Below, one piece after another: positions 1-39,074 of a stretch of 39,074 nt of DNA. The DNA is from a virus. How positions within the stretch are numbered: position 1 is the stretch's first letter; the number at the start of each line of letters is the position of its first letter. The notes under the pieces were generated by a model. That model was not told where the DNA came from. It made no database searches and saw only the letters and a program-made list of their open reading frames with translations. The stretch covers positions 1-39,074 of the IMG/VR virus record IMGVR_UViG_3300033388_001287; one strand, written 5' to 3'. A program made the translations under genes and the position numbers.

Positions 1-1534
1 CTGCTTCTGTTTCGAAACTGCAATCTTCATAACAGTTAGAACACTTGCCAACATCTGGATCACTCTCTACGCCGCAGCAATGGCTTACGATTGTATTTTC
101 TGTGTATTCTTCTTTTAATTTTTCTTCACCGCCACACTTTTCGCAAGCTTTGCCCCATACTTCGCCTACGCCGTCGCATTCAGAACACTGGCCCTCTTCT
201 TCGAAGATTTCTTCATGCTCAATCATTTTCATCTTGAGTTCAAAGTTTTCAGAGATAAGGTCTACAACATCTTTCGTGCTGCAACCACAGTCTTCGTGAA
301 TCTTGCCACAACCTTCGCAAACTTCTTCCTCTTCACGAATTCTTGCGTTCTCTAGAACGTTGCTAACGATGTTCTTTTCAAAGTCACTGATACCAGCGCC
401 TTCGATAAGCTTGCCTGCAACTTTACCAACGAAAACAGAAAGATCAGATTCACCAATCATTCGTTCTGCGATTCCACGAACTTTATAACCCATTGCTTGT
501 ACTGGATTTTCAAATTCAAATATTTCTTGTTCTGCAAGTTCAGTCTTTTCAGAAATTGCAATTTCTACTTGGCTTGCTTCAAGAATGGCATCGCGCCATG
601 TTTGCTTGTTGTCCATTAGTCGCTTAATTAGTGGAAGCGTATCAGTGATTTTCTCATCAAACTTACGAACTGTAAACATATCTTGTAGATCAGTCGTATC
701 ATTTTCTTCAAGTACGTTAGCTTCACGGGCAGAAATTGTTTCGCTCATCGTTGCGTATGACTTAGCACCAGTTAATCCCTTAAGTTCGCCGCGTAGTGTG
801 GCGATATTTTCTTTGACTGTCTTTACAATATCGTCATTAGCTTCATTCATTAGCTTGTTTGTACGTGCGTAACGCACGAACTCAATTAGCTTGATAACAT
901 TGCCAGTTGACTCAACGATATACTCGCCAAGTGTGTCTTGCATGTTTCCACCTTCATACATATGACGAGCCATTGCTCGCGCACCTGCTAGATGATTGTG
1001 TGGGAAACGAAAACGCTCGCCTGCTTGCTCTAGAAAGATTGCAGAAATCTGGCGACTACGTGAACCACGTATATCTTCATCTACTTCTTTGCGATGGCGC
1101 ACAACCATCTTAACTGATTCTAGTGTTTGATAGCTTGTCTTTTTAACACCACTCATACGCGATAGGGATGCTTCGCTAATGTCATTCATGTTTGCTTCCT
1201 TAAATTGTTTTGCTTGATATGCAAAATCTTTTGGAGTAATCTCTTTGCCAAACACTTGAACTTCATTCTTGAGCATGTTGGTTGTAGCAAGATTCTTGAT
1301 CTGCTTCATTACACTTTCGATTTCTTCCAGTGTAACGTGTCGATTCTTATTGAATTTGATCTTGCGGTTCTCAGCGTCAAGAGTAACCATATAGTTTGGT
1401 TTGTTTACGAAGAAACGGCGGGCTTCTGCGGCATCATTTGTCTCCATGCCCTCTTCATTGAACATGACGAGGTTGTGATTGTGCCCTTTGACGATAGAGA
1501 ATATCTTTTCGCCAACTTTTTCGTAATTAATCAT
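1..1534 (-). CDS. Large zinc-ribbon phage protein, 3' end cut by window edge
   Basis: At least 511 codons are open from an ATG at 1534 to the left edge, so the C-terminus is missing. An AGGAG lies 5 bases before the start and a TAAATA late promoter at 1552-1557. The first 390 or so residues are mixed helical with no domain I recognise. The C-terminal part carries Cys pairs: CEGCGK then CGC, CSECDGVGE then CEKCGG (a DnaJ-type zinc ribbon), then CC and CSNCYEDC. It follows terL directly, where T4 relatives place head genes. A virion or assembly role is an inference from late transcription and position. Similar zinc ribbons occur in the genes at 3210-5144 and 13147-13602. Confidence 0.8.
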   Translation of the reverse strand, partial: MINYEKVGEKIFSIVKGHNHNLVMFNEEGMETNDAAEARRFFVNKPNYMVTLDAENRKIKFNKNRHVTLEEIESVMKQIKNLATTNMLKNEVQVFGKEITPKDFAYQAKQFKEANMNDISEASLSRMSGVKKTSYQTLESVKMVVRHRKEVDEDIRGSRSRQISAIFLEQAGERFRFPHNHLAGARAMARHMYEGGNMQDTLGEYIVESTGNVIKLIEFVRYARTNKLMNEANDDIVKTVKENIATLRGELKGLTGAKSYATMSETISAREANVLEENDTTDLQDMFTVRKFDEKITDTLPLIKRLMDNKQTWRDAILEASQVEIAISEKTELAEQEIFEFENPVQAMGYKVRGIAERMIGESDLSVFVGKVAGKLIEGAGISDFEKNIVSNVLENARIREEEEVCEGCGKIHEDCGCSTKDVVDLISENFELKMKMIEHEEIFEEEGQCSECDGVGEVWGKACEKCGGEEKLKEEYTENTIVSHCCGVESDPDVGKCSNCYEDCSFETEA

Positions 1535-1551
1535 ATTATCTCCTATAGCAG

Positions 1552-1557
1552 TATTTA
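1552..1557 (-). promoter_or_regulatory. Late promoter (TAAATA) for the gene at 1-1534
   Basis: The minus strand reads TTTGATAAATACTGC, close to the T4 late consensus TATAAATA, about 18 bases before the ATG. The same GATAAATAC core precedes the genes at 5128-5730, 5790-6293, 14488-15240, 29930-30541 and 31352-32050. Confidence 0.7.
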
Positions 1558-1568
1558 TCAAAAACTAC

Positions 1569-3149
1569 TTATAATATGAGCATTGGAAGTGGAATTTCCT
1601 CGTCATCCCCTTCGAACTGGCCGCCAATGTTACTGGATAGTTGTGCTTGAAGATCATCGTCCCATTGTGCAATATGCTGAACCATACGGACATTTAGTAG
1701 CATAGCTGAAATTAAATCATCTTTCTCACCAACGCTGGCCTCGTATGTGTTGCCTCTTGCAATAAAGTATTTCAATTCATGTACAAGATTCTTACTGCGA
1801 ACATCCATTTTCTTAGTTTCTACTAGTGACTTCAATTTAGCACACGATTCTAGCTTTGTTCTGTGAGTAGTGTTGTATCCCTTGCGCTTTTTTGGTCCTA
1901 GATGACGATTTGGGTCATGCATGAATGTGCCTGGGAATCGTTCTTCGCCAGTATCACGAATAACAACAAGACATGCTTCACCAAGCGAATTGTTTTCAAC
2001 TGTCCAATAAATATCAGACTTTGGTGCGCGATGATGAATCTCTAGTAATATACCACGCAGTATCTTAATTTGTATTTCGACTGTACTCTTATTGTGTTGC
2101 CACTCTGCCACTTGTTTTAATGACGGTAGCTCAAGTACTTGTATAGCAGCATCATCACCACCAGTACCCATAGATGGATCAAGTGCAACACAATAGGATC
2201 GCCCATCACGTATCTTATCATACCAGCGTACTTGCCCTGTCTTATGAATCTCATTTTGTGTTTCAAATCCCAACTGAGATAGTGCCATAGAACTAATCAA
2301 CGTTTCGTTGAATGAAATGAACTGGCACTCATGCTCTCGCTTAAACTGATCTTCACCAACCTTAGCTTGCTCTAGTCGCGCCCATTCATCATCACGATCA
2401 GGATGTGCTTCCCATGTTGCAAAGTATCCTTTAAATCCATTTGTTCCAACTTCTGACTTGTTGCCCCACTCATCAATGGTACGTTGAGATTCAAACCAAA
2501 TTTGAGCGAACTGGTCATCATCAACGTTTGGTGTAGATGTAATAAGACATTTACCACCAGTAGATAGTGTTGGTGATAGAGAAGTCCAGAAATCTCTTGC
2601 GACTTGCGGTGGTACGAAAGCAAACTCATCAAGATATACAAGAGATAGCGCAAGACCACGACCAGTAGTTGGTGTTGTTGCTTGCGAAAGTATACGTGAG
2701 CCATTATCGAATGTTAGTCTAGTTTTGTTGTACTCTGCTGCACCTGCACGAATATGGTTTGGCAATTCTTCATAGCAATAGCGAATTTTCTGCATGATTT
2801 CATCAGCACCTTCTCGCTTATGTGCTGCGATAAGGATAGTAGAATCTGGTTTGAACATAGCAAACCAAAGTAGATAGCCTGCCGCAAGTGTTGTCTTGCC
2901 TAGCTGGCGACCAATCATAGCAATAGAATAGCGATGCTCATTATATACAGCACAGAGATCCCGCTGAAAATCATACGGGGTAAATTTAACCTTACCTTGA
3001 ATTGGATGCTGCACATACATGAAATTTTCCATGAAGTACATTGGTCCTGTGATTGGATCAATACAGTTTTTAAGTTCGTCTGCCATTTCTGGCGTAAAGC
3101 GAACTTTAGCATGTGCTTTTTTGATTAATTCGTTATCTAATTGTGCCAT
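1569..3149 (-). CDS. 17: Terminase large subunit (gp17-like DNA packaging ATPase/nuclease)
   Basis: This is the packaging motor that pumps DNA into proheads at the portal and cuts concatemers. The frame opens at 3188, but the first 13 codons come from a terminator stem. I choose ATG 3149 (MAQLDNEL), giving 526 residues against 610 in T4. The ATPase domain has Walker A GRQLGKTT at about 80-87 and Walker B LVYLDEF with catalytic Glu at about 175. The nuclease domain starts near VALDPSMGTGGDD (Asp about 324), with a later acidic EKDDL. There is no good ribosome binding site before 3149, and a TAAATA box lies only 5 bases upstream, so leader and initiation are unusual. The small subunit is at 5790-6293, two genes upstream. 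Confidence 0.97.
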   Translation of the reverse strand: MAQLDNELIKKAHAKVRFTPEMADELKNCIDPITGPMYFMENFMYVQHPIQGKVKFTPYDFQRDLCAVYNEHRYSIAMIGRQLGKTTLAAGYLLWFAMFKPDSTILIAAHKREGADEIMQKIRYCYEELPNHIRAGAAEYNKTRLTFDNGSRILSQATTPTTGRGLALSLVYLDEFAFVPPQVARDFWTSLSPTLSTGGKCLITSTPNVDDDQFAQIWFESQRTIDEWGNKSEVGTNGFKGYFATWEAHPDRDDEWARLEQAKVGEDQFKREHECQFISFNETLISSMALSQLGFETQNEIHKTGQVRWYDKIRDGRSYCVALDPSMGTGGDDAAIQVLELPSLKQVAEWQHNKSTVEIQIKILRGILLEIHHRAPKSDIYWTVENNSLGEACLVVIRDTGEERFPGTFMHDPNRHLGPKKRKGYNTTHRTKLESCAKLKSLVETKKMDVRSKNLVHELKYFIARGNTYEASVGEKDDLISAMLLNVRMVQHIAQWDDDLQAQLSSNIGGQFEGDDEEIPLPMLIL

Positions 3150-3154
3150 ATGAG

Positions 3155-3160
3155 TATTTA
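3155..3160 (-). promoter_or_regulatory. Possible late promoter overlapping the terL start
   Basis: The minus strand reads GCTAAATACTCATATGG. The box fits the late pattern but ends 5 bases before the terL ATG, so a transcript starting the usual 6-7 bases downstream would be leaderless. It may be chance or part of a processed leader. Confidence 0.4.
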
Positions 3161-3166
3161 GCAGAC

Positions 3167-3192
3167 AAAAATGGGGCCGAAGCCCCATTTTT
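3167..3192 (-). terminator. Intrinsic terminator with UUCG tetraloop
   Basis: A perfect 11-base stem: AAAAATGGGGC, loop TTCG on the minus strand, then GCCCCATTTTT. The UUCG loop is unusually stable and the 3' arm ends in five T. It sits between the gene ending at 3210 and terL. The A/T ends make it potentially bidirectional. Confidence 0.9.
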
Positions 3193-3209
3193 ATGCATTT
3201 CCTTATGAA

Positions 3210-5144
3210 TTAAGACTTGCGAAACCTGCGATATGATTGCTTCATGCTTTCATAGACTGCATCAGTCTCTTTACTACGCATACGATTCTTCATAGCGTTG
3301 TCGCCGTAGCCACTTGCTGTTGGGCCTAGATCGTCAGATGGTGATTGATGCGATCCCTTTGGAAAGAAATCTTCTCCATCAGCATACTTCTTGTCATTGT
3401 AACCATTCTGTAAATCTTCTTCAACTTCAGCTTCACGATTTGATGGGTGACCTGGGTTTCCACGACTAGTATAATTATAGTCGATGCCTTTTTCAAAGCC
3501 TTGTCTACGTAGCATGTTTTCGATTTTCTTTGAGTACTCTTCAGGAATACCAACTTCATTATGCATGCCGAAGATAACTCGATCACCAATTTCATCTGCT
3601 ACTGCATAATATGCTTGCTCATCAACAAAGTCAATGAAGTCATACCCTGCGCCATTTGATTCATTCATTTCTGTTGATTCAATGATTGTGCCTTCGCCGT
3701 CACACTTGTAACATACTTCATCTTTTTCGTAGTTTGAACCACGACCTTGACAAGCAGGACAAGTCATTTCTTCTGGTTCTGGTCTTGGAACTGGATTTAC
3801 CCATCCCTCTGGTGGTGGATTTTTCTTGGATAGATTTGTAACAATCTTATTCCAGTTTCTAGCAAACGCACTAGATCCCGCTGTTGGGGATATTTGGCTT
3901 TTACGCCAGTAATAGTAGTCCATCAAGTCTTCTGGATCATTTTCCCACCAAACTTCTTGTGGCTTAATGTTACCAAAGAAGCCTTTAGTCTTAGATTCTT
4001 CGTTGACTTGCGCTAGGCCTGCTGCTTTACGCAATTCGTTCATTTCAATTGTTTCGTAGTACTGGCTATCGCCATAATACTCGCCACCAAAATCAGATAG
4101 GTCTTCACCAGAATCATAATCTTCATCACCAACATCAACCATTGCATCATCATCGTGTGCAAATTCATCATCGCCTGGGCCTTCTTCTATGTAAGTAACG
4201 CCTGCTGCATTCATAAATAATTCCTTGTTAAAGCGTGGATTTGATGCTGCGAATTTTGCAGCATATTCTTCTGCTTGTTGTTGGCGAATAAATGGGTCGC
4301 CGATGTTCTGAAGTGTATCTGCTACCATACGAAAATCTTGGCGCGTGTACGTTGCTTCATCAATTGGGTAATCATCACTAAATGGTTCGCTGTCTGACAT
4401 ATCACGATCAAATGCTTGTAGATTAGTTTCATCATAATCATCTGGATAATCGCCTTCACCTGTATCATATGTGTCTTCAACATCTTGTGGTGGTGCTAGA
4501 AAATCTTCTTCTACTTCGCCTTCGAAAATTTCACCTTCGCCATTACAGCGGTCGCAATCCCACAGTCCTTGTTCATCGCCACCAGCATGTACTTGGCCGC
4601 TGCCTTCGCAATCGGGACACATATTTGTTGCTGGTTCGAATTCTTCATCATATTCGCGTACCATTTCAACATTTTCATCTGCATGAGTAAATGGACTGCA
4701 TTCGCCGTCATCATTCTTCTCTGCATCGTCAGATTTGTCACAATCTTCTACGATTGGGAGTCCTGCTGCTTTACGCAATTCGTTTAGTTCATCTGTCATA
4801 TTCGTTTCCTTAAGTGAGCTTCTACGAAACTCCTCCACGTACTTATCAAATTCTTCAGGGCTTATCTCCTGATATGGTGAGTGATCTATTGTGAATCGTT
4901 CACCATCTGGCGTAATTAAGTAATGCCAAATTTTACTGTTGTTACCATCGAATTCAATTTCTTCATCTCGTTCGTAACGGTAACCACTTTCTTCTAATTC
5001 TTCTTCACCATCTTCAGGTGAGTTATCAGCAGAACCAACTAGCTTCTGCTTTTTGCCTTTCTTGTACAAGTAATCATCTGGCTTACTTGCCATTGTTGCA
5101 TAAGGCGCACTCTTATCAGAGTAAGGCTTATTTTTGCGGCCCAT
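3210..5144 (-). CDS. Acidic zinc-ribbon virion-type protein with repeated NELRKAAGL motif
   Basis: A 644-residue, very acidic protein of no family I can name. The frame opens at a GTG at 5159, but ATG 5144 (MGRKNKPY), with GGAG 9 bases upstream, is the better start; it overlaps the end of the upstream gene by 17 bases. Two DnaJ-type zinc ribbons are visible: CPDCEGSG with CDRCNGEG near 180-205, and CPACQGRG with CYKCDGEG near 460-485. The segment NELRKAAGL occurs twice, near residues 125 and 375, followed by acidic tails; the DNA is identical over 23 bases at 4018-4040 and 4762-4784. It lies between the terminase genes, so a capsid or packaging-linked role is likely but not shown. Confidence 0.85.
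   Translation of the reverse strand: MGRKNKPYSDKSAPYATMASKPDDYLYKKGKKQKLVGSADNSPEDGEEELEESGYRYERDEEIEFDGNNSKIWHYLITPDGERFTIDHSPYQEISPEEFDKYVEEFRRSSLKETNMTDELNELRKAAGLPIVEDCDKSDDAEKNDDGECSPFTHADENVEMVREYDEEFEPATNMCPDCEGSGQVHAGGDEQGLWDCDRCNGEGEIFEGEVEEDFLAPPQDVEDTYDTGEGDYPDDYDETNLQAFDRDMSDSEPFSDDYPIDEATYTRQDFRMVADTLQNIGDPFIRQQQAEEYAAKFAASNPRFNKELFMNAAGVTYIEEGPGDDEFAHDDDAMVDVGDEDYDSGEDLSDFGGEYYGDSQYYETIEMNELRKAAGLAQVNEESKTKGFFGNIKPQEVWWENDPEDLMDYYYWRKSQISPTAGSSAFARNWNKIVTNLSKKNPPPEGWVNPVPRPEPEEMTCPACQGRGSNYEKDEVCYKCDGEGTIIESTEMNESNGAGYDFIDFVDEQAYYAVADEIGDRVIFGMHNEVGIPEEYSKKIENMLRRQGFEKGIDYNYTSRGNPGHPSNREAEVEEDLQNGYNDKKYADGEDFFPKGSHQSPSDDLGPTASGYGDNAMKNRMRSKETDAVYESMKQSYRRFRKS
4018..4040. repeat. 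23-base direct repeat, copy 1
   Basis: This copy encodes the NELRKAAGL segment in the 644-residue protein. It is identical to 4762-4784, which suggests recent internal duplication or conversion of the motif. Confidence 0.85.
4762..4784. repeat. 23-base direct repeat, copy 2
   Basis: The partner of 4018-4040, 744 bases away in the same reading frame; it also encodes NELRKAAGL. Confidence 0.85.
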
Positions 5145-5730
5145 CTGTAGTGTCTCCACCCATTACTGACCATCCACCCTGTTCGCCAACATCTGGTGTA
5201 GCAACACTTGTATTGTCTACTGCTGTTTTTGACATGAGAGGATTTTCAACTTCAACTACTGGACGCTCTTTCTTTGCATCGTTATATTCTTTACCGTACG
5301 CTGGCTTTTCGTCTGCTGGATATTCGTTACCTAGTGCAGTTTCATATGCGTCATCTTTGCCTGCTGTGATTGCCATTTTTTCAATGTTGTATGCATCACG
5401 CGGATCATATGAGTTATATACAGCAATTTCTTGTTGGCTGATTGCTACTTTATCAGAGATGAATACTCGTAGCTCGTCAACTGTTACTGGATAGCCAAGT
5501 ACAATTTCTGCTGTAAATACCTTAGCATTACGTACATTTGGAAAGTCAAGTGGTGACTGCTGAATTGGAGATTCAGTAAATTTACCAATTGAATGAAGGT
5601 CAAATTTAGCCAGTGCATTTTCCAATGCGTCTTTCTGGTCTGCGCCCAACTCATTTACAGCAAACTTAATGCGATAAGTATACTCTTTCGCGGATTCTAC
5701 CAAGTAATAGTCTTTATATGCGTTTGTCAT
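5128..5730 (-). CDS. Conserved hypothetical late phage protein
   Basis: A 200-residue soluble protein starting at ATG 5730, preceded by AGAGGA and a GATAAATAC late promoter at 5760-5765. Residues 1-120 are mixed alpha/beta; the C-terminal third is low-complexity and rich in Asp, Glu, Gly and Pro, ending in a Gly-rich tail. I do not recognise a domain. It lies between TerS and the 644-residue acidic protein and overlaps the latter's start by 17 bases, so the two are probably translationally coupled. A structural or packaging role is inferred from position only. Confidence 0.85.
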   Translation of the reverse strand: MTNAYKDYYLVESAKEYTYRIKFAVNELGADQKDALENALAKFDLHSIGKFTESPIQQSPLDFPNVRNAKVFTAEIVLGYPVTVDELRVFISDKVAISQQEIAVYNSYDPRDAYNIEKMAITAGKDDAYETALGNEYPADEKPAYGKEYNDAKKERPVVEVENPLMSKTAVDNTSVATPDVGEQGGWSVMGGDTTDGPQK

Positions 5731-5759
5731 TCGGAAAAATTCCTCTGTTCATTTTGTAG

Positions 5760-5765
5760 TATTTA
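5760..5765 (-). promoter_or_regulatory. Late promoter (TAAATA) for 5128-5730
   Basis: The minus strand reads TTTGATAAATACTAC, 30 bases before the ATG; it shares the core of the 1552 and 6316 sites. Confidence 0.75.
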
Positions 5766-5789
5766 TCAAATACTAGAAATAAAAGAGCC

Positions 5790-6293
5790 TTATTCTTCCT
5801 TCGTGATGTGCAAGTGTCTTAATAGTTCGTTGCGGTCAAATTCCACGCCATCTTCGCTTATTGGGTCATTCATGTTAGCACCCGCCAGACGATCCATGCG
5901 CATTTTCTTCAACTGTAGGTCGATTGTTTTGAGTTTTCGATTGATTTTAGCTTCTTTGGCATCCAAGGAAGTCTTTAGCATAGACGCAGCCACTTCCATC
6001 ATGCGACCACTATGCGCATCCGACATATTCATGGCTAAGTCTTTTAGTTCTGCGTATGCTTCAAGCGCCTCTTTGGCAATGTCATCCATCTCACTATCAT
6101 TGTTATCAAGATCATCTACTCTCGTTAGGGCATGGTCTATCTTTTCAGCAACAGTCAGTGCTTTGATAATCTGTGTAGTCTCGTCTTCTGTGCTGACCTC
6201 AACTACAGGGTTAACTTCAATTTCTTTTACTTCTACCTTTAGCACTTCTTTGATTGGTGGCAGATTGAATGTTTCTTCTAAACTCTTAGTCAT
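5790..6293 (-). CDS. 16: Terminase small subunit (gp16-like)
   Basis: A 167-residue protein, similar in size to T4 gp16 (164). It opens with KSLEETFNLPP, a pattern I associate with gp16 of T4-like phages, then an acidic linker and long amphipathic helices from about 40 to 145, as expected for the oligomerising helical core. The small subunit recognises phage DNA and stimulates the large-subunit ATPase. GGAG lies 8 bases before the ATG and a GATAAATAC promoter at 6316-6321. Its neighbour on the other side is gp4, and TerL lies two genes downstream, which supports the call. Confidence 0.85.
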   Translation of the reverse strand: MTKSLEETFNLPPIKEVLKVEVKEIEVNPVVEVSTEDETTQIIKALTVAEKIDHALTRVDDLDNNDSEMDDIAKEALEAYAELKDLAMNMSDAHSGRMMEVAASMLKTSLDAKEAKINRKLKTIDLQLKKMRMDRLAGANMNDPISEDGVEFDRNELLRHLHITKEE

Positions 6294-6315
6294 GCGTTGA
6301 TCTCCATTATACGTG

Positions 6316-6321
6316 TATTTA
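6316..6321 (-). promoter_or_regulatory. Late promoter (TAAATA) for terS
   Basis: The minus strand reads AGTGATAAATACACG, about 22 bases before the ATG at 6293. Confidence 0.75.
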
Positions 6322-6353
6322 TCACTTAATGGAATGCATTATATCAGTTTTGA

Positions 6354-6797
6354 TTATTTCTTCTTTTTCTTGCCGAATAATTGATTTTCATTGATAACGC
6401 GAAACTTCAATCCATGCTTCTTGCAAAAGTTTGCAGCCGCCTGCCATTTCGCCATGTTCACTGCATATCTTAGTTTATCGCCTTTTGTTTTGGCTTCACT
6501 AAGCGATGATTCTTTTGCTGGTTTTACTTCAATGAGTTCTTGGTGCTTATTTCCATGCTTATCTACGTAAACCAGTAACATATCAGGAATGTATACTGAT
6601 GATTTTCTGGTTAATGGATTTATGTATGGAATTTTTATAGGTTCAGCAACCCAACTAACGACATTTGGGTGGTTATCAGCCAAACGAAAAAGTGTGAGTT
6701 CCCAACTACTTCGGTATCGCGGGAGATTTGGGCCCGCATACTTGTCTGGATTGTTTGGAGTGTAAGTATCGCTTGCGTACTTCTTTCGTCTAGCCAT
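6354..6797 (-). CDS. 4: Head completion nuclease (gp4-like, TnsA-type fold)
   Basis: 147 residues, close to T4 gp4 (150). The protein shows a TnsA-like endonuclease core: YRSSWE with Glu at about 33, YIPDMLL with Asp at about 72, and LIEVKP with Glu90 and Lys92. In T4, gp4 (also called gp50/4) is needed to finish DNA-filled heads before tails join; the nuclease fold suggests trimming of the packaged end. The C-terminus is a run of Lys. The ATG at 6797 overlaps the upstream stop as TAATG, so it is coupled to 6797-7249. Confidence 0.92.
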   Translation of the reverse strand: MARRKKYASDTYTPNNPDKYAGPNLPRYRSSWELTLFRLADNHPNVVSWVAEPIKIPYINPLTRKSSVYIPDMLLVYVDKHGNKHQELIEVKPAKESSLSEAKTKGDKLRYAVNMAKWQAAANFCKKHGLKFRVINENQLFGKKKKK

Positions 6798-7249
6798 TAT
6801 GCTAATAGATAACGTGACCTTACGCTAGTTCTATTATCTACTCCCTTTGATGCTGCAAGCTGACTTGTCCCATCTCGCAGTTGATTGATGAATTTGTATG
6901 TGTTTGCTTCAAGTAGTGATAGTGTTGCTGTGTTTGATCCTTCCAGCAAAGACATAACGCTAACTCCTTGCGCTCTAGCAGCATCTACCATGACAACTGC
7001 CATTGTTTTTGCAGCAAGTGGTTCTGCGCCACGTTGCTGTAGATAACCTTGTGCAGCATCGAACTCTGCGATATTAATTGAGGCAGATACCAAGTTAGTA
7101 TCGAATGTTCGCTGTACATCAGCGGGGCGTACTATTTCACTTCCTTGTCCATCTTTTACTACATTTACTAGTTTGCCATTGTTCTGTCTTGCAGCAACAT
7201 CAGCACCCAAGTATCTAACGAGGTTTGTTGAGATTCTATTTGCAGCCAT
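6797..7249 (-). CDS. Hypothetical tail/head-completion region protein
   Basis: A 150-residue, Ala-rich, mostly helical protein (MAANRISTNLVRYLG) with no domain I recognise. Both ends overlap neighbours as TAATG: its start sits on the stop of the tail-tube-like gene, and its stop on the start of gp4. This tight packing between tail-tube and head-completion genes suggests a small structural or assembly protein. No signal peptide, membrane span or Cys motif is seen. Confidence 0.85.
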   Translation of the reverse strand: MAANRISTNLVRYLGADVAARQNNGKLVNVVKDGQGSEIVRPADVQRTFDTNLVSASINIAEFDAAQGYLQQRGAEPLAAKTMAVVMVDAARAQGVSVMSLLEGSNTATLSLLEANTYKFINQLRDGTSQLAASKGVDNRTSVRSRYLLA

Positions 7250-8547
7250 TATCCACCGCCTGTTATGCCTGTTACAACTGAGTTTAAGCCTGCCGTTGCA
7301 ACGGCACCCACGCCTGAAGCAAATCTATTTTTTGTTCTATTCACAGCACCGCGTCCAATGTTATTTGCTGTTGTTTTAAGTAAGTTAATTGGATCAGGAT
7401 TGAAGCTTACTGTGCCACCAAAAATACTGGTTGCCGCTACTGATCCAATTGCGCCTGGGATTGATGCGAAAATATCACTGACACCACCAGTTAATCTTTG
7501 TAGGTTCTGTTGTCCAACAACTGAGCTAACAGTTTGGCCGAAACGAGATGATAACCAGTTTCCACTTGCCATTCCCATTGAATCTACAACAGCGCCTGGC
7601 CCGCATGTTGTTACATTTGGAAATTGTGCAAGCGCAGCGTTTGTTAAGTTTCGTCCAGAAATTGGTGAACGTATTGTAATAAGATTTGAGAGTTCATGGA
7701 AATCTCCATATCTAAATCGTTCTAGTTCATTCTGGTCAAGTTGCTCATTGATGTTTGCATAAATTACGCCTTCATGCTCGAATTCAAATCGCATTTCAAC
7801 TAAGCCACTACTATCTTCATAGTCTAATGTATCATGTTGAAATGTAGAAACACGAGGGTGTATAATGCGTGTGCGAGAAAACTTACCACCATGAACTTGA
7901 AATACATCCATGCTCTCTATTAAATATTTGGAGTTGCCTACTCGCTTCAGATTGTAACCATAATTATCAGCAAAAGCCTCTGTGATCGTATCATCTAAGT
8001 ACTGATCTCTGCGATGTTCTGGTGCTGCTGTTCCATTGAATGCATTAAGAAATGTTTCTAGAAATGTTCCAAGTATTGTGTTACCTGCGCCAGTGCTTTG
8101 TCCCAAGTCTAGCTTCTCATTTGCAACGCCGTCTTTGAAGTAGTATTCATAGTACATTTCCCACAGGCGCAACATTCGACCTTCCACAGAGTCGTGGAAA
8201 GTCATGGCTATGGGTGTATAATTAATGCGCTTTTGTGAAATGCGCTTCTTGTTGTACTGGTTTAAAATTTCAGTATCAATCGTCATCGAAGGCATCGTTA
8301 CGCTTTTTACCATCTGAGTAACAATGTCTTGGTCTACATTATTCAAGAACGCTTGTACGAAATTTCTTACAGCAGGGTCTGCTTCATTGAAATTGAATTT
8401 TACAAAAAACTCAAACTTGTGTCGAGGCGTTCCATTAACAAGATTCGTTTTATTGAACCCATAAGCATTGGCGGCATGTCGAGAATCGCGCATATGCACG
8501 TTTTGGTCGAATATGCCGCCAAAAATTCCTTCGAAACTCTTAGCCAA
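7249..8547 (-). CDS. Tail-tube-like virion protein (second gp19-type domain protein)
   Basis: 432 residues, starting at a TTG (8547) with AGGA upstream; no ATG with a ribosome site lies in the first 50 codons. The first 280 residues look like a phage tail-tube or tube-initiator domain: HKFEFFVKFNF, a VTMPS strand resembling the VTRPN strand of gp19, then TPIAMTFHDSVEG before a helix. The C-terminal 150 residues are Gly, Ala and Ser rich and look flexible. T4 gp54 and gp48 are tube-like baseplate proteins, so a baseplate-tube junction or tube-capping role is possible. It lies 16 bases after gp19 and is probably cotranscribed with it. Confidence 0.8.
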   Translation of the reverse strand: MAKSFEGIFGGIFDQNVHMRDSRHAANAYGFNKTNLVNGTPRHKFEFFVKFNFNEADPAVRNFVQAFLNNVDQDIVTQMVKSVTMPSMTIDTEILNQYNKKRISQKRINYTPIAMTFHDSVEGRMLRLWEMYYEYYFKDGVANEKLDLGQSTGAGNTILGTFLETFLNAFNGTAAPEHRRDQYLDDTITEAFADNYGYNLKRVGNSKYLIESMDVFQVHGGKFSRTRIIHPRVSTFQHDTLDYEDSSGLVEMRFEFEHEGVIYANINEQLDQNELERFRYGDFHELSNLITIRSPISGRNLTNAALAQFPNVTTCGPGAVVDSMGMASGNWLSSRFGQTVSSVVGQQNLQRLTGGVSDIFASIPGAIGSVAATSIFGGTVSFNPDPINLLKTTANNIGRGAVNRTKNRFASGVGAVATAGLNSVVTGITGGG

Positions 8548-8563
8548 GTTAGTGTCCTACTAG

Positions 8564-9184
8564 TTAGCCAACGCTCGTGCCGCCCGTAAACCCATCAAGA
8601 ATGTTAGGGAACGGATCGCCACCAACTGTTGTGCCGTCGTTATCGTTTGGTCCGCTTAGAAGTGTGGCATTGTCATAACGTACTGTCATTTGAATACGCA
8701 TGAACTCACCGCCGCTTTCATAGTTAAATTCGTTGTTTACAACGTTTGTTAAGAAACAACCATCTAGCTGCCAACTCTCAAGTTCTTCTGCATTCGTTCC
8801 ATCAAGTGTTTGAATTTGCATACTGAACTTATAGTTTGTTCCTGCAACTGGGCCGATTTGCTCAAAGTGGTTTAGCTGGCGCTGAACCTGTGAACTAACG
8901 GCGGAAGTTACAGCATTTGTAATGTCATCCCTTACTGTAACGTCGATTGGTTGCCACTCATGCTTGCCCATTGCGTATGCAATAGAGTTATATGAGTGTA
9001 CTGGAACCTCAGTATACGTAATGTTAGGGCGTGTAACAGATACAACGTTTGCTGTTAGTTCGCGTAGATTGTCGTTGGTTCCAAAGTTGCTAAACAGAAT
9101 ACGAAAGCGATAGGATAGCTTTGGTTGAAGCATACCCAGCTTGTTGCCGTCTAATGGAATACCAAATTTACTTAAATCTGCCAT
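8564..9184 (-). CDS. 19: Tail tube protein (gp19-like)
   Basis: 206 residues; T4 gp19 has 163. It forms the stacked hexamer rings of the inner tail tube through which DNA passes. Seen here: an N-terminal strand pair (LSYRFRILF), VSVTRPNITY, HEWQPIDVTVRDD and a C-terminal FMRIQMTVRYDNA strand, all in the order typical of gp19. The C-terminal 35 residues are a Gly/Asn/Asp-rich extension. AGGAGAACATTATAA precedes the ATG, and a GATAAATAA late promoter is at 9222-9227. A terminator separates it from the sheath gene, so tube can be made independently of sheath. Confidence 0.95.
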   Translation of the reverse strand: MADLSKFGIPLDGNKLGMLQPKLSYRFRILFSNFGTNDNLRELTANVVSVTRPNITYTEVPVHSYNSIAYAMGKHEWQPIDVTVRDDITNAVTSAVSSQVQRQLNHFEQIGPVAGTNYKFSMQIQTLDGTNAEELESWQLDGCFLTNVVNNEFNYESGGEFMRIQMTVRYDNATLLSGPNDNDGTTVGGDPFPNILDGFTGGTSVG

Positions 9185-9221
9185 TTATAATGTTCTCCTG
9201 TGAACAGTTCTAATACACACT

Positions 9222-9227
9222 TATTTA
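9222..9227 (-). promoter_or_regulatory. Late promoter (TAAATA) for tail tube
   Basis: The minus strand reads TTTGATAAATAAGTG, 38 bases before the gp19 ATG. Confidence 0.72.
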
Positions 9228-9260
9228 TCAAATTTCGAAAATAATTTTCCTGACCCTAAA

Positions 9261-9287
9261 AAAATACCCCGACGAGCGGGGTATTTT
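9261..9287 (-). terminator. Intrinsic terminator after tail sheath
   Basis: An 11-base stem AAAATACCCCG, loop CTCGT on the minus strand, then CGGGGTATTTT followed by further T. It lies 19 bases after the sheath stop. Confidence 0.92.
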
Positions 9288-9305
9288 CTTGTTTGTGGGT
9301 CCTTC

Positions 9306-12149
9306 TTATAAGTTCAAATCGTCGCCTGTGTTCTGGATACGAATTGGGATAAAGATGAACTCTACAGACTTGATTGGCTGGATAGCAATATCAATCCATA
9401 GTTCGTTAGCGTCGATGCGAGCAGGAGTGTTATTGCTCTCGTCCACAACTACTAGGAAGTCATTCAAGCCACGTAGCGTTACTAGCTCTGCTAGGAATGC
9501 GTCAAACGCATCTTTCACAGCGCCGCGTGTTACTGTGTCGTTAGGCTCAAACAAGAATGGCTGTGCCAACTGGTCTGCTTGATAACGAACATAGTTCACG
9601 AGGCGAGCAACATTAATACGATCTAGAGCAGACGAAGTAGCCTGTCTTGTCTTCTGACCAAATGCAACCAGTCCTCTGTTTGGAATGTTTGCAATTGGAT
9701 TAACGTTGTTCTGCTGTAGAACATCACGTTGTCCTTGTGTTAGTGATACTGGAACAAACTCATCGTTTGAATCCAAGTAGCCAACTGCTGATGCATTAGT
9801 TACTGTGCCGCGTGTGAAGCCTGCTGGTGCGTACCAAGGGTAAGCAACGTTGTCATTCTGCGCCATCACACGAAGCATCATGTGACTTGATGGAACAACT
9901 ACTTCACTACCATCTGTATTAGTAGATAGACCAGATGGGTAGTAAACACCCAAGTAGCTATCTGCTGTTACTAGACCATCTTCGCCGTTGCCTGCTGCGT
10001 TAGCAGAGTTAGAAGCCCATGCTTGCAAAGCAGTTGTACTGTTTGACAAGTTGAATGGGGAATCACCAAGAACAAAAGCTTGCTCTTTACGGTCAACGTT
10101 TAGTGCAACCATTTCATCAATAAGTTCTTCGTAGCCAGGAACAGCAATTAGATTGAAGAAAATTGTATCGTCACGAATTTCTTCATTACCAACTAGTACC
10201 GCAGCAAGTGCTTGTGTAACTACTGCTTTCTGCGCACGTTGTCCTGTAATCAAGCTACCATCTTGGTTGTTGCCACTTGAGCTAACCCAACGATCAACCA
10301 GTACGGTTGGCGCTGACGTTAGTGCTGTTGCATTTTCTGTCCAAATCTTAACATTGCGTCCACTGTAGCGTGTATTAAATAGCAATGTGCCACCTGGATA
10401 TAAACGCGGATCTGGAGCGTCAAGGTCAAGATCCGCGTTACTCTGTGCGGAATTCACTCGCGCATCAGCAAATACAATACCTGCTGATGTTGTTTGGTCA
10501 GTATTATCTACTAGTACCCATGCATCTACAGCAACATTATTACGATAGATAACTGGATAATCGTTAACTTGGTCGGTTTCAACCCAAACACTGTCTATGG
10601 TCACAGTCGGCTCGTCGGACTGGACATAAATTGTGCCAGCAACTTCATTCCATACAGCATTGCCACCGTTAACTAGAATGTCAACAATGAAGCTTGGATC
10701 ATACCAATATGTGCCTGCTACTGTAGTACCAGTTGGTGCTGTGCTTTGTACGTTATATGTATCTACTAAATTATCAGTTATAGCTTCTGCTATAGTTCTG
10801 AAGTTAGATGTCGTGCCGTTAATAATATACAGTTCACCTATAACAGATGTACTAGCGGCTGTAATAACAATGTCACGACCATCTGTTGCAGTTAATATTA
10901 CTTGATCTGTTGCACTTTTAGTAGCAACTACTGAATTGCTTGTTAATGCTGGATCAAGGTTGAGTGCGATAATAACTTCGTCAATGCCCGTCATAACTGC
11001 TGTTACTGCTGTGCCAAATGTAGTTGTTGCTGTGCCATTAAGTGTAAACACAGTTGTCGTATCATCAGTGATTACGCCTGCAACTGCTGTTGAACCTGTG
11101 AATACTGTTGTTGCTGCGCCGTTGTGCATTTGTAATGAAATATCTGCCTCAGAAAGTATCTGTGGACTTAGTGGCCTATTCGTTGAAGGGCCACCTGGAA
11201 CAGTCGTATCGTATGAATCTTGACTATCAATAAATCCAACTATTGTACCAGCAGCAATATTATTTGAAGAAACCCCTGTTAGTGCATAGTAACCTGCATG
11301 AGTATCTTCAATAGATGATACAGTGTCAGTAACAGATTGTCCTAAACTAGAGTCATAATGACTTATTGAGAGGTCTAGACCACCGTTTGGCGTAGATGTC
11401 TTCAACCACAAGTCACCTGTGGCTAGTGCAGTTGAATCGTCAGACTGTTTATCAGGTTCGCCTGCATGAGGAGCCCACTGAAAGTCAGTTCCACCACCTG
11501 CTGCTCGATGTGCTGGGTTACCTATTATCAACCAGGCGCCAGCCACACGTTCGAAATAAACAATTGTGCCGTCGCTTCTGTAGTTGACAACTCGGTTGCC
11601 GTTTTGATATCCGCTTGATGGTTCAGCATTACCATTGGTAATGGTTTCGGTGTCAACCACTATTAGATTAGTTAGCGCCTCCCATGCGCCTGCGCTGCTC
11701 CATGAAAATAGACCATTAATGGTACTAGTAGCTGTTGTATCTAACCAGTATGTATTGTCTGGTGCTGCTCCTGCTGGTGCTACGGACGTTGGATCAAGTT
11801 CGTCTAGATCAACGTCTGCGCGAACAACATATGCACGATTAGCTGCGCCAAGAAAAGAATATGAAGCCAAAAGACCATATTCGTTTAGTGGGAAGCCATT
11901 TTGTGCTGTTCCACCAACTTCGTTGAAGTTTGGATCACCAAATGTCTGTAGTAGTTCACGCTGACTAGCGATTAGAAATAAGCTGTCTGCGTTCGCGGCA
12001 GTTGTTCCTGCTGCGATACCTGTTCCATCAGGTGTAAGTTTGTCTTGCTTTGTAGCAATAAGGATTAGGGGTACAGTACCTGGTCCCGCAGAACTGAAAA
12101 AGCTCTCATCGGTTACAGTGACTTGAACGCCAGGTGATACTAGGGCCAT
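9306..12149 (-). CDS. 18: Tail sheath protein (gp18-like), extra-large
   Basis: Forms the contractile sheath around the tail tube. The frame is open to 12326, but ATG 12149 (MALVSPGVQVTVTDE) has AGGAGAACATAAC before it and opens like gp18, giving 947 residues against 659 in T4. The N-terminus and the C-terminal 250 residues are conserved in type: NRGLVAFGQKT, LVNYVRYQADQLAQPFLFEPND and the end VEFIFIPIRIQ. The excess is in the middle (about 120-600), which is rich in Thr, Val, Ala and Asp and looks like added surface domains. No minus-strand TAAATA box lies just upstream, so it may be read through from the dNMP kinase promoter. Confidence 0.95.
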   Translation of the reverse strand: MALVSPGVQVTVTDESFFSSAGPGTVPLILIATKQDKLTPDGTGIAAGTTAANADSLFLIASQRELLQTFGDPNFNEVGGTAQNGFPLNEYGLLASYSFLGAANRAYVVRADVDLDELDPTSVAPAGAAPDNTYWLDTTATSTINGLFSWSSAGAWEALTNLIVVDTETITNGNAEPSSGYQNGNRVVNYRSDGTIVYFERVAGAWLIIGNPAHRAAGGGTDFQWAPHAGEPDKQSDDSTALATGDLWLKTSTPNGGLDLSISHYDSSLGQSVTDTVSSIEDTHAGYYALTGVSSNNIAAGTIVGFIDSQDSYDTTVPGGPSTNRPLSPQILSEADISLQMHNGAATTVFTGSTAVAGVITDDTTTVFTLNGTATTTFGTAVTAVMTGIDEVIIALNLDPALTSNSVVATKSATDQVILTATDGRDIVITAASTSVIGELYIINGTTSNFRTIAEAITDNLVDTYNVQSTAPTGTTVAGTYWYDPSFIVDILVNGGNAVWNEVAGTIYVQSDEPTVTIDSVWVETDQVNDYPVIYRNNVAVDAWVLVDNTDQTTSAGIVFADARVNSAQSNADLDLDAPDPRLYPGGTLLFNTRYSGRNVKIWTENATALTSAPTVLVDRWVSSSGNNQDGSLITGQRAQKAVVTQALAAVLVGNEEIRDDTIFFNLIAVPGYEELIDEMVALNVDRKEQAFVLGDSPFNLSNSTTALQAWASNSANAAGNGEDGLVTADSYLGVYYPSGLSTNTDGSEVVVPSSHMMLRVMAQNDNVAYPWYAPAGFTRGTVTNASAVGYLDSNDEFVPVSLTQGQRDVLQQNNVNPIANIPNRGLVAFGQKTRQATSSALDRINVARLVNYVRYQADQLAQPFLFEPNDTVTRGAVKDAFDAFLAELVTLRGLNDFLVVVDESNNTPARIDANELWIDIAIQPIKSVEFIFIPIRIQNTGDDLNL

Positions 12150-12165
12150 GTTATGTTCTCCTTGA

Positions 12166-12171
12166 TAAATA
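12166..12171 (+). promoter_or_regulatory. Plus-strand late promoter candidate 1
   Basis: The sequence CTTGATAAATAAATA matches the late core seen elsewhere on the minus strand. It points away from the sheath gene toward 12193-12480. Confidence 0.55.
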
Positions 12172-12177
12172 AATATG

Positions 12178-12185
12178 TATAAATA
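12178..12185 (+). promoter_or_regulatory. Plus-strand late promoter candidate 2 (TATAAATA)
   Basis: An exact TATAAATA, the T4 late consensus, 7 bases before the ATG at 12193. If used, the transcript would start almost at the start codon. Confidence 0.5.
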
Positions 12186-12192
12186 GCGAAAT

Positions 12193-12480
12193 ATGGGCGA
12201 CTTTGAGAAAGAAAAAAGAACACTTAATGACCTTTCTGGCATTTCTTTGCCTGCATTAGATGTTGTTGTACAAAAGAAGCGTAAATCCCGCACAAAAGAA
12301 CACAACGAAGCAATTAGTAAAGCCAAGAAAGATTATTATGCGTCAGAGAAAGGCCAAGCAGAAAGAAAGGCACGGTCTGAAAGAACTAAAGCGTATTGGG
12401 CTAGTCCAGAAGGGCAAGCTAAGAAAAAAAGATTAAGTGAAAAGTATAAAGGTAAGAATTTTAAAACTTATAACGATTAG
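12193..12480 (+). CDS. Small basic protein on the opposite strand, possible DNA-binding remnant
   Basis: 95 residues, the only complete plus-strand gene I support. Residues 30-90 are strongly basic and built of two similar segments, KKDYYASEKGQAERKARSE and KAYWASPEGQAKKKRLSE. Such Lys-rich repeats resemble the NUMOD-type DNA-binding tails of phage homing endonucleases, but no GIY-YIG or HNH catalytic motif is present. Two TAAATA boxes precede it; no clear ribosome site does. Its last 20 bases overlap the end of the dNMP kinase gene in convergent orientation. It could be a homing-endonuclease remnant, a small DNA-binding protein, or an antisense transcript source. Confidence 0.6.
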   Translation: MGDFEKEKRTLNDLSGISLPALDVVVQKKRKSRTKEHNEAISKAKKDYYASEKGQAERKARSERTKAYWASPEGQAKKKRLSEKYKGKNFKTYND

Positions 12481-13087
12481 CAAGTAGTTGAACCATTCCA
12501 TACAAATCTTCAAGTGTACCATTATTGTACATTAATTCATCTGGTGTCTCTGCTGACCATGCCCATTCACTTGCATGAATTTGGTGTAATTTTTCCATAG
12601 CAATAATCGCAGCTTCGTCGCCCGCTGCTGCCATTTTTGCCCAGCCCCACCATTCGGGTTCTTCACCACGATCAACTTGAATTATTCTCCCACCTAATTC
12701 GCGTATTGCTTGGACTTCGTTTGGAAATCGACAATCACTGATTACAACGTTTTCTGTGTCTTTATAACGTGCCATGACGCTTAACATCCAAATATCCGTA
12801 TGAAAGTTGTCGCGAAATACGTCGGTGCCTATTAGTTGAAGTGCTAGGCGGGGAGTGAAGTCTTTTATACCAAGTTTCTCAGACCACCAATGGTCAATTT
12901 GCTCTCTGGAATCGCGACTCTCAATTGTATCGCCAGTAAGCATAGCACGATCCCAATTGAATAAATGTGCTGTGATGTCTTTGAGTGTAGCTGCGTAGCT
13001 GTCTTGTCGAAAGCCGTACTTATCTACGAGTTCGTCTGCTACCGCACCCTTTCCAGAGTTCATGCGGCCGAGTAGTCCAATTATCAT
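12461..13087 (-). CDS. 1: Deoxynucleoside monophosphate kinase (gp1-like)
   Basis: Phosphorylates dNMPs released from host DNA or made de novo, feeding phage replication. 208 residues; T4 gp1 has 241. A P-loop GRMNSGKGA lies at residues 7-15. The segments NVVISDCRFPNE and LGGRIIQVDRG are characteristic of this family, and Arg-rich stretches in between fit lid and phosphate binding. It has its own near-perfect sigma70 promoter at 13114-13142 and AGGA 8 bases before the ATG, so it is probably early. It stands just upstream of the late tail genes. Confidence 0.92.
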   Translation of the reverse strand: MIIGLLGRMNSGKGAVADELVDKYGFRQDSYAATLKDITAHLFNWDRAMLTGDTIESRDSREQIDHWWSEKLGIKDFTPRLALQLIGTDVFRDNFHTDIWMLSVMARYKDTENVVISDCRFPNEVQAIRELGGRIIQVDRGEEPEWWGWAKMAAAGDEAAIIAMEKLHQIHASEWAWSAETPDELMYNNGTLEDLYGMVQLLANRYKF

Positions 13088-13113
13088 TGAGTTATCCTTA
13101 TAATTATGCTCTA

Positions 13114-13142
13114 ATTATATCAAGGATAGAGAAATTTGTCAA
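13114..13142 (-). promoter_or_regulatory. Sigma70 promoter for dNMP kinase
   Basis: -35 TTGACA at 13137-13142, a 17-base spacer, -10 TATAAT at 13114-13119. Both hexamers are perfect consensus. It lies just after the stop of the gene at 13147. Confidence 0.93.
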
Positions 13143-13146
13143 GCGG

Positions 13147-13602
13147 TTATTTGAAATCGTCAAAATTAGGAAGTTTGAATTCACCAGTAACGTCGATGAG
13201 GCCTTCTTCGCACTCTGGACACCCTTCACCAAAGCACTTGTCACAAAGATCATATTCGCCAGTTGGAATATCTTCATCTTGTGTTTCATCAACAGCGGAA
13301 AGATGGTATGGTGGAAGTTTTAGATCACGCGCTATTTCATCTGCCTCTTCAGGCGAAATTTCACCAGAATCATGCATGAAACTATCCAAGTCACTTTCAT
13401 CGTAGATGTATCCATCTACTGCTTGCCCAAGCATCAAGTCTAATCGCTTGAGAAGTGCCAAACGTCGCTCTTGCGTATTGTTATCATCCATGATAAACGC
13501 AATTATATCATCCTGATTGTCAGACATTAACAAATTGTCAAAGTCCTCTTTTCGTTTCATCGCTGGATGGCGCACGACATTTGAAATTTCATTCATCTTC
13601 AT
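13147..13602 (-). CDS. Acidic protein with DnaJ-type zinc ribbon
   Basis: 151 residues, strongly acidic. It begins MKMNEIS, resembling the N-terminus of 14228-14488. Near the C-terminus CDKCFGEGCPECEEG forms a compact CxxC...CxxC zinc knuckle of the DnaJ type, like those in the genes at 1-1534 and 3210-5144. No enzymatic motif is seen. The ATG at 13602 overlaps the upstream stop as ATGA, so it is coupled to 13599-13841 and expressed from the sigma70 promoter at 13863-13891. Function unknown. Confidence 0.85.
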   Translation of the reverse strand: MKMNEISNVVRHPAMKRKEDFDNLLMSDNQDDIIAFIMDDNNTQERRLALLKRLDLMLGQAVDGYIYDESDLDSFMHDSGEISPEEADEIARDLKLPPYHLSAVDETQDEDIPTGEYDLCDKCFGEGCPECEEGLIDVTGEFKLPNFDDFK

Positions 13603-13841
13603 TCTGTTGCTGGTACTTCCTCTGTTAATGCAGATTCACCCAATCGCACACCACGCAAAAGCAAGACTTTTTCAATTTTTGGCCTGTCTTTTGGTGTATT
13701 ACCAGACTCGTACATCTTAATCAACTCTGGTGTTGAAACTGTGTGCGCAGATGTGCTGCTCTTCCTGTTTCCAAGCTTGTACTTGTATGTACGTACTTCT
13801 GCTTTCTTACCGCGATCTGCTCTAAATTTTGCTTTTGGCAT
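13599..13841 (-). CDS. Small basic hypothetical protein
   Basis: 80 residues with a Lys/Arg-rich first half (MPKAKFRADRGKKAEVRTYKYKLG) and an acidic end. GAGGATAGAAAA precedes the ATG. It is the first gene after the sigma70 promoter at 13863-13891 and overlaps the next start as ATGA. No domain is recognised; the basic half could bind nucleic acid. Confidence 0.82.
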   Translation of the reverse strand: MPKAKFRADRGKKAEVRTYKYKLGNRKSSTSAHTVSTPELIKMYESGNTPKDRPKIEKVLLLRGVRLGESALTEEVPATE

Positions 13842-13862
13842 TTTTCTATCCTCAAAAGAATT

Positions 13863-13891
13863 ATTATAGACTATTCTGTACCAAAAGTCAA
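13863..13891 (-). promoter_or_regulatory. Sigma70 promoter for 13599-13841 and 13147-13602
   Basis: -35 TTGACT at 13886-13891, a 17-base spacer, -10 TATAAT at 13863-13868, 22 bases before the start codon. Confidence 0.92.
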
Positions 13892-13907
13892 GCCCGTATT
13901 TCCTCTT

Positions 13908-14228
13908 TTATACGTGATCTGGGCCTGGGCGCGATTTTACAACATCTGCAAACTCGTCACCGTCCACATACCATCCTGGGCGATCTGGCTCATGGCCGTT
14001 GTCGCGCAGTAGCTTCATTTGTTTATGCGTTAAATAATACATACGTCCGAAATCTTCAGGATGAATAGTTGCTTGGCTCAATAAGCGCAATGGATTATTC
14101 ATATTGCTATCATCACCTATGGTTTTCATCATGCGCGCAACTATGTAAATTATGCAGCCTATAAATCCTGCGATAAAAAGAACAAATCCTAGTATTACTA
14201 ATCCTACGACAGTCAATGCTTCTATCAT
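13908..14228 (-). CDS. Single-span membrane protein, hypothetical
   Basis: 106 residues. A strongly hydrophobic segment from about residue 4 to 31 (LTVVGLVILGFVLFIAGF) is followed by a basic ARMMK, indicating a membrane anchor with the C-terminal domain in the cytoplasm. The soluble part contains HPEDFGRMYYLTHKQMKLL, which looks helical, then an acidic stretch. The start overlaps the upstream stop as TAATG, so it is coupled to 14228-14488. Function unknown. Confidence 0.82.
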   Translation of the reverse strand: MIEALTVVGLVILGFVLFIAGFIGCIIYIVARMMKTIGDDSNMNNPLRLLSQATIHPEDFGRMYYLTHKQMKLLRDNGHEPDRPGWYVDGDEFADVVKSRPGPDHV

Positions 14229-14488
14229 TATCTATTATCCTTAGTGAGCATACTATCTTTGCCATCACCGCATTTCTCGCTGTGCTTTCCATGACAATCT
14301 TCTATATCGCCAACAATTTCTACATCATAGCGATCACGAACTATTTTTAATGCTGCTCGTACATCGTGCCCTTCGCCTGCTTTTCCTTTGTTAGCATCTA
14401 AGAACTTTTTCTCAGCTTCTTTAGGATCATGTGCAACAATAACTGGTACGTGAGGCTTGCTTTCACTTATAATTTCGTTAATCTTCAT
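14228..14488 (-). CDS. Small hypothetical protein with MKINEI N-terminus
   Basis: 86 residues with N-terminus MKINEIISES, then a VPVIVAHDPKEAEKKFLDA segment and a His/Cys-containing end (CHGKHSEKCGDGKD). The N-terminus resembles those of the proteins at 13147-13602 and 22186-22413. It overlaps both neighbours as TAATG and is cotranscribed with neck protein gp13, so it is probably late. No domain recognised. Confidence 0.82.
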   Translation of the reverse strand: MKINEIISESKPHVPVIVAHDPKEAEKKFLDANKGKAGEGHDVRAALKIVRDRYDVEIVGDIEDCHGKHSEKCGDGKDSMLTKDNR

Positions 14489-15240
14489 TATCCAATCCTA
14501 AATGGCATGCCGTCTCTGCTTGCAACAAAGTTCTGCAATTCAATTTCAAGACGTTCCATATCTGCCAGTCCATCAGCTTTCATCTGCTCACCGTTAAGCA
14601 ATACAGCGCCGCCTGGGCCTGGAAGTCCACCTGGGAATTTACTACGTGCTTCACCTAGCATCGCTTTTGACTTAGCCAAAGCGTATTCGCGAATCCAGGG
14701 GCCAGTATAAATGTCAGTGAGCAAGAATCCTTCTGGTTTCTTCATCCAAGTTTTAGCCATTACATCTTCTTCTGCTGTAGGACGACGAACAAGTTCTAGT
14801 TCATGCGAGGATGGCTTCCAAATGAAGTTAATTTCTGAGCCAAATACACGACCAATTGTTTCTTGATACTGCGCAAAGAAGTCCCAAGTGGCTAGACCAC
14901 CTGTACGACCAGCTTGCAGTAGATAGATGTTTGAGAATGCTGCTTCGAATGGATCGAAGTTAGTACCACCAGTACTGTTAGCTCCTACGCCCCTGCGATA
15001 CAACTTTTCAACCTCCACAACCTCTTCTGGAAGTGTGTAGATGTTCTGATCTGGTTGCATTGTGAAGAATACATGTGATTCTTCAACACCGCCAGTTGTA
15101 CGTTGTCGAATTTTTTCAATTGCCAATTTGATTGCGAGGTCGAGGTGCTCGTTATCAAGCTCTACTTCGATCATCTGATCGCCAAGTAATAGCTGAATCT
15201 CTTTTTTCAAAGTGTGACGCGGTGTTTCTGTTGCTGACAT
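14488..15240 (-). CDS. 13: Neck protein (gp13-like)
   Basis: Part of the collar that seals the filled head and lets the tail attach. 250 residues; T4 gp13 has 309. The C-terminal half follows the T4 protein closely in pattern: WIREYALAKSKAMLGEARSKF, a Pro/Gly turn, then GAVLLNGEQM and a final helix ending GMPFRIG (T4 ends FGILVG). The N-terminal LKKEIQLLLGD with a VELDNEHLDLAI helix also fits. A GATAAATAC late promoter lies at 15268-15273 and GAGG upstream of the ATG. The partner gp14 is not seen in this window. Confidence 0.88.
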   Translation of the reverse strand: MSATETPRHTLKKEIQLLLGDQMIEVELDNEHLDLAIKLAIEKIRQRTTGGVEESHVFFTMQPDQNIYTLPEEVVEVEKLYRRGVGANSTGGTNFDPFEAAFSNIYLLQAGRTGGLATWDFFAQYQETIGRVFGSEINFIWKPSSHELELVRRPTAEEDVMAKTWMKKPEGFLLTDIYTGPWIREYALAKSKAMLGEARSKFPGGLPGPGGAVLLNGEQMKADGLADMERLEIELQNFVASRDGMPFRIG

Positions 15241-15267
15241 TCAATAATCCTCTACTATGATGTAGAG

Positions 15268-15273
15268 TATTTA
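15268..15273 (-). promoter_or_regulatory. Late promoter (TAAATA) for gp13
   Basis: The minus strand reads GCTGATAAATACTCT, 28 bases before the ATG. Confidence 0.78.
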
Positions 15274-15285
15274 TCAGCTTTTGGT

Positions 15286-15837
15286 TTATTTGCGCTTTCT
15301 TTTCTGGTCGCGCTTTCGATCTTGGCGATTTTCGCGTCGTTCGTTATTGACTACACGGGGTTCGCGTCGTTCGTTATTGACTACACGGGGTTCACGTTGT
15401 CTAGGCGGAGTAGTTCTTGGTGGTGTGCGACGAGGTGGAGTGCTTCGTGGCTCGTTTCGTACTTGAGGCTGTACATAGTCGCGTCTATTATTGCGTTGTC
15501 TATCATTATCATGTTGTCTTTGATTATTGCGCGGACGAACGGTGTGTTCGCAATACGAAGTATGAACATGCACATGCTGCACAACTACAGGACGAGAAAA
15601 ATGCCTGTGGCCGCTATAATGTCGCGGAGCATGATAGTAACGATACCCGTGATTACCATACACACGATAACCATTGTAGTAACTGCCACTGTAGTAGCCT
15701 AGCGTGTAGCTGATGTGATTAGTTGGTTGAAAATACGGGCCATAGTTGTGACCACTGTGATAATCGACTGCGACAAACTCCATTGACTCGCAACCTGCGA
15801 GTGTAAAAAGTGCTGCTAATACTAATAAAATACGCAT
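15286..15837 (-). CDS. His/Tyr- and Arg/Pro-rich lipoprotein with tandem repeats
   Basis: 183 residues. The signal peptide ends in lipobox LAGC (Cys16), so the mature protein should be lipid-anchored in the host envelope. Residues 25-95 are rich in Tyr, His and Gly; residues 95-183 are extremely basic, with TPPR units and two exact copies of REPRVVNNER encoded by a 30-base tandem repeat. A TAAATA box is at 15862-15867 and GGAGAG before the ATG. Superinfection exclusion or envelope modification is possible; no family is recognised. Confidence 0.85.
   Translation of the reverse strand: MRILLVLAALFTLAGCESMEFVAVDYHSGHNYGPYFQPTNHISYTLGYYSGSYYNGYRVYGNHGYRYYHAPRHYSGHRHFSRPVVVQHVHVHTSYCEHTVRPRNNQRQHDNDRQRNNRRDYVQPQVRNEPRSTPPRRTPPRTTPPRQREPRVVNNERREPRVVNNERRENRQDRKRDQKRKRK
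15331..15390. repeat. Perfect 30-base tandem repeat, two copies
   Basis: Copies at 15331-15360 and 15361-15390 are identical and in frame, encoding REPRVVNNER twice in the lipoprotein. Copy number may vary by slippage. Confidence 0.95.
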
Positions 15838-15861
15838 GATTTTGCTCTCCTTCGTATATAT

Positions 15862-15867
15862 TATTTA
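15862..15867 (-). promoter_or_regulatory. Late promoter candidate for the 15286-15837 lipoprotein
   Basis: The minus strand reads AGTACTAAATAATAT, 25 bases before the ATG. Confidence 0.6.
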
Positions 15868-15924
15868 GTACTATGATAGCACAATTTCGCTGAACGTCAC
15901 CTGAATATCGGGGATTTTTGGAAA

Positions 15925-16179
15925 TTAATTTCCTGCTGATGCAGCAACAGCGATTTCGTGCGGGCAATTAGCATTATGTTCATGTTTATGAATCGTTGCG
16001 CCGAATTTGCCGCTCACCATGAAACCTACATAATCGTAGTCATCATTGTAGCCAAACGTCTGTTTAGAGTTTGGTGTTTCATGTATTTGCAGTGTGTATT
16101 TCTTCTCTCTGATTACTTCACCGAGAGTATCACACCCACTTACTGTAACTAGTGCTATAATTATGAATAGTGTTCTCAT
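15925..16179 (-). CDS. Small lipoprotein, hypothetical
   Basis: 84 residues. Signal peptide MRTLFIIIALVTVSGC with the lipobox Cys at 16; the mature part is short, with HKHEHNANCPHE near the end, a possible metal-binding His cluster. AAGGAGG lies before the ATG, and a TAAATA box overlaps the stop of the upstream gene. Pairs with the lipoprotein at 15286-15837 as an envelope-targeted block. Function unknown; surface exclusion is one possibility. Confidence 0.83.
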   Translation of the reverse strand: MRTLFIIIALVTVSGCDTLGEVIREKKYTLQIHETPNSKQTFGYNDDYDYVGFMVSGKFGATIHKHEHNANCPHEIAVAASAGN

Positions 16180-16197
16180 AATAGCCTCCTTACAATC

Positions 16198-16203
16198 TAT
16201 TTA
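16198..16203 (-). promoter_or_regulatory. Late promoter candidate for the 15925-16179 lipoprotein
   Basis: The minus strand reads CGACTAAATAGATTG; the TAA is also the stop codon of 16201-16383. Confidence 0.55.
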
Positions 16204-16383
16204 GTCGTTCGTTTGCCATCTGTGTATAGAAAAATTCTTAATATCTTTCTTCTGTACACGCCCACGCTCCTCAAATTCGATCCAACCGCTCCCTGTGTCC
16301 ATAAATTTATCGACAAAAGACGTTCCATCTTTCATCTTAATGAAAACACGCTTCCCCTTGTTCGTTGATGAGTGCGTACTCAT
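16201..16383 (-). CDS. Small hypothetical protein with SH3-like look
   Basis: 60 residues. The pattern GKRVFIKMKDGTSFVDKFMD...WIEFEERGRVQKKDIKNFSIHRW alternates short strands as in small beta-barrel (SH3 or Sm-like) folds, where a basic strand answers a 'KDG' turn. This is a fold impression only. The start overlaps the upstream stop as ATGA, so it is coupled to 16380-16655. Confidence 0.75.
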   Translation of the reverse strand: MSTHSSTNKGKRVFIKMKDGTSFVDKFMDTGSGWIEFEERGRVQKKDIKNFSIHRWQTND

Positions 16384-16655
16384 CCTTTCAGTATCTCGAC
16401 CATGAGTTCTTTGCGCGTCATTGGCACTACTTCAAGTACTATCGTCGTTATGCCGTAATGCGCTTTCTGTCGCTCATATAAATCTTTATTTATTTTATCA
16501 AATTCGTTCTGATTGTGGTCTACAATTGCTTGTGCTTCTGCTTCTGTGTTCCAGTATTTTGCTCTAGCAATATTTGCAGATTGCTCACCACCAATCCATA
16601 GATGGATGCCACTGTTTTTGCTATGCGCTCTTACAAGATAGACCATGTTATTCAT
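16380..16655 (-). CDS. Hypothetical protein
   Basis: 91 residues from ATG 16655 (MNNMVYLVRAHSKN), which overlaps the upstream stop as TAATG. The frame is open to 16790, but the upstream part is antisense to nothing useful and overlaps the neighbour's coding region. Seen: WIGGEQSANIARAKYWNTEAEAQAIV, a strand-helix pattern, then a C-terminal Lys/Glu helix. No domain recognised. Part of the 17198-16201 unit of overlapping genes. Confidence 0.75.
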   Translation of the reverse strand: MNNMVYLVRAHSKNSGIHLWIGGEQSANIARAKYWNTEAEAQAIVDHNQNEFDKINKDLYERQKAHYGITTIVLEVVPMTRKELMVEILKG

Positions 16656-16969
16656 TAGTGATGACTTGCAATTGTCATGGAGAGTGTGCCGCCACTCGTT
16701 AAATTTGCTTCGGGAAAATGTTCTTGTATTATTGGCAGGGCGAACCCACGAAGACCTTGTTTCCACGAAAATGTTTCTTCTTCTCGCCATCCACCAACAA
16801 CTTCAAGATGGAAATAGAATTTCACTCCGCTTGCAAGCTTGCGCCGAGTTACCTGAAACTTCATTTTATCTTTGTGGTCGGCAAAGATTTCTTTGAGTTT
16901 ATTAACTTTGGCTACACGATCCTCACCCGTCGTCAGAATCTCTTTCAGGTCTGTTGATTTGTGTTTCAT
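16655..16969 (-). CDS. Hypothetical protein
   Basis: 104 residues from ATG 16969 with AGGA 6 bases upstream; the TTG two codons earlier is less likely. The N-terminal helix is Lys/Glu-rich, followed by a strand-rich region (KMKFQVTRRKLASGVKFYFHLEVVGGW). It overlaps the upstream gene by 47 bases. No domain recognised. Confidence 0.78.
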   Translation of the reverse strand: MKHKSTDLKEILTTGEDRVAKVNKLKEIFADHKDKMKFQVTRRKLASGVKFYFHLEVVGGWREEETFSWKQGLRGFALPIIQEHFPEANLTSGGTLSMTIASHH

Positions 16970-17198
16970 TTTCAATCCTGTATGTGTACGTTAATGTATT
17001 GTAATCTTCTTTGATTCGATTAGTATGGAAGAAATAATATGATATGAGGCGACCACTTTCAACTTTGTATGCGCCTTTTGTTGTGATATACAGAGTATTG
17101 ACACCCTTGTATTTTCGATGTAAAAATTTCAAACTTGCGTAGCCATACTCAACTGCCCATTGCTCTGTTAGTGCGCAGATTGAGTCTTTCTCGTTCAT
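16923..17198 (-). CDS. Hypothetical protein
   Basis: 91 residues (MNEKDSICALTEQW). Aromatic-rich strands such as VNTLYITTKGAYKVESGRLISYYFF suggest a small beta-sheet protein. The ATG overlaps the stop of 17195-18319 as ATGA, and a TAAATA box lies at 17227-17232, so it can be expressed from the upstream gene or separately. No function inferred. Confidence 0.78.
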   Translation of the reverse strand: MNEKDSICALTEQWAVEYGYASLKFLHRKYKGVNTLYITTKGAYKVESGRLISYYFFHTNRIKEDYNTLTYTYRIENETQINRPERDSDDG

Positions 17199-18319
17199 TT
17201 GAATATTTTTAATATCACAACATCATTATTTATCCTCCCATTGAGTTTATAGTCAACTGCTTTAATATCACTAAGAAACTTGCGCAACTTCACTTTACCA
17301 GACTTCATAAAGTCTTTCAACTGCTGTTCTGGCTTGCGTATTGTTTTCTGAATACTTAGACTAGTGTTAAAGTCTTTGATTGAAGTTCCTTTGACCGTAA
17401 GTCCTGCTGCATCCTGTGCAACATACTTGCCAAGCTTACGATATTTCTTGTTGTAAATCCAGATTTCACTGGCACCTATGATTCCTGATGGACTCACACT
17501 TGCAATTCCAAGTTCTGGCGCAGAAACACAATACTTCAACTTCGCTATCAACTTTTCAGTAGACGGAGCTTTCTTCTTGCGTGTCTTGCGCTGTGCGTTT
17601 GATACAGTCTCAACGACTGCTGCCTCAGCTACGATGTTATTCAAAAGTTTCTGAACACGAACCAGCGCACTCTTGGAAACGTGACTGTATGCTTCTGTGA
17701 GTTCTTTGTCTTTGTCTGAAAGAACGTCTTTGATTTGAAGCAACTCTGGCTCATAGAATTTCTTGATCCATCGTGCCTGACCAGCCTTAAATCCTGCTGC
17801 CTGCATTGTCTTGGTAGGGTTCATTGTTACTTTTGAGACTGTCTTGACTCTACCATACATCAAATCATCAACCCATTGATCGAATACTGCGCCGAGTGTC
17901 TCTGCTTGGATGCGCATACGATCTTGTACTGTAAGCACAGGGCCAGTGTTAGTAGTCTTTGCTTTCTCTGCTGCTTCGATCTTGCGTTCAGATTTCAGTG
18001 CCACAGCTTTCACTAGCAATTCATCAATCTTGTTCTTGAAACTAGCTTCCATATCCTCTGGAAGTTCCCCGCCTTCGACAATAATAGTTGCATACTTGCC
18101 AGAAAACGCTAATTCAGCATCACTGAGTACGCTCAGGAGCTTGTAATCCAACTTTTCATTCTTAGCATATTTGAGACAGTTCGCTTTCAACTGCTTATCT
18201 GTCATATCGTATTGTGCATAGTGCAATGCGCCCCAAACCAAGTGTCCATGTTTCTTGTGGGTACGTTTCATCAGGTCGAATTTCGGCCTGTCCATGATAT
18301 ATTTTGATTTCTTAGCCAC
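17195..18319 (-). CDS. Conserved hypothetical Lys-rich late protein
   Basis: 374 residues starting at GTG 18319 with AAGGA 9 bases upstream. Strongly basic, about one residue in six Lys. Long helices cover 60-260; the C-terminal 110 residues (ELGIASVSPSGIIGASEIWIYNKKYRKLGKY) look like a small sheet domain. No motif for a known enzyme. A TAAATA box overlaps a weak sigma70-like element upstream, so it may be made in more than one phase. A DNA-bound or internal head role is conceivable from its charge, but unproven. Confidence 0.82.
   Translation of the reverse strand: MAKKSKYIMDRPKFDLMKRTHKKHGHLVWGALHYAQYDMTDKQLKANCLKYAKNEKLDYKLLSVLSDAELAFSGKYATIIVEGGELPEDMEASFKNKIDELLVKAVALKSERKIEAAEKAKTTNTGPVLTVQDRMRIQAETLGAVFDQWVDDLMYGRVKTVSKVTMNPTKTMQAAGFKAGQARWIKKFYEPELLQIKDVLSDKDKELTEAYSHVSKSALVRVQKLLNNIVAEAAVVETVSNAQRKTRKKKAPSTEKLIAKLKYCVSAPELGIASVSPSGIIGASEIWIYNKKYRKLGKYVAQDAAGLTVKGTSIKDFNTSLSIQKTIRKPEQQLKDFMKSGKVKLRKFLSDIKAVDYKLNGRINNDVVILKIFK
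17227..17232 (-). promoter_or_regulatory. Late promoter candidate for 16923-17198
   Basis: The minus strand reads GAGGATAAATAATGA, inside the end of the 374-codon gene and 29 bases before the next start. Confidence 0.5.
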
Positions 18320-18345
18320 TTCCTGTTTTCCTTATGGTTACGAAC

Positions 18346-18379
18346 TATTTAGTATAGCATAATTGAGTTAAGATTGCAA
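18346..18379 (-). promoter_or_regulatory. Overlapping sigma70-like and late promoter for 17195-18319
   Basis: TTGCAA at 18374-18379, a 17-base spacer, then TATACT at 18351-18356; TAAATA at 18346-18351 follows directly as CTATACTAAATAG. Either factor could use the site. Confidence 0.6.
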
Positions 18380-18769
18380 CTGGCCTGCGATTATTGCTGC
18401 AAGTTCATCAACTGTACTGTCTTTTACGATCTTTTTACGTTCTGCTGCTGCTTCAGCAAAATGCTCAAACAGCTTTATCATGCCCCACTTGGCAACAGTT
18501 CCATCAGCGTAAAAATTTATGCATTCTCTTACGCGCCAAGCTGGAACATCACCATATTCTAATTCATAACGCTCTTGAACAGGTGCCCAATCATTTATGA
18601 GGATCGTCGCAATCTTCTGCGGTGTGACATCTGTTGAATAGACTTTATCTATGTGGTCACGCTGCTCTTTGGTCATAAAAATCTGTTGTAAATCGTCATT
18701 ATTGAGTTCGCCAGCTTCAACAGCCAGCGCGATCTTGCAAAGGTCTAATTGTGGTTTGTCTTGATCCAT
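18368..18769 (-). CDS. Hypothetical early protein
   Basis: 133 residues, mostly helical and acidic; segments MDQDKPQLDLCKIALAVEAG and WAPVQERYELEYGDVPAWRVR. No domain recognised. The ATG overlaps the upstream stop as TAATG. Last of six genes behind the sigma70 promoter at 20783-20811, so early expression is likely. Such clusters in T4-like phages often encode host take-over or anti-defence proteins. Confidence 0.82.
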   Translation of the reverse strand: MDQDKPQLDLCKIALAVEAGELNNDDLQQIFMTKEQRDHIDKVYSTDVTPQKIATILINDWAPVQERYELEYGDVPAWRVRECINFYADGTVAKWGMIKLFEHFAEAAAERKKIVKDSTVDELAAIIAGQLQS

Positions 18770-19323
18770 TACAAGTCTCTGTGTTTAACGTCACGACCAC
18801 CAGGGATCATTGAGTTTTTACGATTAGCGCGAAGATGCATGTACAGCTTTTTCTTCGCTTGATCTACTGACCCCTGTATTGCGACAACTCTGTATGCAAA
18901 TGCAACTACATCGTCGCGTGAATTTTTAGCAACAACTTTATCGCGTACTGTGCGGGCAGCATCAAGTTCTTGCTTGAGTTTGGTTGCTTCCTCGTCCCGA
19001 ATAATCATTCGACCATGCTCTACTGGTGCAGCATCAATGATTTCGAATGCTTTTTCAAGCGGAAGACTTTCAAAGATTGCGCGTTGCAATCTATCTATTT
19101 CAATAACCTTTTCCTGAACACTTGAACATGCTGAATCATAGAGAGATTTGTAATTCTGTCCCTCGACTTCATCAAGAATTTTCTCACAACGATCTTTCGC
19201 AGTTTTTAATTCTGGAAGATGTTCGAATTCCACACAAGTCGCATAACTTTCACGCACATCGGCCAGATCAAAGTTCAGACCTGACGCACCGTGTATAAGT
19301 CGATGTTCTTTCGGAGTTGCCAT
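18769..19323 (-). CDS. Hypothetical early coiled-coil protein
   Basis: 184 residues. Helical through most of its length with heptad-like stretches (QEKVIEIDRLQRAIFES and ATKLKQELDAARTVRDKV), suggesting a coiled coil. The start overlaps the previous stop as TAATG and its own stop does the same with the next gene, so translation is tightly coupled. No enzymatic motif. Confidence 0.82.
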   Translation of the reverse strand: MATPKEHRLIHGASGLNFDLADVRESYATCVEFEHLPELKTAKDRCEKILDEVEGQNYKSLYDSACSSVQEKVIEIDRLQRAIFESLPLEKAFEIIDAAPVEHGRMIIRDEEATKLKQELDAARTVRDKVVAKNSRDDVVAFAYRVVAIQGSVDQAKKKLYMHLRANRKNSMIPGGRDVKHRDL

Positions 19324-19589
19324 TACTCGTCTACGAGACTCAAATCGTCGGCAGTGATGTTTGATTCTTCTGCCAATTCCTCAAGTGTGACAAATGCTGC
19401 TGCCTCAGTGTCAAGCAAGGGGACAGACATGGTGATTTCAACGCCAGTCTTAATGTCCAGCGTATCTTCTTCCTGATACGCATACTCGCGTTCTGAAATG
19501 ACACAGCCCTGTGCAGTTACGCCAGTGATGACCTGAAATGTCTCAGTGTCACCATCTTCTGCGTAGTCGTGGATTTTTACATTCTTCAT
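19323..19589 (-). CDS. Small acidic early protein
   Basis: 88 residues, strikingly acidic (about 22 Asp/Glu, few basic). GAGG lies 9 bases before the ATG. Strands in the first half (FQVITGVTAQGCVISER) and an acidic helical end. Highly acidic small proteins in phage early regions are sometimes DNA mimics; that is only a possibility here. Confidence 0.82.
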   Translation of the reverse strand: MKNVKIHDYAEDGDTETFQVITGVTAQGCVISEREYAYQEEDTLDIKTGVEITMSVPLLDTEAAAFVTLEELAEESNITADDLSLVDE

Positions 19590-19600
19590 GTTACGTGCCT

Positions 19601-20089
19601 CTATTTGATATGTGTGCTTAACACAATATCTCTGAAATTGTAGTAAAACTCACCAAATGCTTTCGTTTCACTATCGAATTCTGCGTTTCTGTGACGGAGC
19701 AGATAGATCATAATAGCTATGATTAAAAGTTGCTCTCGCAATACTGGCGGAACTTTCAAGATTAGTTCTCTCAGTTCAGCTACGTTGTCACGACCACCAA
19801 TGTCGCCATTCATCAACTCAGTCATTTGTTCCAACTCAGCCAACTGCTCAGTAGTCAAGTCCTCGCGCTTCAATTGCTCGTTCTCAACAATATCTCTGTC
19901 ATCGCCCTTGGGGCCTGTGGTCTTTTGACCAACAATAACTTTCTTGTATGATCTGAAAGATGGAATCTTCGTGCGATCCATCATGTAACGCAAGAGTTTG
20001 TTATTGCGTTTAGTTTTGTCATAGATGCCAGCATTGTCATAGACTTCGAAGGCATCAAGTATTTCTTGTGATTTGATATTAATAGTCAT
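19601..20089 (-). CDS. Hypothetical early protein
   Basis: 162 residues. Basic N-terminal half (YDKTKRNNKLLRYMMDRTKIPSF), then an acidic helix with DLTTEQLAELEQMTELMNG, and a hydrophobic helix VLREQLLIIAIMIYLL that could be a buried helix or a short membrane segment. No family recognised. The start codon follows a CCCACATG context, also found before the starts at 20493 and 35614. Confidence 0.8.
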   Translation of the reverse strand: MTINIKSQEILDAFEVYDNAGIYDKTKRNNKLLRYMMDRTKIPSFRSYKKVIVGQKTTGPKGDDRDIVENEQLKREDLTTEQLAELEQMTELMNGDIGGRDNVAELRELILKVPPVLREQLLIIAIMIYLLRHRNAEFDSETKAFGEFYYNFRDIVLSTHIK

Positions 20090-20103
20090 GTGGGTGACTC
20101 GCT

Positions 20104-20493
20104 TTATGAATTGGTAAGGTTAGAAGGAAGTTGGCTCACGCAAAACTTGTAACGCCGACCCTGAGCATTCATTGCTTGGATCGGATACTTTTTAGCGCGA
20201 GTGTTGATGCCACAAATGGTGTACGCCGTACGACCAACTGTAAACGGTTTTCCAAACGAAGTCTTTTTAACGCCAACCAACCAAGCTTTCGATTCGAAAT
20301 TCTGCTTGTCGATGTTGACAGCATTTCCGCTGTTGTCGGACGCAGAAAAACACTCAAGCTTGCCACGAAAATCGTTATCAGTGTAACGAATATTTCCAAG
20401 CTTGAACGAAACGCCATGCTTCTTTTCAACTACTGCAAGTGCAGCGTCGATGTCAGCGCGGATGGTTTTCAGATTTGATTTATTGAACATCAT
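20104..20493 (-). CDS. Conserved phage protein of unknown function (FNKSNLKTIRADIDAAL type)
   Basis: 129 residues. The N-terminus MMFNKSNLKTIRADIDAAL, then VEKKHGVSFKLGNIRY, is a pattern I have seen in hypothetical proteins of unrelated tailed phages, with no known role. The C-terminal half has GRTAYTICGINTRAKKYPIQA, a strand-rich segment. GGAG lies 10 bases before the first ATG. Confidence 0.83.
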   Translation of the reverse strand: MMFNKSNLKTIRADIDAALAVVEKKHGVSFKLGNIRYTDNDFRGKLECFSASDNSGNAVNIDKQNFESKAWLVGVKKTSFGKPFTVGRTAYTICGINTRAKKYPIQAMNAQGRRYKFCVSQLPSNLTNS

Positions 20494-20513
20494 GTGGGTT
20501 TGCTCCAGGTAAA

Positions 20514-20750
20514 TTACGACGGATCGACAGTCAGAATATTCCGACCATCGACAACTTTAGAATTGACGCGAGTAACACGCGACAAAATCTTGTCGCCCTT
20601 AATCGCTGAAATGAGTGCAAGCATTTTCTCAACGTCTGCGAACGCAAACGTGAATGTCTTGGTTTCTTGGTCTACGCCAAGCAGTTCGCCACCATCTGCT
20701 ACGATCTGGTCACGAACGATGTTGATTTGTGCTTCTGATAAAATTGCCAT
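20514..20750 (-). CDS. Small hypothetical early protein, first of its operon
   Basis: 78 residues (MAILSEAQINIVRDQIVADG) with alternating helix and strand. It is the first gene after a perfect sigma70 promoter and should be among the strongest early products. No domain recognised. Confidence 0.82.
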   Translation of the reverse strand: MAILSEAQINIVRDQIVADGGELLGVDQETKTFTFAFADVEKMLALISAIKGDKILSRVTRVNSKVVDGRNILTVDPS

Positions 20751-20782
20751 TTATTGTTTCCGTTTTCTCAGTGTATAATATA

Positions 20783-20811
20783 ATTATACGGGAAAAACAG
20801 GGAAATGTCAA
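20783..20811 (-). promoter_or_regulatory. Sigma70 promoter for the 18368-20750 early operon
   Basis: -35 TTGACA at 20806-20811, a 17-base spacer, -10 TATAAT at 20783-20788. Perfect hexamers. Confidence 0.94.
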
Positions 20812-20988
20812 GCTTTTGAGCAACCTAAATTCCTAAGGAATTCATGGGTTTACAAGTTTTTTCACCCTTTATTGGAACGGGGCTTGGTCATGGTATTATA
20901 TGCGTATATAACAGAATTTCCTGTATTTGGGGTCGAAAAACCCTAAGGAAATCAAGGGGTTGCGAGGGGGCAAAATAAAATACGCCCT
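20812..20988. other. Non-coding interval with palindrome and repeated CCTTAGG
   Basis: No gene of credible length. It holds a palindrome AATTCCTAAGGAATT at 20828-20842, and the 9-mer CCTAAGGAA occurs twice, at 20832-20840 and 20942-20950. A TATAAT-like element lies near 20892 without a good -35. No intrinsic terminator with a T run is seen after the radical SAM gene. Confidence 0.6.
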
Positions 20989-21933
20989 TTAGCTATTGAC
21001 CGTGGCCCGTTGCTTTCGCCAGAAGCCCTCGAGTCCCATGCCATGCGCATTGATTGGAATTCCCTTCAGTTTCGGGAAATTCTCAGATTCACGCATGTAG
21101 CCCTCGATCACGAAATACTCGTCGCTGATCGTTCCGTCTGTGAAGTAGTTTACGCTGTCAATGTCAGTTTTGACTGTCTGCCAGAAGCATACGTCTTTTC
21201 CAGCTATACTATAAATTGGTGCAGCGTAGAATTCTCCCACTTGTGTATGCTCTTTGACAACATCGACTAACAGGCGATCAAAACATAGTGCATCTTCGAT
21301 CAAAAAGTCTTCGCGGCTGTCTGTGCAAATTCTACGTATTTGAACATACTGCACAGAGGGGAAATTACCCAACCATTCGAGCATTTCGGGTATCTCTGCT
21401 ACGTTGTATTTGCTTGCAACGATAGACACACGACAATGATCCACTTCAGTTAAGATTTTCTCCCAATCTGGCATTGGTGACTTGCCCATCATCAATTGTT
21501 GGGTATCAAAGTCTCGCGTATGGATTGAGAACCCAGGATTGGCAATGCACTTGGCTATCGCATCCATTTTCTTAGGTGCGAGGAATCCATTGGTACGTAA
21601 TCCCATTTTAAAACCTTGCCCTTGAACGTAATCTAGAATCTCACCCAAATACCGATACATTAATGCATCTGTGTTTTGTCCAGTGAGATAGATATTTGGA
21701 ATGTTGCGCTGTTTGCAAGTGTCGAGAAATTCATCAAACTTTTTCCACGTACTAAAGTGGTCGCGCATTTGATTTTGGTTTGAAAAGATTGGATCAATGT
21801 CTTTGCCAAGACAAAAGTAACAATCCGCGTTGCACTTTCCGAGAACGTTAATGTTCGCAAAACTTGGTGCAGAACGATCCCAATTCTTTTCAAATTCGGG
21901 GCGAAGCAGTTCATTACGCCATTGCTTAGTCAC
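20989..21933 (-). CDS. Radical SAM enzyme of unknown substrate
   Basis: 314 residues starting at GTG 21933 with GGAG upstream. The cluster motif is CNADCYFC (Cys34, 38, 41), which binds the [4Fe-4S] that cleaves S-adenosylmethionine. Later segments YLTGQNTDALM (in the GGE position), GLRTNGF and FSIHTRD fit the partial TIM barrel of MoaA-type enzymes. No SPASM Cys set and no viperin signature are evident. It ends the NAD-salvage operon, overlapping the upstream gene by 8 bases. A role in modifying a peptide, nucleotide or RNA is possible; the substrate is unknown. Confidence 0.88.
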   Translation of the reverse strand: MTKQWRNELLRPEFEKNWDRSAPSFANINVLGKCNADCYFCLGKDIDPIFSNQNQMRDHFSTWKKFDEFLDTCKQRNIPNIYLTGQNTDALMYRYLGEILDYVQGQGFKMGLRTNGFLAPKKMDAIAKCIANPGFSIHTRDFDTQQLMMGKSPMPDWEKILTEVDHCRVSIVASKYNVAEIPEMLEWLGNFPSVQYVQIRRICTDSREDFLIEDALCFDRLLVDVVKEHTQVGEFYAAPIYSIAGKDVCFWQTVKTDIDSVNYFTDGTISDEYFVIEGYMRESENFPKLKGIPINAHGMGLEGFWRKQRATVNS

Positions 21934-22186
21934 TTCTACTCTCCATTCCTTCTAGCTTAATTTTCTCTTGTTCAAGTTTGAATTCAAGGTGGGCAACAAC
22001 ACTATGCTGATAAGACAATGCAGCTTCTCGACTAAGTTTGGCCTCATGTTCTTTTACTGCTGACATATGCTCCGCGCAATAAAAGCGTGGGTCATACATT
22101 GGGCCTCTTGTGCAATCAATAAAACTGGTGTCTTCTTCATTACAGTTCGTTGCGTTACAAATCATTTGCTCTTTTGTGAATTGCAT
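21926..22186 (-). CDS. Small Cys/His-rich protein, probable zinc binder
   Basis: 86 residues. CNATNC, then CTRG, then FYCAEH within the first 42 residues form a plausible zinc site; the rest is a charged helix ending LEFKLEQEKIKLEGME. The ATG overlaps the upstream stop as TAATG. Between nadV and the radical SAM gene, in the same operon. Function unknown. Confidence 0.82.
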   Translation of the reverse strand: MQFTKEQMICNATNCNEEDTSFIDCTRGPMYDPRFYCAEHMSAVKEHEAKLSREAALSYQHSVVAHLEFKLEQEKIKLEGMESRSD

Positions 22187-22413
22187 TATTCTACCATCCT
22201 TACGTGAATCGTGTACATTACGTAACTAAGATCACCACTAGTCCAGTTTCCCCTGCCAGTTGCAGTCCATTTGATGTCTTTCTCATAATCTGCCTCTGCG
22301 TATGCGCGGGCATCGTTTGGATCGAGAAACATTTTACGTTCGGTCACGGTAGGACTTGTTCCCATTGCACCCAACGTAGTCATGTCTTCGATGATTAATT
22401 CATAAAGTTTCAT
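22186..22413 (-). CDS. Small hypothetical protein with MKLYEL N-terminus
   Basis: 75 residues from ATG 22413, with TTGGAG 8 bases upstream; the frame is open to 22458 through a hairpin and is not used. N-terminus MKLYELIIED resembles those at 14228-14488 and 13147-13602. Middle PNDARAYAEADYEKDIKW. No domain recognised. Confidence 0.82.
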   Translation of the reverse strand: MKLYELIIEDMTTLGAMGTSPTVTERKMFLDPNDARAYAEADYEKDIKWTATGRGNWTSGDLSYVMYTIHVRMVE

Positions 22414-22431
22414 TTTTTTCTCCAAGTTGAC

Positions 22432-22456
22432 GGGTGACGCACAATGCGCGCCACCC
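22432..22456 (-). other. Intercistronic hairpin after nadV
   Basis: Arms GGGTGGCGC and GCGTCACCC pair over 9 bases with one G-T, and a 7-base loop. No T run follows, so it is not a typical terminator; it may protect the nadV message end or set relative expression. Confidence 0.55.
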
Positions 22457-22462
22457 ATCTGT

Positions 22463-23971
22463 TTAGACAGTCTCGACTGCTTCTACTACTTCGATATTAA
22501 TACGCTCTGCTGGAAGTTTCGCATTTTCACGAACTTCTGCAAATGTCATATCACGAATTAGCTTACCACTGTCGTAGACTGTCTCAAGCATTGGTGTGTA
22601 GCCAGCAGACATCATTGCTGCAACTTCTTCTACACGTACAGTCTTGTGGTCTTTGCCGTTGTACATCAGTTCCAAACGACCAGCCATAGACTTCTTGAAG
22701 CTTGAGCTAATTGGCTCCCAAGTAGTTGCATCGTAAATGGTAGGATCTTTGTAAATGTCGATCCAAACACCATCTGTGTATCGTGCGCAAGCTTTCATTG
22801 CAAACTTCAGTGTGTCTCTGTTGTTCTTCTGTAACAGACCTCCACCCATTCCGAATGCGATGTTGCTGATGCTCCAATTATCCTCAAGAAGCAAGTCAAT
22901 AATCTGCCTAACATCTTCGATGTCGATGCCGTCGCCCTGGATTACGCGAACTCCGTCAAGAACCTTGTAGCCCTTGCTATTGTACGTGAACCCAAAGACT
23001 CTAGACAATCGCTTAACAAATGCTACTGGTGTCAGCACTGGATCGCCACTGTCGGGGCGAATCACCCATGTTGCGCCAGAAGCACGTAGTCGATCTTTGA
23101 ACATCGGTGCAATTACATCAATGAAATGTTTCGGATCGTAGCTGTCTGCTACAGTAGCGAAAATCGCGCCTGGCTTTGCAAATTTATCGAACATCTGTGC
23201 GATAAACTCTGGTTCGCCGTCGCGCCCGAACGCTGTTGTTGTGCTATGCTCTGTAGCAGGAATGCTAAAACCAGCCATTTTCTCATGGTAGCCAATGTTT
23301 GCTGCCATGATACCTACAGTCGTGTCACTTCCTAAGAAGTTAACAAGATGTGCTGCGCCATTGAATGCTGCGCTTTCCATGCTTGATACACCGCGAGAAC
23401 CGAAGTCGTGTAGCTTGAATCCGATTTCTGCATCTGCATCGTCAGCCGATTTCAACAAACCATCATAGATAATCTTTTTGATGTGGTACGATGTGGTAGC
23501 GACTGTAGTAGGTGCCCATACTCGCATAATCAGCGTTTCCATGTACGTTGTTAGCGCAATGATTCGCTCATCTGCTACTGCTGACTCAACTGTTGCAAGC
23601 AACTGTTTCGTAGGAATCACCATGCCCTCTGGAATTGCGCGAATCTTCAATGGCATGTAGCCATCGTAATCGTCAACTACTGCGCGAAGCGCAACTTCCA
23701 GTTCGTCAATCTCAGTGCCGAACAAATGTTCGCGCTGAAAGGCAATAATGTTATCAACTTGCTTGTGCGTCAACTGTCGAAGCAAATGCTCCTTGATAAC
23801 CAACTGTAAACCGAACCATTGTACTTCATTAAACTGTTCGCTGCCCCTGCTAAAGATGTGACTCATTAACCGTTCAGTTCCCTTTGGGTACTGTGCAGGA
23901 TGTGAAAATTTGTAGCTGTCTGTGTCGCCAGCCACGCCATATGTATCTCTAATTTCTTGTATAATGCTCAT
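22463..23971 (-). CDS. nadV: Nicotinamide phosphoribosyltransferase (NadV/NAMPT)
   Basis: Makes NMN from nicotinamide and PRPP, the first step of two-step NAD+ salvage. 502 residues, the usual NAMPT length. Family signatures: DTDSYKFSHPAQYP near the N-terminus, LHDFGSRGVSS, IPATEHST (His matching the catalytic His of human NAMPT), WVIRPDSGDPV, and FGMGGGLLQKNNRDT. AAGGAG lies 7 bases before the ATG. In an operon with NadM-Nudix upstream, so the phage can rebuild NAD+ from the nicotinamide released when NAD+ is cleaved. T4-like phage KVP40 is a known carrier of NadV. Confidence 0.97.
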   Translation of the reverse strand: MSIIQEIRDTYGVAGDTDSYKFSHPAQYPKGTERLMSHIFSRGSEQFNEVQWFGLQLVIKEHLLRQLTHKQVDNIIAFQREHLFGTEIDELEVALRAVVDDYDGYMPLKIRAIPEGMVIPTKQLLATVESAVADERIIALTTYMETLIMRVWAPTTVATTSYHIKKIIYDGLLKSADDADAEIGFKLHDFGSRGVSSMESAAFNGAAHLVNFLGSDTTVGIMAANIGYHEKMAGFSIPATEHSTTTAFGRDGEPEFIAQMFDKFAKPGAIFATVADSYDPKHFIDVIAPMFKDRLRASGATWVIRPDSGDPVLTPVAFVKRLSRVFGFTYNSKGYKVLDGVRVIQGDGIDIEDVRQIIDLLLEDNWSISNIAFGMGGGLLQKNNRDTLKFAMKACARYTDGVWIDIYKDPTIYDATTWEPISSSFKKSMAGRLELMYNGKDHKTVRVEEVAAMMSAGYTPMLETVYDSGKLIRDMTFAEVRENAKLPAERINIEVVEAVETV

Positions 23972-24010
23972 TGTAATCTCCTTACAATTATGCCCGCTCC
24001 AATGCAGGAC

Positions 24011-24208
24011 TTAGTGTTTCACGAATGGGCCGCCTTCAGCCAATCCATATTCGTTGAATGTTACATCGTCAAATGCGCCTTCCGTGTGTCCTATCTGTGC
24101 TGCTCTGCGCAACACTTCCAAATACGGCTCAGCGTGTTTGACTCCATGTAGTGAGCGATGTATGCGCTCCTCATATGCTACTTTTGCGATAAATTCTAAG
24201 TTACTCAT
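24011..24208 (-). CDS. Small hypothetical protein in NAD operon
   Basis: 65 residues from ATG 24208, with AAGGAG 6 bases upstream; the ATG two codons earlier would touch the ribosome site. Sequence MSNLEFIAKVAYEER then HAEPYLEVLRRAAQIGH, helical. No domain recognised. Between nadM and nadV. Confidence 0.8.
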   Translation of the reverse strand: MSNLEFIAKVAYEERIHRSLHGVKHAEPYLEVLRRAAQIGHTEGAFDDVTFNEYGLAEGGPFVKH

Positions 24209-24219
24209 TTTCATCTCCT

Positions 24220-24483
24220 TTATGCTGCTTTGAAGAACTGCGGGTATCGCAATCTTCGTGTGAATATTTCTTTTGTTGCTGCTACTTTCGTGCTAAAAAT
24301 GTTTTCGTCATTGAAGGTTCGAACAGTTGTCGCGCTGTGACCATCGCTGTAGAATTTGACATAAACACGATGTCCTGAACCCCAACGTGTGTAGAATCCT
24401 TGTGCTGTAGATTCATCACCGAGTATACCTTCTGCAATCTTTTGCGTTCTTGTAAGTACAAATACTGTGTCGCCTTTATTCAT
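24220..24483 (-). CDS. Small hypothetical beta-rich protein in NAD operon
   Basis: 87 residues from ATG 24483 (MNKGDTVFVLTRTQK), one base after the nadM stop, with GAGGA inside the end of nadM. The strand pattern GDTVFVL...HRVYVKFYSDGHSATTVRTF suggests a small barrel such as a KOW/SH3-like fold. Function unknown. Confidence 0.82.
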   Translation of the reverse strand: MNKGDTVFVLTRTQKIAEGILGDESTAQGFYTRWGSGHRVYVKFYSDGHSATTVRTFNDENIFSTKVAATKEIFTRRLRYPQFFKAA

Positions 24484-24484
24484 C

Positions 24485-25546
24485 TTAGTCCTCGATCTTC
24501 GCAACCATCGTTTGGATGATTAGCTTGTGATCTTCAAAAAGAATGCTTCCCATTGCGTCAACTACGTTTAGTGGGAACCAATCAGCAAATTCTGCATCGT
24601 CCGAGCCCTTCACTTTGGGAAGTTTAGGCTGTGGTTTAAGATCAATAAGAAATGCGTTTGTAATTGTGCGTCCTCGCAAGCTTCTGTTGGGCGCGTCAAA
24701 TACTGTCGTGTGCTTGTGCTTGATGCTGCCCTCTAAGACTGCTACGGGAACTTTCACTCTAGTTTCTTCGCGCAGTTCGCGAATGACACATTCATCAAGA
24801 CGTTCGTTTTGATTGACAAATCCACCAGGCAATGCCCAAAGACCTTTGCCTGGAGCAAAACGTCTTTTGACTAAAAGTACATGACCACTTTGAACAACAA
24901 CAGCATCAGTCGTTACAAAAGTTGGTGGGTAAGGTGCTGCTGCCCATTCTTCTTTGTAGCGATGAATATATTCTTGTTCTTCTACGAGTAAATCGTATTC
25001 AGGGGTCTTTGAAAACTTGTCAAGAAATGCAAGTACTTCTGGCGGAACATCAGGAATGATTTCTTCAAACTCGCCATCGAAATAGTGGTCGCGAATAACT
25101 GATGCGTCAAGTATCCTGCTGCCTTTAGAGCGAATGCGATGTCCGATCTCAATGAACTTCCAAGTAGGAAACTGCTCAAGATAAAAACTTGTGTGATCTT
25201 TGTCGTGACCGAGAATAGCGACTTTAGCTGATTGCGTGTCAATGCTATTTTCGATTAGATGTTTGTGAACTACAGTCTGAACAGATTGTAGCCATAGTGC
25301 GTCAGGGTAATAATCTTCAACGCCAACAGCTTGTACGCGGTCGTCAGGGAAGACATTTTTAATCATTTCAATACGTTCATCTAGGGTGAACGGATTTCTC
25401 GGAGTGCGGGGTTGATTTGCTGAACCGACAATGACCAGAACATGGTCAGCGATTTCTAATGCTTTTTCAATATTTGGAATGTGGCCGTTATGTAGCGGCT
25501 CAAGTCTGCCAACGAATGTGGCGAGATTATATTCTTTTGTACTCAC
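24485..25546 (-). CDS. nadM: Bifunctional NMN adenylyltransferase / Nudix hydrolase (NadM-Nudix)
   Basis: Joins NMN and ATP to give NAD+, the second salvage step; the Nudix half of related enzymes hydrolyses ADP-ribose. 353 residues from GTG 25546 with GGAGG upstream. Nucleotidyltransferase domain (about 1-180): GRLEPLHNGHIPN with the HxGH motif, and a C-terminal DASVIRDH. Nudix domain (about 200-345): the box GGFVNQNERLDECVIRELREET matches GX5EX7REUXEEXGU. The same fusion is known in Francisella and Synechocystis. First gene of the operon, behind a sigma70 promoter and a three-hairpin leader that places the ribosome site in a loop, suggesting control of translation. Confidence 0.96.
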   Translation of the reverse strand: MSTKEYNLATFVGRLEPLHNGHIPNIEKALEIADHVLVIVGSANQPRTPRNPFTLDERIEMIKNVFPDDRVQAVGVEDYYPDALWLQSVQTVVHKHLIENSIDTQSAKVAILGHDKDHTSFYLEQFPTWKFIEIGHRIRSKGSRILDASVIRDHYFDGEFEEIIPDVPPEVLAFLDKFSKTPEYDLLVEEQEYIHRYKEEWAAAPYPPTFVTTDAVVVQSGHVLLVKRRFAPGKGLWALPGGFVNQNERLDECVIRELREETRVKVPVAVLEGSIKHKHTTVFDAPNRSLRGRTITNAFLIDLKPQPKLPKVKGSDDAEFADWFPLNVVDAMGSILFEDHKLIIQTMVAKIED

Positions 25547-25548
25547 TT

Positions 25549-25565
25549 CGATACCCTCCGTATCG
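25549..25565 (-). promoter_or_regulatory. Hairpin presenting the nadM ribosome binding site in its loop
   Basis: The minus strand reads CGATAC-GGAGG-GTATCG: a 6-base stem with the full Shine-Dalgarno as the 5-base loop, ending 2 bases before the GTG. Confidence 0.8.
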
Positions 25566-25570
25566 TCTTT

Positions 25571-25589
25571 GTCTAAGATTTTCTTAGAC
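25571..25589 (-). promoter_or_regulatory. nadM leader hairpin 2
   Basis: A perfect 8-base stem GTCTAAGA/TCTTAGAC with a 3-base AAA loop, 5 bases upstream of the ribosome-site hairpin. Confidence 0.78.
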
Positions 25590-25591
25590 TA

Positions 25592-25610
25592 CAAAGAGTC
25601 CACCTCTTTG
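25592..25610 (-). promoter_or_regulatory. nadM leader hairpin 1
   Basis: A perfect 7-base stem CAAAGAG/CTCTTTG with a GTGGA loop, 2 bases upstream of hairpin 2. Confidence 0.78.
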
Positions 25611-25622
25611 TTTGTTCACTAC

Positions 25623-25628
25623 TATTTA
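25623..25628 (-). promoter_or_regulatory. Late promoter candidate in the nadM leader
   Basis: AGCTAAATAGTAG just after the sigma70 -10. It would let the operon be expressed late as well. Confidence 0.5.
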
Positions 25629-25640
25629 GCTTATAGTATA

Positions 25641-25669
25641 ACTATACGCTAATTTGCGGGGTTTGTCAA
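25641..25669 (-). promoter_or_regulatory. Sigma70 promoter for the NAD salvage operon
   Basis: -35 TTGACA at 25664-25669, a 17-base spacer, -10 TATAGT at 25641-25646. The leader to the nadM start would be about 85-90 bases. Confidence 0.9.
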
Positions 25670-25752
25670 GCTATTTCGTCACTTTATTTCCTGTTTTTTG
25701 TAAAATCAATCACTTACATTGCAGCCCGCCCTGCAGTCAAATACGAACTTCG

Positions 25753-26658
25753 TTAAGTTTTTCTCTGCGTTGATTCGATTGCTTGACGCATAGTTTCATT
25801 ATCGGCTTTGCCATTAAGTTTCAGCAATACCCAATCATCCCAACCACTAGACTGATATTCTACTTCTGAATAATCTGTAAACCTTTGTCCGTTTGCTGTT
25901 ACCATCTTATGATTGTAGTTTGAAACAACATAATATACTTCTGAATCTTCATCTGCTTTAGGATAGCCAGCATCTTCAACGTGCATCCATACTCCATCCT
26001 TGCACATAGTATGTGTACCTGTAACAATCACACCATCGACATCATACCAAGTTTCTAACGAAGCATCGCCAATTTGTTGCTGATAAACTCGGCCGCCTTC
26101 TTCCATTATATCACCAGGTACAATATCTTGAACTTCCTTGAGCAATCCGTCTGCCATGCGCATTAGCGTTCCATACACGAAGCATCCGCCGCCTGGTCCG
26201 CCACCGCCACCGCCTGGCGTTGCGCGGATTACTTGTATAGTCCAAGTTGCTGTGTCTATCACAGCGCCAGATCCTTGTCGTATTGAAACTGTGAAGGTCG
26301 CGGTTGCATTCTGCACAGTTTCGGGGGTAAGTGCAAAGCCCCAAGAAGTACTCACGGGTGACCAAACCCCTGCAAGAGGGCCATATGCGGCTCCGAGACC
26401 ACCGTCCAAGTCGAAAGGTGCAGAAACTCCGCGCATTAGTTCATATGGTGGACTGCCTGGTGCTTCAAACTTTGGGCTGATCCAATCGTGATGAACGTCT
26501 GTGCCGCCGCTTGTGCTGCATGTGACATCACCAAATGATCTACCATTGATGGTGGCACTTGGATTGGATTCGTGGGTGTCGGTGCAGAGTACGTCGAGTA
26601 TCTCTACAAAAATTGGGATAGACGCAGCATTTACTGTGTCAATATGCATTAGACTCAT
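25753..26658 (-). CDS. Protein with Ig-like region and C-terminal Hint (intein-like) domain
   Basis: 301 residues. Residues 1-145 are strand-rich and end in TATFTVSIRQ...TWTIQVI, like a bacterial Ig-type domain. A Gly linker (about 149-158) leads to Cys159 of a Hint domain: CFVYGTLMRMADGLLKEVQDIVPGD, then TGTHTM with the block-B His216, then a WMHVEDA turn. Hint domains rearrange a peptide bond at the first Cys. The usual C-terminal His-Asn is not seen, so N-side cleavage or ligation to a small nucleophile is more likely than splicing. The ATG has AGGA upstream and a TAAATA box at 26683-26688; it starts 1 base after the protease gene. Confidence 0.88.
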   Translation of the reverse strand: MSLMHIDTVNAASIPIFVEILDVLCTDTHESNPSATINGRSFGDVTCSTSGGTDVHHDWISPKFEAPGSPPYELMRGVSAPFDLDGGLGAAYGPLAGVWSPVSTSWGFALTPETVQNATATFTVSIRQGSGAVIDTATWTIQVIRATPGGGGGGPGGGCFVYGTLMRMADGLLKEVQDIVPGDIMEEGGRVYQQQIGDASLETWYDVDGVIVTGTHTMCKDGVWMHVEDAGYPKADEDSEVYYVVSNYNHKMVTANGQRFTDYSEVEYQSSGWDDWVLLKLNGKADNETMRQAIESTQRKT

Positions 26659-26659
26659 G

Positions 26660-27811
26660 TTATGTTCCTGTGAATTTTATAATATTTAGCTCGTTAACAA
26701 CATCATCAATATCGTTAGCGAATGTGACTACATCGTTACCCGCAAATAGTAGTGCAACAGCATTATCGTTATCATCGACAATGATCGAACCACTATCGCC
26801 ACCTGCTGAGAATGGGTCTGCAACACCTGATTCAATTGCAGTTTGATTTTCAAAGCGAGCCACGCCAGTACCGTATCCAACGTCTACTGTGACATTTGTT
26901 TGTGTTATTGTTCCAGTTGTGTGACCAGTTGTTCGTCCAAGCTTGTGTACGCTTGTTCCAACACCAGCCAATTCATTAATTCCCTTAACACCGTCGTAGT
27001 AATCTAGATAATTCAATCCATAACTAACATCTGAGTCAATACGCATAAGCGCACCATCGACCCTATTGCGAATCGTCTGTGCTGTCACATCTTGTGACAT
27101 TGGTGGCAATGTAGGATTAGGTGGTCGTGGGCGGACTGGTTTTAGTCTTGTTTCTCGACCAAATAGACTTGCAACTGCATTTAATGCTTTAGCAAAGATG
27201 TTGGCGATAAAACAATCACTATCATCTTCCTCTACTGGTGGCTCTGGATCGGGAGTTGGTGGCTCAGGATCAGGAGTTGGTTCAGGGTCATCATCGGTGC
27301 CAGGATCTGGTGTTGGCACTGTTTGTCCAACAAAAGAAATTGGAACATACGTGTATAGCGTACCAATTCTATCGCCACCACCATCATGTGGCCCTGGTTG
27401 AACGATGCTGTCACCAAGTTCAGCTTTATTTTCATCTGCAAAAACATGGTTGTTGCTTAGGAGCATGACCTCGCCGTCAACATAAACAACACCACCAATG
27501 GTACCTGCTGTAATATCAGTATGTCCAACAGAAATTCCTGGAACTACTGGACGTTGTTTATCTTGATATGCTGGAAATGCTACTGGACGGGAACCAATCT
27601 CAATAATATCTGTTGGAATGCCATCTATATCAGCAGGAATGCGGTCTGCAAGGGACAGTTGAGATTTCTTCTTTTTGATTGAGCAAATGATTGCGCGCTT
27701 TCCCGTACGTTTTCCGCCTGAGATTTTTTCGCCTAGACCGACAGCATATACGCCGTCTCTGCTTAGAAGTTGGTCTACATTTTTACGTAATGTTTCGTGA
27801 TGATTCCTCAA
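26660..27811 (-). CDS. Trypsin-like serine protease with Pro/Asp-rich insert
   Basis: 383 residues from TTG 27811 behind GAGAGG; no ATG is suitable. A chymotrypsin-fold protease: LLSNNHVFA (His122), VDGALMRID (Asp252) and SAGGDSGSIIV (Ser340), with GVSVGHTDITAGTIGG-type strands before the His. Residues 166-235 interrupt the fold with PTPDPEPP repeats and a Cys-containing hydrophobic stretch. No signal peptide is seen. A GATAAATAG late promoter lies at 27839-27844. Late expression beside a Hint protein suggests maturation of a virion protein or a protease carried by the particle; both are inferences. Confidence 0.9.
   Translation of the reverse strand: MRNHHETLRKNVDQLLSRDGVYAVGLGEKISGGKRTGKRAIICSIKKKKSQLSLADRIPADIDGIPTDIIEIGSRPVAFPAYQDKQRPVVPGISVGHTDITAGTIGGVVYVDGEVMLLSNNHVFADENKAELGDSIVQPGPHDGGGDRIGTLYTYVPISFVGQTVPTPDPGTDDDPEPTPDPEPPTPDPEPPVEEDDSDCFIANIFAKALNAVASLFGRETRLKPVRPRPPNPTLPPMSQDVTAQTIRNRVDGALMRIDSDVSYGLNYLDYYDGVKGINELAGVGTSVHKLGRTTGHTTGTITQTNVTVDVGYGTGVARFENQTAIESGVADPFSAGGDSGSIIVDDNDNAVALLFAGNDVVTFANDIDDVVNELNIIKFTGT
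26683..26688 (-). promoter_or_regulatory. Late promoter candidate for the Hint protein
   Basis: The minus strand reads CGAGCTAAATATTAT inside the end of the protease gene, 25 bases before the ATG. Confidence 0.55.
27237..27278. repeat. Imperfect 21-base tandem repeat in the protease insert
   Basis: Two units at 27237-27257 and 27258-27278 differ at two bases and encode the PTPDPEPP-type linker. A third, degenerate part follows. Confidence 0.85.
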
Positions 27812-27838
27812 AGTACCTCTCCTCGATGGGTTCAGTAC

Positions 27839-27844
27839 TATTTA
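27839..27844 (-). promoter_or_regulatory. Late promoter (TAAATA) for the trypsin-like protease
   Basis: The minus strand reads TGTGATAAATAGTAC, 27 bases before the TTG start. Confidence 0.7.
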
Positions 27845-27851
27845 TCACAAA

Positions 27852-28049
27852 CTATTCGTAATCGTCGTATTCTTCGTAATCGTCTTCGGCGTTCACTAGA
27901 TCATCGAGTTGATCTTTGAGATAGTCTTCGTAGCGATCATATTTGGTGCGGTCACGGAATGTTTGAGGGCGATGAACCTTGCCAACGTTCTTCGCTACGT
28001 AATTTCTACGCTTTGGCGCTTGCGGTCGTCTGTTAGTATTCTTCGCCAT
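27852..28049 (-). CDS. Small protein with basic head and acidic tail
   Basis: 65 residues. The first half is Arg/Lys-rich (NRRPQAPKRRNYVAKN), the last 20 nearly all Asp, Glu and Tyr. Overlaps the upstream gene by 17 bases. The charge split would suit a nucleic-acid or protein-bridging peptide. No family recognised. Confidence 0.75.
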   Translation of the reverse strand: MAKNTNRRPQAPKRRNYVAKNVGKVHRPQTFRDRTKYDRYEDYLKDQLDDLVNAEDDYEEYDDYE

Positions 28050-28308
28050 CTATCTTGCCCCATTTTAGCTTAAATTTGAATGCGTCTTTCTCATCTTCAA
28101 ACCAGAACGATTCATCTGCTCTGGCATGAAAACCTGTTGTGTTCTTGTTTACCCAATCAACGATTTTGATATACCCAATACCAAATCCACGATTGAACTT
28201 AATTTGAGTCCAAGTCTCAGGATCTACTTCTGAAAACGACTTAGCTCTCCGCTTTTTCGTTTTCATCTTTTTGAGTTTTTCCAGACTTGCTGCTGCTTTG
28301 ATTCTCAT
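28033..28308 (-). CDS. Small basic hypothetical protein
   Basis: 91 residues if started at ATG 28308; an ATG at 28266 (MKTKKRRAKSF) is an alternative giving 77. The N-terminus is very Lys-rich, then a compact strand-rich domain GFGIGYIKIVDW and FWFEDEKDAFKFKLKWG. The gene overlaps the end of the SLOG-like gene by 68 bases with the longer start. A TAAATA sequence at 28314-28319 lies within coding sequence and may be chance. Function unknown. Confidence 0.72.
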   Translation of the reverse strand: MRIKAAASLEKLKKMKTKKRRAKSFSEVDPETWTQIKFNRGFGIGYIKIVDWVNKNTTGFHARADESFWFEDEKDAFKFKLKWGKIDGEEY

Positions 28309-28714
28309 ACGTGTATTTACCGTCTCTCCACAAAATTGCTACTGGCTTGCCAGTTTTTCGTGCATATCGTACTGTTGCCCATGTTCCAGATCGCACAACC
28401 TCTTCCATTTTTGGACAAGCTATAAGCATATCACATGCATCAACTATATCGTGATTTCTGTCCAGATATTCTTTCATTTCATACTTAACGTCAGTTGGGC
28501 AGAATGCGCGCTTGTTTGGCACCTTTGGTGGATGCACATGAATTTCTACATCTGGCCGAAGTTCTTCGACTATTAAATGAAATGCCAAATCGCCGCCGAT
28601 ACAATCGCCGTGATGCGCTTCAACGATTTCCTCAAATTCAGCAAGCACCTCAACTAACAGGTCAAACTGTATAAGTGACAAATCTTCTTGACTTCCTGTG
28701 AATCCAACTATCAT
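28241..28714 (-). CDS. SLOG-like (YpsA/DprA-type Rossmann) protein
   Basis: 157 residues. MIVGFTGSQED, HHGDCIGGDLAF, and RSGTWATVRYARKTGKPVAILW are the three landmarks of the SLOG superfamily: first strand with Gly turn, GGD loop, and a late GTW/YA helix. Members bind nucleotide-type ligands such as NAD or ADP-ribose derivatives; the ligand here is unknown. The last 25 residues are a Lys/Ser/Glu tail. Its sigma70 -10 ends 6 bases before the ATG, so the message is probably leaderless. The link to NAD biology is suggestive given the NAD operon 3 kb away. Confidence 0.82.
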   Translation of the reverse strand: MIVGFTGSQEDLSLIQFDLLVEVLAEFEEIVEAHHGDCIGGDLAFHLIVEELRPDVEIHVHPPKVPNKRAFCPTDVKYEMKEYLDRNHDIVDACDMLIACPKMEEVVRSGTWATVRYARKTGKPVAILWRDGKYTYENQSSSKSGKTQKDENEKAES

Positions 28715-28720
28715 CAGAGT

Positions 28721-28749
28721 ATTATAGCATGTACTTCACGGATAGTCAA
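28721..28749 (-). promoter_or_regulatory. Sigma70 promoter directly abutting the SLOG gene
   Basis: -35 TTGACT at 28744-28749, a 17-base spacer, -10 TATAAT at 28721-28726. The ATG is at 28714, where transcription should start. Confidence 0.92.
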
Positions 28750-28756
28750 GCAAAAA

Positions 28757-28778
28757 AGAGGGAGCATTTGCTCCCTCT
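28757..28778 (-). terminator. Intrinsic terminator after the lysis block
   Basis: Stem AGAGGGAGC/GCTCCCTCT with a 4-base loop, followed on the minus strand by six T. The sigma70 -35 begins 2 bases beyond the T run, a compact terminator-promoter switch. Confidence 0.92.
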
Positions 28779-28801
28779 AGTCTTATTATTATTGTATATT
28801 G

Positions 28802-29212
28802 TTATTGTACGTTTAATTCGTCCAATTTAGCATTTAGTATGTTCAATTCGTCCCTTTCCTGATTTGAAAGGCTGCTGCCCCTAGCTAGTAGTGTGTCGCG
28901 TCTAACAATAAGTGGTAATGCTGATGCATCCCTGATTGCTAGATATACTTGATTCAAATCCTTTTGATTTTGTAATTGCATAGCACTAATCAGTGCTGCT
29001 GTCTGTTCGTCTATTCTATCGAGGTCTTCATCATTTTGTATTACGTGAAGTCCATACACTTCTTTACTTATGTATGTGCTATCAATGTACCCAAAACCTC
29101 CTGCCACTGCACCAAGTATCAACACAATTAATGATGCAATTGCGCCAAGTGATTTGACAGTAAGAGCCGTTCCTGGGGTTTTATTTTCTATTTTATTTTC
29201 TTCGTCTACCAT
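28802..29212 (-). CDS. Single-span membrane protein in lysis block, holin or spanin candidate
   Basis: 136 residues. One hydrophobic segment at about 24-48 (LGAIASLIVLILGAVAGGFGY), with a charged 20-residue N-terminus; the remaining 88 residues are Gln/Asp/Leu-rich and coiled-coil prone. If N-in, the long domain is periplasmic, the layout of T4 holin T and of inner-membrane spanins. The ATG follows AAGGTG. Position beside the muramidase supports a lysis role; which one is not decided by the sequence. A terminator follows. Confidence 0.8.
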   Translation of the reverse strand: MVDEENKIENKTPGTALTVKSLGAIASLIVLILGAVAGGFGYIDSTYISKEVYGLHVIQNDEDLDRIDEQTAALISAMQLQNQKDLNQVYLAIRDASALPLIVRRDTLLARGSSLSNQERDELNILNAKLDELNVQ

Positions 29213-29251
29213 AATTTTTTACACCTTAAGTTTTTTTGGTGTTTCTTCAAC

Positions 29252-29821
29252 TTAACGTGCTAGCCTTGAACCTGATGCAATTTTAAATTGCTCAAGTAGT
29301 TCGTCTAGTGTTGGATAATCTTCCATTTTTGTTGTATCAAAGCCTAACACATCTAAGTCTGATTTTACACCAGCCATGATTTTCTGTGCTTGCTCATGTG
29401 CTTCAACGTTTTCTTGTGGTGCTGTTTCTTCGACTCGTTCCGCCATTCTGTAAAGACTCAAAGAATATATTACATATGAGATAATACGTTCGTTTTCAAT
29501 ATCATCTATATATACGCATTCCCCTGATCCCAAACAATCATCGCCAGTATGATCTGCTGATTGTTCATGTTCAAGTTGTTGTTTCAAATATGCGTTTTCA
29601 TCTTGTAGTGCATCTCGTTCTACCCGTAAATCAATCATTTGATTTCGTAGTCTACGAACTTCAGCTTCGGGATCAACATTCGATGATGATGATGCTTTCT
29701 GCTGTACTTCATATTGGTCAAGTAGTTTGTCGAGGTTAGTCTGTTGTGCTGGCTCATCCTCAGCGAGTGCAGCACAGGGAACCATAATCAATGCTATGAG
29801 TATGCTAAGTGTTTTATTCAT
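29252..29821 (-). CDS. Periplasmic coiled-coil protein in lysis block
   Basis: 189 residues. Signal peptide MNKTLSILIALIMVPCAALA with predicted cleavage before EDEP; Cys16 follows Pro, so a lipobox is unlikely. Residues 50-90 (EAEVRRLRNQMIDLRVERDALQDENAY) form a clear coiled coil, followed by a Cys pair and a C-terminal helix. AGGA before the ATG; TAAATA at 29894-29899. May partner the membrane protein at 28802-29212 across the periplasm. No known lysis family matched. Confidence 0.82.
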   Translation of the reverse strand: MNKTLSILIALIMVPCAALAEDEPAQQTNLDKLLDQYEVQQKASSSSNVDPEAEVRRLRNQMIDLRVERDALQDENAYLKQQLEHEQSADHTGDDCLGSGECVYIDDIENERIISYVIYSLSLYRMAERVEETAPQENVEAHEQAQKIMAGVKSDLDVLGFDTTKMEDYPTLDELLEQFKIASGSRLAR

Positions 29822-29893
29822 TTTCTGTTCCTGTTAAAAAGTTTGCCATAATGTTACACAGTTTTAGTTTCGATAGCTGTGCTATCGCGTATC

Positions 29894-29899
29894 TATTTA
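29894..29899 (-). promoter_or_regulatory. Late promoter candidate for 29252-29821
   Basis: The minus strand reads ACAGGATAAATAGAT, 73 bases before the ATG. A second TAAATA at 29927-29932 coincides with the muramidase stop codon. Confidence 0.55.
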
Positions 29900-29929
29900 T
29901 CCTGTGCAACCGAGTAATTATATATCTAT

Positions 29930-30541
29930 TTAAGCTGCTGCTCGTCGCAGCCAACCATTTCTGTACTTTGCAAATTTTGGTTTTGCTTCAATCAAGTCCA
30001 GATAAAATTGTGCATGTTCTTGTCTAATTTCTGCCATCAACATTTCTGAATCTGTGCAGTTGATTTGTGCAAATGTGTTCTTACCGATCAGTCCATCTAC
30101 TTTAAGTCTGTTGCCAAGATTATTGAGTGCGCGCTGGCAGATTTTACCAGTTTGGCGCGGCCCCATATTGACTGTCATATCAAACATTCTTGCTGCTACT
30201 GTAAAATCAACGATTGTCTCATAATTGTATTTGTCCCAAAAATGAATTCGATATAGTTCACGCGCTTGTTCGACTGTCATGTTCTTAATGTCATCAACAT
30301 CAATGTCGCCATCTTTATCAATGTCGCCGTCCATAAATCCGTCGCCGTCAGAATCGCCAGCGTCGTTTGTTAAAAATCGAATAGACATGCCCCAATTGGT
30401 TGCGCCACCTGGGTCAACTGGATCGTTTACGAATCCGCCTTCGTGTTTTAGTGTGATTAGTATTGCCTTATCGAAGTGACTCTTACGAGGGTCTTCGTTA
30501 TTGGCTGTAATGACAGAGCCTAAAAATTCTTCCATGCCCAT
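29930..30541 (-). CDS. Endolysin: GH108 N-acetylmuramidase with calcium-loop insert
   Basis: Cuts the glycan of peptidoglycan at the end of infection. 203 residues. Family landmarks: LKHEGGFVNDPVDPGGATNWGMS with catalytic Glu34, then MTVEQARELYRIHFWDKY, and a C-terminal peptidoglycan-binding segment DGLIGKNTFAQIN. Between the catalytic motif and the second helix, residues 60-84 (DSDGDGFMDGDIDKDGDIDVDD) are an insert of DxDxDG loops like dockerin or EF-hand calcium sites, not typical of the family. No signal peptide, so a holin is needed. GGAG before the ATG and a GATAAATAC late promoter. Confidence 0.93.
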   Translation of the reverse strand: MGMEEFLGSVITANNEDPRKSHFDKAILITLKHEGGFVNDPVDPGGATNWGMSIRFLTNDAGDSDGDGFMDGDIDKDGDIDVDDIKNMTVEQARELYRIHFWDKYNYETIVDFTVAARMFDMTVNMGPRQTGKICQRALNNLGNRLKVDGLIGKNTFAQINCTDSEMLMAEIRQEHAQFYLDLIEAKPKFAKYRNGWLRRAAA

Positions 30542-30571
30542 TTGATAAATCTCCTGTTATAGTTATAACAG

Positions 30572-30577
30572 TATTTA
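30572..30577 (-). promoter_or_regulatory. Late promoter (TAAATA) for the endolysin
   Basis: The minus strand reads TCTGATAAATACTGT, 31 bases before the ATG. Confidence 0.75.
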
Positions 30578-30592
30578 TCAGAAAAGCGGAAA

Positions 30593-31348
30593 CTAAGAGT
30601 CTTCGTCTAGGAGTGCGTTGAGGTAAGTTACAAGCAAATGTGGATGGATGAACTTTCTTGGATTCCAATGCCACTTTACATTTAGAACACGACGAATCCC
30701 CGAGTGCTTATATGGCATGATGTACGGAATGTTTGGTGGTAGCCAACGTACCAAGTCCCATTTTGTGACAATACGATTGTATTCAATGTCGCTAAGATAT
30801 TCTGCCAACTCGGGGCCAGCAACGCGAGGTGCACCAAACGTGCATAACTCATCAGGCTTATACATTACGCTTAATAGTGTCGATAGTGCGCCACCTAGCG
30901 AATGACCAACGAACACTATGCGCTTGCCTTTTGGTACTTGGTTTAAATCAGCTAGAATATTTGGTATTAATTTTTCTATGGATTGTGCAAAGCCCTTATG
31001 TACCTTAATATTTCCAAACTGTTGCTTCCAAAAGGTGAATGAACTTTTAAGGTCTTCTTTCTGATCTAGTTGTGTTCCACGAAATGATACAACGGCCATA
31101 TCGTCAAATTCTGCGAAGAAACCTTGCGTACCTTTGTGATCGTACAGTGATAGATTGACTGCGCCAAATTCTTTTGTTTTGATGCGAATTTTATCGAATG
31201 TGAAATATGAAAGTTGTGAAAGGTAAAGAGCAGTTATGTGTTTGTTCTCGACTAACTGTTGTGAAAGAGTACTTTCGTTCACGTTCGCCGTGACTATCTC
31301 TTGGATTCTAGAAAAAGAATTTTTCTTATATTCTTCCCACGGGCTCAT
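30593..31348 (-). CDS. Class 3 lipase
   Basis: 251 residues of the alpha/beta hydrolase fold. VFVGHSLGGALSTLL carries the nucleophile Ser150; Asp198 in TKWDLVRWLPP and His237 in FIHPHLLVTYL complete the triad. The pre-domain VVSFRGTQ matches the oxyanion region of fungal-type lipases. No signal peptide or membrane span. It lies between the ClpP-like gene and the endolysin and starts 4 bases after the former's stop. A late role in attacking host membrane lipids during lysis would fit, but is inferred; release of phage from lipid debris is another option. Confidence 0.9.
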   Translation of the reverse strand: MSPWEEYKKNSFSRIQEIVTANVNESTLSQQLVENKHITALYLSQLSYFTFDKIRIKTKEFGAVNLSLYDHKGTQGFFAEFDDMAVVSFRGTQLDQKEDLKSSFTFWKQQFGNIKVHKGFAQSIEKLIPNILADLNQVPKGKRIVFVGHSLGGALSTLLSVMYKPDELCTFGAPRVAGPELAEYLSDIEYNRIVTKWDLVRWLPPNIPYIMPYKHSGIRRVLNVKWHWNPRKFIHPHLLVTYLNALLDEDS

Positions 31349-31351
31349 TAC

Positions 31352-32050
31352 TTATCCTTTAGTCAATGCGTCCCAATCGTAAGTTCCGTCTGCACCAAAA
31401 ATGGTGTCAGCCCAATTGTATTCTAAGCTTTCCTCTGCCGAGTAATACACTTCCTCTTTTTCTTTCATGGCCTTGCGAAGGAAGTTTTCAATCTTCTTGT
31501 CAGTCCATCCTTCGAATTTCTTAGAGTCGCGCAATCGTTCTAGATAAATGTCATACATAATACGATTAACTTTTTGAAATTCTTCCCATTCTGTTTCCAC
31601 TTGTGTACCAGTACCAGATAAACAATCAGTACCAGTGTGAATCATAAACGTAGAGTATGGCATCATTGCGCGATAATCTGCTGCGCAAAGAATGATCGAA
31701 CTCATACTTCGTGCGCTTGCGTAATTCAGAATCGTAATGTGATTTCTGCAAGCCTTGATAGCTTGGTATATTGCGAGTCCTTCACCCCAATCACCACCAC
31801 AACTTTTCAAGTGGATCAAGATTGGATCACTTGTCATATTCGATAGCAGTCTCAGATTCTTGATGAACTGATTTGCCATCATAAACTCGACACCTGGTTC
31901 TACCATTTCTTCCTCAGCGCCATAACCATATTCTTCTCTTGGAAACAAAAAAATCTCTCTGTGTTCAACGTCTAGTCCATAGTCGTTCACATGAGAGATT
32001 ACTCCATCTTCAATTATACTTTTTCGCTTTTTGCTGTGTGTATATGCCAT
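31352..32050 (-). CDS. ClpP-like serine protease
   Basis: 232 residues from ATG 32050 with AAGGA upstream; the TTG at 32086 is less likely. ClpP fold landmarks: SCGGDWGEGLAIYQAI (oxyanion loop), ASARSMSSII with Ser115, and FMIHTG with His138. At the third triad position, four residues before SAEE, Glu200 replaces the Asp of ClpP. A Lys-rich N-terminus of 10 residues precedes the domain. GATAAATAC late promoter upstream. Head-maturation proteases of many phages are ClpP-like, but T4 relatives normally use gp21, so a lysis-time or host-directed function is equally possible. Confidence 0.88.
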   Translation of the reverse strand: MAYTHSKKRKSIIEDGVISHVNDYGLDVEHREIFLFPREEYGYGAEEEMVEPGVEFMMANQFIKNLRLLSNMTSDPILIHLKSCGGDWGEGLAIYQAIKACRNHITILNYASARSMSSIILCAADYRAMMPYSTFMIHTGTDCLSGTGTQVETEWEEFQKVNRIMYDIYLERLRDSKKFEGWTDKKIENFLRKAMKEKEEVYYSAEESLEYNWADTIFGADGTYDWDALTKG

Positions 32051-32109
32051 TGTGTCCTTTATGTGTCTTTGGATTCCCACATCCAAAGTCCCCTTCCTGA
32101 CTACCTAAG

Positions 32110-32115
32110 TATTTA
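32110..32115 (-). promoter_or_regulatory. Late promoter (TAAATA) for the ClpP-like gene
   Basis: The minus strand reads TATGATAAATACTTA, about 60 bases before the ATG at 32050. Confidence 0.75.
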
Positions 32116-32335
32116 TCATACCTGAGCATCCACCGTTGTTCAAACATTATCTTATGGATGATAATGCGCCAAACGTTCACAAAAACCAAGAGTATACATT
32201 ACGCATCGACTCCACGATCTTCGGTCAGGGTCGCAACCAGTTTCCATCGAACTACACAATCAGGAAAAGGGCGCGATCAGTGCTGAGAAGAAGCAAGGAC
32301 CCACATCGTTGCTACACCAACCACGCCCCTTATTC
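32116..32335. other. Intergenic segment with large imperfect stem-loop after rIIB
   Basis: No minus-strand gene. Arms AAGGGGCGT (32323-32331) and GCGCCCTTT (32266-32274) pair over 9 bases right after the rIIB stop, enclosing two smaller stems, with TTTT following: a possible branched terminator or structured RNA. On the plus strand a 59-61-codon frame spans about 32154-32339 without a ribosome site; I do not call it a gene. Confidence 0.5.
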
Positions 32336-33229
32336 TTAAAACAAGTCTTCGTTTTCGTCGAGGTACGCCAACCATTCTAGATAGTCTTGGCGGGTACACT
32401 CGTCGCCGTTGTCAGTGAACCAGAAGCGATATTCGCCTCGTGCTACTTCACGCGGACTAGCAACTTCAGTTCTGTAAACTACGCTATCAAACGCATCAGT
32501 CGTATCACGATCTTGTGTACGTTCAGTCGTATGCTCACCAATTACTTCGTAGCGACATGCGCGACCCTTAGAGTTGTTGTAGTCTGACGGAATCGAAACT
32601 ACATCACGCGGATTGATCTTGACCAGCATTACGCGACTGCCACTCCATCCACCAAACGATGGCAGATATTCCAGTGAGCAGAAGTGCAGACCACTTGAAC
32701 AAGTACGATCCTTGTCCTCGTCTACTTCGTTACGTGCCATTTCACAAATTTGGCCTACGCTGTTGTTAAACGTGCCACTGTGAATGTCCATGTAGTTGTC
32801 GCGAACTTTCTTGTACGCAACAAAATGACCATCAGGCGTAAGCGGAAGCAGATTCTTCTCTAGGAAGCCATAAAGCTCGTCAACTGCGCGCTTCGACGGA
32901 TTGTCTTTCAGATTCGTCAAAAAGTTGCAGAGAGGCTCGATTGGCAGATCCTCTTCCAGCATGGCAAGCAAGCGATCAGAAATCGCATTTACAAATGGCC
33001 GACCCTGGAAATAAACATCACCATCACGTACTTCGATGTCCTCATTTTCAGAAGTGTAGTCTCTGATTACAGAAACCAAATCCACAAGATCAGGAACTGC
33101 GTCCCAATCTGCGTTACGGATCGCATCAAGTACTTGATCGAACTTGGGATGCGTTTCCCTGTTAATAGTAGACGACCGACCATCAATAACGATAGTTAGA
33201 TTGTCACCTTGAATAATATACGGATACAT
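32336..33229 (-). CDS. rIIB: rIIB-like protein
   Basis: 297 residues; T4 rIIB has 312. Partner of rIIA; in T4 the pair act at the membrane and are needed to grow on lambda lysogens expressing RexAB. Characteristic segments: ERLLAMLEEDLPIEPLCNFLTNL-like helix, FLEKNLLPLTPDGHFVAYKKVRDNYMDIHSG, and GLHFCSLEYLPSFGG. GAGGAG lies 9 bases before the ATG, and a separate sigma70 promoter sits inside the end of rIIA, so rIIB can be made alone. Confidence 0.93.
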   Translation of the reverse strand: MYPYIIQGDNLTIVIDGRSSTINRETHPKFDQVLDAIRNADWDAVPDLVDLVSVIRDYTSENEDIEVRDGDVYFQGRPFVNAISDRLLAMLEEDLPIEPLCNFLTNLKDNPSKRAVDELYGFLEKNLLPLTPDGHFVAYKKVRDNYMDIHSGTFNNSVGQICEMARNEVDEDKDRTCSSGLHFCSLEYLPSFGGWSGSRVMLVKINPRDVVSIPSDYNNSKGRACRYEVIGEHTTERTQDRDTTDAFDSVVYRTEVASPREVARGEYRFWFTDNGDECTRQDYLEWLAYLDENEDLF

Positions 33230-33255
33230 ATTTGGAACTCCTCAATTTATACTAC

Positions 33256-33285
33256 ATTGTAGCATACTTTACTATGCCTTGTCAA
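33256..33285 (-). promoter_or_regulatory. Sigma70 promoter for rIIB
   Basis: -35 TTGACA at 33280-33285, an 18-base spacer, -10 TACAAT at 33256-33261. The -35 is inside the last codons of rIIA. Confidence 0.85.
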
Positions 33286-35614
33286 CTAATTTTATGTATT
33301 CAATCACATCGGCCCATTGGTTTACGCCTGTTTGTCTGTGATTAGAATAACGATCAAGAGATACATATTCAATCATCGGGTACCTCTTTTTGTATGCAGC
33401 AAACAGTTTGTCATATTTGTCACCAACTGCTGTTACACTCAATTTGGAATTAGACTTCGAAAAATCAATTGTCTCATACAATGCGCCCATGCAGATGATA
33501 ACGCGATCATATTTGATAGGATCTTTCTTTGCAGTCTTGGGAATACTGTCCTTCCAGTCGAAAAATGCGTTGAGCAAACGTCCAGACGGTTTCCTGTTAT
33601 TTTTAGCAAGTTTGCGCAGCGCCTTATGGTGATGCGTGTGTGGATCGAAGCTTTCATCACTGAACTCTGATTTGATCAGGCGTTGCATTGCTTCTTTGCG
33701 CGCATTTTTCCAATCAACTGCATCGTATTGCTTACGAAGATAGTCAAAGAAATTCACCCATCGTTTGTCAGCAGTTACAGTCTTAATGCTGGCTTTGTTC
33801 AATCCATAAACCACATCCATGTTAACGCCAGCCATTCTAGCAACGTCACCATTCTTGATGATGTTACGGAAGTCTGTAGCTTTCCAAGTATTGTCATTGA
33901 CGCTTTTTGGGTTGGGCTGTAAAATTGACTTATGCGTTAATGGAACATACAGCCAAATTTTCTTTTTGCCTTTTTCGATAGTGGGCGGGATGTCTTTCGC
34001 TTTGCAGTAAAGCGAGTTGAATGTGTATCCGTCAGATCCGCGCCAGCTACGTGAAGGCTTTGACTCAAACTTCTGAACAGTAATTGACGTATTGCCAATT
34101 CCACCAGAAGTACCAGTACCAACTACAACAGGCAGATTTGATGCCAACATAATCGGCGCGCCAGCGAAGCGAGTTTTGACCCACCTTTGACATTTCTTTC
34201 TATCGACTTTTTGATTCTGTGGTTGAATGACGATAACATTTTCAATACCATTGAACGTATCATCGTCGCGATCTGCAACAGCAGCACGAATACGACCAAG
34301 TACGTTGCCCTTTTCATCGTTGAATACGATTGCGTCATTCTGCGGGTTCAACTGGTACACTTGGCGATAATCAGCAGGCGTATTGGTCGGCTTCTTCAGC
34401 CCTTTCTTCTTTTCATTGTCAGGCTTGTTCTGACCAAGCTGAACAGGGTTGTTGTACTTGCGAATCTGCTTGTACGTCATTCGCATACCTGGGAATCGCT
34501 CAATCTCCTCAAGACCTAGAACAACCTTCAATGCAGAATAGCTCTTGATCGTGCCTTTTGGAAACTGCGCTTTGTTCTTTTCAAGATAACGCTCAACAAT
34601 CTCACTGAACAGACTGCTATTGCTGTCTATCAAATCAGATGCCAAATTAGCGCGATCCCATTTTGATTTTGCTGGTTTCAGCTTGTCTGCTACATAACCC
34701 TCCAGCGCAATCATAATCTTTTCAGCTTTGTCGTTCAGTGCAGCAACAGTTTGCTCAGTATAACCAAGCTCCTCACGCGATGCTGCAATGTCCAATGCGC
34801 CAATATCAAATTCAATATGGAATGCATTGTCATGCAAAAGATCACGAACCCCATCATCCAGATTTTCACCATCTGGAACGTTTATCGGATACGCGACATT
34901 TCCCATGAGTGCATACGACTTAGCGTAGTATCCATTCCCATCTTTCATGTGAACGCCAGGGATAATATCTTTTTCAGCGTACTCAATATCAGCGATATTA
35001 ACTGCATCGCCAGTAATTTCAGGCTTGGTCTTGAACCACTTGAACGTGTCCACAACTTCCGTCTTAAAGCTGTGCCAATCATGTCGATTTTCAACTGCAA
35101 ACGAAATTGTCAGTCCATTTTCTTCGTCAGTATCTTCGGAAGTCAATTGACCAATGCATGGCAGACCATCTTTACCAATGTAGGCAGAATACACGCCCTT
35201 CCAACCATCTTTGATTGAAGTGATCGTGAAATTCTTTGTGTAGGAGAATGGAGACTTTGAGCCAAGACCCATGCAACCAACAAAATCGTTGCTGTTGCTT
35301 TTGGTAGACTCAAAATACGTAGTATAGAGTCCCATTACATCTTCGTGCGATAGGCCAGTGCCATAGTCGCGGATGTACAAAACTGGATTCAATCGTGTCG
35401 GAAGATGTACTGTGAAAGGTTTTTCGGGGTAGCCAGCTTCTATGTGACTGTCGTAAGCATTACAGCCTAGCTCACGTAGAATAGCTTTGAATTTGTTTGA
35501 ATATAAACCACTTGATAGAATTGAAAAAGCAGTAGATGATGCTTTGATGCTGAACGCGCCTTCTGCTGCGAGTCCACCCGTTTCAACGGGGATGTCTTTT
35601 GTCTTGAGTTTCAT
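33272..35614 (-). CDS. rIIA: rIIA-like protein (GHKL ATPase fold)
   Basis: 780 residues; T4 rIIA has 725. The N-terminal 200 residues are a GHKL ATP-binding domain: ILRELGCNAYDSH (Glu48, Asn52), IRDYGTGLS (DxGxG box) and FVGCMGLGSKSPF (Gly-rich lid), as in Hsp90 and histidine kinases. The later part is mostly helical, with basic stretches. Partner of rIIB just downstream. Driven by its own sigma70 promoter 35 bases upstream, with GAGG before the ATG, so it is an early gene. In T4 it protects from lambda RexAB exclusion; here the target is unknown. Confidence 0.95.
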   Translation of the reverse strand: MKLKTKDIPVETGGLAAEGAFSIKASSTAFSILSSGLYSNKFKAILRELGCNAYDSHIEAGYPEKPFTVHLPTRLNPVLYIRDYGTGLSHEDVMGLYTTYFESTKSNSNDFVGCMGLGSKSPFSYTKNFTITSIKDGWKGVYSAYIGKDGLPCIGQLTSEDTDEENGLTISFAVENRHDWHSFKTEVVDTFKWFKTKPEITGDAVNIADIEYAEKDIIPGVHMKDGNGYYAKSYALMGNVAYPINVPDGENLDDGVRDLLHDNAFHIEFDIGALDIAASREELGYTEQTVAALNDKAEKIMIALEGYVADKLKPAKSKWDRANLASDLIDSNSSLFSEIVERYLEKNKAQFPKGTIKSYSALKVVLGLEEIERFPGMRMTYKQIRKYNNPVQLGQNKPDNEKKKGLKKPTNTPADYRQVYQLNPQNDAIVFNDEKGNVLGRIRAAVADRDDDTFNGIENVIVIQPQNQKVDRKKCQRWVKTRFAGAPIMLASNLPVVVGTGTSGGIGNTSITVQKFESKPSRSWRGSDGYTFNSLYCKAKDIPPTIEKGKKKIWLYVPLTHKSILQPNPKSVNDNTWKATDFRNIIKNGDVARMAGVNMDVVYGLNKASIKTVTADKRWVNFFDYLRKQYDAVDWKNARKEAMQRLIKSEFSDESFDPHTHHHKALRKLAKNNRKPSGRLLNAFFDWKDSIPKTAKKDPIKYDRVIICMGALYETIDFSKSNSKLSVTAVGDKYDKLFAAYKKRYPMIEYVSLDRYSNHRQTGVNQWADVIEYIKLVDKA

Positions 35615-35645
35615 GTGGGCCTCAGTTCTCAGTGTCTAGTATATA

Positions 35646-35674
35646 ATTATACGGGTATTTGTATGAAAAGTCAA
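35646..35674 (-). promoter_or_regulatory. Sigma70 promoter for rIIA
   Basis: -35 TTGACT at 35669-35674, a 17-base spacer, -10 TATAAT at 35646-35651. Confidence 0.93.
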
Positions 35675-35702
35675 TACCTAAATTTCACCATAATTCAGTG
35701 AC

Positions 35703-35984
35703 TTACATCAGCGGTTTATTTACTTTCGCCATTTCCATCAAGTGAACCAGTACTTCTGCTACTTTCATTCCGTCAGTATTTAAGATTTGGCAGATGAAAT
35801 TTGCTTTCAGCATACAGTGTGATGGGCTATCCCCGTGTATTACAATAATTGCACCATGACACATGCGACCATCTGTATTGTTTCCGTTTTCGTCTTTGTT
35901 ATCAAAGTCAATATCGAGTGTCCAGATTGTTTCATCTTTTTCTGGTTCCCATAACCTACCAATGCTATACATTTGACTCATCAT
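35703..35984 (-). CDS. Small hypothetical protein
   Basis: 93 residues. Start uncertain: two adjacent ATG codons at 35984 and 35981 and a third at 35972; no clear ribosome site, so coupling to the upstream gene (20-base overlap) is likely. Sequence TIWTLDIDFDNKDENGNNTDGRMCHGAIIVIHGD then a C-terminal helix ending VHLMEMAKV. No domain recognised. Confidence 0.75.
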   Translation of the reverse strand: MMSQMYSIGRLWEPEKDETIWTLDIDFDNKDENGNNTDGRMCHGAIIVIHGDSPSHCMLKANFICQILNTDGMKVAEVLVHLMEMAKVNKPLM

Positions 35985-36339
35985 AGATCATTGATTCTAT
36001 CGAATCTGATACTTCTTTATTTCCAATAGCATCGCTCATTTCTATGTCCCAATTTTTCCAAGATTCTTGTCCATTTGATGCAAAGATATATGCAGATGCA
36101 GTCATATCTTCGCACACCGAAAAATCGTTCTCTATGATGTCTTTGCGAATGTTATTTTCTACAATAATATCGTCGCCAAGCATTTTTGGAAGATCAGAAT
36201 TGTGCGGAAGGTCTTTCAGGTTACGTTGAAATAGATATTTCTTAATTTCTATACGTAGAAGCTCCTTCGCTTCGTCAGGGGTTTCAGCGCGAACGTAGAA
36301 TACGTCATTAGCATGACTGCAAACGTAAAAAACTCTCAT
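35965..36339 (-). CDS. Hypothetical protein
   Basis: 124 residues (MRVFYVCSHANDVFYVRAETPDEAKELLRIEI). The opening strand-turn-strand followed by 'AETPDEAKELL' resembles small domains that sense or bind partners, but no family is certain. The C-terminal half is acidic. The ATG overlaps the previous stop as ATGA. Confidence 0.8.
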   Translation of the reverse strand: MRVFYVCSHANDVFYVRAETPDEAKELLRIEIKKYLFQRNLKDLPHNSDLPKMLGDDIIVENNIRKDIIENDFSVCEDMTASAYIFASNGQESWKNWDIEMSDAIGNKEVSDSIESMIYDESNV

Positions 36340-36893
36340 TCTTGTTCATCCAATTGTCGTGACATGCGCAATTCGTGTTCTCGCTTGTTGTGTCGGCGAT
36401 CTTCTGTTTGCTGTTGCTGTTCACCATGTCGTAGTTCACGATCATGCTGTAATTTCTCAGCATCAGCGCGGCGTATTTTCTCAGCATGTTCACGCTCTTT
36501 CATTGTATCAGCGGCTGCACGTTTTTCAGCATCACGCTCTTTTTGAATTTGTTCAAAATCAATTAGCACATTCAAAAGCAAACGTCCCAATTCATTATCA
36601 CCTTGATTCGTTGCAAAAACTGCACACTCTTTAACAGACGATAATGCAATTGAAACGTTTGCATTAACTTCTGTAACAGTAAACCCATGCTCGTCTATGA
36701 CTTCTACTTCGCCAAGACTGTCTGCTATGAAAACACCAGTTTCAAATTGAAATGGTGTTCCTGATGCTGCCAACTCCACAGCATCTTTTGCATCTTTTAG
36801 TCCCATACCCGTGAGTGATCGCATTGCTTTAATGACAGCAACTTTATTGTAATCAGCAGGGTCGAAGTTACGAGTCGTTCGAAGTGTTGGCAT
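36336..36893 (-). CDS. Protein with ribosomal L7/L12 C-terminal-like domain and coiled coil
   Basis: 185 residues. Residues 15-50, NKVAVIKAMRSLTGMGLKDAKDAVE, follow the pattern of the L7/L12 C-terminal domain (KIxVIKxVRxxTGLGLKEAKxxVE), the part that recruits translation GTPases to the ribosome. The second half (110-185) is a Glu/Arg/Gln-rich coiled coil ending QQQQTEDRRHNKREHE. AAGGA lies 10 bases before the ATG, inside the upstream gene. Could compete at the ribosome, or use the fold for another protein contact. Confidence 0.85.
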   Translation of the reverse strand: MPTLRTTRNFDPADYNKVAVIKAMRSLTGMGLKDAKDAVELAASGTPFQFETGVFIADSLGEVEVIDEHGFTVTEVNANVSIALSSVKECAVFATNQGDNELGRLLLNVLIDFEQIQKERDAEKRAAADTMKEREHAEKIRRADAEKLQHDRELRHGEQQQQTEDRRHNKREHELRMSRQLDEQE

Positions 36894-37206
36894 CTGTTAT
36901 AATTCCTTGTACGTACCAGTTACCCTTTTTAGTGTAACCAATATTCTCTAGTGCTGCGACCATGTTATCACGACCAACAGGATTTGATGTTACCATCATT
37001 ACGTGAGCGGGGACTACGCCGCGCCCAATAGCCCATACCAATACGTCATAACCAGTTGGCTCGTCTACGTCGCCCAAGTCGTGATCCATGTAAAGGTGTG
37101 TGACAGGGAAAGCAAGTAAAGCTTTCTGTCCTTCGCGAGCATTCTTAGCGATGTGGTCTACATCGAACTCGCGGAAATCATCAATCAAGAGGTGAAATTC
37201 ATTCAT
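36868..37206 (-). CDS. Receiver-like protein of the cREC type
   Basis: 112 residues. LLIDDFREF (acidic pair after the first strand), THLYMDHDLGD (third-strand Asp) and TGYDVLVWAI then PAHVMMVTSN follow a response-regulator receiver fold. The DHDLG and TGYDVL combination matches the 'cyclic-phosphate processing receiver' (cREC) family described by comparative genomics and thought to act on RNA 2',3'-cyclic phosphates. No output domain. ATGA overlap with the upstream gene. Confidence 0.82.
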   Translation of the reverse strand: MNEFHLLIDDFREFDVDHIAKNAREGQKALLAFPVTHLYMDHDLGDVDEPTGYDVLVWAIGRGVVPAHVMMVTSNPVGRDNMVAALENIGYTKKGNWYVQGIITDANTSNDS

Positions 37207-37541
37207 GCTTTTGCTTCTTTTACCATTGCGTCAATTTCTGCAAGTGCAGATGCTACAAGTTTATCCACTTGTTCGAACCAAGATTCAGCATCACGCTCTT
37301 GTCGCTTTTGTTCTGCAATGCGTAAATCTGCGATTCGAAAAATATATGTTTTGTCTATCTGTTTCTGGAATTCTGCGTCAGTCCATTTCGTATCTGTAGA
37401 CATGAATTGACGATGATTAATCATTACTGGATGGCACGTTGTACCCCAGGGTTTTACACGATATTCTTCAATGCCATACCACGGAGCTTTGTCAGTCCCA
37501 GGAAACGTGACACAATACTGCCTGAATACTGGTCTACTCAT
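37203..37541 (-). CDS. Hypothetical protein
   Basis: 112 residues. First half Pro/Trp-rich strands (YCVTFPGTDKAPWYGIEEYRVKPWG), second half a charged helix (IADLRIAEQKRQERDAESWFEQ). AAGG lies 9 bases before the ATG. Overlaps neighbours at both ends. No family recognised. Confidence 0.8.
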   Translation of the reverse strand: MSRPVFRQYCVTFPGTDKAPWYGIEEYRVKPWGTTCHPVMINHRQFMSTDTKWTDAEFQKQIDKTYIFRIADLRIAEQKRQERDAESWFEQVDKLVASALAEIDAMVKEAKA

Positions 37542-37746
37542 ACTTCAAGCCTTCTATTGCAATACGACAAATAATAACCGCATCGTTATGATCGCCAGTA
37601 TCCCATTTATGGTATTTAATTTTGCGCAATGCTTTACCACGACGCACCATAATTTTTTTGGCGCGGAACGTAAGGATCTTCGCTGTGATGTATGATCCCG
37701 CTGCGATTCCTGCAGAGAAAATGAATATGAATATGAATACTTCCAC
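37534..37746 (-). CDS. Small membrane protein, early
   Basis: 70 residues from GTG 37746, preceded by AAGGAAGAGG 9 bases upstream. The frame is open to 37869, but that part runs through a terminator and a perfect sigma70 promoter, so the longer start is rejected. The N-terminal segment VFIFIFIFSAGIAAGSYITAKIL is a membrane span; the rest is basic, ending KYE, so the C-terminus is probably cytoplasmic. First gene of the 37746-35703 unit. Function unknown. Confidence 0.82.
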   Translation of the reverse strand: MEVFIFIFIFSAGIAAGSYITAKILTFRAKKIMVRRGKALRKIKYHKWDTGDHNDAVIICRIAIEGLKYE

Positions 37747-37779
37747 GAAGTCTAGCCTCTTCCTTAAACTATACCAACT

Positions 37780-37808
37780 ATTATACTTCCTATCTTTGCG
37801 TATGTCAA
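37780..37808 (-). promoter_or_regulatory. Sigma70 promoter for the 35703-37746 unit
   Basis: -35 TTGACA at 37803-37808, a 17-base spacer, -10 TATAAT at 37780-37785. Perfect hexamers. Confidence 0.94.
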
Positions 37809-37811
37809 GCA

Positions 37812-37843
37812 CTAAAAACCCTCGTAAATCAAAGACATACGAG
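37812..37843 (-). terminator. Intrinsic terminator
   Basis: Arms CCCTCGTA and TACGAGGG with an 11-base loop, followed on the minus strand by TTTTT. It ends the unit from 38864 and stands 4-8 bases before the next sigma70 -35. Confidence 0.9.
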
Positions 37844-37896
37844 GGCATTGTTGTGTTTGTATTAGTCATTAACCAAAATCAATGACTTACGACCAC

Positions 37897-38007
37897 TTAT
37901 AGCATAGGCCATAGTGGAATAATAGTCGCGGCGAATACAGCAGCAACAACCAAGATCGCTTGGATTGCTTCTACCGTGTTTCCGTCGAACCTGAAACGCT
38001 TATTCAT
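37897..38007 (-). CDS. 36-residue membrane peptide
   Basis: MNKRFRFDGN followed by a hydrophobic helix AIQAILVVAAVFAATII and a stop after PLWPML. The ATG overlaps the stop of the upstream gene as ATGA, and AAGGAGAGG lies 5-6 bases before it. Positive residues at the front imply N-in. Small single-span phage peptides often modulate host membrane proteins; nothing specific can be said. Confidence 0.78.
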   Translation of the reverse strand: MNKRFRFDGNTVEAIQAILVVAAVFAATIIPLWPML

Positions 38008-38441
38008 TTTCCCTCTCCTTTGTTATTTAAATCTCGATAAAAATCTATTTCTTCTTTCAAGTGCAAGTCTGCTATATGCTCTTGCCTTGTTATCTCTTTC
38101 TTGCCCCAATGCCCTCGTCGTGGATTGCAGTACCAGCAGTAGCAGCACCTTCTGTCTCCACAATTTGACCATGCTCTGTCACGCAGTCTTCCTAGTTCTT
38201 CCTTAGTCCATTCGTATCGCTCATAACCACTGTTATTGAGCGCGTAACGCTTAGACCACGGAGTTTCCCATTCCACATAATTGCCGCGCAGAATATCGAC
38301 AAATCTACGCTTGCGCGCAAACTTGCTACGTCCATACCTATCGTAATCGTGTGGTTTAGCATATGCGGTTGCGTAAGCTATCCGTACTTGTTTGTTTTGA
38401 TATTTTTCTGTTAAATATCGCCGTTCTCGTATTCCTCTCAC
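38004..38441 (-). CDS. Basic Cys-rich hypothetical protein
   Basis: 145 residues from GTG 38441 with CGGAGG 6 bases upstream. Very basic (RRYLTEKYQNK, SKFARKRRFVDILRG). The cluster CGDRRCCYCWYCNPRRGHW is a probable metal site, followed by a helix KKEITRQEHIADLHLKEEI. The pattern 'CxxCNPRR' with 'LTRQE' recurs in small phage proteins I cannot assign. Function unknown; nucleic-acid binding is plausible. Confidence 0.82.
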   Translation of the reverse strand: MRGIRERRYLTEKYQNKQVRIAYATAYAKPHDYDRYGRSKFARKRRFVDILRGNYVEWETPWSKRYALNNSGYERYEWTKEELGRLRDRAWSNCGDRRCCYCWYCNPRRGHWGKKEITRQEHIADLHLKEEIDFYRDLNNKGEGK

Positions 38442-38537
38442 AGTACCTCCGAGTATGTACTATGTTGTCATTAACATAGTTTACATAGTCTTTAGCATTG
38501 TGATCTCCTTTTGTTTAATATCTTCGTTCAAGATACT
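38442..38537. other. Short intergenic leader with micro-ORF and stem-loop
   Basis: On the minus strand AAAGGAG-ATCACA-ATG starts a 5-codon frame (MLKTM, stop). Next, CTATGTT and AACATAG form a 7-base stem just before the GGAGG of the gene at 38004-38441. This may be an attenuator-like leader or the remnant of a lost gene. Confidence 0.45.
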
Positions 38538-38864
38538 TTACTTAATTTCAATTTCTACTTCTTGTTCTAAAATCTGTCTACCTATTGCGAAATTACCTTT
38601 TTTTGCAGCGCCAGGATTATTCTTGTTAATCCTTAATAGTGCTGAGTATGTTCCGCTTTCAATGTCATCAAGCCAAATTACGATTGTGTCTGTTTCAGCA
38701 AAATCAGCATTGGCGCGAAACATTTGTACGTGTGTGTCGCTTGCTTCTACTACGACTGTGATAACCTGGCCTTTCTCAAGTTCAATGCCAGATAGCTCAA
38801 CCTTTGTAGAATCTGCAAATGCCACACTGGATAGTAAAATTAGTGCAAATAGGAAATTCTTCAT
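38538..38864 (-). CDS. Early periplasmic protein
   Basis: 108 residues. Signal peptide MKNFLFALILLSSVAFA with cleavage before DSTK. The mature 91 residues are strands (VELSGIELEKGQVITVVVEAS and TIVIWLDDIESGTYSALLRI), like a small Ig-type sandwich. A strong sigma70 promoter and a TAAATA box both lie upstream. Early export to the periplasm suggests superinfection exclusion or control of lysis timing, by analogy only. Confidence 0.85.
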   Translation of the reverse strand: MKNFLFALILLSSVAFADSTKVELSGIELEKGQVITVVVEASDTHVQMFRANADFAETDTIVIWLDDIESGTYSALLRINKNNPGAAKKGNFAIGRQILEQEVEIEIK

Positions 38865-38881
38865 TTCTTAATACTCCGTGT

Positions 38882-38910
38882 ATTATATAGCATAAATGTT
38901 GTTTTGTCAA
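38882..38910 (-). promoter_or_regulatory. Sigma70 promoter for 38538-38864
   Basis: -35 TTGACA at 38905-38910, a 17-base spacer, -10 TATAAT at 38882-38887. Perfect hexamers. Confidence 0.94.
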
Positions 38911-38924
38911 CACCTTTCTGCATC

Positions 38925-38930
38925 TATTTA
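38925..38930 (-). promoter_or_regulatory. Minus-strand late promoter candidate at divergent junction
   Basis: The minus strand reads TTGAATAAATAGATG. It lies back to back with the plus-strand box at 38942-38947. Confidence 0.5.
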
Positions 38931-38941
38931 TTCAAAATAGA

Positions 38942-38947
38942 TAAATA
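38942..38947 (+). promoter_or_regulatory. Plus-strand late promoter for the right-edge gene
   Basis: AATAGATAAATAACAG on the plus strand, about 108 bases before the ATG at 39055. Confidence 0.7.
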
Positions 38948-38952
38948 ACAGT

Positions 38953-39029
38953 ACAGAAATAGGTATTTCTGTTCAGTAAGCTAATGTTGCAACATTAGCG
39001 ACCACTGAATCGTAGAGCAATGTAGCTCT
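38953..39029 (+). promoter_or_regulatory. Structured leader: three hairpins before the right-edge gene
   Basis: ACAGAAATA/TATTTCTGT (38953-38972); an 18-base perfect palindrome CTAATGTTGCAACATTAG (38981-38998) flanked by TCAGT (38973-38977) and ACTGA (39004-39008), which can also pair; then AGAGC/GCTCT (39014-39029). A compact folded leader of about 75 bases. Confidence 0.65.
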
Positions 39030-39054
39030 CGATATAAGAATAGGAAATAATAAA

Positions 39055-39074
39055 ATGGGACGTCCTTTAAATAA
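39055..39074 (+). CDS. Start of a plus-strand gene (MGRPLN...), cut by window edge
   Basis: Only the first six full codons are present: M-G-R-P-L-N. AGGAAATAATAAA stands before the ATG, and a late promoter with a long structured leader lies upstream. MGRPLNK is an opening I associate with virion proteins of marine T4-like phages, so a late structural product is plausible, but the sequence here is too short to test it. Confidence 0.6.

Follow-up and report, generated by a model that had tools for sequence, protein, structure and literature searches.

It has been reported that phages can reconstitute NAD+ through the NARP1 and NARP2 pathways and that this has a role in counter-defence. NARP1, which consists of Adps and Namat, a homolog of Nampt, remakes NAD+ from nicotinamide, as is also predicted for the operon described here. 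In NARP2-type salvage, a Nampt-type NadV and the NMN adenylyltransferase NadM are encoded within one phage operon. The portion of the published NARP2-type survey available to us names NadV, NadM, and NadR, with NADAR as a neighbor, and no paper naming NadV together with a radical SAM enzyme was found in the literature searched. The window, by which we mean the whole 39,074-nucleotide stretch of viral DNA that was analyzed, resembles NARP2-type salvage in that a Nampt-type NadV and a NadM-Nudix protein, whose chemistry is predicted from their families, share an operon, but it differs by an extra radical SAM enzyme (rSAM) and four small genes.

The operon consists of seven consecutive genes on the minus strand, which in the 5' to 3' direction are nadM-Nudix (24485..25546; bifunctional NMN adenylyltransferase/Nudix of the ADP-ribose pyrophosphatase type, 353 aa, GTG start), orf87 (24220..24483), orf67 (24011..24214), nadV (22463..23971; nicotinamide phosphoribosyltransferase of the Nampt type, 502 aa), orf75 (22186..22413), cys86 (21926..22186), and rSAM (20989..21933; 314 aa), with spacings of +1, +5, +39, +49, -1, and -8 bases from nadM-Nudix to rSAM. 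A sigma70-like phage promoter was recognized by consensus match 5' of nadM (25637..25671, minus strand, GCTTGACA...GTATAGTTATA; TTGACA-17-TATAGT at 25669-25641, 11/12 consensus match), and a second copy of the same motif (20779..20813, minus strand, 12/12 consensus) opens the next transcription unit and bounds the operon. The extended motif, GCTTGACANNNCCC-N10-GTATARTTATA, occurs at exactly two sites in the 39 kb, one upstream of nadM and the other just downstream of rSAM, and at none in 100 shuffles; therefore, the seven genes form one bracketed unit. No minus-strand terminator-like site was found inside it, and the seven-gene operon with one promoter that the first-pass annotation had described was thus reproduced in its gene order, its small gaps and overlaps, and its lack of an internal terminator. 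At the thresholds used, no riboswitches were found in the operon region or in the cellular operons discussed below.

The Pfam gathering scores were passed by the NadM and Nudix, NAMPT/NAPRTase, and Radical_SAM domains. The nadM-Nudix product matched phrog_395 (2.8e-74), PDB 2qjo (1.2e-85), and PRK05379 (7.6e-117, just under its cut-off), and NadV matched phrog_448 (7e-131), PRK09198 (478 bits, cut-off 405), and the Nampt family in the PDB (3e-117). The window NadV contains the Nampt segment GMGGGLLQKNNRD (GGGLLQK), whereas the selectivity-clamp motif of Namat, GSx-phi-x-phi-x-phi-TRD (PMC12774641), which would mark NARP1, is not present in its sequence, and no Adps gene was recognized in the operon. 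Judged from these sequence features, the window NadV is a true Nampt and not a Namat, and the NadV/NadM-Nudix core is classed as an ordinary NARP2-type NAD+ salvage pair of a kind widespread in phages. The pairing of NadV with an NMN adenylyltransferase had been proposed before and is now backed by profile, PDB, and motif evidence. While this NAD-rebuilding pair is already known, the rSAM family is undescribed and is the new part of the operon.

The reaction steps of NadV, NadM, and Nudix are those of well-known enzyme families. NadV would convert nicotinamide and PRPP to NMN, NadM would adenylylate NMN to NAD+, and the Nudix domain would split ADP-ribose into AMP and ribose-5-phosphate, the latter of which could re-enter through the host PRPP synthase. 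In rSAM, a single [4Fe-4S] cluster held by C34, C38, and C41 would generate the 5'-deoxyadenosyl radical, which most likely takes hydrogen from an NAD-cycle nucleotide that carries phosphate; ADP-ribose, NMN/NaMN, and NAD are candidate substrates, as is some damaged or modified version of one of these, and the substrate may be repaired, recycled, or modified as a result. On balance, and with moderate confidence, we favor the explanation that the operon serves to restore NAD+ during infection and that an NAD-cycle nucleotide is the substrate of rSAM, whose gene is probably an optional module that phages and cells gain and lose while the NAD-salvage core stays in place.

The rSAM family is compact (about 280 aa, 40-57% identity) and its members occur in phages, some Bacilli and Clostridia, and small-genome archaea, but not in 50,697 cultured-phage records. 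The profiles, the alignment, and the AF2 model all place the window protein in the radical SAM superfamily: it scores 37.1 bits against Pfam Radical_SAM (cut-off 29.5), it has the CX3CX2C motif at residues 34-41, whose three cluster cysteines are invariant in 30 aligned members, and it has a partial TIM barrel, the AF2 model matching radical SAM folds (pLDDT 88.5 from a 35-sequence alignment, as against 47 from the first, four-sequence alignment). A phosphate-binding role would be plausible for the conserved basic residues K16, R20, R113, R168, R200, and R207.

The nearest families, MoaA (acting on GTP), viperin (CTP), and BlsE (cytosylglucuronate), all act on nucleotides or nucleosides, and rSAM scores far under the cut-offs of all three. 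MoaA, a GTP 3',8-cyclase, and BlsE, a cytosylglucuronate decarboxylase, are its top Foldseek and profile neighbors; however, TM values are 0.45-0.61 with identities of 16-21%, the MoaA cut-offs are far above the scores of family members (44 bits for L023 against 284, and 50 bits for L018 against 284-325), and the C-terminal second-cluster Cys set of the MoaA type is not conserved in the aligned rSAM family. Prokaryotic viperin (SAND) has the CX3CX2C motif, the single cluster, and a distant profile similarity in common with rSAM. One might therefore suppose that rSAM is not an NAD enzyme at all and instead a viperin-like nucleotide dehydratase whose ddh-nucleotide products terminate chains and could, for instance, keep out competing phages. 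The PADLOC pVip profile matches the window protein (1e-8) and L018 (4e-16), the NCBIfam viperin profile NF038283 matches 20 of the 35 members (best E 7.8e-17), and viperins are the top profile matches among solved structures. We nevertheless consider this very improbable: the curated cut-off of NF038283 is 180 bits, far above the 26.8 bits of the window rSAM and the 43.8 bits of L023, more members (28) are matched by MoaA profiles, the structural overlap with viperin is low (Foldseek TM about 0.48-0.50), and the cellular copies lie in biosynthetic NAD operons. Defence-finding tools may miscall such genes as viperins.

Among viruses, rSAM mostly lies apart from NAD-salvage genes. Of 27 rSAM-bearing virus records, 6 carry nadV and the other 21, a good number of which are fragments, show none, and the two genes are adjacent only in the clade of the window; the continued linkage in relatives on which the first-pass annotation had staked its reading is thus mostly lacking in viruses. 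In records longer than 100 kb, nadV is present in 4 of 10, which is not clearly above the published 22-33% for medium and jumbo phages, and virus-wide linkage was therefore dropped as general evidence. A fixed gene set is not supported, since relatives whose NadM is 51-70% and NadV 74-93% identical retain both without rSAM. L005 keeps the order nadM-orf67-nadV-orf75-rSAM, while in the close relatives L007 and L009 rSAM was not found beside nadV. The slot after nadV, which holds rSAM in the window and in L005, holds a 220-aa protein (phrog_1843) in L007 and an unrelated RlmN-like radical SAM gene (TIGR00048, 2.8e-18) in L009. The latter is possibly a replacement of the same function; because no homologs of it lie near nadV in the four cultured phages examined, it was not used as evidence. 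Radical SAM genes near nadV in KVP40 were rejected as family members, as they match the twitch-type N_Twi_rSAM profile.

The cellular relatives (40-47% identity) gave a different picture, invisible in the window sequence. Seven of 12 loci lie in NAD-salvage operons, and an NAD-cycle nucleotide is for that reason the most likely substrate. In Bacilli, rSAM follows a Nudix gene of the NudE-like type and precedes nadE, and in archaea it lies beside pncB and an NrtR-like gene. For instance, the order in L018 is isochorismatase-family (PncA-like), PncB, NudE-like, rSAM, NadE, NadD, PncC, and NrtR-like; in L014, NudE-like, rSAM, and NadE(Gln), with Prs and NadD farther along; in L016, PncB, NudE-like, rSAM, and NadE; in L021, PncB, rSAM, and NrtR-like; and in L013, rSAM and NrtR-like, while PncC is in the neighborhood in L020. 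A rough binomial null, in which the chance of a nearby NAD gene was assumed to be 5%, gave 5e-7 for 7 of 12 and 6e-4 for 4 independent cases of 9. Related Bacilli conserve a pncB-nudE-nadE operon without rSAM: in 25 loci sampled from the order of the rSAM-bearing Bacilli, NudE is followed directly by NadE in 21, and rSAM is inserted exactly between them in 2, with two different NadE types. These NrtR/NudE/PncB/NadE operons, which hold rSAM in only a few Bacilli and archaea, serve the Preiss-Handler (nicotinate) route, in contrast to the NadV/NadM route of the window. The other 5 of the 12 cellular members have no NAD neighbor, some of their contigs resemble mobile elements, and broad genome searches gave almost no copies beyond those known; being so rare in cells, rSAM is not an essential NAD step. 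The earlier idea that rSAM shares the NAD function is supported by these operons, and the presence of the family in phage and cellular NAD operons alike suggests an unrecognized step in NAD metabolism.

It could be argued that rSAM is independent cargo that came to lie beside nadV by chance, that its substrate (RNA, a peptide, a deoxynucleotide, or other) is unrelated to NAD, and that the cellular NAD-operon copies reflect a few insertions. The changing content of the slot after nadV, the position of the RlmN-like homologs away from nadV, and the majority of viral members without NAD neighbors would fit this. We nonetheless judge it rather unlikely: two Bacilli operons that differ from each other have rSAM exactly between NudE and NadE, archaea have it next to PncB/NrtR, and a pair of diverged phages have it between the same genes, so that no fewer than three distant lineages are involved. 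Alternatively, the operon may be a metabolic booster of the ordinary kind, unconnected with immunity, that maintains a high NAD level for the needs of DNA replication (NAD-dependent ligase, redox), rSAM serving supply as well. This is a real possibility, though not the one we would expect: the cellular relatives of these genes have housekeeping roles in NAD salvage and large phages commonly carry NadV, but the reconstitution of NAD by NARP1 and NARP2 was reported as counter-defence. Since it addresses the purpose of the operon and not the chemistry of rSAM, it also overlaps with the NAD-cycle explanation that we favor. A more specific form of that explanation, which we put forward as speculative and rather doubtful, is that the family catalyzes an undescribed NAD reaction, in which ADP-ribose, NMN, NAD, or an NAD-derived immune signal is repaired, opened, or modified by radical chemistry, and that phages recruited it alongside NadV/NadM so that NAD is recovered or protected when immunity depletes it. 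A radical SAM family that occupies one exact spot in NAD-salvage operons of Bacilli, adjoins NAD genes in archaea, and accompanies NadV/NadM in phages would add an unlisted participant to NAD metabolism. Should it act on an NAD-cycle nucleotide, the questions that follow are which NAD-derived product needs radical chemistry and whether that product arises when immune NADases fire.

The four small proteins gave no family above threshold in Pfam and other profile searches, and orf67, orf75, and cys86 had no matches among cultured phages. Conserved partners were sought among them in vain: the homolog of orf87 is in L007 alone (57%), and orf67 (L007, 81%; L005, 39%) and orf75 (L007, 80%; L005, 34%) recur only within the phage group of the window. 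A special role had been suggested for the Cys-rich protein, but this finds no support; cys86, which has a coiled-coil-like C-terminus and a weak profile match only, is confined to the window and the near-identical sister contig L002. Among the three enzymes of the operon, rSAM evolves slowest and is under the strongest purifying selection (dN 0.069, compared with 0.123 for nadV and 0.201 for nadM).

The seven minus-strand genes at 20989-25669 (nadM-Nudix, orf87, orf67, nadV, orf75, cys86, and rSAM, encoding a radical SAM protein of 314 amino acids), with intergenic gaps of -8 to +49 bases, constitute an ordinary NAD-salvage core with a radical SAM addition that is unexplained and probably functional. 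The pairing of NadV with an NMN adenylyltransferase, proposed in the first-pass annotation, was confirmed: NadV exceeded the curated cut-off for Nampt-type nicotinamide phosphoribosyltransferase, its closest solved structures were Nampt, and NadM-Nudix gave a full-length match to the bifunctional NMN adenylyltransferase/Nudix protein. NadV should yield NMN, because GMGGGLLQKNNRD replaces the clamp motif of Namat, which uses ADP-ribose-pyrophosphate (PMC12774641). The two enzymes form the NAD+ salvage pair common among phages; in one survey, NadV was present in 22% of medium-sized phages and 33% of jumbo phages, and all NadM phages also carried NadV (PMC9503650). Both NARP1 (Namat/Adps) and NARP2 (Nampt-type NadV and NMN adenylyltransferase) have been described as restoring NAD+ following immune NADase action (PMC11984713).

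An extended sigma70-like promoter motif stands at both ends of the operon; these are its only two occurrences in the 39-kb window, and shuffled sequence never contained it. Judged from the flanking genes (terminase, tail sheath, rIIA, and rIIB), the phage is myovirus-like, and its 39,074-base virus contig is probably a fragment, since relatives reach 77 kb. The upstream gene (25753-26658; L005:3496-4515 and L007:4592-5551 in two phage relatives) appeared by eye to encode a Hint (Hedgehog/intein-type)-like domain after a Gly-rich linker (GGGGGGCFxxGT...), with no Pfam Hint match for the window copy. The 383-aa protein at 26660-27811 (63% identical in L005) resembles by eye a trypsin-like serine protease and contains a GGDSGS motif along with repeats rich in Pro and Asp.

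The linkage of rSAM to nadV/nadM is not general in other phages. L005 retains the order nadM, orf67, nadV, orf75, rSAM, and nadM and nadV are kept without a window-type rSAM in L007 (nadV 93% identical) and L009/L010 (74%). Only 6 of 27 rSAM-bearing virus records contain a NAPRTase-family gene, adjacent only in the window clade, and in G017, a sister jumbo phage, approximately 110 kb separates rSAM from nadM-Nudix and nadV, which are next to each other. The gene set of these phages is thus variable. Directly 3' of nadV in L009/L010 is another radical SAM protein (L009:9503-10363), RlmN/Cfr-like (TIGR00048, 2.8e-18) and shorter than RlmN, whose homologues were not near nadV in the cultured phages examined. 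The corresponding position in L007, following nadV/orf75, is occupied by a phrog_1843 protein of 220 aa (L007:9795-10457), 2-oxoglutarate/iron oxygenase-like by eye. In Vibrio phage KVP40, a twitch-type radical SAM gene (KVP40.0260) immediately follows a second, short gene of NAPRTase type (KVP40.0259; the two at L063:2925-4810, KVP40 134159-136044). This further pairing lies approximately 3 kb from nadV, but its radical SAM family differs from that of the window.

Two short peptide patterns retrieved 12 cellular contigs, a minimum for the family, and seven of these have NAD genes beside rSAM. For instance, L018 carries genes for an isochorismatase-family protein, PncB, NudE-like, rSAM, NadE, NadD, PncC, and NrtR-like proteins, with a 4-base overlap between the NudE and rSAM frames and with the NadE start 2 bases beyond rSAM. 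NudE-like, rSAM, and NadE are common to L014, L016, and L019; L021 has PncB, rSAM, and NrtR-like, L013 rSAM and NrtR-like, and L020 PncC near rSAM. In 25 sampled loci from the order of genome G010, pncB and the NudE-like gene were always adjacent, the latter leading straight into NadE in 21 and separated from it exactly by rSAM in two, with different NadE types. The family is rare, being present in 1 of 392 Bacillota genomes, 2 of 337 of G010's order, and 2 of 378 of one archaeal class, counts that take in the centre genomes. Since the NAD-linked phage pair is separate from the NAD-linked cellular group in the rSAM tree, the linkage either had two origins or is old and often lost. The rSAM frame is broken in MAG contigs L019 (9989-10818) and L020 (9974-10809), by assembly error or decay, and a Clostridia contig has a second, MoaA-like radical SAM gene (L012:623-1543) 4 bases upstream of its family member.

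The window rSAM scores above the Pfam threshold for Radical_SAM. Its family is compact: the 30 sequences aligned, 39-88% identical to the window protein, share the blocks KNRxR, FANIN, CNxxCxFC, TGQ (at the usual GGE position), RTNG, and RxxxTDxR. A single cluster is expected from the alignment, because no second cysteine set is conserved in the 30 sequences. The best solved relatives of the good-quality AF2 model (pLDDT 88.5) were MoaA, BlsE, SuiB, DesII, and viperin (TM 0.47-0.61), and sequence profiles matched viperin, MoaA, and BlsE, each far under cut-off. Two family members had no counterparts among 50,697 cultured phage records. Among the three enzymes, constraint between the window and L005 was strongest on rSAM (dN 0.069, vs 0.123 for nadV and 0.201 for nadM), the selection ratios being rough with synonymous changes close to saturation. 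Across the literature set, whose coverage is partial, radical SAM and NadV were not named together in any paper, a weak indication of novelty.

Gene presence and order, family assignment, promoter bracketing, and cellular operon placement were observed directly. From the known enzyme families it follows that nicotinamide and PRPP are converted to NMN and then NAD+ and that the Nudix domain cleaves ADP-ribose; rSAM, in turn, probably acts on a NAD-cycle nucleotide. ADP-ribose or a related dinucleotide is a sensible first candidate substrate, because a Nudix-family gene neighbours rSAM in 6 of the 7 NAD-linked cellular cases and the phage operon also contains a Nudix domain. That degradation of ADP-ribose-based immune signals can be coupled to NAD+ synthesis is illustrated by the recently described phage enzyme RyDEP (PMC13232231), which, going by its description as a ryanodine-receptor-like domain, differs from rSAM in fold. 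The PADLOC profile for prokaryotic viperin (pVip) matched two family members, L018:9986-10810 at 4e-16 and L026:7998-8831 at 7e-14, and defence-finding tools may wrongly label such proteins as viperins.
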